A DNA stretch of 47,944 nt, taken from a virus. The position numbers and the translations under genes are program-made. Position 1 is the stretch's first letter; each line of letters opens with the position of its first letter. The stretch covers positions 1 through 47,944 of IMG/VR virus record IMGVR_UViG_3300035698_002466. The stretch is one strand, 5' to 3'. Shown here in pieces: positions 1-47,944 of this stretch. Under the pieces are notes generated by a model. It worked only from the letters and a program-made list of their open reading frames with translations. It searched no databases and was not told the DNA's origin.

Positions 1-120
1 CAATGGGCCAGCAACCGCCAATGGGCCAGCAACCGCCAATGGGCCAGCAACCGCCAATGGGCCAGCAACCGCCAATGGGCCAGCAACCGCCAATGGGCCA
101 GCAACCGCCAATGGGCCAGC
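1..120. repeat. 18-bp tandem repeat at left contig end
   Basis: Six complete copies of caatgggccagcaaccgc fill 1-108, followed by a 12-base partial copy to 120. The same unit fills the right end of the window (47885-47944). Each unit codes for MGQQPP. The shared sequence means the two ends overlap in one repeat, which fits a circular or circularly permuted molecule. Confidence 0.95.
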
Positions 121-248
121 CTGGAACCATGCCGCCGCCTGCAAATGACTTTGTTCAGAATGCAGGGCAACAGCCGCCCGCACAAAACACCGGTCAACCG
201 GCAATGCCTGGAAACATGCAACCAGGAATGCACAACCCAAACGGTTAA
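1..248 (+). CDS. DUF2815-like ssDNA-binding protein, C-terminal part
   Basis: This is the end of the gene that begins at 47239 and runs off the right end of the window. The frame is kept when the ends are joined, with or without removing the 6-bp overlap. It encodes six to seven copies of the hexapeptide MGQQPP, then a short Pro/Gln/Asn-rich tail ending at a TAA at 246-248. The tail is low complexity and probably disordered, as C-terminal tails of single-strand DNA-binding proteins often are. The true repeat number is uncertain because the contig breaks inside the repeat. The in-frame ATG at position 3 is a repeat codon, not a real start. Confidence 0.8.
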   Translation, partial: MGQQPPMGQQPPMGQQPPMGQQPPMGQQPPMGQQPPMGQPGTMPPPANDFVQNAGQQPPAQNTGQPAMPGNMQPGMHNPNG

Positions 249-250
249 GG

Positions 251-349
251 GTGTGTGATCTTTGCGGCGCTGTAACAGGTGAACAGTGCCGCAAATTTCA
301 AGCAATGGGAACATATGACGGTGTTCTTGAAGATTGCATACCATTTTGA
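251..349 (+). CDS. Small Cys-rich protein, possible zinc knuckle
   Basis: A 32-residue frame starts at a GTG two bases after the DUF2815 stop and ends 19 bases before the polymerase start. It begins CDLCG and has Cys at residues 2, 5, 13 and 29, so it could bind a zinc ion. An AAGG lies directly before the GTG, too close for an ideal ribosome site, so translation may depend on coupling to the gene upstream. It fills a gap that would otherwise be empty in a tightly packed operon. No family is recognised. Confidence 0.4.
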   Translation: MCDLCGAVTGEQCRKFQAMGTYDGVLEDCIPF

Positions 350-368
350 AAAAGAATAAGTTGAACCA

Positions 369-2432
369 ATGAACCTTGATCAAGCTGTTGTTTATGACAT
401 TGAAACGTTTCCAAATGCTTTTACATTGGACGCGGAACTTTTACATCAAGACATTGGTTCAACTTGGGAAATTAGCCATTTCAAGGATGATCGGCAAAAG
501 CTGTTTGAATGGTTCAATTGGTTGAACCAAACACAAACCGCAATGATCGGTTTCAACAGCGAACATTTTGATTATCCTGTTATTCATTTTCTGATGAAGA
601 ACCCGAACGCAACTGTTGAACAGATTTATGAATTCGCAATGCAGATCATTAGCGGAACAAATCGGTTCGCAAACATGGTTTGGCAAAGTGACCGGTTCGC
701 ACCGCAAATTGATCTTTTCAAAATTCATCACATGGATAACCGCGCGAAAACAACAAGCTTGAAAGCACTTCAAATCAACATGCGTTCACATACTGTTTCG
801 GACCCTATCGGAACAGAAATTGCGCTTGGTGAAAACCTTTCAGAACAGCAAATTCAACAAATTTTAATTCCATATAACAAACACGATGTTAGGGAAACAA
901 AACGTTTTGCGCATTACTCATTGCCAGCAATCAATTTCAGAATTGGATTGATTGACAAAATTCAAGGTGATGTAATGAATTTTAATGATACCAAGATTGG
1001 CGCGAAAATTCTTGAACAGCGTCTTGGGAAAGAAATGTGCTATGAATACGTTAACAACCGGAAACAGCCGCGTCAATCGGTGCGCCACCAAATTGCATTG
1101 AATGACATAATCTTTCCATATGTATTTTTTAACAACCCTGAATTCAAACGTGTTCTTGATTATCTTAAATCACAAACACTTTCATCTGAAGAAATTCAAA
1201 ATCTTGAAACAGGTGAAACAGAACTTTCACAAATCAAAACCAAAGGTGTGTTTAGCGGTTTGAAAGCGAACGTTGGCGGAATTGATTTCAAATTTGGAAC
1301 GGGCGGAATTCATGCATCTGTTGAAAAACAAAAGATTATTGCAACTGAAGAATGGTTGATCAGAGATATTGACGTTGCAAGCCTTTATCCATCAATTGCG
1401 GTTGTGAACAAATTGCGCCCTGAACATTTAGGTGAAGCGTTTTCTGTTGAATATGAAGGGTTGTTGACCGAACGCCGAACGCACAAAAAAGGAACGGTTG
1501 AAAACGCATCTTTGAAACTTGCGGCAAATGGAACCTATGGAAACAGCAACAGCAAATTCAGCGTTTTTTATGATCCTAAATTTACAATGACAATCACGAT
1601 TAATGGTCAATTAATGCTTTGCATGTTGGCGGAAATGTTGCTTGAAGTTCCAACCGTCCAATTCATTCAGGTGAACACCGATGGTATAACATACCGAATT
1701 CACAAAGATCATGTTGCGCAAGCTGAACAAGTTGAAAAGACTTGGGATAATTACACCATGTTGACACTTGAAAGCGGTTATTATTCGCGCATGTGGATCA
1801 GGGACGTTAACAACTATATTGCTGAAGATAAGCAAGAACCTGGTGATAACAAGCCGCCAAAGCTGAAGCAAAAAGGCGCGTATTGGCACCCAGACCCGTT
1901 TGATTATGCGGCAAGTATCAGCAATTCAGGACCGCCCGCATGGCACAAAGATTTTAATCCGGTTGTTGTGACCAAAGCCGCCGTTGCCGCGATGACGCAA
2001 GGGATTGATCCAGCCTTGTTCATTCGCACCCAACATGACCCGTTTGATTTCATGTTGCGGGTGAAGGTTGACCGCGCATCAAAGCTGATGATCGGCGCGA
2101 ACCAGGTTCAAAGCACAACCCGTTATTTCATCGCCGTGAACGGTTCGGAAATGAAGAAAATCAGCCCGCCCGCGAAAGGTGCGGTTGTTGGTGCGTTCAA
2201 GCGCGCAAACAAGTTGACCGATGTGTTCTATAATCAGATCATTAATGAAATTGGCCCTGGTGTTTGGGATGAACGAATTCATACTAAAAACAAATCAAAG
2301 AATAAAATTCGTGAAATGTCAATTAACGCCGGTTGGAAAGTTGCGGAATGCAATCGCGCAACTGATTTTGATTTCAATAATTTAAATTATGATTGGTATA
2401 TTGCTGAAGCGCGCAAATTAATTATTACGTGA
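369..2432 (+). CDS. Family B DNA polymerase with 3'-5' exonuclease
   Basis: The 687-residue protein carries exonuclease motifs Exo I (YDIETF, Asp10/Glu12), Exo II (NSEHFD, Asn63 to Asp68) and Exo III (YNKHD, Tyr169/Asp173). The polymerase motifs follow: motif A DIDVASLYPS (333-342), motif B with Lys383 and NGTYG (387-391), and motif C as NTDG (436-439). Motif C has Asn where most family B enzymes have the first Asp of DTD; the second Asp, the key metal ligand, is kept. It should copy the phage genome with proofreading. It lies downstream of DUF2800 and DUF2815 genes, where many phages instead carry a family A polymerase. The last 15 bases overlap the convergent gene at 2418-3011. Confidence 0.93.
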   Translation: MNLDQAVVYDIETFPNAFTLDAELLHQDIGSTWEISHFKDDRQKLFEWFNWLNQTQTAMIGFNSEHFDYPVIHFLMKNPNATVEQIYEFAMQIISGTNRFANMVWQSDRFAPQIDLFKIHHMDNRAKTTSLKALQINMRSHTVSDPIGTEIALGENLSEQQIQQILIPYNKHDVRETKRFAHYSLPAINFRIGLIDKIQGDVMNFNDTKIGAKILEQRLGKEMCYEYVNNRKQPRQSVRHQIALNDIIFPYVFFNNPEFKRVLDYLKSQTLSSEEIQNLETGETELSQIKTKGVFSGLKANVGGIDFKFGTGGIHASVEKQKIIATEEWLIRDIDVASLYPSIAVVNKLRPEHLGEAFSVEYEGLLTERRTHKKGTVENASLKLAANGTYGNSNSKFSVFYDPKFTMTITINGQLMLCMLAEMLLEVPTVQFIQVNTDGITYRIHKDHVAQAEQVEKTWDNYTMLTLESGYYSRMWIRDVNNYIAEDKQEPGDNKPPKLKQKGAYWHPDPFDYAASISNSGPPAWHKDFNPVVVTKAAVAAMTQGIDPALFIRTQHDPFDFMLRVKVDRASKLMIGANQVQSTTRYFIAVNGSEMKKISPPAKGAVVGAFKRANKLTDVFYNQIINEIGPGVWDERIHTKNKSKNKIREMSINAGWKVAECNRATDFDFNNLNYDWYIAEARKLIIT

Positions 2433-3011
2433 AACAACCAATTCAAACCAAGGTGAAAAGCGCGGAATTGGTTCACGCGACCATTCGCAAGTTGGATAAA
2501 TGTTTTGAAAGCGATATTCATGATTTCCATCAGGAATGTAATCAGCAATTATAAACGGAACAATAACATTTAAACCGTTCAAAGTTGCTTCAACTTCATT
2601 GAAATCATTTCCGAACGGCAATTGAAAGATTTCACCGTTGAATAGTTTTATTTCAGCCGATGCAATAGGGATTCCACAATCTGAACCGTATGAAGTTCTT
2701 GAAATGTTGTGTAAAACACGGCAATCATTTTCATCGCAAAAACCAAGTTGCCGATTGCTATTCCAAATTGAAACAACAGGTGGTGCAATATTATCTTCAA
2801 TAAACAATAAACGATTGTTTATGTTGTCAAAACCAACTTGCATATCATGACGCAAATCATTACTTCCAGAAAGTTCACGTAATTGGACGGTTAAACCAGG
2901 TCCAAGAAACTGAACCCATGCACCAAACAACAAAGCAAGCAACCAAGCTAAATTTCTTATAGGTTTTGTGATTTGATCAAGCTGTTCTGCTCGTTCTCTT
3001 GCTGTTGTCAT
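2418..3011 (-). CDS. Single-pass membrane protein in lysis region
   Basis: The 197-residue product has a charged N-terminus, one clear hydrophobic segment (about residues 21-43) and a polar C-terminal part with several Cys residues that would face the periplasm. It is the last gene of the minus-strand structural and lysis block. It overlaps the holin gene by four bases (ATGA), so the two are probably translationally coupled. The position suggests a role in lysis or superinfection exclusion, but no family is recognised and it does not show the Pro-rich or lipobox features of a classic spanin. Confidence 0.7.
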   Translation of the reverse strand: MTTARERAEQLDQITKPIRNLAWLLALLFGAWVQFLGPGLTVQLRELSGSNDLRHDMQVGFDNINNRLLFIEDNIAPPVVSIWNSNRQLGFCDENDCRVLHNISRTSYGSDCGIPIASAEIKLFNGEIFQLPFGNDFNEVEATLNGLNVIVPFIIADYIPDGNHEYRFQNIYPTCEWSREPIPRFSPWFELVVSRNN

Positions 3012-3388
3012 TTTCGCACCTGGTTAATTGTGAATGCCGCACCTGTTGCAAGGAAATAGAACCCAACAATGATCATTCCAATGTTCTGTTCAAATTGCCC
3101 AAGCGGATCAGTCACACCAAGTTTCAAAACCTTATCCCAAACAATCACTTTGAAGTTGAAGATGATGAAAGGGAATGCCCATGCGGCTTGAACAGCTTTG
3201 GAAATCCAAGCGCCCTTGCCGTGAATTAGCGCGTTTTGCCGCGCTTCAAGTTGTTTGATGGTTATATCAGCCGCAAGTTTTTGTTCATCGGTTTCAGCCT
3301 GAAGCTTGTTCCGATGCGCAACTTGCAACTGTTCGGCAATGCCCGAAAGCCCGCCGCGCATGATCCATGCGACCAATCCGGCGAACAC
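3008..3388 (-). CDS. Three-TM holin, GTA type
   Basis: The 126-residue protein resembles the three-transmembrane holins of gene transfer agents and related phages. It has a hydrophobic N-terminus followed by a Gln/Lys-rich amphipathic helix (about 20-55) and two further hydrophobic segments near 66-85 and 101-121. It would make the inner-membrane lesions that let the endolysin out. The start is taken as a GTG at 3388, three bases after the previous stop; an ATG at 3361 is possible but has no better ribosome site. Confidence 0.72.
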   Translation of the reverse strand: MFAGLVAWIMRGGLSGIAEQLQVAHRNKLQAETDEQKLAADITIKQLEARQNALIHGKGAWISKAVQAAWAFPFIIFNFKVIVWDKVLKLGVTDPLGQFEQNIGMIIVGFYFLATGAAFTINQVRK

Positions 3389-3391
3389 GGT

Positions 3392-3643
3392 TTAAATCGC
3401 CCTGAAATCGCGCGTGTAGGGTCTTGCGGCACCCGAACGCTGTTGCATGGCAATCACCCAAAGGATTGCCGGTGCGGTCACTGTAAGCGTGTTTCCAACC
3501 TGTTCAGCGTTCCAAGGTGTGACAGTTGACAAAACCGCGCCAATTCCATGAAGCACTTCAGGCGGTGCGCCAAAAATCAACATCGCAAGCCCGATTGCCG
3601 ACAACCAGAAAGATCGCGTCCAGGCAAAGAAAATTGGTTTCAT
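3392..3643 (-). CDS. Small two-TM protein, holin-like
   Basis: This 83-residue protein has two hydrophobic segments (about 9-26 and 50-66) and a basic C-terminal tail. Its start overlaps the endolysin stop by four bases (ATGA) and the three-TM holin follows directly, so it belongs to the lysis cassette. It could be a second holin, an antiholin or a pinholin regulator. The assignment rests on size, membrane segments and position, not on a recognised family. Confidence 0.65.
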   Translation of the reverse strand: MKPIFFAWTRSFWLSAIGLAMLIFGAPPEVLHGIGAVLSTVTPWNAEQVGNTLTVTAPAILWVIAMQQRSGAARPYTRDFRAI

Positions 3644-4578
3644 TTAAACAGCCCCTTCAAAATTGCGGCAATCAATGAAAGCCAAGGTGTCTGTTTGTCA
3701 AATACAGGTAATGCGGGTGATTTGTCAACTTTAAGCTGTTCAATCTGTTCCGCAATTTTATTCAGCGTCTTGGTTCCAGCGAAACCGTCAACAGTTAATC
3801 CGTTCATATTCTGAAAACCTTTAACATGCTTTTCAGTTTCAGGACCAAAGCGACCATCAACACCGCTTGTGAAAGTATAACCAAGCGTTTCAAGATCGGC
3901 TTGAAGATTTCGGACGGGTTCACCTTTTGAACCAATTTTCAAAACAGATGAAACGCGATTTACAACGGAAACGGTTTGACCGGAATGTTTCTTGTAAGCG
4001 TTCGCCGCTTTCACATGGTAATTGTTTTTTTCATAACCGGAACCGTTGTATTTTCTAACAGCCGCGCGCCAATTGTCAGCACTTGTATAATCCCGACCAG
4101 GTTGCAACATCTTATGCATTTGCCAAGATTTCATCAAAGTGACAAGTTGAACAAGCTGTTCAAATTCACCTTTCTTTGCGGTTTCAAACAATTCTTTTGC
4201 GGTTCGGTTTCCTGCAACAGCATGATTGAAACCCATGATTTGACCAAGACCATATGAAGCCGAAAGAAAAGCCGGTTCTTCAGAAACATCAATTGCCGCT
4301 TCCAACCTGGTGTAACTTTCACGCGGATAATTACCAGGTTTCCACCGCGCATAAGCAAGACCAAGCCGCGTTGCCGTTGATCGCAATGCGCCGTTTAAAT
4401 TGCGCCAAAAAATATGAGGTTCAAACAACATCTTTGGACGGTTTGAATTATCGAAACCGCGCCCCGCCGCTTCAACTTCCAAGAAAGCAAGCAACACCGC
4501 CGTTTCAATTCCAATCTGTTTTGCGGCTTTACCAACATCACCAGAATGAAGCCGTTTACCTGTTCCTTGAAAGTTCAT
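3640..4578 (-). CDS. Endolysin: N-acetylmuramidase plus peptidoglycan-binding domain
   Basis: The 312-residue enzyme starts with an N-acetylmuramidase (DUF3380-type) domain, about residues 15-190; the likely catalytic Glu lies in LEVEAAGRGF near residues 33-42, and the SYGLGQIMGFN motif is typical of this fold. A PG_binding_1 domain follows (about 230-290, with GVDGRFGPET). It would cleave the glycan strand of peptidoglycan at lysis. No signal peptide is seen, so export depends on the holins downstream. I chose the ATG at 4578 because AAGGTGA stands eight bases before it; a GTG at 4587 is in frame upstream. Confidence 0.9.
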   Translation of the reverse strand: MNFQGTGKRLHSGDVGKAAKQIGIETAVLLAFLEVEAAGRGFDNSNRPKMLFEPHIFWRNLNGALRSTATRLGLAYARWKPGNYPRESYTRLEAAIDVSEEPAFLSASYGLGQIMGFNHAVAGNRTAKELFETAKKGEFEQLVQLVTLMKSWQMHKMLQPGRDYTSADNWRAAVRKYNGSGYEKNNYHVKAANAYKKHSGQTVSVVNRVSSVLKIGSKGEPVRNLQADLETLGYTFTSGVDGRFGPETEKHVKGFQNMNGLTVDGFAGTKTLNKIAEQIEQLKVDKSPALPVFDKQTPWLSLIAAILKGLFK

Positions 4579-4588
4579 TTCATTCACC

Positions 4589-5353
4589 TTATGTCATTTT
4601 TGAAAAAAGAGATTGAACATCGGATTGATTATCAATCAAAAGATTTCCCTTTTGAAAATTTCCCCATTGTTGGACGTGTGATAACCAAAGCTGTCTTTCA
4701 CTTGACAATGCAACTCTGTTTGCATCATTAACGGTTTGGTCCAATCTACCAAATATTAAGTCTGAACCGCGCGGTATGATTGATGCGTTTTCATTTCTTG
4801 CAATTTCAACAACAGAATTTGAACTAACTTGCGCATAAATTTTTCCCCGAGAGGATTTCATATCGCAAGACATGCCAATTCTTTGAATTGTGTCATCACC
4901 ATTTGCATCACCGTCAAAAGTTGCTGAAACTGTTTGACCAGGAATACCCCAGCTTAATCGGTTATTTCCTGAACCAACATATCTCTGCATAAAGTATGCT
5001 GGATTTCCTGTTTTTTCTTTTGTTTTTTCATATGGTTCAATTGTCAACGGGTTCACCGCAGAATTTACACTTAATCCACCAGAAAGACACATCAGCAGTG
5101 TTCCAGAACCCATCATTAAATATTGACGCATTGTTGCAATCGCTGTTCCATCAAAAACAACACCTTCAATTCCATATCTTGTTTCATATGATATGGAACC
5201 TGTTCTTAAAATAAGATGATTTTCCAAACCGGAATGATCGCGCCAACCATCAAAAGATTGACCGGTAAATTCATCATATAAAATATCTTGTTCAAAATAT
5301 TTTTCACTAAGCCGAACATCACCAGCACAATATTTCAGATCATTTGCAAACAT
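4589..5353 (-). CDS. Putative tail fibre or receptor-binding protein, LamG-like
   Basis: The 254-residue product has a beta-rich pattern reminiscent of LamG/concanavalin-like folds (phrases such as WRDHSGLENHL, GVVFDGTAIATM and ERQLWLSHVQQWG). Such domains in phage tails bind host surface glycans. The gene lies between the esterase-like tail protein and the endolysin, where host-range proteins are usual. The start overlaps the upstream stop by one base (TAATG) and has an AAGGG ribosome site. Family assignment is by fold impression only. Confidence 0.6.
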   Translation of the reverse strand: MFANDLKYCAGDVRLSEKYFEQDILYDEFTGQSFDGWRDHSGLENHLILRTGSISYETRYGIEGVVFDGTAIATMRQYLMMGSGTLLMCLSGGLSVNSAVNPLTIEPYEKTKEKTGNPAYFMQRYVGSGNNRLSWGIPGQTVSATFDGDANGDDTIQRIGMSCDMKSSRGKIYAQVSSNSVVEIARNENASIIPRGSDLIFGRLDQTVNDANRVALSSERQLWLSHVQQWGNFQKGNLLIDNQSDVQSLFSKMT

Positions 5354-7068
5354 TATATTACCCTTTCAATAACATCGTTCAACAACCAAGCTTGGTGCGT
5401 AAATGATGTTATATATCTGCTAGGAATTCCCGACCATTCGGATTTTATATTGTTTCTTGACGTTAAAGCTGGAACACCTCTCAAACCGCCCGTTGTTTCC
5501 ATTGTGCCCATTCTAACAACAACTGTTGACGCACCTGGATCAGCCGCAAGAACAACAGTTGTTGTTAATCCAGAAGGTGTTACACTTGTAATATCAACCG
5601 CTGTTCCATCAACCAAAACTTCAATTCCGTAAATGCACTTTACACCAGAACTATTGAAGCCGCTGGCATCTGTCATGTTTCCGGCATTAATTCCAATTTC
5701 AACAGAACCTTCAAAGTAATTGTGCGGAATTTTAATTGTTGCGCCTGTTCTTGTGAATGAATATGCTTTCAAACAAGTCTCCAAACCAGCTTTCGCCCGC
5801 TTGTATAGATACCAATCGAATTCACCCATTAAAGCTTGCGCTTCACCAGGCGGGTGAACTCTATCGACTTGGAAACCGTAAGGTGTTGTTGGACCGGCAA
5901 GCCAAACATTTTCATTTTCATCACCGAATTCAGATTGCGCCCGCATTATTTCAAGCCAATCATCATTGAAAACGCCACCCATTTGATGCATTAAAAAAAT
6001 TGGTTCAAAAGATAGATCATCCAACGCAATCTTGCATGTTTTAGCTATGTCACTGAACCATTCTGACATATATCTTTTATATTGCGCTTTTGTTGTCGGT
6101 GTTGCGCTACCTGGAACGCCACCCGCTGCAATGTTATCTGTTTCAGCTTCACCATGCGCAAAGCTGAAAATAATTTCAATTTCATCGCAATTGTGATCAG
6201 TTTTTAAAAGATAAACAGCTTGTGAAAGAAACATCGAAAAATCAACAAATAATGAAGAACCACCTTTGCGCAATTGCGTATAATCGCGCGCACCAAGTGC
6301 GTAAATTCCGCAAACAGTAGGGCAATCGGTCATCATTGCAAAACCGTCAATCTTACCGGCTTGCGTTGTTCCTGGTTCAAAGCGAACCAGACTTTCATAA
6401 TCAACACTGTCAGCATTGAAAGATGTAACATTCACCGCAACATCAGCATCAGCATTCCTATCAGCACCACCGGCAATCATGTAAGAATAAGGACTTGTCC
6501 AATCTACTTTAGGTTGCCCGCTTGTGTAATCGCGCCTAACCGACAAAGATTGACCAATTGAAGCAAAGATAATTCCTTTCTTTGCGCTTTTATTTTTGGT
6601 TTTTCTTTTTGCAATCAACGCGCTTTTAAAATATTCTTCATTATTCGTAGTTTCTGCAATTATGGCAGTATCTAAATCATCTTGTTCAATTTTCAATAAA
6701 TCAGCCGCAATTCTTGCAGCTTGTTCAGCATCTAAAGATGTTTGATCAGCTTTCAAATCATCAGCACCATCAACATATGATTTTAAAGGGATTTGACCTT
6801 TCAAATCCGCAGTTGAATTACTGTTATTTTCATAAAGCGATAAAAAATTGCTTGAAAATACGCTGAAACCTTCACCTGGTTCAGTTCCAGACAAGCCCGC
6901 AGATGTTGTCGCAAAATCTGGATAACCTAAACCTGAAGCAATTTCCAATGCTTCAACCCTTGTCTGAAGTTCAAGAAATCCTTGAACCGAACCTTGTCTT
7001 GAAGGTTTTTTGTTCGCGTCAAAAGGATCACCAAGAATTGCGGCTTTAAAGGTATCATATGCAGACAT
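5353..7068 (-). CDS. Tail fibre/spike with SGNH (SASA-like) esterase domain
   Basis: The 571-residue protein has an N-terminal region with Ala/Asp-rich, coiled-coil-like helices (about 90-140) that may attach it to the tail. A central domain shows SGNH or sialate-acetylesterase-like signatures: FASIGQS (169-174, block I Ser), FSFAHGEAETD (301-311, resembling the GESD block) and DRVHP (402-406, the Asp-x-x-His catalytic pair). The C-terminal third is beta-rich. The likely role is removal of acetyl groups from host surface polysaccharide during adsorption. The ORF follows the J-like tip gene by one base. The enzymatic call is inference from motif order. Confidence 0.65.
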   Translation of the reverse strand: MSAYDTFKAAILGDPFDANKKPSRQGSVQGFLELQTRVEALEIASGLGYPDFATTSAGLSGTEPGEGFSVFSSNFLSLYENNSNSTADLKGQIPLKSYVDGADDLKADQTSLDAEQAARIAADLLKIEQDDLDTAIIAETTNNEEYFKSALIAKRKTKNKSAKKGIIFASIGQSLSVRRDYTSGQPKVDWTSPYSYMIAGGADRNADADVAVNVTSFNADSVDYESLVRFEPGTTQAGKIDGFAMMTDCPTVCGIYALGARDYTQLRKGGSSLFVDFSMFLSQAVYLLKTDHNCDEIEIIFSFAHGEAETDNIAAGGVPGSATPTTKAQYKRYMSEWFSDIAKTCKIALDDLSFEPIFLMHQMGGVFNDDWLEIMRAQSEFGDENENVWLAGPTTPYGFQVDRVHPPGEAQALMGEFDWYLYKRAKAGLETCLKAYSFTRTGATIKIPHNYFEGSVEIGINAGNMTDASGFNSSGVKCIYGIEVLVDGTAVDITSVTPSGLTTTVVLAADPGASTVVVRMGTMETTGGLRGVPALTSRNNIKSEWSGIPSRYITSFTHQAWLLNDVIERVI

Positions 7069-7069
7069 T

Positions 7070-9169
7070 TTACGGTTCCGTTACTGTGATTGTGAATGTT
7101 GGAAAATTCTTAAAATTTCCAACGTTGTCTGAAACACGAATTAGAATATCCGCGTAAGTTCCTGCGATGGTTGGCGTTCCAGAAACAACACCGGATGCGG
7201 TGTTTATAGTTATTCCGTTTGGCAACCGTCCATATATGTCACTGAATATATATGGTGATTGACCCCCTGTCACCCCAATTGTGAAACCCGTATAAGCAAC
7301 ATCAATTTCAACTGTTACAACAGGTGTTCCGGTCAGTGTTAAAGATGAAGTGCTTATTGTTGGAATTGGTGTAACATAAGCTGAAACTTCACCACCTGTT
7401 GAAATTCCGCGCCACCTTACAAAATATTCAGCGTTTGCAACAACACCGCCGCTAACCGCATAAAGTTGATCACTTGGAATTCCCATCGGCAACCATTCCG
7501 CATCATCTGGAACAGTCACACCATCAGGTTTCAATTGATATTGAAATTCATATGACCAATCATCACGCGACGCAGCATCAAATGAAACCCTTATTGTGCT
7601 GTTTACAAATTCAACAACAATTCCGGTTGGTAAGGTTGGAAGGTAATAAACCAAGCTGTCAACAGTGATCGGCTTTGATCTTTCTTCACCTGTTAAAAAA
7701 GCCCAACGGTTTTCATCAATAGGGACGCAACCGAAACCAACAAAAGCACCTGAAGCATCAACTTCAGTTGGCGTTACAATTTCATGATCACCCGCAAATT
7801 CATTGTCATAAAGCAAATCAAAAATTCTTTCTTGCCGCGCCCGCAAGCCGCGCAAACCTACGGTTGGTAAAAGCTTATAAGGCGATTGTGAACGGTGTGA
7901 AATTGATTTTGCAAGTTGCATTGCTTGCCGATGATTTTGAATTGATAGTGCATCAACAACCAAATATTTAGGTGTTTCACCTTCAACAAAATAGAACGGG
8001 TTCACATATGGTGCGCAAGGTTGCGCGGTGTAATTTGCATCAGGATCAATATAACGAACAATAACACCTTGTGTTAAACTTTCACCGTTTTGCGCTTCAA
8101 CACTTTCCATCGCAACAATGTCACGATTGCGAACAAGTTTCAAACTTGGCGCATAGTAATAACCAACGCGCGGCCAACATTTACCATCATCATCAAAAAC
8201 AAGTTGCGCATCACATGACATTAGAATTTGCTGTTCACCGTTTGTGCGTTCGGTGCTTTCTGGAATTGAAATATCACATTGCCAAAATGGCGCAATTCCA
8301 CCATCAATGTCAGTTCTTGTTGCACCGCAAATGCTCGCTTGTTCTGCAACTTTATCCCAATTGATTTTTGAAGCCGCTTTATTGCGACCATATCGGTTTG
8401 TTCTGAACCATGCCCAAAGAAGAACAGGATTTCTTGAAAACTCATAAGTTGCGCGATTACCTAAAGTGTGTGAAACTTCACGCGGATCATAAACATTTGA
8501 CCAATTACCAACAATTGAAAAACTTGGTTCACCAATACCAATTGCACCGCGCCAACGGAATATTTTATAACGATTTTCAGATGATATTGGTGAAATTTTA
8601 ATTGCTGAATAAGTTGTTCCAACAAGTTTATGATCATCCGTCCAAACACCCGAAAACGCCGCTTTGAATTCTGTAAGCGCGGGCGGTGTTGGATTAGCTT
8701 CAGTATGTGTTGTTGTAAATATTTGAAATTTACCAACATCATCTAAAAGAAAGTTTTCAGACGTAACAACACCGTTAACATCAACTTCAATAACTTCATC
8801 ATCAAAATACAAAGCAACGGTTTCAGTTAAAATACTATCAGCATGAACAATCACATACCAAAAATTTCCATCAGCATCAAATTCAGCAAAAATAACGCCG
8901 CCACCTTGCCGATTTTGACCCGCTGTCATCCATCGTTCGGGTTCAGGTAATCGGACATTCACTTTCGCGGCTTCAATTGACGGTGCTTGCGGCTTGCGAA
9001 TGAAAAGGCTTGTGACAAGCTGTAAGCCCACCCCCAGGATCAAAGCACCGAACGGGCTGGAAAAGAACGCCACAATGCCAGACCAGCCACCCACGGCCAC
9101 CAGGGCAGCGGAAACGGTTGCCGTGATGCTTGCCGCCGCCGCCGCTAAAAATGCTCCTACTGGTGGCAT
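7070..9169 (-). CDS. Lambda J-like tail tip protein
   Basis: The 699-residue protein has a hydrophobic, Ala/Gly-rich N-terminus (about 5-60), a central region of the host-specificity-protein type seen in lambda J-like and BcepNazgul-like tails, an Fn3-like stretch (about 545-610) and a C-terminal putative-Ig (cadherin-like) domain with LPNGITINTASGVVSGTP. It should form the central tail tip. I chose the ATG at 9169, with AAGGT about seven bases before it, rather than the in-frame ATG at 9184, which lacks one. It overlaps the NlpC/P60-like gene by 13 bases. Confidence 0.82.
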   Translation of the reverse strand: MPPVGAFLAAAAASITATVSAALVAVGGWSGIVAFFSSPFGALILGVGLQLVTSLFIRKPQAPSIEAAKVNVRLPEPERWMTAGQNRQGGGVIFAEFDADGNFWYVIVHADSILTETVALYFDDEVIEVDVNGVVTSENFLLDDVGKFQIFTTTHTEANPTPPALTEFKAAFSGVWTDDHKLVGTTYSAIKISPISSENRYKIFRWRGAIGIGEPSFSIVGNWSNVYDPREVSHTLGNRATYEFSRNPVLLWAWFRTNRYGRNKAASKINWDKVAEQASICGATRTDIDGGIAPFWQCDISIPESTERTNGEQQILMSCDAQLVFDDDGKCWPRVGYYYAPSLKLVRNRDIVAMESVEAQNGESLTQGVIVRYIDPDANYTAQPCAPYVNPFYFVEGETPKYLVVDALSIQNHRQAMQLAKSISHRSQSPYKLLPTVGLRGLRARQERIFDLLYDNEFAGDHEIVTPTEVDASGAFVGFGCVPIDENRWAFLTGEERSKPITVDSLVYYLPTLPTGIVVEFVNSTIRVSFDAASRDDWSYEFQYQLKPDGVTVPDDAEWLPMGIPSDQLYAVSGGVVANAEYFVRWRGISTGGEVSAYVTPIPTISTSSLTLTGTPVVTVEIDVAYTGFTIGVTGGQSPYIFSDIYGRLPNGITINTASGVVSGTPTIAGTYADILIRVSDNVGNFKNFPTFTITVTEP

Positions 9170-9552
9170 GGTGTGACCTTCCAAGCGTGAATAATATTTA
9201 AGAACTTCACGCCGATTTCTATAACACCGCGTTCGGTTCTGAAAGCAATTCTTTCACCAGTGCAAAGACCGGTGATCGGTTCATTTATTTCAACAAGAAC
9301 AATATCACCTTCAACCGGTTCTTCAGTTGAACACAAACCGGTTGAATTGATCAGATTGATTTCACCACCCCAATTTGCAACATGATTTTTCGCACCGGTT
9401 TCATTATCATATGTTCCGCGAAAAATTGCACCGAAATCTTCATAACCGCAATCAACAAGGTAATTTGCAAGTGAAAGTAAACAGTCATCAGAACCCCAAG
9501 TGAATTGCGATTGACGCCATTTTTTCAAAGTTTTTGAAACAAGATCATTCAT
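9157..9552 (-). CDS. NlpC/P60-like tail protein (DUF6950-type)
   Basis: The 131-residue product begins with a helical region and WGSDDCLLSLANYL (residues 20-33), the active-site Cys segment typical of DUF6950 and NlpC/P60-like proteins encoded before tail-tip genes. Members are thought to act in tail assembly (lambda K equivalent) or in local cell wall opening. A His suitable as partner lies near the C-terminus (IIHAWKV). The four-base overlap with the gene upstream (ATGA) and the 13-base overlap with the tip gene place it in the tail operon. Confidence 0.78.
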   Translation of the reverse strand: MNDLVSKTLKKWRQSQFTWGSDDCLLSLANYLVDCGYEDFGAIFRGTYDNETGAKNHVANWGGEINLINSTGLCSTEEPVEGDIVLVEINEPITGLCTGERIAFRTERGVIEIGVKFLNIIHAWKVTPCHQ

Positions 9553-10205
9553 GGGATTTGATACGTTCTATTTGCTAACGCTGCAACAAATGAACAACCA
9601 AGATCGGTTTCAACACCTAATTGCCGCGCCCGTTCTTGTTGAACAGCGTTTGAATAAGTTCCGTTTGGAATTTCAGAACGTCCAAAATTTCCATCTTTGC
9701 AGACAACAGAACATTGATAATTTTTAACACTTGCACCATTTACAAATTCAAGCTTTTCCGAAAACTTTGAATTCATCATTGTAAATTCACGAAAGAAAAC
9801 AATTGGTGTTTGCGGGCGCAACCCTTCATTAATTCCGAAAATTGCAAGATAACAAGTGACGTTGCGACCAAAAACACGGCTTTGTTCATTTCTAATATCT
9901 TGATAAACAGCAGACGCCGCCGCACCTGGTGTATCAATCAAATTCAAACCCATTTCATAACGTGCTGATGAACCATCGCGCCCATCGGTTATTGCCGGTG
10001 TTTTGTGATGATCTGAACCATTGGCGTCAATTGTTCCTAACCATTCGTTACCATCGGACGTGAAAAGTTTACCCTTTCCTTGCCAAACGCGAACAGGGTG
10101 ATCAAGAAAATCGTAAAACCAGCACCGCCGCACAATCGCCCGAACATCGGTAAATTCATCATCACCGCCAATGTATTCATCAAGAACATCATAAAAATCA
10201 GGCAT
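9549..10205 (-). CDS. Tail tip/baseplate protein (DUF2163-like position)
   Basis: This 218-residue protein lies between a distal-tail-like gene and the NlpC/P60-like gene, the place held in related siphoviruses and gene transfer agents by a tail hub (DUF2163-like) protein. It is beta-rich, with conserved-looking phrases such as VRVWQGKG and CSVVCKDGNFG and five Cys residues. The overlaps with both neighbours are one to four bases. The family is assigned mainly by gene order, so the exact role is uncertain. Confidence 0.68.
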   Translation of the reverse strand: MPDFYDVLDEYIGGDDEFTDVRAIVRRCWFYDFLDHPVRVWQGKGKLFTSDGNEWLGTIDANGSDHHKTPAITDGRDGSSARYEMGLNLIDTPGAAASAVYQDIRNEQSRVFGRNVTCYLAIFGINEGLRPQTPIVFFREFTMMNSKFSEKLEFVNGASVKNYQCSVVCKDGNFGRSEIPNGTYSNAVQQERARQLGVETDLGCSFVAALANRTYQIP

Positions 10206-10900
10206 TAGATTATTACCTCATTGAACACAATCCGGTTCAACTGAATTCCGCCAATGTTTCCGGCATCATATGAATTACGAATTTCAGCGCCGTTTGCAAT
10301 TGCACCAGTAAAATAAGGTTTTAACCAAACAATTGAACCATCAGAAACAGCGTTTCGCAATGGCGGTGAAACAACAATATTGGCGCGGGTTCCAACATAC
10401 GAAACATCATCAATAATGTAAGAATAATTTCCAATACCGATAACATGACCGTGTTTTAAAATTTCACCAAATGAACCCATTGAAACGGAAAGTTCAACAG
10501 CACCTTCAAGCGCCGTTCCAGAAACAGAAACATTTGCACCATCGTTTGCCCAAGGTTGATTATTATCCCAAGGAAAATCATTGTCCCAAGAAAGATTATT
10601 TGAAACTATGTTGTAATTACTTTCACCAATGAAAGATGCAAGTTGTGGTGTTTTAGTCAACTGAATTTTGAAAATCGCACCATTGATTTTTGACATTAAC
10701 CAGGATGAAAAAGGTGAATTCCATTCGTTCACTTGATACGCAAGACGCATTTCAAGAACAGATCGCCCGCCTGGTTCCGGTGACATTATCCGCGCGCCGC
10801 CTGAAGTCAAACCACCGTCAAAATATGAACCAGGGACGTGAAACAATTGGCTTTCAATTTTCAGTGTTGGAAAATTCCAAATCTTGTGATTGATGGTCAT
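10205..10900 (-). CDS. Distal-tail-like protein with WDN motif
   Basis: The 231-residue product follows the tape measure gene directly, the usual place of a distal tail protein. It is beta-rich. Residues 105-120 read WDNDFPWDNNQPWAND, an aromatic/Asn/Asp motif that returns in nearly the same form in the tail terminator candidate at 15447-15938. The end and start overlap by one base with neighbours on both sides. The role is inferred from position. Confidence 0.7.
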   Translation of the reverse strand: MTINHKIWNFPTLKIESQLFHVPGSYFDGGLTSGGARIMSPEPGGRSVLEMRLAYQVNEWNSPFSSWLMSKINGAIFKIQLTKTPQLASFIGESNYNIVSNNLSWDNDFPWDNNQPWANDGANVSVSGTALEGAVELSVSMGSFGEILKHGHVIGIGNYSYIIDDVSYVGTRANIVVSPPLRNAVSDGSIVWLKPYFTGAIANGAEIRNSYDAGNIGGIQLNRIVFNEVII

Positions 10901-13900
10901 TACATGGTTCCGTTCTGTTCATAATCGGTCAACCAACCAACCATTGATTTGCGAACATCTTCCTTGGTGTTTTCACCTTGCGCCCTGATATTTGCAAGAA
11001 CTTTTTCTTCAGAAACAGCGCCTTCAATTTTATAGGTGTTTTCAACTTTCACCGAATTGTTCACATTTGCCGATTTCGCCGCGCCGCCGAACATCTGAAC
11101 ACCAAGTGAACCGTTCGCACCGCGCTCTAGCGGCATGATCGCTTCAGGACCGGCTTCACCCATAACGCCAAGCGCCGCACCCTTTGCAAACGTGAACGGT
11201 GTTGCGGTGTTCACAATGCTGTTTGTGAAACTTCCACCGTTCGCAAACGGTGTAACACCGGAATTTCCGAAAGCATTTCCGGTTGCGTTCGGCAACGCAT
11301 CGCCGCCGCCAAAACTTCCACCGCCTGAAAATCCAAGAAAACCAAGCAACGGTTTGACAACCAAAGCTTGAAATGCAATGCGCAACAAGTCTTTAATGAT
11401 TGATTTTGCAAGATCGCCAAAACTTGCTTCTCCTTCAACCGCAAGATTAATGAATTCATCACCAAGATTTGACAAAGTATTTTCAGCCAAATCTTTCATT
11501 TGCGATGAAACGTCATCGGTGCTTTTATTAACTATGTTTTGCCATTGTTCAGCCGTTCCACCGGTTGCAAGAAATGCCGCTTGAATTCTTTCCAGGCTTT
11601 GAACAAATTGGTCATTGTTCAAAACACCGTTTTCCATTGCTGTTTGAACAGCATCAAACGCCGATTGCGCTTGTGAAAACGGTTCATTCAAAGCGCCGTA
11701 TTGTTCCGCAAGCTTTTGAAGTTCTGTTTGTTGTTCTGCAATGGCACCTGTTGCACCGCCACCGCCACCCGCTGAACCAACCGCCGCCGCAACAGCCGCT
11801 TGTTGTCTTTGGTATTCAATCAAGGCTTGACGGTTCATTTCAGTTGCTTCAGCGTTTGCAATGAATTCATCACGTTGTTCAGCCAACGCCGGTTGCATGA
11901 TCGGATCAAAAGCGGTAATATCACCGAATTGTTCACCAGCCAACGCACCCGCTGTTGCAACAGGATCACCGCGATTTTCAAGCCGAATTTCACTTTCACG
12001 CAATGATGAAATTCCTTGTGCTGAAAGTGAAATCATATTGTTGTGAGCGCGCTGAAGTTCATTTGCCAAACGGCTTGCTTCATTTGCGCCCGCTGCAATG
12101 TTGCCGCTGATGTTTGTTCCAGCGATGTTCAAAAGAATTCTGTCAGCATCGGACGCTTCACCGTTCAAGAACCGCAACAATGCATTCACCCGTTCAACAT
12201 TTTCACCAAGTGTCCCAGCGTTTCGCGCCGATTGAATTAAATCATTTACCATCGGCGCAAGTTCCGGCACCGCTGTTCCAAGCCGATCAAATCTTGAAAT
12301 CAAATCATCCATTGGAATTTGACCGCGCGAAACCGCATTTGCTAAATCGTAAAATTCAGCGGTCATTTCTTCAGAAATTCCAACTTGATCACGAACACCA
12401 TCGGAAACTTTTAAAACTTCATCAGAAACCCCGATTAAAGCGGTGCGCCATTCTTCAGCGTATCGAATTTGCGCAAGCAATGCTTCAGTTTGTGAAATGT
12501 TTCGCAATTGCGCTTCAGTTTGCGCAAGACCATCAACAACACCTTGCAAGCTGTCTGTTAAAGTAACCGCGCTTTCATCAAACATATCAATTGAAGTTGC
12601 GGCAACATCAGCGGCTTCGCCAGACCTGGTGAACCAGCGCCAAGCAAGCGTTAAACCGGTAACAATTGCAACAAATGGAATTAAAGACATTGCCAGGGTT
12701 AAACCGCGCGCCGCGATTGCGCCCGCGATGAATTGCGCTTGAATTGTTGTAAGCATTGCACCCATGCGAACCAAACCGGCAATCATTGCAGGAATTTGAC
12801 GCGCAACCAGGACGCCAAGCGCGATTGCGAAAACATCAGCGTTATCAGCCGCAAGTTCAAAGACTTTCGCAACCGCTTCACCGGCTGGAACAATCACCGA
12901 AAGCAACGCATAACCGAAATCAATTGAAAGGTTTGTTAATTTTTGCAGCAACAAACCCCAACGTTGATCAAGACCTTGTTGAACAGTTGTAAGCGCCGCA
13001 TCGGTTGCGCCCGCTTTGTTTCCCATATCCTCAAGAATGCTATTAAATGCATCGCCACCCGAACCAGCAAAAGCAAGCGCCGCGTTCAATGCTTCAACTG
13101 AACCGAACAAAACAGAAAGGTTATCGGCTGAACCATCGGTTTTTTCAACAATATCGGCAAGGAAACCGGCAAGACCTTTTGAACGCAAACCGGCTGTTGA
13201 AAAATCAATTCCCAATTGTTTTGCAAGTTTTGCAGCTTCAGCGGTTGGTTTTGCAACACCTGAAAGAATTGCGCGCAAGCTTGTGATTGCTGTTGCAGTT
13301 GACAAACCTTGAAGCGTTAGCGCCGCCGTTCCTGCAACCAATTCATCAAATTCAACACCAAGTGAAGCCGCGATTGGAATAACGTTACCAAGACCAGACG
13401 CAAGTTCACCAACGGTTGTTTTACCGGCGCGCATACCTGTAAACAAAGCATCAGATGCATCAGCCGCAAGCAATCCGATTGACGCATACGCATTGGTTGC
13501 GGTTGTCAGAATATCAACACCGGTTCCAACATCAGTTATACCACCAATCGCAAGTTTATTCGCGGTGTCAACAATATCAATCGCCGCCGCCGCATCGGTT
13601 GCACCCGCTGAAACAGCCCCATAGAACGCTTTAATCTGGAACGCCGCGCTTGTGCCGAATTCATCAGCCATTGCCCTTGCAGCGGCGCGCATAACGTCCA
13701 GTTCAGCCGAACCAGCCGGTAACAGGGTTGCAAGTTCTGAAAGTGAAGCCGAAAGTTCACGCGCGCCCGAAATCATGGCTTCAAATGCGAAACCGGCAAT
13801 AACGCCGGTTGCAATTCCCATCAATCCAGATGTTAAAGAACGAACACCATTTGAAAGCCGACCAAAAACAGATGTTGTTGTTGTTGCACCATTTGCAACG

Positions 13901-14058
13901 CGACCAAGAACGCCGTTTGTTCTTGTCATTGTTCTGTTCAGATCATCAGCCGCACCTTCAACCCGTTCGGCTGAAGGTCTTAGTTCATGCAACTTTTTAT
14001 TCGCCCGATCAAGATCACTTGTATCAGCGCGGAAACCAATTTCAGCAATATCAACCAT
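10900..14058 (-). CDS. Tail tape measure protein
   Basis: At 1052 residues this is the longest gene in the window. It is Ala-rich and helical, with a TP901-like core region (about 85-330, including SLGVEFDELVAGTAALTLQG), a run of hydrophobic segments at about 390-480, and a Gly-rich C-terminus with VMGEAGPEAIMPLERG, typical of tape measure proteins. It sets tail length and may help DNA pass the membrane. It lies just downstream of the frameshifted chaperone pair, as is usual. The length suggests a tail of roughly 150 nm by the common rule of about 0.15 nm per residue. Confidence 0.93.
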   Translation of the reverse strand: MVDIAEIGFRADTSDLDRANKKLHELRPSAERVEGAADDLNRTMTRTNGVLGRVANGATTTTSVFGRLSNGVRSLTSGLMGIATGVIAGFAFEAMISGARELSASLSELATLLPAGSAELDVMRAAARAMADEFGTSAAFQIKAFYGAVSAGATDAAAAIDIVDTANKLAIGGITDVGTGVDILTTATNAYASIGLLAADASDALFTGMRAGKTTVGELASGLGNVIPIAASLGVEFDELVAGTAALTLQGLSTATAITSLRAILSGVAKPTAEAAKLAKQLGIDFSTAGLRSKGLAGFLADIVEKTDGSADNLSVLFGSVEALNAALAFAGSGGDAFNSILEDMGNKAGATDAALTTVQQGLDQRWGLLLQKLTNLSIDFGYALLSVIVPAGEAVAKVFELAADNADVFAIALGVLVARQIPAMIAGLVRMGAMLTTIQAQFIAGAIAARGLTLAMSLIPFVAIVTGLTLAWRWFTRSGEAADVAATSIDMFDESAVTLTDSLQGVVDGLAQTEAQLRNISQTEALLAQIRYAEEWRTALIGVSDEVLKVSDGVRDQVGISEEMTAEFYDLANAVSRGQIPMDDLISRFDRLGTAVPELAPMVNDLIQSARNAGTLGENVERVNALLRFLNGEASDADRILLNIAGTNISGNIAAGANEASRLANELQRAHNNMISLSAQGISSLRESEIRLENRGDPVATAGALAGEQFGDITAFDPIMQPALAEQRDEFIANAEATEMNRQALIEYQRQQAAVAAAVGSAGGGGGATGAIAEQQTELQKLAEQYGALNEPFSQAQSAFDAVQTAMENGVLNNDQFVQSLERIQAAFLATGGTAEQWQNIVNKSTDDVSSQMKDLAENTLSNLGDEFINLAVEGEASFGDLAKSIIKDLLRIAFQALVVKPLLGFLGFSGGGSFGGGDALPNATGNAFGNSGVTPFANGGSFTNSIVNTATPFTFAKGAALGVMGEAGPEAIMPLERGANGSLGVQMFGGAAKSANVNNSVKVENTYKIEGAVSEEKVLANIRAQGENTKEDVRKSMVGWLTDYEQNGTM

Positions 14059-14072
14059 TTTTGCCCGCGCCT

Positions 14073-14833
14073 TTACTTTTTATTTGCCTTGTCTTTTTGC
14101 CGATCTTGAAAATCTTTCAATTCAGAATTCATTTCGGCGCAAAAAGCTTGATCCATTTCTGACAGTATATCATATTCGGACGGGCGCACAACATTTCCCG
14201 TTAATGTCACCCAAGCCAAGAATTCAGATGGTGGAATTGGTAAACAAACCCCATCTGAAACGCGCAATAATTTGTTTGAAAGTTCAAAATACCATTCAAT
14301 TAAATATTCGCCGTGTTCTGGAATATTTATTTCTGGTGTTAGATTATCTTGATCAAAATCTTCATTGCGTTCGCGCCTGGTTTTACCGTTTTCATCTTTG
14401 GTATCATACCGGACGCGAACGCGAATTGCCTCACAAAGTTCTTGTGATAGGTCTAAAAAAAACCCTTGGTGTCATCAAGTTCATCACTCAATTGCTTTTT
14501 GAACCATGTGATTTCTTTCAGAACAGCCGCAACGTTTTTCGGATTGAATTCAGGCTTTTCACCCTTGAATGAAACATCATCGCCATACCATTCCCAACCG
14601 GTCAAGGTTGCGCCGATCAAAGCAATTTCGTTATCTTCAACTTCAATCGCTTTCAGCACTTTGCCGCGCTTTTGCTTTTGCAAATTGAAATCGGTGATCT
14701 TGCGTTTGATGGTTTTCATGCGCGGATCATCTGGTGACATTAGCGAAACGCGAATTCCAACCGGTTCATCAGAACTTGGATGAAGAATTTCAATCGTTTG
14801 TTCTTTTGGTGCGATGTTTGCAATATCGTTCAT
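14073..14833 (-). CDS. Tail assembly chaperone, -1 frameshift product (G-T type)
   Basis: A -1 slip on the T8 run at 14455-14462 joins the 126-residue upstream protein to a 127-codon frame that runs without stop from 14456 to 14073. The joined protein is 253 residues. The downstream part has no proper start of its own: the first in-frame start-like codon is a TTG at 14267, which would leave about 190 bases unread. This arrangement matches lambda gpG/gpGT, in which the rarer fusion recruits the tape measure protein. The fusion ends 14 bases before the tape measure gene. Confidence 0.82.
14453..14833 (-). CDS. Tail assembly chaperone, unshifted product (G type)
   Basis: The 126-residue product ends in KGFF followed at once by TAG, exactly on the slippery run. 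It should be the abundant form of the chaperone that coats the tape measure protein before the tail tube forms. It has a beta-like N-terminus and a helical middle, as in other tail chaperones. It lies between the major tail protein and tape measure genes, the standard place. Confidence 0.85.
   Translation of the reverse strand: MNDIANIAPKEQTIEILHPSSDEPVGIRVSLMSPDDPRMKTIKRKITDFNLQKQKRGKVLKAIEVEDNEIALIGATLTGWEWYGDDVSFKGEKPEFNPKNVAAVLKEITWFKKQLSDELDDTKGFF
14455..14462 (-). promoter_or_regulatory. Programmed -1 frameshift site T_TTT_TTT
   Basis: On the minus strand the sequence reads AAG GGT TTT TTT TAG. The heptamer T TTT TTT is a canonical slippery site, and the zero-frame stop follows directly. 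After a -1 slip the frame continues TTA GAC CTA and stays open for 127 codons. Confidence 0.82.
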
Positions 14834-14870
14834 TTTGGGGTTTCTTTCTTCAGTTTGGGGTTTTCAGTTT

Positions 14871-15428
14871 TTATGCCGCCGCGTCATCAACAATTTCAAG
14901 TTGCTGCAAACCAAGCGTAAAGATTTCAAGATCAAAATCTTCATTCCGGCCCATCGGGCGGCGCGGACCGGTCACAAGACCACGGTTATAAATCATGGTT
15001 GGTGTTCCACCAGCGGGCGCATCATTGCGAACAATTTTGAACGCAAAGTTGTTGTTCAAAAGCGATGCGGCGCGCAACGCAATTTGACCGTTATCAGTTG
15101 GAATTCGCGCAAGTTCAATTTCAGGCGAACCGGCATCAGTCATCCCTTTTGCTTTCTGAATAACGCTTGTATCCCAAGTGTCATATGAAAGAATATTTGT
15201 TGAAGGACCGACTTCACCGTGTGAACCAACCGCTTTGATTTGCGTCCAAAACAGTGCTTCATATCCGGCAAGATCAAGATCGGCATCTTCAGCAAGCGGA
15301 ACTTCACCGTCATCAGCGGTTGCAACACCAATCCAAAGCGTTGCCGCCGCGTTTGTGTTTGCGAATGCCAGGGCCGGTTGAACGCCCATTGTCAAAAGGG
15401 TTGGTGTCATGGTTAGAAATCGTTTCAT
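14871..15428 (-). CDS. Major tail (tube) protein with signal-like N-terminus
   Basis: This 185-residue protein stands immediately before the tail chaperones, as major tail proteins do, and is beta-rich throughout (for example LEIFTLGLQQLEIVD at the C-terminus). Its first residues form a basic start (MKR), a hydrophobic stretch and ALAFA, so the N-terminus looks like a Sec signal peptide with an A-x-A cleavage site before Asn-Thr. The start is well supported by AAGGA upstream. The same odd feature is found on the capsid and scaffold proteins. Confidence 0.82.
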   Translation of the reverse strand: MKRFLTMTPTLLTMGVQPALAFANTNAAATLWIGVATADDGEVPLAEDADLDLAGYEALFWTQIKAVGSHGEVGPSTNILSYDTWDTSVIQKAKGMTDAGSPEIELARIPTDNGQIALRAASLLNNNFAFKIVRNDAPAGGTPTMIYNRGLVTGPRRPMGRNEDFDLEIFTLGLQQLEIVDDAAA

Positions 15429-15446
15429 TGCCTTATTCCTTTTCAG

Positions 15447-15938
15447 TTATGGGCGAAAACTACGGTAAGCCATTGATACAGGGTAAAGCGTTTCTTTGCC
15501 AGCCTCAATATCACTCAATAATTTAGGTTCTTCATATATGTTCAGCGCGAAAACGTCAAACCCAACATCATTTAACCAAGCTTGATCATTATCCCAAAGT
15601 TGCCCATTATCCCAAGTTGATGTTGTGAAATATAAAAGCTTTCTTTGTTTTGTAAAATATGAAGAAACGCTTTCAATTACATTCAAAGGTTCATAAATTC
15701 CTTTGTCATTATTAGGCCAATGAAAAATTAAACGAAAAATTCCCTGATACAGTTTTTCAGAACCCCAAAATAAACCATCTGGATTGTTTGGAATAAAAAC
15801 AATTTCAACATATTGTTGATCTTTTGGCGGTTTGAATGTTCGCCCTTTGAACTTGATCGGCAATGTTGGTGTGTTGCTATCTGCAACAGCTTCTTTAACC
15901 GCGTCTTGAAAAGTTCTAATTACCAGTTCATTAGACAT
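15447..15938 (-). CDS. Tail terminator-like protein (DUF4128-like)
   Basis: The 163-residue product resembles tail terminator proteins of the DUF4128 group: an N-terminal helix (about 1-20), then KGRTFKPPKDQQYVEIVFIP and a mixed alpha/beta core. It would cap the tail tube and join it to the head. Residues 109-124 read WDNGQLWDNDQAWLND, nearly the same motif as in the distal-tail-like protein. It lies between the gp10-like gene and the major tail gene, which fits the role. Confidence 0.75.
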   Translation of the reverse strand: MSNELVIRTFQDAVKEAVADSNTPTLPIKFKGRTFKPPKDQQYVEIVFIPNNPDGLFWGSEKLYQGIFRLIFHWPNNDKGIYEPLNVIESVSSYFTKQRKLLYFTTSTWDNGQLWDNDQAWLNDVGFDVFALNIYEEPKLLSDIEAGKETLYPVSMAYRSFRP

Positions 15939-16373
15939 TTATTTAACCCTTGATTTTATTTGCTTTGTTACTTTGTCAACAATCGCGGGCCAATTTTGAA
16001 CGGCTGTTTCAAGAAAACCATCATACGCTTCACGATATTTCGCATAATTCGCCGTCCAACCAAAGAACGCCGCGCCACCTAGTTTCAATTTCGCAAGTGT
16101 TGTGATCACGGTTGTTTGTTGCCAACTGTATTGTTCTTGATCGGCATCCGAGCGAACAGGGCCGGTTGGCATTCCGTTCAATGACATTTGACCAGACGCC
16201 CGCAAAAAACCAGTATCAACCCGCATCTTTCCACCTTTCGCAACTGGTGTTTGTGCTTGGTCAACAAGTTCTTGCGTTGATTGCCGCGCAAGTGCAATCA
16301 ATCTTTTTTCAGTTTTTAAAACTATTTCATCAACTCGCGCTGAAAATTTCTTGACCATGTTGTGAAATTCCAT
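15939..16373 (-). CDS. HK97 gp10-like head-tail/tail completion protein
   Basis: The 144-residue product has the features of the HK97 gp10-like family: an N-terminal amphipathic helix, then KMRVDTGFLRASGQMSLNG (the conserved tsxLR-like segment), YAKYREAYDGFLETAVQNW and a basic C-terminal helix. It takes part in joining tail to head. The stop abuts the next gene. The ATG at 16373 is used here; one at 16358 has GGAAT upstream and is also plausible. Confidence 0.8.
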   Translation of the reverse strand: MEFHNMVKKFSARVDEIVLKTEKRLIALARQSTQELVDQAQTPVAKGGKMRVDTGFLRASGQMSLNGMPTGPVRSDADQEQYSWQQTTVITTLAKLKLGGAAFFGWTANYAKYREAYDGFLETAVQNWPAIVDKVTKQIKSRVK

Positions 16374-16444
16374 CTTGTTTTTGCGTTGGTCATCTGTTAA
16401 GAATTTTTTGAACTATAACACATCATAAGGATTTGAAAAGTAAA

Positions 16445-16699
16445 ATGATGATTGCAAGACTTCAACAATCAACAAGGGTTCTTGGTAAATCGCAAGGTTA
16501 TTTAGGATTACCGGTGCGCGATGTTATTTATCCAGATGGAACGCCTGGAATGCAAACATGTTGGACGCCAACACCAGATGAACTTGAAAAATTAGCAAAA
16601 GGTGCAAACATAATTGTTGAACTTTTGGGAAACATTCAAGACGTTGATGGTAGATCACACCCACCAATTAAACTTTCAGTTGGTAAAATTCCAGAATAA
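16445..16699 (+). CDS. Hypothetical protein upstream of thyX
   Basis: The 84-residue product is not recognised. It is mostly helical at the start with a mid-part holding DGTPGMQTCWTPTPDEL. It lies 12 bases before thyX on the plus strand, inside the minus-strand tail block, and both genes use the same leader ending AAAAGTAAAATG, so they form one cassette. The ATG at 16445 is preferred over a TTG at 16433. An upstream TATAAC at 16414-16419 could be a -10 element, but no good -35 stands at the right distance. Confidence 0.7.
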   Translation: MMIARLQQSTRVLGKSQGYLGLPVRDVIYPDGTPGMQTCWTPTPDELEKLAKGANIIVELLGNIQDVDGRSHPPIKLSVGKIPE

Positions 16700-16711
16700 A
16701 GGAAAAGTAAA

Positions 16712-17365
16712 ATGCATGATGCAAAACTTATATGGGTAACACCGGACGCTGAAGAACTTCTTTGTTACATCGCCCGCGTTTCCAACCCTGAAAACCAACA
16801 CAAAGAACCAGGAACATTGATTTCATATTTGATCAAAAATAAACATTGGTCGCCGTTTGAAATGGTTAGCATGTGCGTTGAAATAAACACAACGCGAACT
16901 ATCGGGCGGCAATGGTTGCGCCACAACCCGCGCCCGCAAGAATTTTCACAACGCTATGAAGAACCTGGAAAGCTTGGAAACTTTGTTTTCACTGAAGCGC
17001 GGTTGCAGGATGAAACAAACCGTCAAGCATCAAATCAAACCGATGATCAAGAACTTATCGGTTGGTGGAATGATGTTCAAACCGAAATTTCAGAACTTGT
17101 TTCATTGCGGTATAAAGAAGCAATGAAACGAAAGCTTGCAAAAGAACTTGCGCGCAATATTTTACCTGAAGGCATGACGCCAACAAAAATGTATTTCAAC
17201 GGTAATTTGCGTGATTGGCTTTTTGCAATTGATCTTAGGGCAGGGCATGGAACGCAACTTGAAGCAACTGAAGTTGCAAAAAGCTTGCATGAACTTTCAG
17301 CGCAAAACTTTCCTTTGACACATTCGGTTTTCTTTAATCAAGATCAGAAAGCCAATCAACAATAG
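16712..17365 (+). CDS. thyX: FAD-dependent thymidylate synthase ThyX
   Basis: The 217-residue protein makes dTMP from dUMP with methylene-tetrahydrofolate and a reduced flavin. It shows the ThyX pattern: HWSPFE (45-50), the signature segment RHNPRPQEFSQRY (70-82, the RHRxxSxxxxSxRY-type motif, with Asn in place of the third residue), and a C-terminal NGNLRDWLFAIDLRAG segment with LRxWxxFxxLR-like spacing. AAGGA stands eight bases before the ATG. It ends with a 32-base overlap with the convergent head gene at 17334. It belongs functionally with the dCMP deaminase at 32605 (dCMP to dUMP). Confidence 0.92.
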   Translation: MHDAKLIWVTPDAEELLCYIARVSNPENQHKEPGTLISYLIKNKHWSPFEMVSMCVEINTTRTIGRQWLRHNPRPQEFSQRYEEPGKLGNFVFTEARLQDETNRQASNQTDDQELIGWWNDVQTEISELVSLRYKEAMKRKLAKELARNILPEGMTPTKMYFNGNLRDWLFAIDLRAGHGTQLEATEVAKSLHELSAQNFPLTHSVFFNQDQKANQQ

Positions 17366-18383
17366 TGCGAACGCGACAACGGCACTTGATTGTTTCTTTT
17401 GCCAAGTCTTTTGCATTGTTTGCACCCGCAAGTGATCGGTCTTGTGGGTGCATCATTGTAACACCGTTTGGAAAAACAAACGCTTCATCCAAACCCACAA
17501 TTGTTCCATCCATCGCCAAATGACTTGGACGGGTTCGCCCATCAGGGCCGGAACTATCCCAAGCGCGCGTAACTCCATTTTTACCCATTGCACCCAATTC
17601 TTGCGCCTGTTTCAACGCTTCATATTCAGAACGGTTCAACGCTTCAATTGCACCATCGCGCGCAATCGTTTCACCGCGCAATTGCAAAAGATTGTTTTTA
17701 TATTGACCGGTCATTTTATTGATGGTTTCAGCATCAACTTTTCCACCATCAAACATTTCTTGAATAATGTCATCAAACCTGGTTGCGCGGCGCGTTCTGG
17801 TGAAATAATTCGGATCAAGGTTTTCAAGATCGCGCCGCATCGCTGCAACCGCGCGTTCTTGTGATGAATTCAAACCAACAATTCCACCTTCACGCAAACC
17901 GGTTTTTCTGTTCACCCGTCCAACAATATCAAGCGCAATATTTCGCGGGTTGCGACCATCCCGAACACCTTCAGAAATCACATTACGAACTGAAACGCGG
18001 GTTCCTTCACCGATGTTTGTGACCATGCTTGCAGACGTTTCACGCAACCATTTTTCCGCGCGGCTGTTCCGAACATCAAAGCGGTAAACGGTTGGTCCTG
18101 AAGGTGTCACCAGGCGGCGCGGAAACGTTTGACCCACGGTCACACCGCCCGCTTCAAAGGCGCGTTCCAGGCTTGCGGTGAACGGGCGCATAGCGGCTTC
18201 AGAATACCCCAACACCTTAAAGGCGCGTTCCGCATCACCTAGTTCAATCGCCCGCACAACATCGCGCAAAATCGCCCGATCAACAACATCAGCAATTCCA
18301 GCCCTGAAGGCATTGGCGATTTCTGGAATGAAACGTTCAACCAATTCTTCAAACAGTTGTTCAAACGATTTTTTACGGGCCAT
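17334..18383 (-). CDS. Head morphogenesis / minor capsid protein (Mu F-like)
   Basis: The 349-residue protein is helical at its N-terminus and ends with the pattern of Mu gpF-like minor head proteins: GETIARDGAIEALNRSEYEA, then TRAWDSSGPDGRTRPSHLAMDG, and a final CRCRVR segment. Such proteins sit on the inside of the head near the portal. Here the gene lies well downstream of the portal, with connector-like genes in between. Its last 32 bases overlap thyX on the other strand. Confidence 0.8.
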   Translation of the reverse strand: MARKKSFEQLFEELVERFIPEIANAFRAGIADVVDRAILRDVVRAIELGDAERAFKVLGYSEAAMRPFTASLERAFEAGGVTVGQTFPRRLVTPSGPTVYRFDVRNSRAEKWLRETSASMVTNIGEGTRVSVRNVISEGVRDGRNPRNIALDIVGRVNRKTGLREGGIVGLNSSQERAVAAMRRDLENLDPNYFTRTRRATRFDDIIQEMFDGGKVDAETINKMTGQYKNNLLQLRGETIARDGAIEALNRSEYEALKQAQELGAMGKNGVTRAWDSSGPDGRTRPSHLAMDGTIVGLDEAFVFPNGVTMMHPQDRSLAGANNAKDLAKETIKCRCRVRTIVDWLSDLD

Positions 18384-18386
18384 GAA

Positions 18387-18767
18387 TTAATTCCTTACAA
18401 TGAAAACAAACGCAACAGTTGTTCCGGCTGAAGGTTTTGGTAAAATTTGAACAATTTTATAACGTTCGTCATCAACTTCAATGAAACCGTTCATGCTTGG
18501 CGTGAGTGATACAACCGCGCCCGCTTCATTTGTTGCCGGAACAGATGCGGTAACTTGAAGATCACCGGCAACAGCAAGACCATTTTGGACGTATTTAAAT
18601 TTAACACCGCGCGCCGCCGCGTCTAACGTGAAAAATGTTTCAGTTGGATCACCAGGTTCATCATCAGGGCCGGTTCCTGGTGTAATGTCAACATACTTTA
18701 TAACACCTTGTTTAAATTCTTTAAGAATGTTTGCGGCAACCGCTTGCATATCATCGTAAAAAGACAT
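18387..18767 (-). CDS. Head-tail connector-like protein
   Basis: The 126-residue product has an N-terminal helix followed by beta strands, with phrases such as TFFTLDAAARGVKFKY and GFIEVDDERYKIVQILPKPS that recall head closure proteins of siphoviruses. It lies between the DnaT-like connector gene and the Mu F-like gene. The family is not certain. Confidence 0.65.
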   Translation of the reverse strand: MSFYDDMQAVAANILKEFKQGVIKYVDITPGTGPDDEPGDPTETFFTLDAAARGVKFKYVQNGLAVAGDLQVTASVPATNEAGAVVSLTPSMNGFIEVDDERYKIVQILPKPSAGTTVAFVFIVRN

Positions 18768-18794
18768 TTTCTTTCCTTTTCTTCATTTTGACGG

Positions 18795-18823
18795 TTGACC
18801 GCATGTTTCACAACAGGTATCAC
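18795..18823 (+). promoter_or_regulatory. Sigma70-type promoter for the 18876 gene
   Basis: TTGACC (18795-18800), a 17-base spacer and TATCAC (18818-18823) point along the plus strand. A leader of about 45 bases runs to the ATG at 18876. The -35 is the same as in the promoter family found elsewhere in the window, but the rest differs. Confidence 0.6.
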
Positions 18824-18875
18824 GGTTCTATCGAAAACGTAACCCTGAAAACCAACTTTGAAAAGGAAAAGAACA

Positions 18876-19346
18876 ATGGCAAAAGCACCCGAAGCACCCA
18901 AAGCACCGCCCGTTGCACCCGCCGCGCCCGTTGCACCCGCCGCGCCCGTTGCCGCGAAAGCCGAAACAACCAAGCGCATTGCGCCCGAACTGACAACCAT
19001 CACCAGTGATGTTGAAATGCCGAAAAAAGTCAGCAAGCGCGGTTCCAAATCGCTTTACCCGTTTGAAAAGCTTGAAGTTAGTCAATCGTTTGGTGTCACC
19101 AACAAAACCGCCGCTGGCATGGCTTCCATCATTTCCAACCAGAACCGCAAGCATCGCGCCGAAAAGCAAGATGAAAACGGCAACACTGTTTTTGAAATGA
19201 AAGACCTGAAAGGTGCTGATGGAACTGTTACGCAGGTTCCAACTGACAAGCCGGTGATTGAAGTTGCCAAGCATTTCTTTGCTTCCAATTGTGACCCGAA
19301 AAAAGACCCTGATGGTGCATCTGTTCGCGTGTTCCGCGACAAATAA
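18876..19346 (+). CDS. Conserved hypothetical protein with Ala/Pro-rich N-terminus
   Basis: The 156-residue product starts with about 35 residues of Ala, Pro, Val and Lys, likely disordered, then a folded part with SKRGSKSLYPFEKLEVSQSF and NKTAAGMASIISNQNRKH. It resembles DUF7303-type small proteins that many phages carry near capsid or DNA-handling genes; the basic helix suggests nucleic acid binding. The function is unknown. The ATG at 18876 has AAGGA eight bases upstream. The gene is a plus-strand cassette inside the minus-strand head block, with its own promoter and terminator. Confidence 0.82.
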   Translation: MAKAPEAPKAPPVAPAAPVAPAAPVAAKAETTKRIAPELTTITSDVEMPKKVSKRGSKSLYPFEKLEVSQSFGVTNKTAAGMASIISNQNRKHRAEKQDENGNTVFEMKDLKGADGTVTQVPTDKPVIEVAKHFFASNCDPKKDPDGASVRVFRDK

Positions 19347-19400
19347 GAATGAACTAGGTTCGGGCGGTTCTTCCCCCGATCAACCTGAACTGTTCATGTG

Positions 19401-19437
19401 ACCGCCCGCAACTTAATTGATGCGGGCGGTTTTCTTA
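19401..19437 (+). terminator. Intrinsic terminator after the 18876 gene
   Basis: A 10-base-pair stem ACCGCCCGCA / TGCGGGCGGT (19401-19410 with 19421-19430) is followed by TTTTCTT. It ends plus-strand transcription just before the convergent stop codon at 19435. Confidence 0.85.
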
Positions 19438-19938
19438 TGTGCGAACTGATGAACCGGTTAGATTTCCAGATGAACCTTTTGCAGACAGCAAACCCGAAAG
19501 AATTTCAGCAACAGTTTTGAATTGCGTTTGAATTTCTGAAGCTGAACCGAATTTTGCGAACTTTGCAGAAACCGCACCATCAACCGAAACAGTATCATAA
19601 ACGCTTGGCGTGTAATCAATCGAAAGAACACCAGGTGAATTCAAATGCCGCAAGGCGATTTCATAAACTGCATTTTCAATTTCACGCGGAATTTGATCAT
19701 CTTCAATCAAATAACCATAATAATCAACATGACCACGGCGCGGCCATTCGCGCAACTGTTCGCGTTCGGCTGTTTTCCATCCCTGGAACTGTGATCGGTA
19801 ACGCGCATCAATCCATTCGGACGCCACCAAAAGCGCAACTTCAATTTCAGCATCAGTATCAACATCAGCCGGAACCGTGTTGTCACGCGCGGCATGATAA
19901 GCGGTGAACGCTGTTGCCGTTCCGTAAAAATCAGGCAT
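19435..19938 (-). CDS. DnaT-like head-tail connector protein
   Basis: The 167-residue product matches the putative DnaT-like group of phage proteins: an early tyrosine/alanine segment (TAFTAYHAARD), then SEWIDARYRSQFQGWKT, REWPRRG and an ENAVYEIALRHL helix. Despite the name, in phage genomes this family sits among the head-tail connectors and probably forms part of the connector ring. It lies downstream of the capsid gene. The C-terminal 30 residues are Ser/Gly-rich. Confidence 0.75.
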   Translation of the reverse strand: MPDFYGTATAFTAYHAARDNTVPADVDTDAEIEVALLVASEWIDARYRSQFQGWKTAEREQLREWPRRGHVDYYGYLIEDDQIPREIENAVYEIALRHLNSPGVLSIDYTPSVYDTVSVDGAVSAKFAKFGSASEIQTQFKTVAEILSGLLSAKGSSGNLTGSSVRT

Positions 19939-20000
19939 TTCATCAATCCTTGTTTGTTTGGATCAGATTACAGGTGTTGAAATTATTTTGCAAATAGTTC

Positions 20001-20029
20001 TTGACCATTTGAATGTTCATCGCTATGTT
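20001..20029 (+). promoter_or_regulatory. Repeated-family promoter for the 20067 gene
   Basis: TTGACC (20001-20006), 17 bases, TATGTT (20024-20029), followed by the conserved downstream box ATCTTAACA. The leader after it is almost identical to that at 29084-29119. It belongs to the family at 27964, 29051 and 29385. Confidence 0.8.
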
Positions 20030-20066
20030 CATCTTAACAACAACGCAAACATGATCGGAACAGACA

Positions 20067-20261
20067 ATGAAAAGAACAGTTTCACAATCGGTTTTTGACA
20101 ATAAAGATAATTTGAAAGCTTCAAAATTAGGTCATCAAGATGCGGTGAAGGAATTGGAAAACACACCGGTTCACATGCTTGATCCTGCAAATCCGAACCA
20201 TCCTTTGAATGATGGAATTTTCGGATATGAAACAAAAGAATTTCTTAACAAACAATATTGA
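20067..20261 (+). CDS. Small hypothetical protein
   Basis: This 64-residue acidic and polar protein is not recognised. It contains LGHQDAVKELENTPVHMLDPANPNHP and no membrane segment or Cys pair. It is driven by its own family promoter and has the ribosome site GGAACAG shared with the 29117 gene. It lies in the minus-strand head block and opens a two-gene plus-strand cassette. Confidence 0.75.
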   Translation: MKRTVSQSVFDNKDNLKASKLGHQDAVKELENTPVHMLDPANPNHPLNDGIFGYETKEFLNKQY

Positions 20262-20263
20262 AC

Positions 20264-20525
20264 AAACAAAAACCGCCCGCAACAACGCAAACAAGGAATA
20301 AAAAATGACATTTTGTGAAGTGATTAAAAAACATTTTGATGGTGATTCAATGGTGTCTTTTATTAGAAAATCAGAACCGCACATTCACTATGATTTTGAC
20401 GCCGCTGAAGGTTTGCATTTTTGGTCTATGAACCATGAAACCGATGAACTTGAAGAACATAGTTTCAACGCTGAACAAATCGTTGCAACAGATTGGGAAA
20501 TTTAAACAAAAACCGCCCGCAACAA
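20264..20525. repeat. 22-bp direct repeats flanking the 20305 gene
   Basis: Identical 22-base copies lie at 20264-20285 and 20504-20525. Each contains aaaaaccgcccgcaacaa, the left arm of the terminator at 20508-20540. They enclose the gene at 20305-20505 and its leader. The pattern suggests that this gene was added by recombination at a terminator. Confidence 0.85.
20305..20505 (+). CDS. Small acidic hypothetical protein
   Basis: The 66-residue protein is strongly acidic (many Glu and Asp) and rich in His and Trp, with FIRKSEPHIHYDFDAAEGL. Strongly acidic small phage proteins often bind basic host targets, but no family is recognised. AAGGAATAAAAAATG gives a good ribosome site. It is flanked by 22-base direct repeats and is probably read from the promoter at 20001. 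Confidence 0.75.
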   Translation: MTFCEVIKKHFDGDSMVSFIRKSEPHIHYDFDAAEGLHFWSMNHETDELEEHSFNAEQIVATDWEI

Positions 20526-20540
20526 TCAAGCGCGGGCGGT
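20508..20540 (-). terminator. Intrinsic terminator between opposed genes
   Basis: ACCGCCCGC (20512-20520) pairs with GCGGGCGGT (20532-20540). On the minus strand it is followed by TTTTTGTTT, so it ends transcription coming from the 20558-20875 gene; on the plus strand the trailing T run is weak, but the stem may also stop the cassette transcript. Confidence 0.82.
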
Positions 20541-20557
20541 TCAATCAATTCAGAAAA

Positions 20558-20875
20558 TCAGGCGGTTGTGTTCAACGCCATGATTGCCGACCAAGCATCA
20601 GCTTCAGAACCATAACCTTTTTCTTCAATACCTTCAGCGGAAATTTTCTTTCCATCTTCACCGACAATGAAGTGTTTGCGACCCTCTTTTGAAACCAGCA
20701 TTTTCACCGGTTCAGCGGGTTCACCGGCTGGTTCGGTTGTGGGTTCACCGGCTGTTTCTTCAGCGGGTTCAACACCATCAACAGTTTCATGAACTTCAGG
20801 GTCATAATCAGTTGCATTGATCAGAACAGGGCCATTTTCTGTTTGAATGGCAATGGTTGGAAGTTTGGAATTCAT
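20558..20875 (-). CDS. Head-region protein with Glu/Pro/Thr repeats
   Basis: The 105-residue product has a beta-like start (TIAIQTENGPVLINATDYD), a low-complexity middle of Glu-Pro-Ala-Gly-Thr (about 35-60) and a C-terminal helix with YGSEADAWSAIMAL. It follows the capsid gene, where a head fibre, decoration or head-tail joining protein is common. No family is certain. AAGGA stands eight bases before the ATG at 20875; the longer frame upstream overlaps the capsid gene and is not used. Confidence 0.72.
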   Translation of the reverse strand: MNSKLPTIAIQTENGPVLINATDYDPEVHETVDGVEPAEETAGEPTTEPAGEPAEPVKMLVSKEGRKHFIVGEDGKKISAEGIEEKGYGSEADAWSAIMALNTTA

Positions 20876-20890
20876 GGGGTTTCCTTCATG

Positions 20891-20920
20891 AAAAATAGGG
20901 CGGGTTATTACACCCGCCCT
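20891..20920 (-). terminator. Intrinsic terminator after the capsid gene
   Basis: AGGGCGGGT (20897-20905) pairs with ACCCGCCCT (20912-20920) over a 6-base loop. On the minus strand it is followed by TATTTTTC. It lies between the capsid gene and the 20875 gene and would leave the capsid message more abundant than the downstream one. Confidence 0.8.
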
Positions 20921-20936
20921 GGTTAACGCTGAAGGA

Positions 20937-22160
20937 TTAGCCCAACAGCAACGCGGTATGTTCCGGCTTGGTTGCTTTGATACCCCAAGCAATCGAAACT
21001 TCAGCTTTTATTTTGCGATAACCTGGATACATCGCAACTTCAAACACAAGACCCGAACGCGGATCAGTGATCATCATGCGCGCAAGCGCCGCATCACCTT
21101 CTTGCGGCAACGCTGGTTGGCGTGTGACCAGGTGAAGCGCATCTTGGCTGAAGGCAACGCTTGCCGCATAATCAGCCGCAAGGGTGATCGCAACAGCCGA
21201 ACCAGGTAACGCTTGACGCAAACCAGGCGCGGCAAGGGTGATCGTGCCACCATCTGAAACATCGGTGTCACCAGCAACAACCAGGTATTCGTTCGCATCG
21301 CCCGCGAACGAAACAACATCACCGGCAATAACCGTTCCGGTTCCGGCACTGGCAAGGGTGATCACCGTTGCGCCTTTTGCATAACCGGCGGTGTTGGTTG
21401 TTGCAGATGCGCCCGTTCCGGCGGTGTGAAGAACCGCTTGACCGCTTTCTTTCAGCGAAATATTGTGAACGTCCATCAATTCACCTTGACGCAAAGTCAT
21501 GGTTGTTCCGGCTTCATTCGCTTTAGTCAATTGTGTGAGCGTCCGAACCGCTGCACCCGCTGAAGTGTTCATGACAAGTGAACGACCAGTTGCGGGCGCG
21601 CCGTTATCATCAAGAATTTTGCGGATTTGGGCGGTATCGCCAAGGTTGGTTGCAAACGGTGTTGTTCCGGCTGTTCCATATGCCCGCGATGCAGCAGCGG
21701 TTGCGGCAACAGCAAGATCAGCTTCAATTTCATTTGTCAGAACACGCAAAGCTTGCGCAATCATATCCGCCTGAACAGAAAGATAACCAGGGCCGGAATT
21801 CAGACCGCGTTGTTCTTCACCGGTGAAACCAAAGCTGGAACCGCGCGATTTGGTAATTGCCATGAAAGACGCACCAACGGTTTGATCAGCGGGTTCAGGA
21901 ATGGACATTGCGGGCGTAATGTCATGTGCTGTTGCAGCACCGGCAACATGATAAGAAACACTTTGACCAAGCGCGGCGCGTTCGGCACCAGGTGCGCGGG
22001 TTGCCGATGGAATGAAACCAACAAGTTCACGCGACACAACATTAACAGCCGCGTAAAGATCAGGAATAAGACCGGTCAGCGTGTTTGCATATGCCGATTG
22101 GTGAACCATTGCCGGTGCGGCAAGGATAGCGGTTGAAGCCGCAAGGAAAGATTTACGCAT
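20937..22160 (-). CDS. Major capsid protein, P22 coat family
   Basis: The 407-residue protein resembles the P22-coat-like group whose members begin near NTLTGLIPDLYAAV and continue VVSRELVGFIPS, FGFTGEEQRGLN, NEIEADLA, RKILDDNGAPATGRSLVMN, and end MITDPRSGLVFEVAMYPGYR with KPEHTALLLG. All of these are present. An inserted beta domain at about 240-320 resembles the P22 insertion domain. Before NTLTG it has 25 extra residues that look like a signal peptide (MRKS, a hydrophobic run, then SAYA). AGGAG before the ATG at 22160 supports this start, and there is no other start near NTLTG. Confidence 0.92.
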   Translation of the reverse strand: MRKSFLAASTAILAAPAMVHQSAYANTLTGLIPDLYAAVNVVSRELVGFIPSATRAPGAERAALGQSVSYHVAGAATAHDITPAMSIPEPADQTVGASFMAITKSRGSSFGFTGEEQRGLNSGPGYLSVQADMIAQALRVLTNEIEADLAVAATAAASRAYGTAGTTPFATNLGDTAQIRKILDDNGAPATGRSLVMNTSAGAAVRTLTQLTKANEAGTTMTLRQGELMDVHNISLKESGQAVLHTAGTGASATTNTAGYAKGATVITLASAGTGTVIAGDVVSFAGDANEYLVVAGDTDVSDGGTITLAAPGLRQALPGSAVAITLAADYAASVAFSQDALHLVTRQPALPQEGDAALARMMITDPRSGLVFEVAMYPGYRKIKAEVSIAWGIKATKPEHTALLLG

Positions 22161-22305
22161 TTTTTGCGCTCCTATGAAAATGTTAAAGTTGTTTTAGGTC
22201 ATCCAACCTGAAGCGCCTTCAATCATCCAATTTCCAGCATTGTTAGGAATTTACATTGATTGAACTGGACGGTCAACAGCTTTCGCGTTTTTTGTGATTT
22301 AGTTC

Positions 22306-22340
22306 TTGACCATCGCTAAGATCATCTTAACAACAACGTC
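22306..22340 (+). promoter_or_regulatory. Promoter-family element with shortened spacer
   Basis: TTGACCATCGC is followed at once by TAAGAT and the conserved ATCTTAACAACAACG. Compared with its relatives, 12 bases are missing between -35 and -10, exactly the unit between the two CCATCGC repeats of the full element. As a sigma70 promoter it should be weak or dead unless another -35 is used. Confidence 0.55.
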
Positions 22341-22359
22341 AACTAAAGGAATTAATAAA

Positions 22360-22575
22360 ATGCAAAAATCAGCAAACGGTTATGCGGAACGCTATGATGT
22401 AAAATTTGGCATTCCCAATGTTAAACCTAAACCTGGTGAAACCTTTGACCGGAATAATGATTTGACACTTTCAGAATGTGGCGCAATTGTTTATCACCGT
22501 GACGGTCTGAAACACGCGGAACAATTTTCAGCGCAACCAGTGATGCGTTTATTGAATATGATCGCCGCCATATGA
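22360..22575 (+). CDS. Small hypothetical protein
   Basis: The 71-residue product is not recognised; it is polar with a hydrophobic C-terminal helix (VMRLLNMIAAI). The ATG at 22360 is preceded by AAGGAATTAATAAA. A TTG at 22306 would extend the frame into the promoter element and is rejected. The gene is a plus-strand cassette between the capsid and scaffold genes. Confidence 0.72.
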   Translation: MQKSANGYAERYDVKFGIPNVKPKPGETFDRNNDLTLSECGAIVYHRDGLKHAEQFSAQPVMRLLNMIAAI

Positions 22576-22655
22576 CAAAAGCCGCATTTGATGAACATTA
22601 CGGTGAAGGTGATGAAGTTTCCGAAAGCATGATGTTACATGGTGTAAACGGTTAA
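22572..22655 (+). CDS. 27-residue acidic peptide
   Basis: A short frame starts on an ATG that overlaps the stop of the gene before it (ATGA). It encodes a 27-residue acidic peptide ending HGVNG. A terminator follows 12 bases later. Its support is only the coupling and the fit between gene and terminator. Confidence 0.45.
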   Translation: MTKAAFDEHYGEGDEVSESMMLHGVNG

Positions 22656-22660
22656 AAAAA

Positions 22661-22706
22661 TAAAAAACCGCCCGCGCTGGAAAACCCCAAAAACAGCGCG
22701 GACGGT
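22661..22706. terminator. Bidirectional intrinsic terminator
   Basis: CCGCCCGCGCTG (22668-22679) pairs with CAGCGCGGACGG (22695-22706), with one G-T pair. The minus strand continues TTTTTTATTTTTTT, which ends messages from the scaffold gene. On the plus strand the stem lies just after the 22655 stop. Confidence 0.82.
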
Positions 22707-22733
22707 TCCTATCAACCAGGGTTTTACGCCCGA

Positions 22734-23555
22734 TCAATCCACAATGTTGACTTCACCCTTGCCAGCAAGCGCCGCCGTTTCAGACTGTTGCGCGGGCGAA
22801 AGCTTGTTGAAATCTGCAAGCTTGATTGTCCGACCAGAACCGCGACCACCACCACCGCCTTCATTGCCCGAACCGCTTTGATCATCAGCTTTCAAAATGC
22901 TGTCTTTGTAAGGGTAAGCATCAACCATGATTTCAAGTGCTTCATCAACACCGGCAACCTCACCCATGTTTTTCTTTGAATACACTTTGTTTCCGGTTTG
23001 GTCATACGGAACAACCTTGCCGTTTTCAACCTTGAAGTTCTTGGCAAATGTTGCCTGGAACATTTCAGCCGGAACGCCAATTTTATTCTTCACGAAATCG
23101 GACGAACCGAAAGCGGTTTGCAATGTCATACCGTTCAAGTTTCCGGTCAAGATTTCAATGGCTTTATCTTTTTCAGCCATTTGCGCGGTGAAACCTTTGC
23201 TGATTTCTTCACGAACTTTTTCAACTTCACCGGCATCAATCAATTTCTTTTGATCAATGTTTTTCAACGTTTCGATTGCTTCAGCCGCTTTGACCGGATC
23301 AAGGTCTTTATATTTTTCAAGTTTTTGTTCAGCCGCTTCTTTCGCTTCACGGTGTGTTTTTGCTTCACCGTTCAATCGGCTGATGGTATCACCGGCAACG
23401 CTTTGTTCTTTTCCATCGCCCGCAATATAAATCGGGTTGCCTTTATCATCTTTTTCAAGATTTCCATCAGCGTCAACTTTCCAACCGTTCTTGTTGTCAA
23501 AAGCAATCGGAAAAGCAAGCAACATGCTTGCGGTCATCATCAGGTTCTTTTTCAT
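22734..23555 (-). CDS. Scaffold protein (DUF6651-like) with signal-like N-terminus
   Basis: The 273-residue product has the scaffold pattern: a short DGNLEKDDKGNPIYI start, a long charged coiled coil (about 50-130, with RLNGEAKTHREAKEAAEQKLEKY), and a middle with FVKNKIGVPAEMFQATFAKNF. The C-terminus is Gly-rich. It would direct capsid assembly. The N-terminus (MKKN, then a hydrophobic run ending PIAF) looks like a secretion signal and precedes the usual family start by about 22 residues. The start at 23555 has GAAAGGA upstream; an ATG at 23576 is in frame but less well placed. Confidence 0.83.
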   Translation of the reverse strand: MKKNLMMTASMLLAFPIAFDNKNGWKVDADGNLEKDDKGNPIYIAGDGKEQSVAGDTISRLNGEAKTHREAKEAAEQKLEKYKDLDPVKAAEAIETLKNIDQKKLIDAGEVEKVREEISKGFTAQMAEKDKAIEILTGNLNGMTLQTAFGSSDFVKNKIGVPAEMFQATFAKNFKVENGKVVPYDQTGNKVYSKKNMGEVAGVDEALEIMVDAYPYKDSILKADDQSGSGNEGGGGGRGSGRTIKLADFNKLSPAQQSETAALAGKGEVNIVD

Positions 23556-23623
23556 TTTATCGTTCCTTTCGGTCATCCAACCGTTGCGCCTTGATCATCC
23601 GATACTAGGCAATTGAGGTTCAT

Positions 23624-25129
23624 TTAGGGATTATCGTCATCGGGGTTGTTATCGTCATCTTCACCGAAATCATCCCCAGGAATTTCAGCCAAGATATTCT
23701 TTATTTCATCATCATGCGTGAATTCAGATGAAAGAACGCCGCGCCGCTTTGTTTCAGCGTGAAGTGTTTTCTGTGAAAGATCGCCATTTTCCCGCAATGA
23801 ACGCAAGTGTTCAAGACCACCATCACCATCAAGGAAATTATCAAATTCAGTGTAAACGTTCACATCTGGTTCTTGCCCATCAAGCTTCAACCAAAGCGCG
23901 GTGATTTTCATTGCGTTTTCAAGCGCATCTTTCAAACCGATTGCCCATGCACCAACCGCGCTTTTCGCTTTGCTTGCCGCCATTGCCGAATTGATAACGG
24001 TTGTGTTTGTTTGTGCGGTCAAGGGTTGCCGCCCAAGTTCACGCAAATCTTGCTTGGTTTCTTTAATGTCACCGGCAAGGAATGTGAGCGATGTTGCAGC
24101 GGGTTCAACATATGACCAGGAACCCGAATTACCAGCACCATCAGGCGGCGCATATAAAACCTTTGTTGGTCCAACCGAAATTTGTTTGATATTACCGTTT
24201 TCATCCTTTTCAGGCTTCACACCGTTACCTGAAAGCATTGGATAAGCCGCAAGAATTTTCGCAAATTTCAATGCGCTTTCCTGTTGGTAAAGTTCAATCT
24301 GAAGATCAGCCGCATCTTGCATTGATGGAAGGTAACGATAACCGGAACCATCGCGCCGCCCTGTTGCAAACGAAACCATCGGAATAACGTTGATTGTGAG
24401 AATGCCGGAACCTTCAACAATCCATTCTGTTTTTCCAGATGTTCCAGCAACAAGTTTCTTGTAAACCGTCCAGGTAACAACGCCGTTATCATCACGTTTG
24501 AATTCACGAACTTTAACAACTGCACCAGGTTCAAGAATTCGGATCAACGTGATAATTCGTTCACCGTTCATTGTTCTGGTTTCAGCGGTTAGAACGTTGC
24601 GCCCCAATACATGCGACCAGAACGGGCGAACGCCCGCTTTCTTTTGATCGGCTTTGGTTTTGACTTTGTTTTTATCAACAGTTGGATAATCAATCAAAAT
24701 CCAATCAATCGCATGTGCAATTCCGTTGAAAAACGTTTCGCTTGCAAAGATTGAAAGATGATTTCCATCACCATCAACATCTTCAATGAAATCAGTGAAA
24801 GCTTGGTTGACCGCATCACCATCAGCGATTGAAACCGGTTCTTCAAATGGTTTTGCTGAAAGTGCTTCCACAATATCGCGGTAAATGTTTGTGAATTTGG
24901 TTGCTTCAAGCCGAAAATCATAATCAACTTGTTCTTCTTTTGGAAATTTCGGCAAAAATTGCTTTTCAGCGTCACGCATGGTTTTGATACCACCCATGAT
25001 TGCATCTGTCTTATTCCAATAATCAACCATCGCCGCGCTATCGGGCGAACGTTTATCAACATGTTCATTTTCAAACGCAACAGGACGTTCAATGAAAGTG
25101 TTAAGCGCCGTAATTCCCTGAAACCGCAT
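23624..25129 (-). CDS. Portal protein (DUF4055-like)
   Basis: The 501-residue protein matches the DUF4055 portal group: DAIMGGIKTMRDAEKQFLPKFPKE at the start, YRDIVEALSAKPFEEP, the segment DYPTVDKNKVKTKADQKKAGVRPFW, and DLQIELYQQESALKFA with LRELGRQPLTAQT further on. The C-terminus is very acidic (GDDFGEDDDNNPDDDNP). It forms the ring through which DNA enters the head. The ATG at 25129 follows GAGGATA; the TTG at 25147 is rejected. It overlaps the terminase gene by 29 bases. Confidence 0.9.
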   Translation of the reverse strand: MRFQGITALNTFIERPVAFENEHVDKRSPDSAAMVDYWNKTDAIMGGIKTMRDAEKQFLPKFPKEEQVDYDFRLEATKFTNIYRDIVEALSAKPFEEPVSIADGDAVNQAFTDFIEDVDGDGNHLSIFASETFFNGIAHAIDWILIDYPTVDKNKVKTKADQKKAGVRPFWSHVLGRNVLTAETRTMNGERIITLIRILEPGAVVKVREFKRDDNGVVTWTVYKKLVAGTSGKTEWIVEGSGILTINVIPMVSFATGRRDGSGYRYLPSMQDAADLQIELYQQESALKFAKILAAYPMLSGNGVKPEKDENGNIKQISVGPTKVLYAPPDGAGNSGSWSYVEPAATSLTFLAGDIKETKQDLRELGRQPLTAQTNTTVINSAMAASKAKSAVGAWAIGLKDALENAMKITALWLKLDGQEPDVNVYTEFDNFLDGDGGLEHLRSLRENGDLSQKTLHAETKRRGVLSSEFTHDDEIKNILAEIPGDDFGEDDDNNPDDDNP

Positions 25130-26864
25130 GGCCAGTATTATCCTCAATTGGAAAGAACATCATGATACCAGCATCAGCCAAGTTTGGCGATTTCATTCCA
25201 GCCGGTTTTTTATTCACTATTGTTCGCAATGATCCGTTTTCGCCGCGCGTTGGTTGCGCTAATTCCTTCATAAGTTGATGCAGCAAAATCATTTTACTGT
25301 CAAGACTAATGAGTTCATCAACAGGGTAAAGAATACCTTCAGTGATGTTTTTAAACGTCTTATAAAACCTTGATCTAATTGACCACCAAGCTTGTGCTTT
25401 CATGTTGCCGTAAAGGTCTTTATTCATCGGGCTTTCATCATCATCAGGAATGATGCGTTCATAAGGATTTACAACACCCGCGCCCGCGTTCCAAGGAAAC
25501 AGATTTATAACACCCCGATCAACAATTTTATCATCAACCAAACGATTGAATTCAGCTTTAACACCAGAACCAACACCGATCACGTCATATTGAACTTTAA
25601 TACCTTTGTAAGCGCGGCAACCTGCAACCATTTTTCGGGTTGTTACACCGGTGTCACGTTCGCCCCATTCTTCAACATCGCGCCAAATGATCCATTGCCG
25701 CAACGCCCGCGCATTTCTATCTGCACCTTCATCAGCAACATCAAGACCACCAAGCCAAACATTCGGAATATCTTTTTCTTCAAAACCTGTTTGAATGTTT
25801 CCGCCCGCATCTTTCCATTTGATTTTTTTGTGAGCATCAACACAAGCAACAATCCAATCATATGGAATGATTGTATTCTGAACCGCCGCGCTATAATTCC
25901 GATCAACCTCTTGCGCGAAAACGTGCAACATTCCTTCACGTTCATATTTCGCTTTTCTGGTGTCATACCATTCTTGCGTTTTTTCAGGATGATCACGCCA
26001 ATCAATCACGAAAACTTGCGTGAACCCTTTTTCAATTTCCTTGCCTGGTTGCCATTCAACACCAGCTTCACGCCGCCGATGAAACACGTTACCAAGACCA
26101 TTCACCGATGAAATATCAATTTGCGTGTTTGTGTTGTCACCAAGCGCGGCTTCAATCTTTTCCGGTCTTTCATAATGGGCCGCTTCATCTTTGAAATAGC
26201 AACTGGTTCGCCCACCACGCCCGATGTTATCGCCTGCTTCACCCATGATCACCGAACCGTTTTCACGGTTGATAATTCGCATAAATGTTGCCTCATATTC
26301 AGGTAAGAAAACATTCGGTAAACGCTTCAGAATAAGACGCATCTTTTCAAAAATACTATCTGGATTTCCAAGCTTATCAACCAAGTCTTGTTTGCGTGAA
26401 CCCCAGCCAATTGCATCATCAGCAATGAAAATGAACCGGTGAATTGAATAAGCGCAAGAAATCCAGGTTGCACCCGCGTCACGACATTTTTCAATTAATC
26501 CACTGTTGCCGTTATCAACCAAATCTTTCAGAAATTTAACCATTTCATCTTGACGTTCAAAGAAAACAAATGGCATCCATTTTCCTGTTTTTTTACGCGG
26601 GTTGTAAGTGTCCATCCAATGCATGATGAATTCATCAGGACGGGTTGAATAATAAAGCTTTGCCGAACGCAACAGTTCAGGGTTTGAACGCAATATTGCA
26701 AGCTGCTTAATCCGCCATGCATAAACAGCTTTATAATCAGGTGGCCATTGATCATGTTCTAAAGCTTCAGGTTTCCAGGGTTGAACAAGTTTCACCACTT
26801 CAACGTCTTGATCACGCCAACCGATGATTGAAGCATTATCTGAAAAATAGTTGTTGACTTGCAT
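25101..26864 (-). CDS. Terminase large subunit
   Basis: The 587-residue protein is the packaging motor. The ATPase domain has a deviant Walker A at KCRDAGATW (126-134) and Walker B/DEAD-type segment YFKDEAAHYERPEKI (223-237). The nuclease domain shows GLDVADEGADRNA (373-385), the first acidic motif of the RNase H-like fold, and further Asp residues downstream. It follows the small subunit gene, with the two-gene plus-strand cassette 26921-27319 in between. It should cut concatemers and drive DNA through the portal. Confidence 0.92.
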   Translation of the reverse strand: MQVNNYFSDNASIIGWRDQDVEVVKLVQPWKPEALEHDQWPPDYKAVYAWRIKQLAILRSNPELLRSAKLYYSTRPDEFIMHWMDTYNPRKKTGKWMPFVFFERQDEMVKFLKDLVDNGNSGLIEKCRDAGATWISCAYSIHRFIFIADDAIGWGSRKQDLVDKLGNPDSIFEKMRLILKRLPNVFLPEYEATFMRIINRENGSVIMGEAGDNIGRGGRTSCYFKDEAAHYERPEKIEAALGDNTNTQIDISSVNGLGNVFHRRREAGVEWQPGKEIEKGFTQVFVIDWRDHPEKTQEWYDTRKAKYEREGMLHVFAQEVDRNYSAAVQNTIIPYDWIVACVDAHKKIKWKDAGGNIQTGFEEKDIPNVWLGGLDVADEGADRNARALRQWIIWRDVEEWGERDTGVTTRKMVAGCRAYKGIKVQYDVIGVGSGVKAEFNRLVDDKIVDRGVINLFPWNAGAGVVNPYERIIPDDDESPMNKDLYGNMKAQAWWSIRSRFYKTFKNITEGILYPVDELISLDSKMILLHQLMKELAQPTRGENGSLRTIVNKKPAGMKSPNLADAGIMMFFPIEDNTGHAVSGNYGA

Positions 26865-26920
26865 TTTTTACACCGTTAGCATCATCAGCACGACCAACCC
26901 AAAACAGAAAGCGACAAATT

Positions 26921-27121
26921 TTGAACATTTACAAAATCCGCATAATCCGACCAGGACAATCAACCGTTCATCAAAACCTTAAAGCACGAAATTTCAACGT
27001 TGCATATCGCCGCGCCGGTAAAAGTTTCAAATCTTGGATTGATCAAGGCTTTGATGTTCAAGTTTACAACCCTGGTGAAAAAACTTCAATCCCTGAAACC
27101 CAATGGAAAGGTGAACACTAA
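26921..27121 (+). CDS. Small basic hypothetical protein
   Basis: This 66-residue basic protein is not recognised. The frame opens with a TTG at 26921 and no strong ribosome site is seen, so the start is uncertain. It contains YRRAGKSFKSWIDQGFDVQVYNPGEKTS. It is followed without gap by the 27122 gene, and the pair is a plus-strand insertion between the two terminase genes. Confidence 0.55.
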   Translation: MNIYKIRIIRPGQSTVHQNLKARNFNVAYRRAGKSFKSWIDQGFDVQVYNPGEKTSIPETQWKGEH

Positions 27122-27319
27122 ATGCCGAAACCCTCTGAAAAATATCGCGGTGAAGATCGCACACTTGAAGCAATTCGGGAACGTGCTGATAAATTGCCGC
27201 TTCATCCTGAAAATTCTTTCAATTGGGATCAAGCTTGTGATGAACTTGCGGCTGAAATGAAAGCTGAAGGTTTGAACACAACAGCCGCAATAATTCTTTC
27301 ACATAAAATCAACCGTTGA
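27122..27319 (+). CDS. Small charged hypothetical protein
   Basis: The 65-residue product is Glu/Lys/Ala-rich and helical (DQACDELAAEMKAEGLN). It starts directly at the stop of the gene before and ends with an 11-base overlap with the terminase small subunit gene on the other strand. GGTGAACACTAA precedes the ATG and may serve as ribosome site. No family is recognised. Confidence 0.68.
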   Translation: MPKPSEKYRGEDRTLEAIRERADKLPLHPENSFNWDQACDELAAEMKAEGLNTTAAIILSHKINR

Positions 27320-27911
27320 TCATACGGGCGTATAAATCCGCAGCTTCATCATCAGACGCATCAGCGGTTAGGGTTTGCGCCTTGACCGCTTTTGCATTTT
27401 CATCGCGCCAATGATCGGCATCAAGCAACCCTTGATATTTCATCAGCTTATCAAGCGCCGCGTTTTTATCATGTAAAACACATTCGATTTCTTGCACCGG
27501 TCCCATTTGCGTCATTCGCTGTTTAATCTTGAACGATTTAACAGCCGCCATTTGTTCCGGTGTTGATTTCGTAAAGTCAAATTTTAAATGATTTTCTTCA
27601 TCAACTTCCATATAATTTGCAATGTTTGAATAACCAATACAGCGAACTTCTTTCAAAGTCTTGTAAACGCTTAATTCAGCATCTTCTTTGATTTCCTTCA
27701 CCCGTTCGGTAATCGCGGCTTGAACCAGATCGCGCGCAAGGTAATCACCCGAACGTTCATCAACTTCAACCGGTTCACGCAACAGCGCATCAAGTTTTGA
27801 ACCGGTGCGAACCGCCAAGCTTTCCAGGTTTGCAACAAAACCATCAACAAACGCCCGTTCGGACGGTTGAAGTTTGCGATATGCGCTAGTGAATTCAACT
27901 AAATATGCCAT
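27309..27911 (-). CDS. Terminase small subunit
   Basis: The 200-residue product has the pattern of Terminase_2-like small subunits: YRKLQPSERAFVDGFVANLE near the start, an HTH-like stretch further on, EVRCIGYSNIANYMEVDEE, and the KLMKYQGLLDADHWRD segment before an acidic C-terminus. It recognises the packaging site. The ATG at 27911 is preferred over the TTG at 27947, although its ribosome site (GAAAGA) is poorly spaced. It is the first gene of the minus-strand morphogenesis block. Confidence 0.85.
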   Translation of the reverse strand: MAYLVEFTSAYRKLQPSERAFVDGFVANLESLAVRTGSKLDALLREPVEVDERSGDYLARDLVQAAITERVKEIKEDAELSVYKTLKEVRCIGYSNIANYMEVDEENHLKFDFTKSTPEQMAAVKSFKIKQRMTQMGPVQEIECVLHDKNAALDKLMKYQGLLDADHWRDENAKAVKAQTLTADASDDEAADLYARMING

Positions 27912-27963
27912 TCTTTCAGCTTTAACCCATATGAAAAAATCAGGCAACGGTGAAAATTAGTTC

Positions 27964-27992
27964 TTGACCATCGCAACAACCATCGCTATAAC
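27964..27992 (+). promoter_or_regulatory. Repeated-family promoter for the right-hand small-gene operon
   Basis: TTGACC (27964-27969), a 17-base spacer holding two CCATCGC copies, and TATAAC (27987-27992). The core is identical to the one at 29051-29079. A leader of about 30 bases with AAGGA leads to the ATG at 28026. It fires away from the terminase genes. Confidence 0.85.
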
Positions 27993-28025
27993 TAGATTAA
28001 CGAAACGCAAACAAGGAATGAACCA

Positions 28026-28274
28026 ATGAAAGCCGAAACACAAAAGATTATGAACGAAATGGTTGAAGTTGCAAACCAGGGCAAAGAAGTCATGCCTTTC
28101 ATGTGGCAATCATTTCGCGGCATCAACGCTTCAGTTTCAGCCGCCGTTCGGGCCGCAAAGAAGCGCGGCTTGCTGGTTCAAGGCGGTGTTGATGGTGTTG
28201 GCAACCCTTTCTATATCGCGCCGCCGAAAGCTATTCCAGCGGTCACACACAACGCACCCGCAACCCTTCAGTAA
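28026..28274 (+). CDS. Small winged-helix-like protein
   Basis: The 82-residue protein has two helices followed by NASVSAAVRAAKKRGLLVQGG and NPFYIAPPK, which looks like the recognition helix and wing of a small winged-helix domain. It could be an early regulator. This is an impression from pattern only. It is the first gene after a strong promoter, as early regulators often are. Confidence 0.72.
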   Translation: MKAETQKIMNEMVEVANQGKEVMPFMWQSFRGINASVSAAVRAAKKRGLLVQGGVDGVGNPFYIAPPKAIPAVTHNAPATLQ

Positions 28275-28288
28275 AAGGAACTGAACCA

Positions 28289-28375
28289 ATGTTTAACACT
28301 CGCAAGATGATCTTCATCGGTTATGATGTTGAAGGAATGGCGATTTACCGCGAACAAAAGGAAACAAACCAATGA
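28289..28375 (+). CDS. 28-residue peptide
   Basis: A short frame with a good ribosome site (AAAAGGAACTGAACCAATG) encodes a 28-residue peptide with MIFIGYDVEGMAIYREQ. Its stop overlaps the next start by four bases (ATGA). Small size limits certainty, but the coupling supports translation. Confidence 0.55.
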   Translation: MFNTRKMIFIGYDVEGMAIYREQKETNQ

Positions 28376-28608
28376 CCAAAACAATTCATTGCCAAGCGAA
28401 AGACAACACCGGAACGCAAGTGTTTGATCTTCAGCTTGAAGGAAAAAAACACAAGCTTAGTTTGATCCGGCAAGCAATCACCGCAATTCAGGAAACGGGC
28501 GGAACCATCCGTTACCAGGAAACCGGCGCGGGTTCATGGGCGAAATATCGCGTGATGATCGGTCAAGATTTCGCGGTTCAAGATCAAGAAATTGATTGGG
28601 GTGAATGA
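28372..28608 (+). CDS. Small hypothetical protein
   Basis: The 78-residue product is polar with alternating beta and alpha segments (VFDLQLEGKKHKLSLIRQAITAIQ). It overlaps the genes on both sides by one to four bases, so the run from 28289 to 29047 is probably one translationally coupled set. No family is recognised. Confidence 0.7.
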   Translation: MTKTIHCQAKDNTGTQVFDLQLEGKKHKLSLIRQAITAIQETGGTIRYQETGAGSWAKYRVMIGQDFAVQDQEIDWGE

Positions 28609-28766
28609 TGAAAATCGGTGATCCTGTAAAAATGCGAACAACCATTTTTCCGCAAATCTATCGCGGTTCAAAAGGTGTTGTTCATTCTGCTGAACCGCTT
28701 GAAGTTCTGTTTAATGAAATCAACTTAATTGTTCCGGTTGAAGAAAAAGAGATTGAACCGCAATGA
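28608..28766 (+). CDS. 52-residue hypothetical protein
   Basis: Small frame starting one base before the previous stop ends (TGATG). The product, with KIGDPVKMRTTIFPQIYRGSKG, looks like a small SH3-like or KOW-like beta barrel, but this is only an impression. The last bases overlap the next start (ATGA). Confidence 0.62.
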   Translation: MKIGDPVKMRTTIFPQIYRGSKGVVHSAEPLEVLFNEINLIVPVEEKEIEPQ

Positions 28767-29047
28767 ACCATTTCATCACCATCAGGCGCGGCAAGAAATC
28801 ACATGTGATTGCAGGGCCGTTTGAAACCCTGCAAACCGCAAAGCTGATGCGATTTAAATATTTTTTCACCGTTTATGATCGGTTGTGCGATGAAACGCCG
28901 GAACGCTTAACAATCAATCATTCACATTCTTTTCCTATTCCTTGCGCATCTGTTGAAACCTTGACCGATTGGCGAAAGGGTTCATTGCATGGTTCATCAA
29001 TTGAAGAAATGCCGCGCGTTGAACCTGGAACATTATTTTCAAAATAA
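28763..29047 (+). CDS. Hypothetical protein
   Basis: The 94-residue basic protein is not recognised. It begins FITIRRGKKSHVIAGPFETLQTAKLMRFKYFF. It closes the first small-gene operon; the next family promoter begins four bases after its stop, so read-through and re-initiation of transcription are both likely. Confidence 0.7.
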   Translation: MNHFITIRRGKKSHVIAGPFETLQTAKLMRFKYFFTVYDRLCDETPERLTINHSHSFPIPCASVETLTDWRKGSLHGSSIEEMPRVEPGTLFSK

Positions 29048-29050
29048 CGC

Positions 29051-29079
29051 TTGACCATCGCAACAACCATCGCTATAAC
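29051..29079 (+). promoter_or_regulatory. Repeated-family promoter for the 29117 gene
   Basis: TTGACC (29051-29056), the 17-base CCATCGC-bearing spacer, TATAAC (29074-29079), then TAGATTAACA. The core is identical to 27964-27992, while the leader that follows is identical over about 36 bases to that before the 20067 gene. The leader therefore pairs with either core, which suggests recombination among copies. Confidence 0.85.
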
Positions 29080-29116
29080 TAGATTAACAACAACGCAAAC
29101 ATGATCGGAACAGACA

Positions 29117-29356
29117 ATGACTTTTAACAAATGGCTTGATACACTGGTTGAAGAAAAAAATGTTGGTCACAAGACCATTGAAGTTGAAGGCGCAAGCGGT
29201 CTGAACATTATACCGATGGAAATCCTGGTTGATGCAATTAAATCCGCACCCAAGACCGAACAGGCAAACATCAAAAACACCCTGGTTGCGATTGATTTCA
29301 AAAACGGTGACGTTATGCATTTTTTCAATCACCTTGCAAAAGCAATCGCCCGCTAA
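29117..29356 (+). CDS. Small hypothetical protein
   Basis: The 79-residue protein has a helical start (FNKWLDTLVEEKN) and a beta-alpha middle (KTIEVEGASGLNIIPMEILVDAIKSAPK). It has its own promoter and the GGAACAG ribosome site. No family is recognised. Confidence 0.75.
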   Translation: MTFNKWLDTLVEEKNVGHKTIEVEGASGLNIIPMEILVDAIKSAPKTEQANIKNTLVAIDFKNGDVMHFFNHLAKAIAR

Positions 29357-29363
29357 AATAATT

Positions 29364-29413
29364 GGTCAACCTGCAATTAACGGGTTGACCATCGCAACAA
29401 CCATCGCTATGTT
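29364..29413 (+). promoter_or_regulatory. Promoter for the 29449 gene overlapped by an inverted repeat
   Basis: TTGACC (29385-29390), 17 bases, TATGTT (29408-29413) form the family promoter. GGTCAACC (29364-29371) pairs perfectly with GGTTGACC (29383-29390), so the -35 box is one arm of a hairpin or a dyad. The dyad could end the transcript from upstream or be an operator. No T run follows. Confidence 0.75.
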
Positions 29414-29448
29414 CATCTTAACAAAACGCAAAACAAGGAACTGGACCG

Positions 29449-29778
29449 ATGACAAGCGAAACAATTTTTAAAGCCGGTGAAGAAATCGAAATCATCAATA
29501 TTCAAAAAGATTGTGAATGTTTCCATTGCGGGCGCGCGCTGAAGATCGGAATTGTTCTTGCGGGTTTTGGCGGTGCGTTCGGCGCGCAATGTTTGGCGAA
29601 AAGCTTCAACAAACAAACCGTTAAAATTGGTGGTGTTGATTATTCGCAAAAGCTTTCCAGCGATGCAATCAAACAGCGCGGAATTGCAGCAATGCGCGGT
29701 GAAAATAATGTTCACGGTTGGCAACCAGGTTCAGCGGTTTTTAAAGCGGTCTTGAAATCAGATTTAAAATCAATCTAA
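29449..29778 (+). CDS. Small protein with CxC/CxxC motif
   Basis: The 109-residue product begins with a beta-like part, then CECFHCGRALKIG (residues 22-34), a likely zinc-binding turn, followed by a Gly/Ala-rich stretch (VLAGFGGAFGAQCLAKSF). The Gly-rich part may be a second half of a zinc knuckle (Cys at 50) or a membrane-active helix. No family is recognised. It has its own family promoter and a clear terminator. Confidence 0.75.
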   Translation: MTSETIFKAGEEIEIINIQKDCECFHCGRALKIGIVLAGFGGAFGAQCLAKSFNKQTVKIGGVDYSQKLSSDAIKQRGIAAMRGENNVHGWQPGSAVFKAVLKSDLKSI

Positions 29779-29794
29779 AATTTAAAAACCTGGA

Positions 29795-29822
29795 ACCCGC
29801 CCAAATAGGACGGGTTTTTATT
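29795..29822 (+). terminator. Intrinsic terminator at the end of the promoter-rich region
   Basis: ACCCGCCC (29795-29802) pairs with GGACGGGT (29808-29815), with one G-T pair, and is followed by TTTTATTTATTT. It ends the messages from the three promoters upstream. Confidence 0.85.
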
Positions 29823-30146
29823 TATTTAACTTAATACTTTGGTTAATATATATAACGCTTGTTGTGCCACAACAACCACAACACATATTCGCTCAGAAAC
29901 TTGTTGTAATAGTATTGTATTAAAATTCTCTAATGAATACAGCTTACAACTTTACAACAATATATATCTTTCTATTTTCTGTGGCGAATAGGGTTTCGCT
30001 TGTTGTGGCACAACATAACAACAACATATATTAACGAAAGTATTAACAAATTTATTAAATTTAACGATTTTAAAATAATTACCAAAAATTAAAATAATCG
30101 CCACGCTGAAAACTTTAATAATATAATACAAAACCTAAAACATGTG
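29823..30146. other. AT-rich non-coding region with palindromes, candidate origin
   Basis: No gene is seen in this 324-base stretch, by far the most AT-rich in the window. It holds the near-perfect palindrome ttgttgtgccacaacaa (29859-29875) and a second copy ttgttgtggcacaaca (30000-30015), half sites ttgttgt at 29901 and acaacaa at 29954, and the inverted pair tattcgc (29886-29892) and gcgaata (29984-29990). Repeated binding sites beside an AT-rich stretch are typical of replication origins; a regulatory hub or packaging site is also possible. No integrase is present, so an attachment site is unlikely. Confidence 0.55.
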
Positions 30147-30175
30147 TTGACACTCTGAACCGGTTGGTCTAATTT
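30147..30175 (+). promoter_or_regulatory. Sigma70 promoter for a probably leaderless message
   Basis: TTGACA (30147-30152), a 17-base spacer and TAATTT (30170-30175). The predicted start point (about 30181-30184) falls on the ATG at 30182. It is not a member of the CCATCGC family. Confidence 0.6.
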
Positions 30176-30181
30176 GAACAC

Positions 30182-30388
30182 ATGGAAAATATGACACACA
30201 ATCGCCCATGCGCCGCCGCTGGTTTGGTTTCTTACCGTTACAACGGGCCGTTCGGTTTTATCATGATTGGCGCAACCGATCATCAGGACGCCATGAATGA
30301 AGCGAACCGTTCTTTGACCGGCGCGCGGGCGGTGATGGATCGCCTGGAAATCTGGAACACTGAAAAGAAGGTTTACGAAAATGTTTGA
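30182..30388 (+). CDS. Small hypothetical protein
   Basis: The 68-residue protein has a beta-hairpin-like start (GLVSYRYNGPFGFIMIGA) followed by a helix (HQDAMNEANRSLTGARAVMDRLEIW). No family is recognised. Its start sits at the expected transcription start, so it may be translated from a leaderless message or from the ATG at 30191. It overlaps the next gene by eight bases. Confidence 0.7.
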   Translation: MENMTHNRPCAAAGLVSYRYNGPFGFIMIGATDHQDAMNEANRSLTGARAVMDRLEIWNTEKKVYENV

Positions 30389-30566
30389 AATTATCGCCGG
30401 AAAAACCGCGCCTTGCGAACTGGTTAATGAAGCCGGTGAAGTGATCGCTGAAGGAACCAACACACATTGCCGGAATGTGAAGCGCCGGTTGTGTGAACAC
30501 GATATGCAACCAACGGATAATTGGTTGATTGATCGCTGTTCTAAATGCGGTGAAGAACATGCATGA
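30381..30566 (+). CDS. Small Cys-containing protein
   Basis: The 61-residue product has Cys at 12, 30, 38, 53 and 56; the final RCSKCGEEHA is a zinc-ribbon half. The middle reads ANTHCRNVKRRLCEHD-like, basic and possibly nucleic-acid binding. It overlaps both neighbours by eight bases. No family is recognised. Confidence 0.68.
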   Translation: MFEIIAGKTAPCELVNEAGEVIAEGTNTHCRNVKRRLCEHDMQPTDNWLIDRCSKCGEEHA

Positions 30567-31029
30567 TCGCAAACAAGAATTGCGAATGATCATCACGCGC
30601 GGTGAAGTGTTGACGCAAGAACAGGATGATGAATGTTATGCGTTGCTTTCACCTGAAGAATATTATGCAATTCCCGATAATCTGAAACCGTCCAATGTTG
30701 TTGAAAATCCGGTGATCGGCGCGCTTGAAAAAGCGGTTGAAATCTTTGATCGGTTTGACCCTGTTCAATGGCTTCAAGGTCAAGATTATGTTGAATGGTG
30801 CGTTGCCGGTTTAACGTTGAAAGCCGCGCTTGCCGAACAGCACCAAACAGCCGCCACAACAGCCCGCCAGGGCGCAAAGGTGCGGTGTGTGACCGATGGT
30901 GCGGTTTATCCATCAATAGCGGCTTGCGCCCGCGCTTATGGCGTATCAGCGACCATGATCAGCAATCACTTGCGCGGGTTGCCTGGTTACAACCATGTTC
31001 GCGGTCAAAAATTTAAAAGGATTGAATGA
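30559..31029 (+). CDS. Protein with C-terminal NUMOD1-like DNA-binding domain
   Basis: The 156-residue product has a helical N-terminal part of unknown type and a C-terminal segment (about 108-156) reading VRCVTDGAVYPSIAACARAYG, then SATMISNHLRG and ending near GQKFKRI. This is the pattern of NUMOD1, a helix-turn-helix module found on homing endonucleases and in some phage proteins. No nuclease domain is visible here. A paralogue with the same ending lies at 31339-31842. It may bind phage DNA as a regulator. Confidence 0.72.
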   Translation: MHDRKQELRMIITRGEVLTQEQDDECYALLSPEEYYAIPDNLKPSNVVENPVIGALEKAVEIFDRFDPVQWLQGQDYVEWCVAGLTLKAALAEQHQTAATTARQGAKVRCVTDGAVYPSIAACARAYGVSATMISNHLRGLPGYNHVRGQKFKRIE

Positions 31030-31230
31030 ATGCTGAATTTGAAATTAACCGTGATGGTGAAAGATCGGTTTGGCGGCATTGTTCCGCAAGTGATCATGAT
31101 TGACGGTGCAACACCGGCTTGCAAGATCGGTGAAGCAATTGTTGAAGCGGTTCAGGTTCAAACCGTGAATGATGGAACCGGCATTGTTAAAGCGACCATA
31201 GGACAAAATGAAATTTACAACACCGGTTAA
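31030..31230 (+). CDS. Small hypothetical protein
   Basis: The 66-residue product begins with beta strands (LKLTVMVKDRFGGIVPQVIMIDG) and a helix and could be a small alpha/beta domain. It starts right after the stop of the NUMOD1-like gene and overlaps the next gene. No family is recognised. Confidence 0.68.
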   Translation: MLNLKLTVMVKDRFGGIVPQVIMIDGATPACKIGEAIVEAVQVQTVNDGTGIVKATIGQNEIYNTG

Positions 31231-31342
31231 ATCGAACGCTGAAGAACGCGATAATGTGGCGCGGGCGATGCGGTGCATGGGCGGAAAAAGCGTGAACGGT
31301 GTTGCCGGTTATCACTTTAATTTAAGGAACGCGGGAAAATGA
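31208..31342 (+). CDS. 44-residue hypothetical protein
   Basis: The frame overlaps the gene before by 23 bases and the gene after by four (ATGA). The product is basic with ARAMRCMGGKSVNGVAGYHF. It fills what would otherwise be a 108-base gap between coupled genes. Confidence 0.55.
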   Translation: MKFTTPVKSNAEERDNVARAMRCMGGKSVNGVAGYHFNLRNAGK

Positions 31343-31842
31343 TGTTTAACTTAACCAACACGAAAGAAGCACCCGCCGAATTCACCGTTGATTTGAATGA
31401 TCCAGGGCAGAAATTTTGCGCATATCTTCACATTGTGGAATATGCGCCCGATGATCGGCGCGTTATGTTTTCTGGTTCATGTGAATTCCGAACATTGCTT
31501 GAAGCACCGGACGCGCGGCGAAATAAAGCATGGCGCAAATATGTTTCACCGCATAAGCTGGTGACTGTTCGCGTTATGGCGGTGTTTGATAATCCGTATG
31601 AAGCTTTTAATGAAGCAATTAAAAACGCGAAAGAATTAAAACCGTATTGCAATCTTTACGGTGAAGTTGAACTATCGCGCGGAATGGTGAAATGTCTTGA
31701 TGATGGTCAAGTTTTCAAGAATGCCGCCGCCGCTTGCAAACATTATGATATTGTTCCTGGAACCATGTCTAATCACTTAAACAGGCGACCAGGTTACACG
31801 CATATTAGAAACATGAAATTTGAAAGGATTGTTGGCGAATGA
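31339..31842 (+). CDS. Second protein with NUMOD1-like DNA-binding domain
   Basis: The 167-residue product has an unrelated N-terminal part (with DDRRVMFSGSCEFRTLLEAPDARRNKAWR) and a C-terminal segment from about residue 118: VKCLDDGQVFKNAAAACKHYD, then GTMSNHLNRRPGY and MKFERI. This matches the end of the 30559 protein in order and spacing. Different front parts with the same DNA-binding end suggest domain shuffling. It is coupled to the methyltransferase-like gene by a four-base overlap. Confidence 0.72.
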   Translation: MMFNLTNTKEAPAEFTVDLNDPGQKFCAYLHIVEYAPDDRRVMFSGSCEFRTLLEAPDARRNKAWRKYVSPHKLVTVRVMAVFDNPYEAFNEAIKNAKELKPYCNLYGEVELSRGMVKCLDDGQVFKNAAAACKHYDIVPGTMSNHLNRRPGYTHIRNMKFERIVGE

Positions 31843-32557
31843 AAAACACCATAATTTCACTTTATGATTTCACTGGTGAAGCTGTCAAACCCTGGGCATT
31901 TGTTGGTTTTAATTGTGTTTGTTTTGACAATCAACATTCAAGAATTAAACCGCGCATTGTGAAACATGGTGCTGGAACAATTTCTTTCATTCATGCTGAT
32001 TTATATGATCGGGCGGTTTTGAGTGAAATTGTAAAAGAATATTTGAATGAAGTATTTCTTTTAATGGCTTTTCCGGTTTGCACTGACATGGCGGTTTCAG
32101 GTTCAAAGCATTTTGAAAGTAAACGCGCCGATGATCCTTTGTTTCAAGTTCATGCAACCGATCATGCAAGAATGTGTGAAACAATCGGTAAAGCTTTCAA
32201 ATGCCCTTACATTGTTGAAAACCCGCGTTCGGTTCTTTCAACATTTTATCGCAAACCAGATCATTCTTTTGAACCGTTTGAATATGGTAATTACATTTCA
32301 GATAATGAAGCTGAACACCCTGTTTGGCCGGAATATATCGCGGCAAAAGATGCATATCCGAAAACTACTTATTTATGGGCAGGGGGGGATGGATTATGCC
32401 GGAAAAGAAACCGGTTCATGTTAAACCTGGTTATTCAGATCAGTTTAAGAAACTTGGCGGTAAATCCATGAAAACCAAAAACATCAGATCAGCAACACCG
32501 CGCGGTTTCGCAATCGCAAATTTTCTGGCAAATTCAGCATATGGATTAATAAAATGA
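31839..32557 (+). pseudogene. DNA cytosine methyltransferase-like gene, split at a G7 tract
   Basis: The first frame gives a 210-residue product with FPVCTDMAVSGSKHF (about 78-92, near the PC-type catalytic segment), VHATDHARMCETIG and IVENPRSVLSTFYRKPDHSFEPFEYG, all typical of phage Dcm-like methyltransferases. After the G7 run at 32382-32388 this frame reads 27 unrelated residues to a stop at 32471. The -1 frame continues as MPEKKPVHVKPGY, LGGKSMKTKNIRSATPRGFA and ends at 32557, which is the normal family ending. One more G, or a -1 slip, restores a 239-residue protein. It may be a sequencing error, a phase-variable tract or a real loss. Confidence 0.75.
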
Positions 32558-32629
32558 ACCATGAACGATTTATGAAACATCAGCCGGTTAAAGGGTGAAC
32601 GGAAATGAACCATGAACGATTTATGAAAC
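32552..32629. repeat. 27-bp direct repeat at the dCMP deaminase start
   Basis: The same 27 bases occur at 32552-32578 and 32603-32629, 51 bases apart. Each includes an ATG and seven further codons (MNHERFMK). The first copy runs into a 14-codon frame that stops at 32598; the second is the true start of the deaminase. Confidence 0.9.
32554..32598 (+). pseudogene. Duplicated deaminase start, 14-codon frame
   Basis: The frame copies the first eight residues of the deaminase (MNHERFMK) and then ends after six more. Its ATG overlaps the stop of the methyltransferase-like gene (ATGA). It is most simply a leftover of a small duplication, but might act as a leader that couples translation. Confidence 0.6.
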
Positions 32630-33048
32630 TTGCGCAACATGTTGCGGGTTGGTCAAAAGACCCTTCAACAAAAATTGGTTGCGTGATTGTGAACCCGTTG
32701 CGAATTGTTGTTGCAATGGGTTTCAACGGTTTTCCGCGCGGTGTTGATGATGATCCTGAAAGATATGCGAACCGTGAACTGAAATATAAGATTGTTCAAC
32801 ATGCTGAAGCGAACGCGATTTTCAACGCATCGGCAAGCGTTAAAGGTTGCGCGCTCTATTCAACACACCCGCCATGTTGTAATTGCACCGGCGCGATAAT
32901 TCAAGCCGGTGTTGAAAAGGTTTACACCATCGGAACAGATCGGCAATGGTTGGATGATAGCCGCGAAACGTCCAGAATGATGTTTGAAGAAAGCGGTGTT
33001 GGATATTGGGAATTAAATGATAAAACTTTCAGAAAGTTAGAAAAATGA
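32605..33048 (+). CDS. dCMP (deoxycytidylate) deaminase
   Basis: The 147-residue enzyme turns dCMP into dUMP, the substrate of the ThyX at 16712. Zinc and catalytic residues are clear: HAEANAI (67-73, His67/Glu69) and HPPCCNC (88-94, the PCxxC-type pair Cys91/Cys94). MGFNGFPRGV (38-47) is the typical substrate loop. GAACGGAAATG gives the ribosome site. Its own start is duplicated 51 bases upstream. Confidence 0.93.
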   Translation: MNHERFMKLAQHVAGWSKDPSTKIGCVIVNPLRIVVAMGFNGFPRGVDDDPERYANRELKYKIVQHAEANAIFNASASVKGCALYSTHPPCCNCTGAIIQAGVEKVYTIGTDRQWLDDSRETSRMMFEESGVGYWELNDKTFRKLEK

Positions 33049-33239
33049 AAATTTTTATTTTGTTTATTTACATTGCTGGTTTCCTTGGTGCAATTGGCGC
33101 GGTGAACATGGAATATAAGCTTCAATGTGAAACGAATGATGATATTGCTTTTATAGACGGTTTTGCATACGGTTTATTTTGGCCCGCGTTTGCAGGTGCT
33201 TCATATTTTTCAAATGAATTTTTTGATGCGGATTGTTGA
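33045..33239 (+). CDS. Small membrane or exported protein
   Basis: The 64-residue product starts with MK and a hydrophobic run (about 3-19), so it is either membrane-anchored or exported; a second aromatic, weakly hydrophobic part (FAYGLFWPAFAGASYF, about 41-56) follows. It is coupled to the deaminase by a four-base overlap. A role at the envelope, such as exclusion, is possible but unproven. Confidence 0.68.
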   Translation: MKIFILFIYIAGFLGAIGAVNMEYKLQCETNDDIAFIDGFAYGLFWPAFAGASYFSNEFFDADC

Positions 33240-33240
33240 A

Positions 33241-33423
33241 ATGATAACTTTAAAATTATCCAACGTTGAAGCCGCGTTTCTGATGAACCAAATGCGGGTT
33301 AATCAGTTGTTGGCAATTCGGAAACAAGCAACCATGCCGGAAAAATATGATGAACTTTCAACGCTTCATGATTTCTTCAAAATGGTTGCCGATAAACTTG
33401 AAAATGAAGGTGTAAAAATATGA
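33241..33423 (+). CDS. Small helical hypothetical protein
   Basis: The 60-residue product is helical (NVEAAFLMNQMRVNQLLAIR). The ATG at 33241 is used; it follows the previous stop by one base. The longer frame upstream overlaps the membrane protein gene in another frame and is rejected. Four-base overlap with the next gene. Confidence 0.65.
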   Translation: MITLKLSNVEAAFLMNQMRVNQLLAIRKQATMPEKYDELSTLHDFFKMVADKLENEGVKI

Positions 33424-33554
33424 TGTGGAATGCTTTCGGAAACATGAACAGTTTTGGTTTATATCCAACATTGCTTGAATGCATGGAAACCGTTGATTGG
33501 TTCTTTCATACGCACAACTTAACACTTGAATGTTTTATGACGGTGATGATATGA
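33420..33554 (+). CDS. 44-residue hypothetical peptide
   Basis: A frame coupled on both sides by ATGA overlaps. The product is Met- and aromatic-rich (NSFGLYPTLLECMETVDWFFHTH). No family is recognised; coupling is the main support. Confidence 0.5.
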   Translation: MMWNAFGNMNSFGLYPTLLECMETVDWFFHTHNLTLECFMTVMI

Positions 33555-33754
33555 AATATTTTGTTTATGAAAAGACATTTAACGGAACTTTCAACCCTGT
33601 TAAATATGCTGAACAACCAGGCAAAGCACCGGCTGGATCACACACACCAAAAAGAATTAATTTGGTAAAACTTAAACCAGATGAAGAAAATCTTTCATTG
33701 GAAATTTTGTCAAGAATTTATCCGCTGAAGGTTGACACACCGCCGCCCGATTGA
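33551..33754 (+). CDS. Small hypothetical protein
   Basis: The 67-residue product is basic, with VYEKTFNGTFNPVKYAEQPGKAP, and ends in Pro residues. The ATG at 33551 overlaps the previous stop and is preferred over one at 33530. A strong hairpin lies 28 bases after its stop. Confidence 0.65.
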   Translation: MKYFVYEKTFNGTFNPVKYAEQPGKAPAGSHTPKRINLVKLKPDEENLSLEILSRIYPLKVDTPPPD

Positions 33755-33782
33755 TATTCAAAGAAACCGCTTGGGGCAGGTG

Positions 33783-33826
33783 ATCGGCGCGGTTCTTCTA
33801 GTTTACTGGAATTGAGCCGCGCCGAT
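33783..33826. terminator. Hairpin between convergent operons
   Basis: ATCGGCGCGG (33783-33792) pairs perfectly with CCGCGCCGAT (33817-33826). It lies between the convergent genes ending at 33754 and 33827. No long T run follows on the plus strand, so it may work as a bidirectional stop or a message-stabilising stem. Confidence 0.65.
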
Positions 33827-34192
33827 TTACGTTGGAATTTTAAAGATTTCACAAACATCAAAAACCATCAACTGAAGCATGTAAGCGCGAATTTCGGTGC
33901 TTTCAATTCCACCAGGAACACCATGCGTTTCAAACATGAAATCAACCATGTGTGAACATTCATGAATGATTGTTCCAATGTTCGGTTCACTTTGAAATGT
34001 GATTGAATACCAGAATGCACCATCATCATCTTGATTGTAAGACGCAACAGCAACAGCCGCGTGAACAATGTTGCCAAGATTCAGAACTTTTTTATAGTAT
34101 TTATTGCGCGCTTTCAAGCTGTCAAAAATCGCAACTTGCGCCTGAAATGGCATAACAAGAACCATTCCAACCGGTTTGTGTTTATCTTTCAT
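33827..34192 (-). CDS. Zincin-like protein (HECSH)
   Basis: The 121-residue product contains IIHECSHMVDF (residues 75-85), an HExxH zinc-binding motif with Glu as base, and a further acidic stretch (GIESTEIRAYM) that could supply the third ligand. It resembles small phage zincin or metallopeptidase-like proteins of unknown substrate. The ATG at 34192 follows GGGGAA and overlaps the DUF4406 gene by 11 bases. Confidence 0.72.
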   Translation of the reverse strand: MKDKHKPVGMVLVMPFQAQVAIFDSLKARNKYYKKVLNLGNIVHAAVAVASYNQDDDGAFWYSITFQSEPNIGTIIHECSHMVDFMFETHGVPGGIESTEIRAYMLQLMVFDVCEIFKIPT

Positions 34193-34466
34193 AAAATTCC
34201 CCAACATTAACACCAATGTATTCAGCAAGTTTTAATTCAACCATTGCACCTTTGCTTTTTTGCCAACCTGATAGCAGAATAATCATATCAGCTTCAAGAC
34301 ATATCCAATTGCAATATTCCGCAAATGATTTGCGCGGTTCATAATCACCTTCAGCCGGATTGAAAACGCAATGACCTTGCGCCCGCAAGATCGCCGCAAC
34401 CCTGTTGAATTCAGGACGGTTGAAATCTGGTAAACCGGTCATTGGTCCACTAAGGTAAATTTTCAT
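34182..34466 (-). CDS. DUF4406 protein, nucleoside deoxyribosyltransferase-like
   Basis: The 94-residue product has the DUF4406 pattern: KIYLSGPMTGLPDFNRPEFN at the start, GHCVFNPAE in the middle, CLEADMIILLSGWQKSKGA and ELKLAEYIG at the end. The fold is related to nucleoside 2-deoxyribosyltransferases, so a nucleotide-salvage role is possible. It overlaps the methyltransferase fragment by four bases. Confidence 0.85.
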   Translation of the reverse strand: MKIYLSGPMTGLPDFNRPEFNRVAAILRAQGHCVFNPAEGDYEPRKSFAEYCNWICLEADMIILLSGWQKSKGAMVELKLAEYIGVNVGEFYER

Positions 34467-34615
34467 AACCCTGCAACCCGTATAATCGCCGGATAATAAT
34501 ATTTAGGTAATTGCTCAATGCATATCCATTTGCGACCCGTCTGTTCCGCTGCAATGGCTGTTGTTCCAGAACCGGCGCAATTGTCCAGGACGGTTTCACC
34601 ATTCTTAATTTGCAT
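34463..34615 (-). CDS. C-terminal DNA methyltransferase fragment, 50 residues
   Basis: The frame encodes the last 40 residues of the methyltransferase at 43412-44203 (DNCAGSGTTAIAAEQTGRKW against DPFSGSGTTAVAAEQCGRKW, then nearly the same to the shared ending RVAGL) behind a new start, MQIKNGETVL. The DNA of the two copies agrees at about 98 of 112 aligned positions. It holds only the SAM-binding motif I region and cannot methylate alone. It is kept in frame and coupled: its ATG overlaps the primase stop (TAATG) and its stop overlaps the DUF4406 start (ATGA). It may be a relic or a small protein with a new use. Confidence 0.75.
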   Translation of the reverse strand: MQIKNGETVLDNCAGSGTTAIAAEQTGRKWICIEQLPKYYYPAIIRVAGL

Positions 34616-36948
34616 TATTCATATCCTTGCCATTGTCCGAAATAGTCAACAACCGCTTTCGGGTTTGTGTGATATATTGCCGAACGGTTGCTTTGATCTT
34701 CAACAAAATACGGGCGAACAGAACGACCAATATAGGAATAACCAAGCTGTTCAAGAACCGTTGCAATCGTTTTTGGTGATACCGATCTTGCACCGGTTGC
34801 TTTCATACGGTTCACAACCGCCGTAACACTCACATAACCGCCCTTGAAGCCTGGTAAGGTATCAGCAACCGCATCAAGAACAAGCTGTTCCAGCGGGCCG
34901 CGTGATTGCCGCAAAGCTTCACCGGTGCTTGACGTGACCGGCGACCGCATCGGAATTGAACCGCGTTCAATTGGATAGTTCAAAAAATAATCGGTCATAA
35001 TTTCAAGACCATCTTCAGCTTCAAGCCAATGAAACAGATCATTGAAATATGCATCATTCATTCCGGCTTCAAGAATTTGTTCAACCGTTTGCAATGCACT
35101 GTAATTTATGCTGAACCGTCTTGCGTTTTTACCAACCGGAATTGCATCTTTCCAATTTGAAAAGAAACACCAATTTGAATAATTATCTTCAACATCTTGA
35201 TCTTGCCCTTTACCTTGAATTTCAATTTCCTTTTCGGAAATCATCGGCTTCAGAACTTCAATCATATCACGCCGTTCATCAGTCTTGATTTCATCAACCA
35301 GAATGAACAATTTTGCGCGCATCCATGCGTTGAACTTTGAACCGCTTTCAACCATTTCTTTTGCTTTTGGTTCATAGAAATATGGTGCGCCCATTGCATG
35401 TTTCATCACCTGTTTGATTGCACCTTTACCAACACCTTCAACCGATTGGATCAACGGTGCCCAAGGTATTTTATGACCAGGAAATTTAACGTTATGCGCG
35501 AAATAATCCAACAGAATTTTTCTGTCACCTTCATTCGGTAAAATCAACGCAAGATGGTTTAAGAACTTGGACGGATCACCGGCTTTTCTTGATATTGCAA
35601 TTGGTGAATAAATGTTGACACCGCGCCGCCCCAAAACATCAATGTAAATATCAAGATGTTCTTTATGCGGTAAAAATCGAATATGATCAGCTTTCGGAAT
35701 TGTCCAAAGTGTTGAACGCAACGCCGCTTGCCAAGGTTCATTTGTGATTTTTCCATGTTCATCAATTAAGAATTTTTTGCCGCCATATTTACCGTTGAAT
35801 TTTGTCGCATTTAGAAACCGCCCTGAAGGCGCAAGAATTGTTCCAAAGCTTTCAATGAACACGCAACCCTTGAACCATTGCATTTGTTCAAGATCGGTCA
35901 AAAGTTCACCGCTGCAATCTAGTTCGGGCGGTTCCGGCATTGGTGGCGCGGCTGGTGTTGGTGATGCACCTGGTTGCGGTTGTTGGTCAATCGCTGGCAT
36001 TGGTGGCGCGGCTGAAAATGAAGCCGCTGGTTTATCAGCAAGTTTCAATTGAGCATGAACAGCCGGAACTTTATATTTTATTGACTTCCAACCAACTTGC
36101 GTATCTTTGATTGAATTCCATTGTTTGAGGTTTTCACCTTCATCATTGAATTCATATTGTGAACACCAGGTTGACCAAATGTCAAAAAGCTTATCTTCAT
36201 CGGCAAGGTTCCAACCGGCTTGTTTGAATGCCGCCGTGAATGATAACCATTCGCCGCGTTCCATATCGTTCGGATCAAGGAATTTTAACGCATATTCCAG
36301 CCATGAAAGGGACGGTGCAGCAAGATCGGGTTCACCAAGAATTTTGCGAGTTGCAACATGATCAATGATGTTCACATGTGCAAGCGCCGCTTCAAGCGTT
36401 TCAATCGGGTTCACATATCCAAAACCGGTTAACGCTGAACAAGTCACAAGAACCGGTTCACCTTTCTGGTGAAGGGTTCCAGGCAATCGCATAACACGAA
36501 CACTGTCAAAAATTGGTGGATCACCATCGAAAAGCTGAATTAACTTTTTCTGAATTACCGTGAATTTTTGTGCATCTGAATAAGGTTGAACGGGCCAATA
36601 AACATGCGCCTTGTTTGGCGATGATTGAACCATGAATGCCGGTGCTGGATAAAATTCATTTGCGCGCTGAACATTTTGCATCGCTGAAAGATTATCAAGA
36701 TCAACAAATTGCGCGCGAACAGATTGGAAGTTTTGAATTTCACGCCCGTTACCGTCAAGGTTGTTTATTGTCGCAAAGCAACCATAACCTTGATTATTAT
36801 AATGAACAATTGAACCCCAACATTCATCAAGTGTTCCGCGAAACGGAATTGCAGGAATGTCTTTGCGTTGGTCATGTATCGCCCGAAAGTCAAACACACC
36901 GCCGCCAAGCGCATTTATGAACGCTGTTGCCTGGTTAAAGTCTTGCAT
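34615..36948 (-). CDS. Primase-helicase (DUF5906 / D5-like)
   Basis: The 777-residue protein joins an N-terminal primase-like region (about 40-170, with GYGCFATINNLDGNG and AQFVDLDNL) to a Pro-rich linker (about 320-350) and a superfamily 3-type helicase. The helicase shows Walker A SVEGVGKGAI (about 503-512), Walker B-like LFILVDEIKT (about 550) and the NARRFS arginine segment (about 620). It should unwind and prime the phage origin. It lies between the HTH-HNH gene, with a 14-base overlap, and the methyltransferase fragment. Confidence 0.88.
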   Translation of the reverse strand: MQDFNQATAFINALGGGVFDFRAIHDQRKDIPAIPFRGTLDECWGSIVHYNNQGYGCFATINNLDGNGREIQNFQSVRAQFVDLDNLSAMQNVQRANEFYPAPAFMVQSSPNKAHVYWPVQPYSDAQKFTVIQKKLIQLFDGDPPIFDSVRVMRLPGTLHQKGEPVLVTCSALTGFGYVNPIETLEAALAHVNIIDHVATRKILGEPDLAAPSLSWLEYALKFLDPNDMERGEWLSFTAAFKQAGWNLADEDKLFDIWSTWCSQYEFNDEGENLKQWNSIKDTQVGWKSIKYKVPAVHAQLKLADKPAASFSAAPPMPAIDQQPQPGASPTPAAPPMPEPPELDCSGELLTDLEQMQWFKGCVFIESFGTILAPSGRFLNATKFNGKYGGKKFLIDEHGKITNEPWQAALRSTLWTIPKADHIRFLPHKEHLDIYIDVLGRRGVNIYSPIAISRKAGDPSKFLNHLALILPNEGDRKILLDYFAHNVKFPGHKIPWAPLIQSVEGVGKGAIKQVMKHAMGAPYFYEPKAKEMVESGSKFNAWMRAKLFILVDEIKTDERRDMIEVLKPMISEKEIEIQGKGQDQDVEDNYSNWCFFSNWKDAIPVGKNARRFSINYSALQTVEQILEAGMNDAYFNDLFHWLEAEDGLEIMTDYFLNYPIERGSIPMRSPVTSSTGEALRQSRGPLEQLVLDAVADTLPGFKGGYVSVTAVVNRMKATGARSVSPKTIATVLEQLGYSYIGRSVRPYFVEDQSNRSAIYHTNPKAVVDYFGQWQGYE

Positions 36949-37507
36949 GTTTAACCACCGCCGAACACATCTTTAAAACTTCACCATCAGTATGTTCACC
37001 TTTTGCGGTGTTATACATATTACAGACAATTTGAACATTTTCAGGGTCATAACCTTGATTGTTCAAAATACGATCAATTGAAGGTGCCCAAGGATTTCTA
37101 AAAGAATTATCACACGGTGAAAGATCAAAAGCAATTCCACTCTTTTGACAAAATCCATTTTCTATTATTTCTTGAATGAATTCTTGCGTTATTGTAAAAG
37201 ATATTTTCTTATATGCAGCGCGATATTTTGCACTTTTGAAAAGAGTTTTAGAACGGCCTTCAACCGTTGCACGATATTCTTTTGAAAGTTTGGAACGTTC
37301 AACTTTATGTTCGTTTGAAAATTTTTGCTTTTCTGATGAAGCTTGAAGCCGCCAAGTTTCAACATCATCAAAATTCCAACGGCGCGGTTTGGTTCCAGGT
37401 ATCGGCGCAACAGGAAATCTTTCTGTTTTCAACATCTGGTATAGCGTCCTAACCGGAACCCCTAAATGTTGTGCAATATCTGTTAATTTTAAAATTTTCT
37501 TATCCAT
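36935..37507 (-). CDS. HTH (excisionase-like) protein with HNH-like C-terminus
   Basis: The 190-residue product starts with a MerR/excisionase-type helix-turn-helix (about 5-55, LTDIAQHLGVPVRTLYQMLK). A basic middle region follows. The C-terminus (about 118-190) shows CQKSGIAFDLSP, PSIDRILNNQGYDPENVQIV and NTAKG, the pattern of phage HNH-like endonucleases in which the first His is replaced by Asp-Arg. It may bind a site near the replication genes and cut or nick it, or be an inactive regulator. It starts the minus-strand replication operon. Confidence 0.75.
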   Translation of the reverse strand: MDKKILKLTDIAQHLGVPVRTLYQMLKTERFPVAPIPGTKPRRWNFDDVETWRLQASSEKQKFSNEHKVERSKLSKEYRATVEGRSKTLFKSAKYRAAYKKISFTITQEFIQEIIENGFCQKSGIAFDLSPCDNSFRNPWAPSIDRILNNQGYDPENVQIVCNMYNTAKGEHTDGEVLKMCSAVVKHARL

Positions 37508-37653
37508 CCGAACACCTTAACCAGTATGTTCAACCCGTCTATATTCCACCGTTGCTGTTTACAAGCATGTTTTTGCGCGTTTTCGCAAAAAAGTGCTTGC
37601 GCGGTGTTTGATCATGCTTTAACGATTGTGACAACAAAAGAGGAAACAGAACA
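37508..37653. promoter_or_regulatory. Divergent control region with hairpin/dyad
   Basis: This 146-base gap separates the minus-strand HTH-HNH gene from the plus-strand small-gene operon. It has the dyad TTTTTGCG (37570-37577) and CGCAAAAA (37584-37591), a likely operator. TTGCGC followed by TTTAAC about 16 bases on could be a weak plus promoter; the minus side has TTGTAA and TATAGA with a 15-base spacer. AGAGGAAACAGAACAATG gives the first plus gene a ribosome site. Confidence 0.5.
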
Positions 37654-37812
37654 ATGACCATCGGAAATTTCATGATCTTTATCATTATGATCACCACCAT
37701 GATCATTCTTGGTTTTATCAGTCTTGATTATGTTGATCAGTCTGAAATTAGGACCGATCAACGGCAACTAATCCAAGAAACTTTGAATTCATTTAAGGAA
37801 TTTACAGAATGA
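37654..37812 (+). CDS. Small membrane protein
   Basis: The 52-residue product has one strongly hydrophobic, Ile/Met-rich segment (about 6-24) and a polar C-terminal helix with DQSEIRTDQRQLIQETLNSF. It is the first gene after the divergent control region and overlaps the next by four bases. It may sit in the inner membrane early in infection. Confidence 0.65.
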   Translation: MTIGNFMIFIIMITTMIILGFISLDYVDQSEIRTDQRQLIQETLNSFKEFTE

Positions 37813-37922
37813 TCAGAATTGTTTTGGTTTTCACGCTTTCGCTAATGATCGGTCACACCGTTATTAAAGCGATGAACAATCACATTGATTTTCAGCTTGA
37901 AAGCATGAACCATGATGCATGA
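37809..37922 (+). CDS. 37-residue membrane peptide
   Basis: The product begins MIRIVLVFTLSLMIGHTVIK, a single hydrophobic helix, and ends with a short polar tail. Coupled to both neighbours by overlap. No family is recognised. Confidence 0.55.
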   Translation: MIRIVLVFTLSLMIGHTVIKAMNNHIDFQLESMNHDA

Positions 37923-38016
37923 TGGTAAACACATTGATGATATGACGCTTGCAGAATTGCGAAAAGCATTGCGCCAAGTGAAACAAGAATTGAAGGATTT
38001 GAAAAATGGCAATTGA
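37915..38016 (+). CDS. 33-residue helical peptide
   Basis: A short, highly charged helix (MTLAELRKALRQVKQELKDL) with coiled-coil heptads. It overlaps the genes before and after by eight and eleven bases. Such peptides may pair with the membrane proteins on either side. Confidence 0.5.
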   Translation: MHDGKHIDDMTLAELRKALRQVKQELKDLKNGN

Positions 38017-38143
38017 ACCCGATGAAGATGGATCACCGCGCCAAGTTGATGATCTTGATGCGGCGCGCAGATTAATCAACAGATTGATTTGTTCCGCAAT
38101 TCTTTGGATATTGATTGGATTGGTGCTTTATTATGTTTGGTAA
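38006..38143 (+). CDS. 45-residue tail-anchored membrane protein
   Basis: The product has an acidic, soluble N-terminal half and a C-terminal hydrophobic helix (SAILWILIGLVLYYVW), so it looks like a tail-anchored membrane protein. It overlaps both neighbours. No family is recognised. Confidence 0.58.
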   Translation: MAIEPDEDGSPRQVDDLDAARRLINRLICSAILWILIGLVLYYVW

Positions 38144-38384
38144 ATCAAAACAAGACTTGCAAGCCGAACTTGAAAAAGCAAATCAAGTTATTGCGAACGC
38201 GCAAAAGCACAATGAAGCGATGCAAAAAGCAATGAAAAGCTTTTGCCGGTTGATTGACATTGAAGTTTCAGGACGTGAATTGACTTTTAAATTCATGAAA
38301 GATGATGATGTTTTTGAAATTCAATCTTATTACTTAATGGGTGTTGATATTGACAACATGAAGCAACAGGCGGGTTTAAAATGA
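38133..38384 (+). CDS. Small coiled-coil protein
   Basis: The 83-residue product begins MFGKSKQDLQAELEKANQVI, a coiled coil of about 35 residues, followed by a small folded part with IEVSGRELTFKF. The ATG at 38133 is chosen, within the end of the previous gene. Overlaps the next gene by four bases. Confidence 0.68.
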   Translation: MFGKSKQDLQAELEKANQVIANAQKHNEAMQKAMKSFCRLIDIEVSGRELTFKFMKDDDVFEIQSYYLMGVDIDNMKQQAGLK

Positions 38385-38647
38385 CTTGCCCGCCATGCAA
38401 CAACAATTGCAACCAGGGCAGAAATTGCCCGTCAAGAAAAACTAGATCATTCGGATTTGATCGCCTGTTATATCGGCTTGGATTTGTGCGCCGCTCAATT
38501 CACAATGAATTGTGTGAAGCCGCCGCTGTTGTCATTGAAGAATGCCAGAATTTCAACCGCGATTTTTATGAATGGCAAGCCGAAAACGGTTGCGACAATG
38601 CACCGAAACCACCAGTTTTAAGATTGATAAAAGGCGGAAAAAGATGA
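38381..38647 (+). CDS. Cys-rich small protein
   Basis: The 88-residue product starts with a Cys cluster (Cys 3, 6, 10 and 16), probably a zinc knuckle, then a basic helical part (RLLYRLGFVRRSIHNELCEA) and an acidic helix. It could bind nucleic acid. It ends with a four-base overlap with the MazG-like gene. Confidence 0.68.
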   Translation: MTCPPCNNNCNQGRNCPSRKTRSFGFDRLLYRLGFVRRSIHNELCEAAAVVIEECQNFNRDFYEWQAENGCDNAPKPPVLRLIKGGKR

Positions 38648-39078
38648 ACGATATTAAACCCGTATTGCTTGAAGCATTTGAAAAAGAATGTAAAGGTTTC
38701 AGCAACGCATTGAACCTATATCAGCGGCTTGCAACCGGAACCGCGATTTACCCAGGGCAGGGTTCACCGCTTGGTTTGGTTTACGTTGCCTTGAAAGGCG
38801 CGGGTGAAGCCGGTGAATTCGCTGAACACGTTGGTAAGGCGATGCGCGATGATGGTTTGATTGATGTTTATGGTGGAACTGGTGATTATGCGCCAGGTGA
38901 ACTAACACCGGAACGCCGCGCGCTTTTGATCAAGGAAATCGGTGATGAACTTTGGTATCTTGCCGCGAAATGCAATGAACTTGACGTTACGCTTTCTGAA
39001 GCCGCATTGATCAACGTGAATAAATTGCGTGATCGCCAAACGCGCGGAACATTGCGCGGTTCGGGTGACAACAGATGA
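38644..39078 (+). CDS. MazG-like nucleotide pyrophosphohydrolase
   Basis: The 144-residue product has the MazG-like helical core: GLVYVALKGAGEAGEFAEHV (about 43-62), with the ExxE-type metal-binding Glu residues, then IKEIGDELWYLAAKCNELDV (about 98-117), the second ExxD pair, and LINVNKLRDRQTRGT. Such enzymes cut NTPs or dNTPs to monophosphates and also blunt ppGpp-type responses in some phages. The ATG at 38644 overlaps the previous stop. It is the only gene of clear function in the small-gene operon. Confidence 0.85.
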   Translation: MNDIKPVLLEAFEKECKGFSNALNLYQRLATGTAIYPGQGSPLGLVYVALKGAGEAGEFAEHVGKAMRDDGLIDVYGGTGDYAPGELTPERRALLIKEIGDELWYLAAKCNELDVTLSEAALINVNKLRDRQTRGTLRGSGDNR

Positions 39079-39272
39079 TTGAAAGATTTCGCTGGAACCT
39101 GTTTGTTTTCGCATGGCGTTTGAACTTTACAGGACGCATGATTGAAAAGACGCAATGCACAATCAAAACCGGTTGGCAACGTTCAAAAAAGGCGCAAGAC
39201 AACAGCCCATTTTGGTCTGATGCAAAGCCTGGTGAATACGCCGATCACATGATTGCAAACGGTGAAATCTGA
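39075..39272 (+). CDS. Small basic hypothetical protein
   Basis: The 65-residue product is basic and aromatic at the start (FRWNLFVFAWRLNFTGRM) and polar after. The front may touch the membrane. It overlaps the MazG-like gene by four bases and the next gene by one. Confidence 0.65.
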   Translation: MIERFRWNLFVFAWRLNFTGRMIEKTQCTIKTGWQRSKKAQDNSPFWSDAKPGEYADHMIANGEI

Positions 39273-39490
39273 TGGAAATTTTCAAGACCAAAGAAGAAAT
39301 TGATTATTGGTTTGAAACGTCCGAACCTGGTTCAGTTGCTTGCTACGGTATCGCAACCGAATTACGTCGCCCGTTGAATTTCATGTTGCAACATGCAAGT
39401 GAATATTATGAACGCAATCAAGTTCAGCTTTTCCAAAAAAAGCAACCGAACGGTTCATTTCATTATCTGATAAGAAAGCCGCGAAAATGA
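39272..39490 (+). CDS. Small hypothetical protein
   Basis: The 72-residue product is mixed alpha/beta, with TKEEIDYWFETSEPGSVACYG near the start and a basic end (YLIRKPRK). Overlaps neighbours by one and four bases. No family is recognised. Confidence 0.66.
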   Translation: MEIFKTKEEIDYWFETSEPGSVACYGIATELRRPLNFMLQHASEYYERNQVQLFQKKQPNGSFHYLIRKPRK

Positions 39491-39687
39491 AATCTAACTT
39501 GCTTGATATATCTGTTCAATTTCAACACCAGACTGAAAATGCTGTTTGCATTCGTGAAATTGAAAATGGTCCTGATATTTGGATACCTAAATCAAGATGT
39601 GAAATACTGCAAACAAATCCGACGCGCGGCCATTATGTCTTATTAACAACAGATGAAAACACCGCAATTGAAAAGGGTCTTGTTTAA
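39487..39687 (+). CDS. Small beta-rich hypothetical protein
   Basis: The 66-residue product reads like a small beta barrel (LLDISVQFQHQTENAVCIRE and DIWIPKSRCEI), with the IWIPKS phrase often seen in small phage proteins that check DNA or nucleotides. No family is certain. Shares one base with the next start. Confidence 0.65.
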   Translation: MKSNLLDISVQFQHQTENAVCIREIENGPDIWIPKSRCEILQTNPTRGHYVLLTTDENTAIEKGLV

Positions 39688-39875
39688 TGCGCATGATCAG
39701 AAAAGATGACCAACATCAGATTTTCAAAGGAAACAAACAAATTGGTTTTGTTGATGAAAAAGATGTTCTTTATGGTTTTCATCCGATCACCGGTTATGGT
39801 GTTGCAATCTGCCCGCTTGGAAATCACGGTGAAATTGAAAAGTTGTTGAACGCATGGTTAAAGTTGCAGAAATAG
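39687..39875 (+). CDS. Small hypothetical protein
   Basis: The 62-residue product has a beta-hairpin-like start (HQIFKGNKQIGFVDEKDVLYG) and ends with a short amphipathic helix. It overlaps the next gene by 22 bases. No family is recognised. Confidence 0.64.
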   Translation: MRMIRKDDQHQIFKGNKQIGFVDEKDVLYGFHPITGYGVAICPLGNHGEIEKLLNAWLKLQK

Positions 39876-40006
39876 AAAACATTTCGGTGCGCCGCGTGAC
39901 TGAATTCACACCTTGGTTTGATGTTTACATTGATGAAAAACATCACAAAGGTTTTGCTGAAATAGGTGATGCGTTCACTTGCATGATGAATTTATTGCAG
40001 AAATGA
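39854..40006 (+). CDS. 50-residue hypothetical protein
   Basis: The frame starts within the end of the previous gene and closes the run of coupled small genes. The product has RRVTEFTPWFDVYIDEKH and resembles the gene before it in its beta-hairpin-plus-helix build. No family is recognised. Confidence 0.58.
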   Translation: MVKVAEIENISVRRVTEFTPWFDVYIDEKHHKGFAEIGDAFTCMMNLLQK

Positions 40007-40015
40007 GGGATAAAA

Positions 40016-40282
40016 ATGATCAAAGGTGACGAGCGCAGAAAGCATCTCGCAACCATTCGCAAAGAAATACTTTGCGAAATGCGTGATATTTCTCACAAAC
40101 ACGCATTGCAACTGTCCTATGGCGAAGTATATGGTGAAACGCTCGCCGCCATTGAGGAACTTGCGAACGGAAGTGCCGAAGTTATCAGGCGCACCGGCGA
40201 GATTTGCCGGGATGAATATTGCACTCCCGGTGGCGGATCATTTGAAAACATTAGAGAGCGATTGAAGGAAATCAGAGGATGA
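40016..40282 (+). CDS. Foreign-looking helical protein
   Basis: The 88-residue product is helical and highly charged (ERRKHLATIRKEILCEMRDI), with two Cys near the end, and is not recognised. Its base use is unlike the rest of the window: GAG or CTC occurs about ten times in 267 bases, against only about two in the 2064-base polymerase gene. It starts nine bases after the previous stop behind GAGGGATAAAA, a different leader style. It overlaps the TetR-like gene on the other strand by 45 bases. It looks recently acquired. Confidence 0.75.
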   Translation: MIKGDERRKHLATIRKEILCEMRDISHKHALQLSYGEVYGETLAAIEELANGSAEVIRRTGEICRDEYCTPGGGSFENIRERLKEIRG

Positions 40283-40525
40283 ATTTAATGCAGGGTGATC
40301 AACCGCCTGAAGTTGCCGAACAACAGGTTGATAATTAATCAACACCGCATAAGTTGCAATTTCATCTTTCAGTTTTTCAAACGTCCTGAAGTGATAAAGA
40401 ACAGCGGAATGTGTGTAATTCATCCGGCGCGCGATTTCACGGCAAGAAAGTTTGGTCACATCTTCACCCCAAATTTCAACACCGGTTTGCAAGATTTCCA
40501 ACTTGATTTTTTCACCATGTTTCAT
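40238..40525 (-). CDS. TetR-like regulator, N-terminal HTH only
   Basis: The 95-residue protein matches the DNA-binding part of TetR-type regulators: KLEILQTGVEIWGEDVTKLS, then CREIARRMNYTHSAVLYHFR with the YHF-like recognition helix, and the FEKLKDEIATYAV segment. The large ligand-binding domain is missing. The last 15 codons are read across the foreign gene at 40016-40282, so the original C-terminus may have been replaced. It may regulate the minus-strand replication operon it ends. Confidence 0.78.
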   Translation of the reverse strand: MKHGEKIKLEILQTGVEIWGEDVTKLSCREIARRMNYTHSAVLYHFRTFEKLKDEIATYAVLINYQPVVRQLQAVDHPALNSSSDFLQSLSNVFK

Positions 40526-40920
40526 CTTTTTATTATCCCATTTATTTGTTGCGGATCATTTACGAAACCAGCAAACCCGCCCGCATCCCGAACAATATTG
40601 TGAAACTTCAGTTGCGCCCGCGCCCGATCATCGGACGGGGTAAAGTTCCAGGTGCTAGGCTTGCATTCAAAGGCGGTAAACACCCCCAAAATCTGCCCGT
40701 ATAAGGCCGGTGTGATCAAAACCGGTGTGATACCTATCAGATCGCTTGATTTGATTTCACGGTTGATTTGCGCGCTATCATTACCCAAGCCGAACCGAAC
40801 ATGACGCTTGGAACCGTAATCATCAACATAATCAACCGCGCCGCTGTTGTTTCGCCAAACAGGGCCAACATATGCAAAATCACGCCTGGTTAAATTCTGA
40901 ATTGCGGTTTCAGTTGTCAT
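40522..40920 (-). CDS. VRR-NUC nuclease
   Basis: The 132-residue product is a small PD-(D/E)xK-type VRR-NUC enzyme: SSDLIGITP (58-66) supplies the Asp, FTAFECKPS (81-89) the Glu and Lys, and the end holds AQLKFHNIVRDAGGFAGFV, the typical Gln-x-x-Phe and GGxAxxV motifs. In phages it works with the SF2 helicase on DNA branches. The ATG at 40920 overlaps the upstream stop (ATGA); the one at 40926 is less likely. Confidence 0.88.
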   Translation of the reverse strand: MTTETAIQNLTRRDFAYVGPVWRNNSGAVDYVDDYGSKRHVRFGLGNDSAQINREIKSSDLIGITPVLITPALYGQILGVFTAFECKPSTWNFTPSDDRARAQLKFHNIVRDAGGFAGFVNDPQQINGIIKR

Positions 40921-41318
40921 TTGCAACCACCGTTCCAGATCGGAACACCAGCCGCTTCAAGACGTTTCAACATGTCAGCCGTTCCAGAACCACCAGGAAA
41001 ACCCATGCCGAAATCTGGTTGACCTTCATCAATCATTCTTTGATTACGCTGATGACCTGCAATCGCATTGTAATCACCATATTGATTTGTTTTGATCACC
41101 GCACCAGGAACATCAACGTTTTTCCAATCGGCTGGAAACGGTAAATCAGGAATACCAAGCCAATTGCGCGCAAACATTTTCCCCATGCTATCAGCACCGC
41201 TTGCATCACCGTGAATGATGCAAGTGATATAACCATGCATTAGGTAAAATTGATCAAGATGATGTTGCATTAAACTTTGATCACGAAAGTTGCGCCCGCC
41301 AAAAATTAAAACTTTCAT
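40917..41318 (-). CDS. DUF2493 (SLOG superfamily) protein
   Basis: The 133-residue product has the DUF2493 pattern: KVLIFGGRNFRDQSLM at the start, IIHGDASGADSMGKMFARN, a basic/Asp middle (NVDVPGAVIKTNQYG) and GFPGGSGTADMLKRLEAAGV. SLOG proteins bind nucleotides or nucleotide-derived signals. The function in phages is not known. Coupled to both neighbours by ATGA. Confidence 0.87.
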   Translation of the reverse strand: MKVLIFGGRNFRDQSLMQHHLDQFYLMHGYITCIIHGDASGADSMGKMFARNWLGIPDLPFPADWKNVDVPGAVIKTNQYGDYNAIAGHQRNQRMIDEGQPDFGMGFPGGSGTADMLKRLEAAGVPIWNGGCK

Positions 41319-41773
41319 TCGTCCATTCCTTCAATTAACAAGATCGCCGCCGCCGCGTAAACGATCACACCGCGCATTTCCGCAATTGCCGCATCATATT
41401 CTTCACGCGCAACCATGCTTGTTGCCTCTTGCGCCTTTTTGCAAACTTGATATGTGTGACCGCCAACACCAACCATTCCACCAATCGCCATAATCGGTTG
41501 TTTTTCAAACGGTTTGTTGTTCGCATGGCGGTGTTTACCTTTTCCTTTTGCACTTTGATCATAAGCACCCTGAAGAATGCGACCAAGATTTTCATAACCT
41601 GGAACAGTCATTTGATTTTGGTTCAGATGTGATGAACATTTTTCACAAGGTAAGCTGTTGTGTGTTCCATGAACGCAAGTGTTAATTCCAGTTGGTGTTT
41701 CAGTTGATTGGTTGACACAATCAAAACAAACAGTTTCGAGTGAAACACCATGTGCGCAAATTTCAGTTGACAT
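41315..41773 (-). CDS. Zinc-ribbon protein with helical C-terminus
   Basis: The 152-residue product starts with two Cys-rich repeats (CAHGVSLETVCFDC and CVHGTHNSLPCEKC), each able to bind zinc. The C-terminal half (about 83-150) is helical, with RHANNKPFEKQPIMAIGGMV and YDAAIAEMRGVIVYAAAAIL, a segment seen in other phage proteins of unknown role. The ATG at 41773 overlaps the helicase gene by 11 bases. Confidence 0.72.
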   Translation of the reverse strand: MSTEICAHGVSLETVCFDCVNQSTETPTGINTCVHGTHNSLPCEKCSSHLNQNQMTVPGYENLGRILQGAYDQSAKGKGKHRHANNKPFEKQPIMAIGGMVGVGGHTYQVCKKAQEATSMVAREEYDAAIAEMRGVIVYAAAAILLIEGMDE

Positions 41774-43415
41774 TTTCAATCCATCCTTCAATTTTAGTTG
41801 TTAAGTTTTCCATTGCGGCGCGCGGTTGCGCCAATGCAGAAAGAACATCAACGCCGGTTGTGAGATAAAACCGCCGATAACTTTGTTGATCATCACGACC
41901 TTTCGCGCGTTGAATTCCTGCCCATTGATTGATTTTTTCAGTTAACAATTGTTGCGCTTGAATTCTTTCAATCTGTTTATTTGCCGCCGCCTTTCCAGCG
42001 AAATCACCGGCAACAAATGCTGTTCTTTGTGCAACATCAGCGGGTGAAGGTAATTCCATCGCCGCGCGCAATTCTTCAAGTTTCGCCCGATCTAATAACA
42101 CAAGATCACCGTCAACCATTTCAGGTGAACCGCGCCCGCCTTCAACAACAATCGGTTCAGCGCCGCAATGCGGGCAACAAGAAAAAACCCGTTCATAGGG
42201 ACGTGAACACGATTTGCAAACGGTCAATTCAACATCTTCAGGATCAGGTTCTTTTTTCGCTCTTTTTTCGCGCCGATCTAACGTCCAATATCGCGGCTTA
42301 TCTGGAAAACCGTGACGTTTCCAATTTGAAACATGATCAATAACAAGACCGAAATCTTTATCTTTCAGCGTTCTTAAAACCCGCCCGAATTGCTGAAGGA
42401 AAACCGCAAGGCTTGCCGTTGGTCTTGCCATTATTACAACTTCAACAGCCGGAACATCAAACCCTTCACCGAACAAATCAACGTTCACCAGGACGGTTAA
42501 TCGACCATCACGAAATCGCCGGATATAATCAGCCCTTACTTCACCTGGTGTTTTCGCTGAAACCGATGCGGCTAGAATTCCTTGTGCATTGAAGTTTTTG
42601 GAAATTTCGTTTGCCGTTTCAACATCTGTTGCGAAAACAATTGCGCGCTTTCCCATTGCATAACGTGAATATTCTTTGACAACATCGCCAACAATATGTG
42701 ATTTCTTTGACGCTTCACGCATTTTCTTTTGCGAGTAATCACCGGACGGTGTAACATCAGCCGGAACTTCAAAATCACTTTCTGGAATAACAATTTCATA
42801 ATCACATAGCGCCCCAATATCAATCAATTCGCGCATGGTTGGACCTTTAACCATATCGTAAAAAACACCGTCTGAATGAATACCAAGCCCTTGACCATCG
42901 GCGCGTTCTGGTGTTGCAGTTACACCAAGCCCGAAAGCATTAGGAAACATCGCCGCGCACTTTCCCCATTTATTATTGACAAGAACGTGATGCGCTTCAT
43001 CAATATACCAATGTTCTTGCTGTTCAGCCCATGATTTCAATTCATCGGCGCGTGAATTAATTGTGTCAACACCACCAACCGCGCAATTCGCTGAAGGGTT
43101 AATGAATGAATAACCGTTGAATTCGCGCCGGTGTTCATCAATGACTTGCCGAACAACATTTTTCGGCGCAATAATTCGGTGTTTAATTCCGCGCCGCGCA
43201 ACGTGAACTGACATTTGACCAACAAGTTCTGTTCGGTGCGCCATTACAACCTGCCGACAACCAAGGTTGTTTTTATCAAGAATAATATCACTCATTACAA
43301 TTGATTTTCCGCCGCCCGTTGGCAAAACGGCAAGCATGTTTTTATTGCCGAAACTCCAACCGGAATAAACGCCAAACTTCAGCTTCAATTGATCATCGCG
43401 CAAAACTATGGTCAT
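41763..43415 (-). CDS. SF2 DNA helicase (DEAH type)
   Basis: The 550-residue protein has the superfamily 2 set: LPTGGGKS (31-38, motif I), MAHRTELVGQ (Ia), YIDEAHH (137-143, motif II), GVTATPERADG (motif III), and QQFGRVLRT (motif VI). After the core comes a zinc-binding segment CKSCSRPYERVFSCCPHCG (about 399-417) and a C-terminal helical region. It may act as a branch-migration or recombination helicase with the VRR-NUC enzyme. Four-base overlap with the methyltransferase gene. Confidence 0.92.
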   Translation of the reverse strand: MTIVLRDDQLKLKFGVYSGWSFGNKNMLAVLPTGGGKSIVMSDIILDKNNLGCRQVVMAHRTELVGQMSVHVARRGIKHRIIAPKNVVRQVIDEHRREFNGYSFINPSANCAVGGVDTINSRADELKSWAEQQEHWYIDEAHHVLVNNKWGKCAAMFPNAFGLGVTATPERADGQGLGIHSDGVFYDMVKGPTMRELIDIGALCDYEIVIPESDFEVPADVTPSGDYSQKKMREASKKSHIVGDVVKEYSRYAMGKRAIVFATDVETANEISKNFNAQGILAASVSAKTPGEVRADYIRRFRDGRLTVLVNVDLFGEGFDVPAVEVVIMARPTASLAVFLQQFGRVLRTLKDKDFGLVIDHVSNWKRHGFPDKPRYWTLDRREKRAKKEPDPEDVELTVCKSCSRPYERVFSCCPHCGAEPIVVEGGRGSPEMVDGDLVLLDRAKLEELRAAMELPSPADVAQRTAFVAGDFAGKAAANKQIERIQAQQLLTEKINQWAGIQRAKGRDDQQSYRRFYLTTGVDVLSALAQPRAAMENLTTKIEGWIENVN

Positions 43416-44203
43416 AACCCTGCAACCCGCATGATCGCCGGATAATAATATTCAGGCAACTGTTCAATGCAAATCCATTTGCGCCCGCACTGTTCCGCCG
43501 CAACCGCTGTTGTTCCAGAACCGGAAAACGGATCAAGGACTAGATCACCAGGGTTTGACCATGAAATGATATGGTCATTTGCAATTTGAATAGGGAACAT
43601 TGCGGGATGACCATGTTTCTTACTATTTTTTTCTTCATTTATTTTCCAAACATTGAAACGCTGCCCAAATTCATTGATTGTTTTTTTACCTTTTCCATTG
43701 ACCGCAATTGTTGAACCGTTTTTTTGTCTCACTGTCCCATGATGTTCAACATTTGCGTGAATATTTTTTCTGTCTTTAATCGGATTGAAAGTGTTTGGTT
43801 TTCCATTGGAAAAAACAAACATATATTCAAAAACAGGTGCATATCTTACTTTCAAAGCACCAACCGCTGAAAATGTAGATTTTTGCCAAATCATTGTATC
43901 ATGTAAATTCAGATTACATTCGTCTTTGAAATATAAAGCCTGTCTAAAACTGGAACCTGTTTCACTTCCATTGATTGTTTCATCACCAACATTCCAAACA
44001 ATAACACCACCTTTAGAAATGCAGCGTGTTAATTCCTTCGCAATTGGTTTGAAAACATCAAAAGACCAATTCAAAGAACCTTCATATGTTCTGATATTGT
44101 CATATGGTGGCGATGTAATGACCATATTAACAGAACCATCGGGAATGTCTTTCATCAGTTTAAGACAATCACCCAACCAGAATTGACCATTCTTAATCAA
44201 CAT
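43412..44203 (-). CDS. DNA N4/N6 methyltransferase (beta class)
   Basis: The 263-residue enzyme has motif IV TSPPYDN (30-36) before motif I DPFSGSGTT (224-232), the beta-class order. TSPPY is common in both N4-cytosine and N6-adenine enzymes, so the base is not settled. The target site is unknown. The ATG at 44203 overlaps the upstream stop by seven bases; an ATG at 44302 would extend it into that gene. A 50-residue copy of its end lies at 34463-34615. It probably protects phage DNA from host nucleases. Confidence 0.9.
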   Translation of the reverse strand: MLIKNGQFWLGDCLKLMKDIPDGSVNMVITSPPYDNIRTYEGSLNWSFDVFKPIAKELTRCISKGGVIVWNVGDETINGSETGSSFRQALYFKDECNLNLHDTMIWQKSTFSAVGALKVRYAPVFEYMFVFSNGKPNTFNPIKDRKNIHANVEHHGTVRQKNGSTIAVNGKGKKTINEFGQRFNVWKINEEKNSKKHGHPAMFPIQIANDHIISWSNPGDLVLDPFSGSGTTAVAAEQCGRKWICIEQLPEYYYPAIMRVAGL

Positions 44204-44619
44204 TTGACAAGCACCATAATTCCCCAAAATCCGTTTGAATTCGGACCTGAAACTTTGCTTTGAACCCATGACGGATTGTGAACAACCTTGCCATTGCAGC
44301 AAACAACAATGTGATCACCGCCGCCCGCTGAACAAAATAAACCAAAATGAACATCAGGGTTTTGCACCGCTTGAATGTTCAAAATATCTTCAAGGCTTTC
44401 TGAACCTGGATAATATGCGACAAACGGAACAAGACCTTGTGTTTCAAGATAATCACGCAACCGCTGATGACCTGTTTCACCGTTGCAATTATCATGAAAG
44501 AAATGCGGAACTTTTTCAGGCGGTTCAATTTCAAGAATTGACGCCACAACAGCCCGCAAACAATCGCCAAATTTATCTTGTTCCGGTTCATGATTAACGC
44601 GACAAAATGCAGGGATCAT
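44197..44619 (-). CDS. Papain-like cysteine-peptidase-fold protein
   Basis: The 140-residue product has FGDCLRAVVASILEIEPPEKVPHF (17-40), with Cys20 in the position of a catalytic Cys, then GGGDHIVVCCNGKVVHNPS (100-118) with a His and Asn/Pro as in C39- or NlpC-like folds. Similar proteins are common in phages and their substrate is not known. It lies between the clamp-like gene, whose stop directly precedes its start, and the methyltransferase gene. Confidence 0.66.
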   Translation of the reverse strand: MIPAFCRVNHEPEQDKFGDCLRAVVASILEIEPPEKVPHFFHDNCNGETGHQRLRDYLETQGLVPFVAYYPGSESLEDILNIQAVQNPDVHFGLFCSAGGGDHIVVCCNGKVVHNPSWVQSKVSGPNSNGFWGIMVLVKC

Positions 44620-45237
44620 TTATTTCACCCAACCTGGAACAGAAAACGGTTCGGGCGAACGGGTTTGCGCATCAGGACGGGGCATGAATAAACCAAGCCA
44701 AGCCGGTTCATGAATATCTTGAACAATCACCGGTTTTTTGTTGTCAATAATTTCTTGAAAAACAACCGATGCGGTTGGTGATGATGAAGCCAACAATGCA
44801 AGGTTTTCAAGATTGCTGAAAATTCCGCCGTTCGGTTTAGTTGGAATTTCATCAGGAAACCAATCACGCCAAGTTTCAAAAGCGTTTTCTTCAGTTGCAT
44901 AAATTCCAGCGTTACCAGAATGAACAAAGCCAAGACTTGTTTTTGCGCTGATGAATTTTAACGCTTCATTGTTCACAAACGTTATTGAACTGTTGAACGC
45001 GATTTCTGTTCTGCACTGTTTAACAAGTTTTTCATCAACACAAACGTTCATTTTCATAACGCCGGTTGTTGATTTTCCAACCTTTTCAATCGCTGCAATC
45101 TTTCGATTTGTTGCAACCGCGATAACATCACCGGCTTCAGTTACTTCCAACCAGATTGAACGCAAATAACCTTCACTGTTTGATGAAGAAATTTTTGCCA
45201 AACGCGCGAACACATCGCAAGTTATTGAAATTTCCAT
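44620..45237 (-). CDS. Possible sliding-clamp-like protein
   Basis: The 205-residue product is beta-rich. Its first part, with DVFARLAKISSSNSEGYLRS and VIAVATNRKIAAIEKV, resembles the first domain of beta clamps, in which a strand-turn-strand ends in an ATN-type phrase. The rest does not give a clear match, and a full clamp would be longer. It opens the minus-strand replication operon. The ATG at 45237 has AAAGGGAAAATC before it; the longer frame upstream is rejected. Treat the clamp idea as a guess. Confidence 0.6.
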   Translation of the reverse strand: MEISITCDVFARLAKISSSNSEGYLRSIWLEVTEAGDVIAVATNRKIAAIEKVGKSTTGVMKMNVCVDEKLVKQCRTEIAFNSSITFVNNEALKFISAKTSLGFVHSGNAGIYATEENAFETWRDWFPDEIPTKPNGGIFSNLENLALLASSSPTASVVFQEIIDNKKPVIVQDIHEPAWLGLFMPRPDAQTRSPEPFSVPGWVK

Positions 45238-45344
45238 GATTTTCCCTTTTGCTTTCTTGACCAACATGTAAGATTTTTCTTGCAACCTTGTCAAGCATGG
45301 TTTAGATGATTTTGACAGATGAAACGCCAACAAGGAACAGAAAC
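45238..45344. promoter_or_regulatory. Divergent control region of the two replication operons
   Basis: The 107-base gap separates the 45237 (minus) and 45345 (plus) genes. On the minus strand TTGACA (45292-45287), 17 bases and TTACAT form a promoter candidate. On the plus strand TTGACC at 45257-45262 has the same -35 as the promoter family, but the hexamer 17 bases on is a poor -10. Promoters pointing both ways would allow joint control. Confidence 0.5.
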
Positions 45345-46136
45345 ATGAAACCAACCCTTACTTTAACGTTTGAAACCGGTGATGAACTTGCAAAATTTGT
45401 TGCCGGTCACTTTGGTTCCGGTCAATCACAAGCACCCGTTGCAACACCGGTTCCAGCACCCGCCGCGCCAATGGTTCCGACAATGCCAACCGCCGCGCCC
45501 GCGCCCGAAAATGAAGATGATGATCAAGGTGCGCCCGCCGCTGATGCAACCGGTGTTGACGCTGATGGTTTACCTTGGGATGAACGAATTCATGCACCGT
45601 CCAAAGGTCAAAACAAAGATGGAACATGGCGCAAGAAAAAGAAACTTGAAGATGCGTTTGTTGCCGGTGTTGAAGCCGAATTGCGCGCCGGAACTACTGC
45701 ACCCGCTGCACCAGGTGCGCCCGCTATGCCAGCCGCGCCAACACCGCCGCCCATGCCGCAAGTTGATCAGCAACCGGCACCCGCTGCACCAGGTGCGCCC
45801 GCTATGCCAGCCGCGCCAACACCGCCGCCCATGCCGCAAGTTGATCAGCAACCGGCACCCGCTGCACCGATCGCACAACCCGCGCCCGAACCAGCATCAG
45901 CGCCCGCCGCTGAAGGCATTGATTTTTACACCTTCATGCAGCAGCTTTCAGCACAAATGCAAAAGCGTGATGAAACAGGGCAACCGGTGATTAATGCCGA
46001 TTATCTGGCACAAGCAACCGCTGAAATTTCTGGTGCATGGTCTGTTCCGTTGAACGCAATCACCGATATTTCAAGCAATCCGCAAATGATCACATATGCG
46101 GTTCAAGTTTTTCAACGTGATGGAAAATGGGGTTAA
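45345..46136 (+). CDS. Pro/Ala-rich replication-region protein
   Basis: The 263-residue product has a short folded start (TLTFETGDELAKFVAGHFG), a long Ala/Pro-rich middle, a conserved-looking WDERIHAPSKGQNKDGTWRKKK segment (about 80-101), a perfect 26-residue tandem repeat (119-170), and a folded C-terminus. The WDxRIH phrase recurs in proteins encoded beside DUF2800/DUF2815 genes and may be a peptide for binding a partner. AAGGAACAGAAAC precedes the ATG at 45345. Confidence 0.75.
   Translation: MKPTLTLTFETGDELAKFVAGHFGSGQSQAPVATPVPAPAAPMVPTMPTAAPAPENEDDDQGAPAADATGVDADGLPWDERIHAPSKGQNKDGTWRKKKKLEDAFVAGVEAELRAGTTAPAAPGAPAMPAAPTPPPMPQVDQQPAPAAPGAPAMPAAPTPPPMPQVDQQPAPAAPIAQPAPEPASAPAAEGIDFYTFMQQLSAQMQKRDETGQPVINADYLAQATAEISGAWSVPLNAITDISSNPQMITYAVQVFQRDGKWG
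45699..45854. repeat. Perfect 78-bp tandem duplication
   Basis: Copies lie at 45699-45776 and 45777-45854 and code for the same 26 residues, including PAAPTPPPMPQVDQQP. Identity at the DNA level, including third codon positions, points to a recent duplication or ongoing length change. Confidence 0.92.
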
Positions 46137-46140
46137 ACAG

Positions 46141-47220
46141 ATGTTTGAAACCGATGCAACAACACTTCAACGTTTGATGAATTGCAACGGCTCAAGGCTC
46201 ATGGGCGGGTTTATTCCGCCCATGAATGCCGCCAATGATTTGCGCGATGAAGGAAACGCCGCGCATTGGTTGGCGCAACAATGCTTTGGTGATTTTGAAA
46301 ATTCGGTTGATTATGAAAATGAAAAAGCACCGAACGGAATTTATATCACAAGTGAAATGATTGATCATGTTCATGAGTATCTTGATATTATACATGAACG
46401 ACCAGGACGGGTTGAATTCCCTAGCAGTTTTGCGGGTGAAAATTTTCGCGTAAATTGCCGCGCCGATCACATTAGCGCCGTGAATGAAACGCTTTATGTT
46501 GATGATTTCAAATATGGTTGGCGGATCACTGAAGCAAAGATGAATTGGACGTTGATCGCCCATGCAATCGGTTATTGCACCGCAACAGGTTTCCAGCCGA
46601 AAGAAATTGTTTTCACCATAGTTCAGCCGCGCCCGCGAAACTTCAAAACATGGTCAATCAATTATGATGAATTGGTTCATTTGTGGCATCAGGTTTTCAA
46701 CACGCTTTCAAATCTAACTGATGAATTGAAAACAGGGCCGCATTGCGCGAAATGCCATGCACTCGCAACTTGTCCAGCCGCAAAAATCGCCGGTTTCAAT
46801 GGTGTTGATGCATCAGAAAAAGCGCATGATGAAGAATTGACAAATGATCAAATTTCATCAGAACTTGACAGTCTGAACAGGGCGCAAAAAGCTTTGAATG
46901 CAAGGCTTGAAGCACTTGAAGAACTTGCAAAATATAAATTGATCAACGGTGAAATAATCGAAAATTATAGCGTTGATCGCGGTCTTGGTAACACAACTTG
47001 GAAAAAAGGTTTTAATGTTGAAATTATAAAAGCGTTAACCGGTGTTGATGTAACATCTGGAAAAATGCTAACACCAAACCAAGCAATAAAAAAAGCACCA
47101 ACGGAACGAAAGTTAACCGTTGAAATGGCGGTTAAGGCGTTGACTTACCGACCAGAAACAGGCACAAAATTGAAACGAATGGATGCGAACGAAAAAGCCA
47201 AACGCATCTTTAAACCCTAA
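46141..47220 (+). CDS. DUF2800 protein, Cas4/RecB-like nuclease fold
   Basis: The 359-residue product has the DUF2800 pattern: NCNGSRLMGGF at the start, NAAHWLAQQCFGD-like text, YVDDFKYGWRI (about 119-129, the Asp and Lys of a PD-(D/E)xK site), and VQPRPRNFKTW. A Cys cluster CAKCHALATCPA (about 202-213) resembles the iron-sulphur ligands of Cas4/AddB-type nucleases. It probably trims DNA ends for recombination with the DUF2815 partner encoded next. The ATG at 46141 is chosen, five bases after the previous stop. Confidence 0.87.
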   Translation: MFETDATTLQRLMNCNGSRLMGGFIPPMNAANDLRDEGNAAHWLAQQCFGDFENSVDYENEKAPNGIYITSEMIDHVHEYLDIIHERPGRVEFPSSFAGENFRVNCRADHISAVNETLYVDDFKYGWRITEAKMNWTLIAHAIGYCTATGFQPKEIVFTIVQPRPRNFKTWSINYDELVHLWHQVFNTLSNLTDELKTGPHCAKCHALATCPAAKIAGFNGVDASEKAHDEELTNDQISSELDSLNRAQKALNARLEALEELAKYKLINGEIIENYSVDRGLGNTTWKKGFNVEIIKALTGVDVTSGKMLTPNQAIKKAPTERKLTVEMAVKALTYRPETGTKLKRMDANEKAKRIFKP

Positions 47221-47238
47221 CTGAAAAGGAACCCAAAA

Positions 47239-47944
47239 ATGGGAACGGAAATTAAAACTGGTGTTGGTCGCATTGTTTGGGGCAACCCTGCAAAGCCCCA
47301 AATCAAAAAAGACGTTCAAACAAAACAACCTGTTTTGCGCGATGGTCAACAGGTTCAACAATGGGTTTTTGGTGTTGCCTTTCCAAAAGCTGAATTTGAA
47401 CAAATGATTTGGCCCGCAATGGCGAAAGAAAGCGCACAAGGGTATCCCAACGGCGCGCCGCAACATTTCGCTTGGAAATACAATGACGGTGATGGTGTTG
47501 ATAGCAATGGGCAACCGTTTTCCAGCCGTGAAGGTTATGCTGGTCATTACGTTCTGACAATTTCAACTGAAGCGTTCGCGCCACCCGTTTATAAATTGGT
47601 AAATGGTGCATACGTCCAACTTCAGCCGGATCAAATCAAAACCGGTGATTATGTTGTTCTTGCGCTGAATATTGTTGTGAACGTTCCAACCAATCGGACG
47701 CACACACCTGGTTTGTATGTCAACCCCGTTGCGATTGAACATGTTGGTTATGGTCAAGAAATTCACAATGGGCCAGATGCGCAACAATTGTTTGGCGGTT
47801 CGCAATATCAGTTGCCAGCCGGTGCTTCACAAACACCCGTTGCATCGGGCGGCGCGGGAATGCCTGGAACCGGTCAACAGCCGCCAATGGGCCAGCAGCC
47901 GCCAATGGGCCAGCAACCGCCAATGGGCCAGCAACCGCCAATGG
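47239..47944 (+). CDS. DUF2815-like ssDNA-binding protein, N-terminal part
   Basis: The gene starts with AAAAGGAACCCAAAAATG and runs off the window into positions 1-248, giving about 315 residues when joined. It has the DUF2815 pattern: a VWGNPAKPQ start, WVFGVAFPKAEFEQMIWPAM, DGDGVDSNGQPFSSREGYAGH, and an OB-fold-like YVVLALNIVVNVPT and GLYVNPVAIEHVGYG. Members bind single-stranded DNA in phage replication. It is next to the DUF2800 nuclease and upstream of the polymerase. The MGQQPP tail begins near residue 213. Confidence 0.85.
   Translation, partial: MGTEIKTGVGRIVWGNPAKPQIKKDVQTKQPVLRDGQQVQQWVFGVAFPKAEFEQMIWPAMAKESAQGYPNGAPQHFAWKYNDGDGVDSNGQPFSSREGYAGHYVLTISTEAFAPPVYKLVNGAYVQLQPDQIKTGDYVVLALNIVVNVPTNRTHTPGLYVNPVAIEHVGYGQEIHNGPDAQQLFGGSQYQLPAGASQTPVASGGAGMPGTGQQPPMGQQPPMGQQPPMGQQPPM
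47885..47944. repeat. 18-bp tandem repeat at right contig end
   Basis: One variant copy (47885-47902, with cagcagccg), two exact copies (47903-47938) and a 6-base partial copy match the repeat at 1-120. The last 42 bases are identical to bases 1-42. Confidence 0.95.

Follow-up and report, generated by a model that had tools for sequence, protein, structure and literature searches.

In tailed phages, the cutting of head precursors by prohead proteases is already known; a dedicated enzyme works within the prohead and cleaves the head proteins at motifs of the A/S-x-E type. Maturation of multiple substrates by such enzymes was described for gp21 of T4 and for phiKZ-like/SPN3US gp245 (PMC10052503). 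In the window analyzed here (the whole stretch of viral DNA, 47,944 nucleotides), one phage factor would similarly act on short N-terminal propeptides that share a motif on several virion proteins. However, the leaders described below are 9–33 aa long and hydrophobic, end in A-F/Y, and are also carried by the tail tube and SSB. The region from terminase to tail yielded no prohead protease gene, either in the window or in phage P106B. As with the HK97 delta domain, an N-terminal piece of the capsid protein may be removed on assembly; the delta domain, however, has ~100 residues, plays the scaffold role and belongs to the capsid alone, whereas here there is a separate scaffold protein with its own leader. 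The capsid targeting sequence of the T4 internal proteins, which is cut by a phage protease, is likewise a short N-terminal tag on several proteins, but it sends them into the head, and here the capsid, tube and SSB bear the leader. The leaders also resemble Sec signal peptides and mitochondrial-type presequences in being basic at the start, hydrophobic, free of acidic residues and degenerate; they differ in that many are too short, the junction is aromatic and the cargo is cytoplasmic. Salicola CGphi29 and HK639 (P22-type coat, GP20/DUF6651-like scaffold) have the same capsid and scaffold families in the same gene order. Unlike that of the window, their capsids are leader-less and begin at the ancestral N-terminus.

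The leader-bearing genes of the window were as follows.

14871–15362, minus strand: predicted mature part of the tail-tube protein, a major tail protein matching phrog_158 (whole gene 14871–15428, minus strand)
15363–15428, minus strand: tail-tube leader, 22 aa, MKRFLTMTPTLLTMGVQPALAF, with the ancestral N-terminus ANTNAA next; placed from the sequence and from untagged homologues, which begin M-ANTN
20937–22088, minus strand: predicted mature part of the capsid protein, P22-type coat, PF11651 (E = 1.2e-7) and phrog_283 (E = 1e-88) (gene 20937–22160, minus strand)
22089–22160, minus strand: capsid leader, 24 aa, MRKSFLAASTAILAAPAMVHQSAY, with the ancestral N-terminus ANTLTG next; placed from the sequence and from outgroups, which begin M-ANTLT
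22734–23498, minus strand: predicted mature part of the scaffold, DUF6651 / phrog_784 and phrog_206 (gene 22734–23555, minus strand)
23499–23555, minus strand: scaffold leader, 19 aa, MKKNLMMTASMLLAFPIAF, predicted mature start DNKNGW; placed from the sequence, the ribosome site and an alignment with P106B and X2_24
25073–25129, minus strand: portal leader, MRFQGITALNTFIERPVAF, predicted mature start ENEHVDKRSPDS (ENEHVD); placed by comparison with relatives

The original prediction had described N-terminal extensions on the capsid, scaffold and tail tube, with strong ribosome sites at all three starts. A sequence check of the three genes confirmed that the extensions are real and the coordinates correct, and each start has a GGA/AGGAG-type ribosome site. 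A wrong start codon was ruled out for the extended genes, as the ribosome site lies 5′ of the upstream start codon and most internal ATGs have no such site. The prediction had also given NTLTG as the usual start of the capsid family, with about 25 residues added; this agreed with the outgroup capsids, whose M-ANTLT start gives an extension of 24 residues. Its view that ends were added on several virion proteins was likewise borne out. The capsid profile matches (PF11651, phrog_283) start at residue 25 and run over the mature protein. In the AlphaFold model of the capsid, residues 1–25 are disordered and the fold begins at a helix of residues 28–44.

The leaders are a clade-wide feature of Rigallicvirus and its relatives. 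A total of 157 were collected on 67 viral contigs, on six unrelated families (capsid, scaffold, tail tube, portal, small head-region protein and DUF7303) and, in some viruses, on SSB. The added ends, whose uniqueness had been in question, go beyond chance: P106B and RHph_X2_24, both Rhizobium phages, carry them on the same three genes, as do about 40 metagenomic relatives. Restriction to one phage or to three genes was thus ruled out: the feature holds for all three proteins first named and is wider, with the portal as the fourth leader-bearing protein of the window. In the P106B capsid, cleavage after Ala-Tyr would remove MRKNLILPSLAAP and leave ASANTLTR as the start. Portal leaders in relatives include MFRKLHLLSSTAF followed by ANN in P106B, MRKHLLASAAY followed by NN in X2_24 and ..KKIIAF followed by ENVV in contig L037; the portals of untagged relatives begin near ..KRSPD. 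Three further genes are leader-less in the window and carry leaders in relatives.

18876–19346, plus strand: DUF7303 protein; leader in about 10 relatives, MKTALNLITATAF followed by ANG in P106B
20558–20875, minus strand: small head-region protein; leader in 11 relatives, e.g., MKTILFASAATVAALAF followed by MSDTVETV
47239–47941, plus strand: SSB (Gp2.5-like); leader in G013, G016, G017 and two more contigs

Across 16 tagged genomes, 74 of 1281 gene calls matched a fixed leader pattern, and these matches concentrated on the leader families; five untagged genomes gave 9 of 417, with none on these families. The regular-expression scan also matched some false gene calls, so lone matches outside the named families were left uncounted. 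No host prophage bearing such leaders was seen among 22 genome-collection matches.

Each leader directly precedes the ancestral N-terminus, and in the small head-region protein and SSB it sometimes stands in front of the original Met (AF before MSD, AY before MSG). The leaders start with M-K/R, Lys being common as the second residue, and 150 of 157 have K/R within residues 2–6. Acidic residues (D/E) are rare (10 of 2929). The best 7-mer hydropathy had a median of 2.3 and a lowest value of 0.8, and some capsid leaders lack a hydrophobic core (e.g., MNKTAKKKKVATFNILSGAY in L137). By length, 42 leaders had 15 aa or fewer, 27 had 13 aa or fewer and one had 9 aa. The last residue was F in 91, Y in 55 and H in 8, preceded by A in 124 and G in 17; a small-[Phe/Tyr/His] end thus stood directly before the old start in 154 of 157 (98%), a figure inflated by the hand placement of leader ends at the aromatic. 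This junction, at which cleavage is predicted, is shared by several virion proteins and conserved, and the remainder of the leader drifts. The short-term pN/pS of leaders was 0.11 vs. 0.09 for the rest of the proteins, on small counts.

Leaders on different proteins of one virus resembled each other far above shuffled expectation (z about 14). The cross-family co-variation persisted with relatives collapsed and the capsid dropped (z = 14.6), and tube and scaffold leaders were correlated given capsid distance (partial Mantel r = 0.24, p = 0.002). Where leader residues were identical, their codons agreed 39% of the time (34% expected), which indicated that the likeness is mostly not due to DNA copying. 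Copying of leaders between genes as DNA was rejected on this codon use, save in L124, where the portal and tail-tip leaders are 85% identical in DNA. Co-variation at the peptide level with different codons points to one virus-specific trans-acting factor, which probably reads the leaders in each virus.

Among the conserved genes, just one family was peptidase-like, as follows.

44197–44619, minus strand: candidate leader peptidase, 140 aa, Cys20-His103-Asn115, phrog_5845 (P106B_57 in P106B)

Cys20 and His103 are invariant, and position 115 was Asp or Asn in 14 of 14 sequences. The AlphaFold model (pLDDT 90) places the Cys at the N-end of helix 19–28 and the His in strand 101–108. These conserved residues and the topology of the model suggest a peptidase. 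The protein had no significant match in Pfam, NCBIfam or the PDB by sequence or fold; Foldseek gave weak matches only, including josephins and SpeB (E > 0.1), and the viral structure library matched only uncharacterized phage proteins. The gene was present on all 20 leader-bearing contigs showing its place, including L450/L143 of the short-leader subclade. Two near-complete genomes, G022 and G029, lack both the gene and all leaders; synteny is kept, and the helicase comes directly after the neighboring gene p44620, the 140-aa gene being missing between them. In the TerL tree they were nested inside the tagged clade (subclade support 100), which indicated that the leaders were lost together with the gene, although no other leader-less genome covered the locus and the loss may have happened twice (branch support 83–94). 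Homologues occur in phages with leader-less structural proteins (Mallos, AXL_3, Me-ZS1, Sansa and G040–G042), and no leaders were found in the distant carriers examined. Once phylogeny was accounted for, divergence of the candidate peptidase did not track that of the leaders (partial r = 0.10, p = 0.22).

On balance, we consider it somewhat more probable than not that the leaders are modular, removable propeptides, read by one factor per virus and cleaved by the 140-aa protein. The factor would recognize leaders on unrelated proteins, and cleavage just after Ala-Phe/Tyr would restore the ancestral N-terminus (ANTLTG, ANTN, DNKNGW). The Cys-His-Asp/Asn protein is the likely enzyme. The purpose, which is the least certain step, may be to keep abundant self-assembling proteins (capsid, scaffold, portal, tube and sometimes SSB) from assembling until release. 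More tentatively, we speculate that a single phage cysteine peptidase of an undescribed family removes the co-evolving leaders from head, tail and replication proteins and thereby switches on several assemblies together. Among openly available papers, no literature on virion proteins or proteomics (virion N-termini, mass spectrometry) was found for P106B or RHph_X2_24.

Other explanations were weighed against removal by a phage factor. The leaders might be kept, as a short hydrophobic-aromatic tag that gathers proteins at one place or partner (the inner membrane, a chaperone or an assembly site); the co-variation demands a shared partner that need not be a protease, and the basic-hydrophobic composition would suit such a tag. 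Retention is nevertheless unlikely, given the aromatic exactly at the old start, the predicted disorder of the capsid leader, the junction that is conserved while the rest drifts, and the joint loss with a peptidase-like gene. A host enzyme (e.g., an M16/MPP-like or Clp-type protease) could cut the leaders, and the Cys-His-Asp/Asn gene would then have a different job. Homologues of that phage gene do extend beyond the leader clade, and the composition may be read as presequence-like, but the concerted changes of end motif in each virus and the lock-step loss with the phage gene favor a phage factor and make a host enzyme quite improbable.

The possibility of standard Sec signal peptides, which signal peptidase I would remove and which would tie assembly to the inner membrane, was assessed by length, composition and −3/−1 statistics on the 157 leaders. 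The M-K/R start and hydrophobic run are in accord with them, as are AxA in 61 and some −3/−1-compatible site in 126 leaders. Yet such a site occurred in only 18 of 31 scaffold and 11 of 17 portal leaders, many scaffold leaders have P at −3, some leaders are polar, and many have 9–13 aa, below the roughly 15–30 residues of signal peptides. Signal peptidase I does not need the near-invariant aromatic, and the cargo includes scaffold, portal and SSB, which works in the cytoplasm. Short lengths, SSB cargo and the conserved aromatic make Sec signals a poor fit and very improbable; of the original interpretation, direction to the membrane was thus not upheld, whereas the leaders may be delta-domain-like tags removed by a phage protease, as it had also suggested. 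Least probable of all are 5′ coding extensions that merely boost translation, with the peptide irrelevant; the proteins are expected to be abundant and Lys is frequent at position two, but peptides converging with different codons, the conserved junction and the loss with a specific gene speak against this.

Signal-peptide predictors may misread such structural proteins as secreted. The isolates with leaders (P106B, RHph_X2_24) and the relatives without them offer a natural experiment. Removal of leaders by the candidate peptidase would give a testable function to phrog_5845, which occurs in many phages and whose role is so far unassigned, and, if true, one factor would gate several assembly pathways at once.

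The window, a phage record of 47,944 bases, has the genes for portal, scaffold, tail tube and P22-type coat protein on its minus strand. The original prediction placed signal-peptide-like N-terminal extensions (leaders) on the capsid, scaffold and tail tube, and all three were found at the positions proposed, with good ribosome sites. In outgroups (Salicola CGphi29, Acinetobacter qsb1 and dozens of IMG/VR contigs), coat proteins of this family begin with M-ANTLT, which leaves the window capsid with 24 extra residues. In its AlphaFold model, residues 1–25 were disordered and the fold began with a helix at 28–44. The window features considered here were as follows:

3–248, plus strand: frame with QPPMG repeats that looks like a continuation of the SSB gene
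14871–15428, minus strand: tail tube, without the ~80-aa extra C-terminal domain (Ig-like by eye) of the tubes at loci L001, L002, L014, L015 and L028 of relatives
16712–17365, plus strand: presumably a flavin-dependent thymidylate synthase (ThyX)
44197–44619, minus strand: 140-aa protein
47239–47941, plus strand: Gp2.5-like SSB gene, running off the right end within a repeat

Given the repeats at the two ends, the record possibly represents a whole circular genome that was opened within the SSB repeat.

A hand-listed set of 157 leaders from 67 contigs had a median length of 18 residues (range 9–33). The final residue was Phe in 91, Tyr in 55, His in 8 and another residue in 3; this 98% of aromatic ends is somewhat inflated, since whichever aromatic lay closest to the ancestral start was taken as the leader end. 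The penultimate residue was Ala (124), Gly (17) or Val (9) in most leaders, K or R occurred within residues 2–6 in 150 of the 157, and Asp/Glu made up 10 of 2929 residues. The position matching the old initiator Met was Tyr in capsids and Phe or Tyr in tubes in nearly every case, and the remainder of the leader drifted freely.

The nearest isolates were Rhizobium phage P106B and Sinorhizobium phage RHph_X2_24 (Rigallicvirus). Alignment showed that the added ends were not unique to the window, since capsid, scaffold and tube of both isolates had ends of the same kind, with different sequences. Among further relatives, gathered by IMG/VR scans with capsid, tube, scaffold and terminase as queries, all three proteins were extended in all but a few viruses of the clade. 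The mosaic virus L394 had the leader MKKKLKLLTSAIAF on its scaffold, and its capsid and portal started without one. L174 had leaders on capsid and scaffold, and its tail tube began MADTLSGAK without a leader, as in another tube lineage.

Leaders were also carried by the portal, a small protein encoded after the capsid, a DUF7303 protein whose gene lies on the other strand, and the SSB of some viruses. Among the listed proteins of P106B and RHph_X2_24, the portal, scaffold, capsid, tube and DUF7303 had clear leaders, and none was seen on terminase, tape measure, adaptor, MuF-like, tail-tip, fibre or replication proteins. The leader is modular and can directly precede the old Met (ALAF before MSDTVETV in the small protein, TAAAY before MSGDPG in the SSB). 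On the tail-tip protein of L281 (genome G012), the leader MLRLSKTSKLPRVF was near-identical to the L282 portal leader MLNISKLPRVF, as was the DNA (85%); this is the one probable copied leader.

The reading of these ends as classical signal peptides was not supported, and the resemblance is in composition only. The leaders were short (27 had 13 residues or fewer), their junction was near-invariantly aromatic, some were polar, and the −3/−1 site was often missing from scaffold and portal leaders. Sec export is thus unlikely, and it makes no sense as a purpose for the leader of an SSB. A natural variant of the capsid (L010) had an Arg mid-leader (MRKSFRAAST), a change expected to impair a true signal peptide. 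It is also unlikely that the leaders serve to enhance translation.

Leaders on different proteins of one virus looked alike: VFAF or MFAF on three proteins of L017, GF/GY on most of the seven leader proteins of G013, AY in G016 and G017, P-V-A-F in G001 and G019, and P-Q-A-F in L177. Similarity of the last seven residues across proteins was compared with a shuffle in which each family's leaders were retained but dealt to other viruses, giving z = 14 (224 pairs), and z = 14.6 once viruses more than 75% identical in capsid were collapsed and the capsid was omitted. When tube and scaffold leaders were compared in a partial Mantel test that controlled for capsid distance, the correlation was r = 0.24 (p = 0.002). 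Matching residues shared a codon in 39% of cases versus 34% expected from usage, which indicated that the likeness is mostly not recent DNA copying. Such co-variation with differing codons points to a trans factor that would read the leaders, with a taste differing between viruses.

Gene content was compared between 16 leader-bearing and 5 leader-less genomes, and few leader-specific families remained: DUF7303, the small protein and the 140-aa protein. Of the conserved gene families, only the last resembled a peptidase. Its Cys20 and His103 were invariant, with Asp/Asn at 115, as in papain-like or C39-like peptidases, and its confident AlphaFold model (pLDDT 90) placed the Cys at a helix start and the His in a strand; it had no significant match to any known peptidase.

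Two near-complete relatives, G022 and G029, had no leaders (starts M-ANVLT/M-ANTLT and M-ANTN). In a quick terminase tree they were nested within the leader-bearing clade (subclade support 100), and separate losses are the most likely explanation. The 140-aa gene was absent from both: the helicase directly followed the neighbouring gene p44620 in G022, and just an unrelated 78-codon frame lay between them in G029. The leader-bearing L450 (same contig as L143), of the same subclade, had the gene at exactly this place, as did L449, which comes from the same sample as the partly tagged L394. The G029 helicase homology (L528, 6384–9026) was interrupted by ~1 kb of uninterrupted coding frame, as an intein would do, and the G012 and G013 helicases were likewise ~900 aa.

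Leaders and the 140-aa gene occurred together in 20 contigs (the window, P106B, RHph_X2_24, G001, G002, G012–G014, G016–G021, G027, G030, G031 and the contigs of L450, L413 and L433). A simple exact count of gene presence, 20/20 leader-bearing versus 0/2 leader-less, gave p = 0.004, uncorrected for relatedness. The gene family was also found in unrelated phages having structural proteins without leaders, so either its role differs there or its presence is not enough. Divergence of the 140-aa protein did not track leader divergence beyond phylogeny.

The leaders are therefore shared, modular and co-varying, and were lost together with one gene. Cleavage probably occurs after the small-aromatic junction, with the 140-aa protein as the likely peptidase; cutting by a host protease and retention of the leader as a docking tag are less likely. 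A literature search found no published proteomics on virions of these phages. The purpose of the leaders may be to hold back abundant self-assembling proteins.
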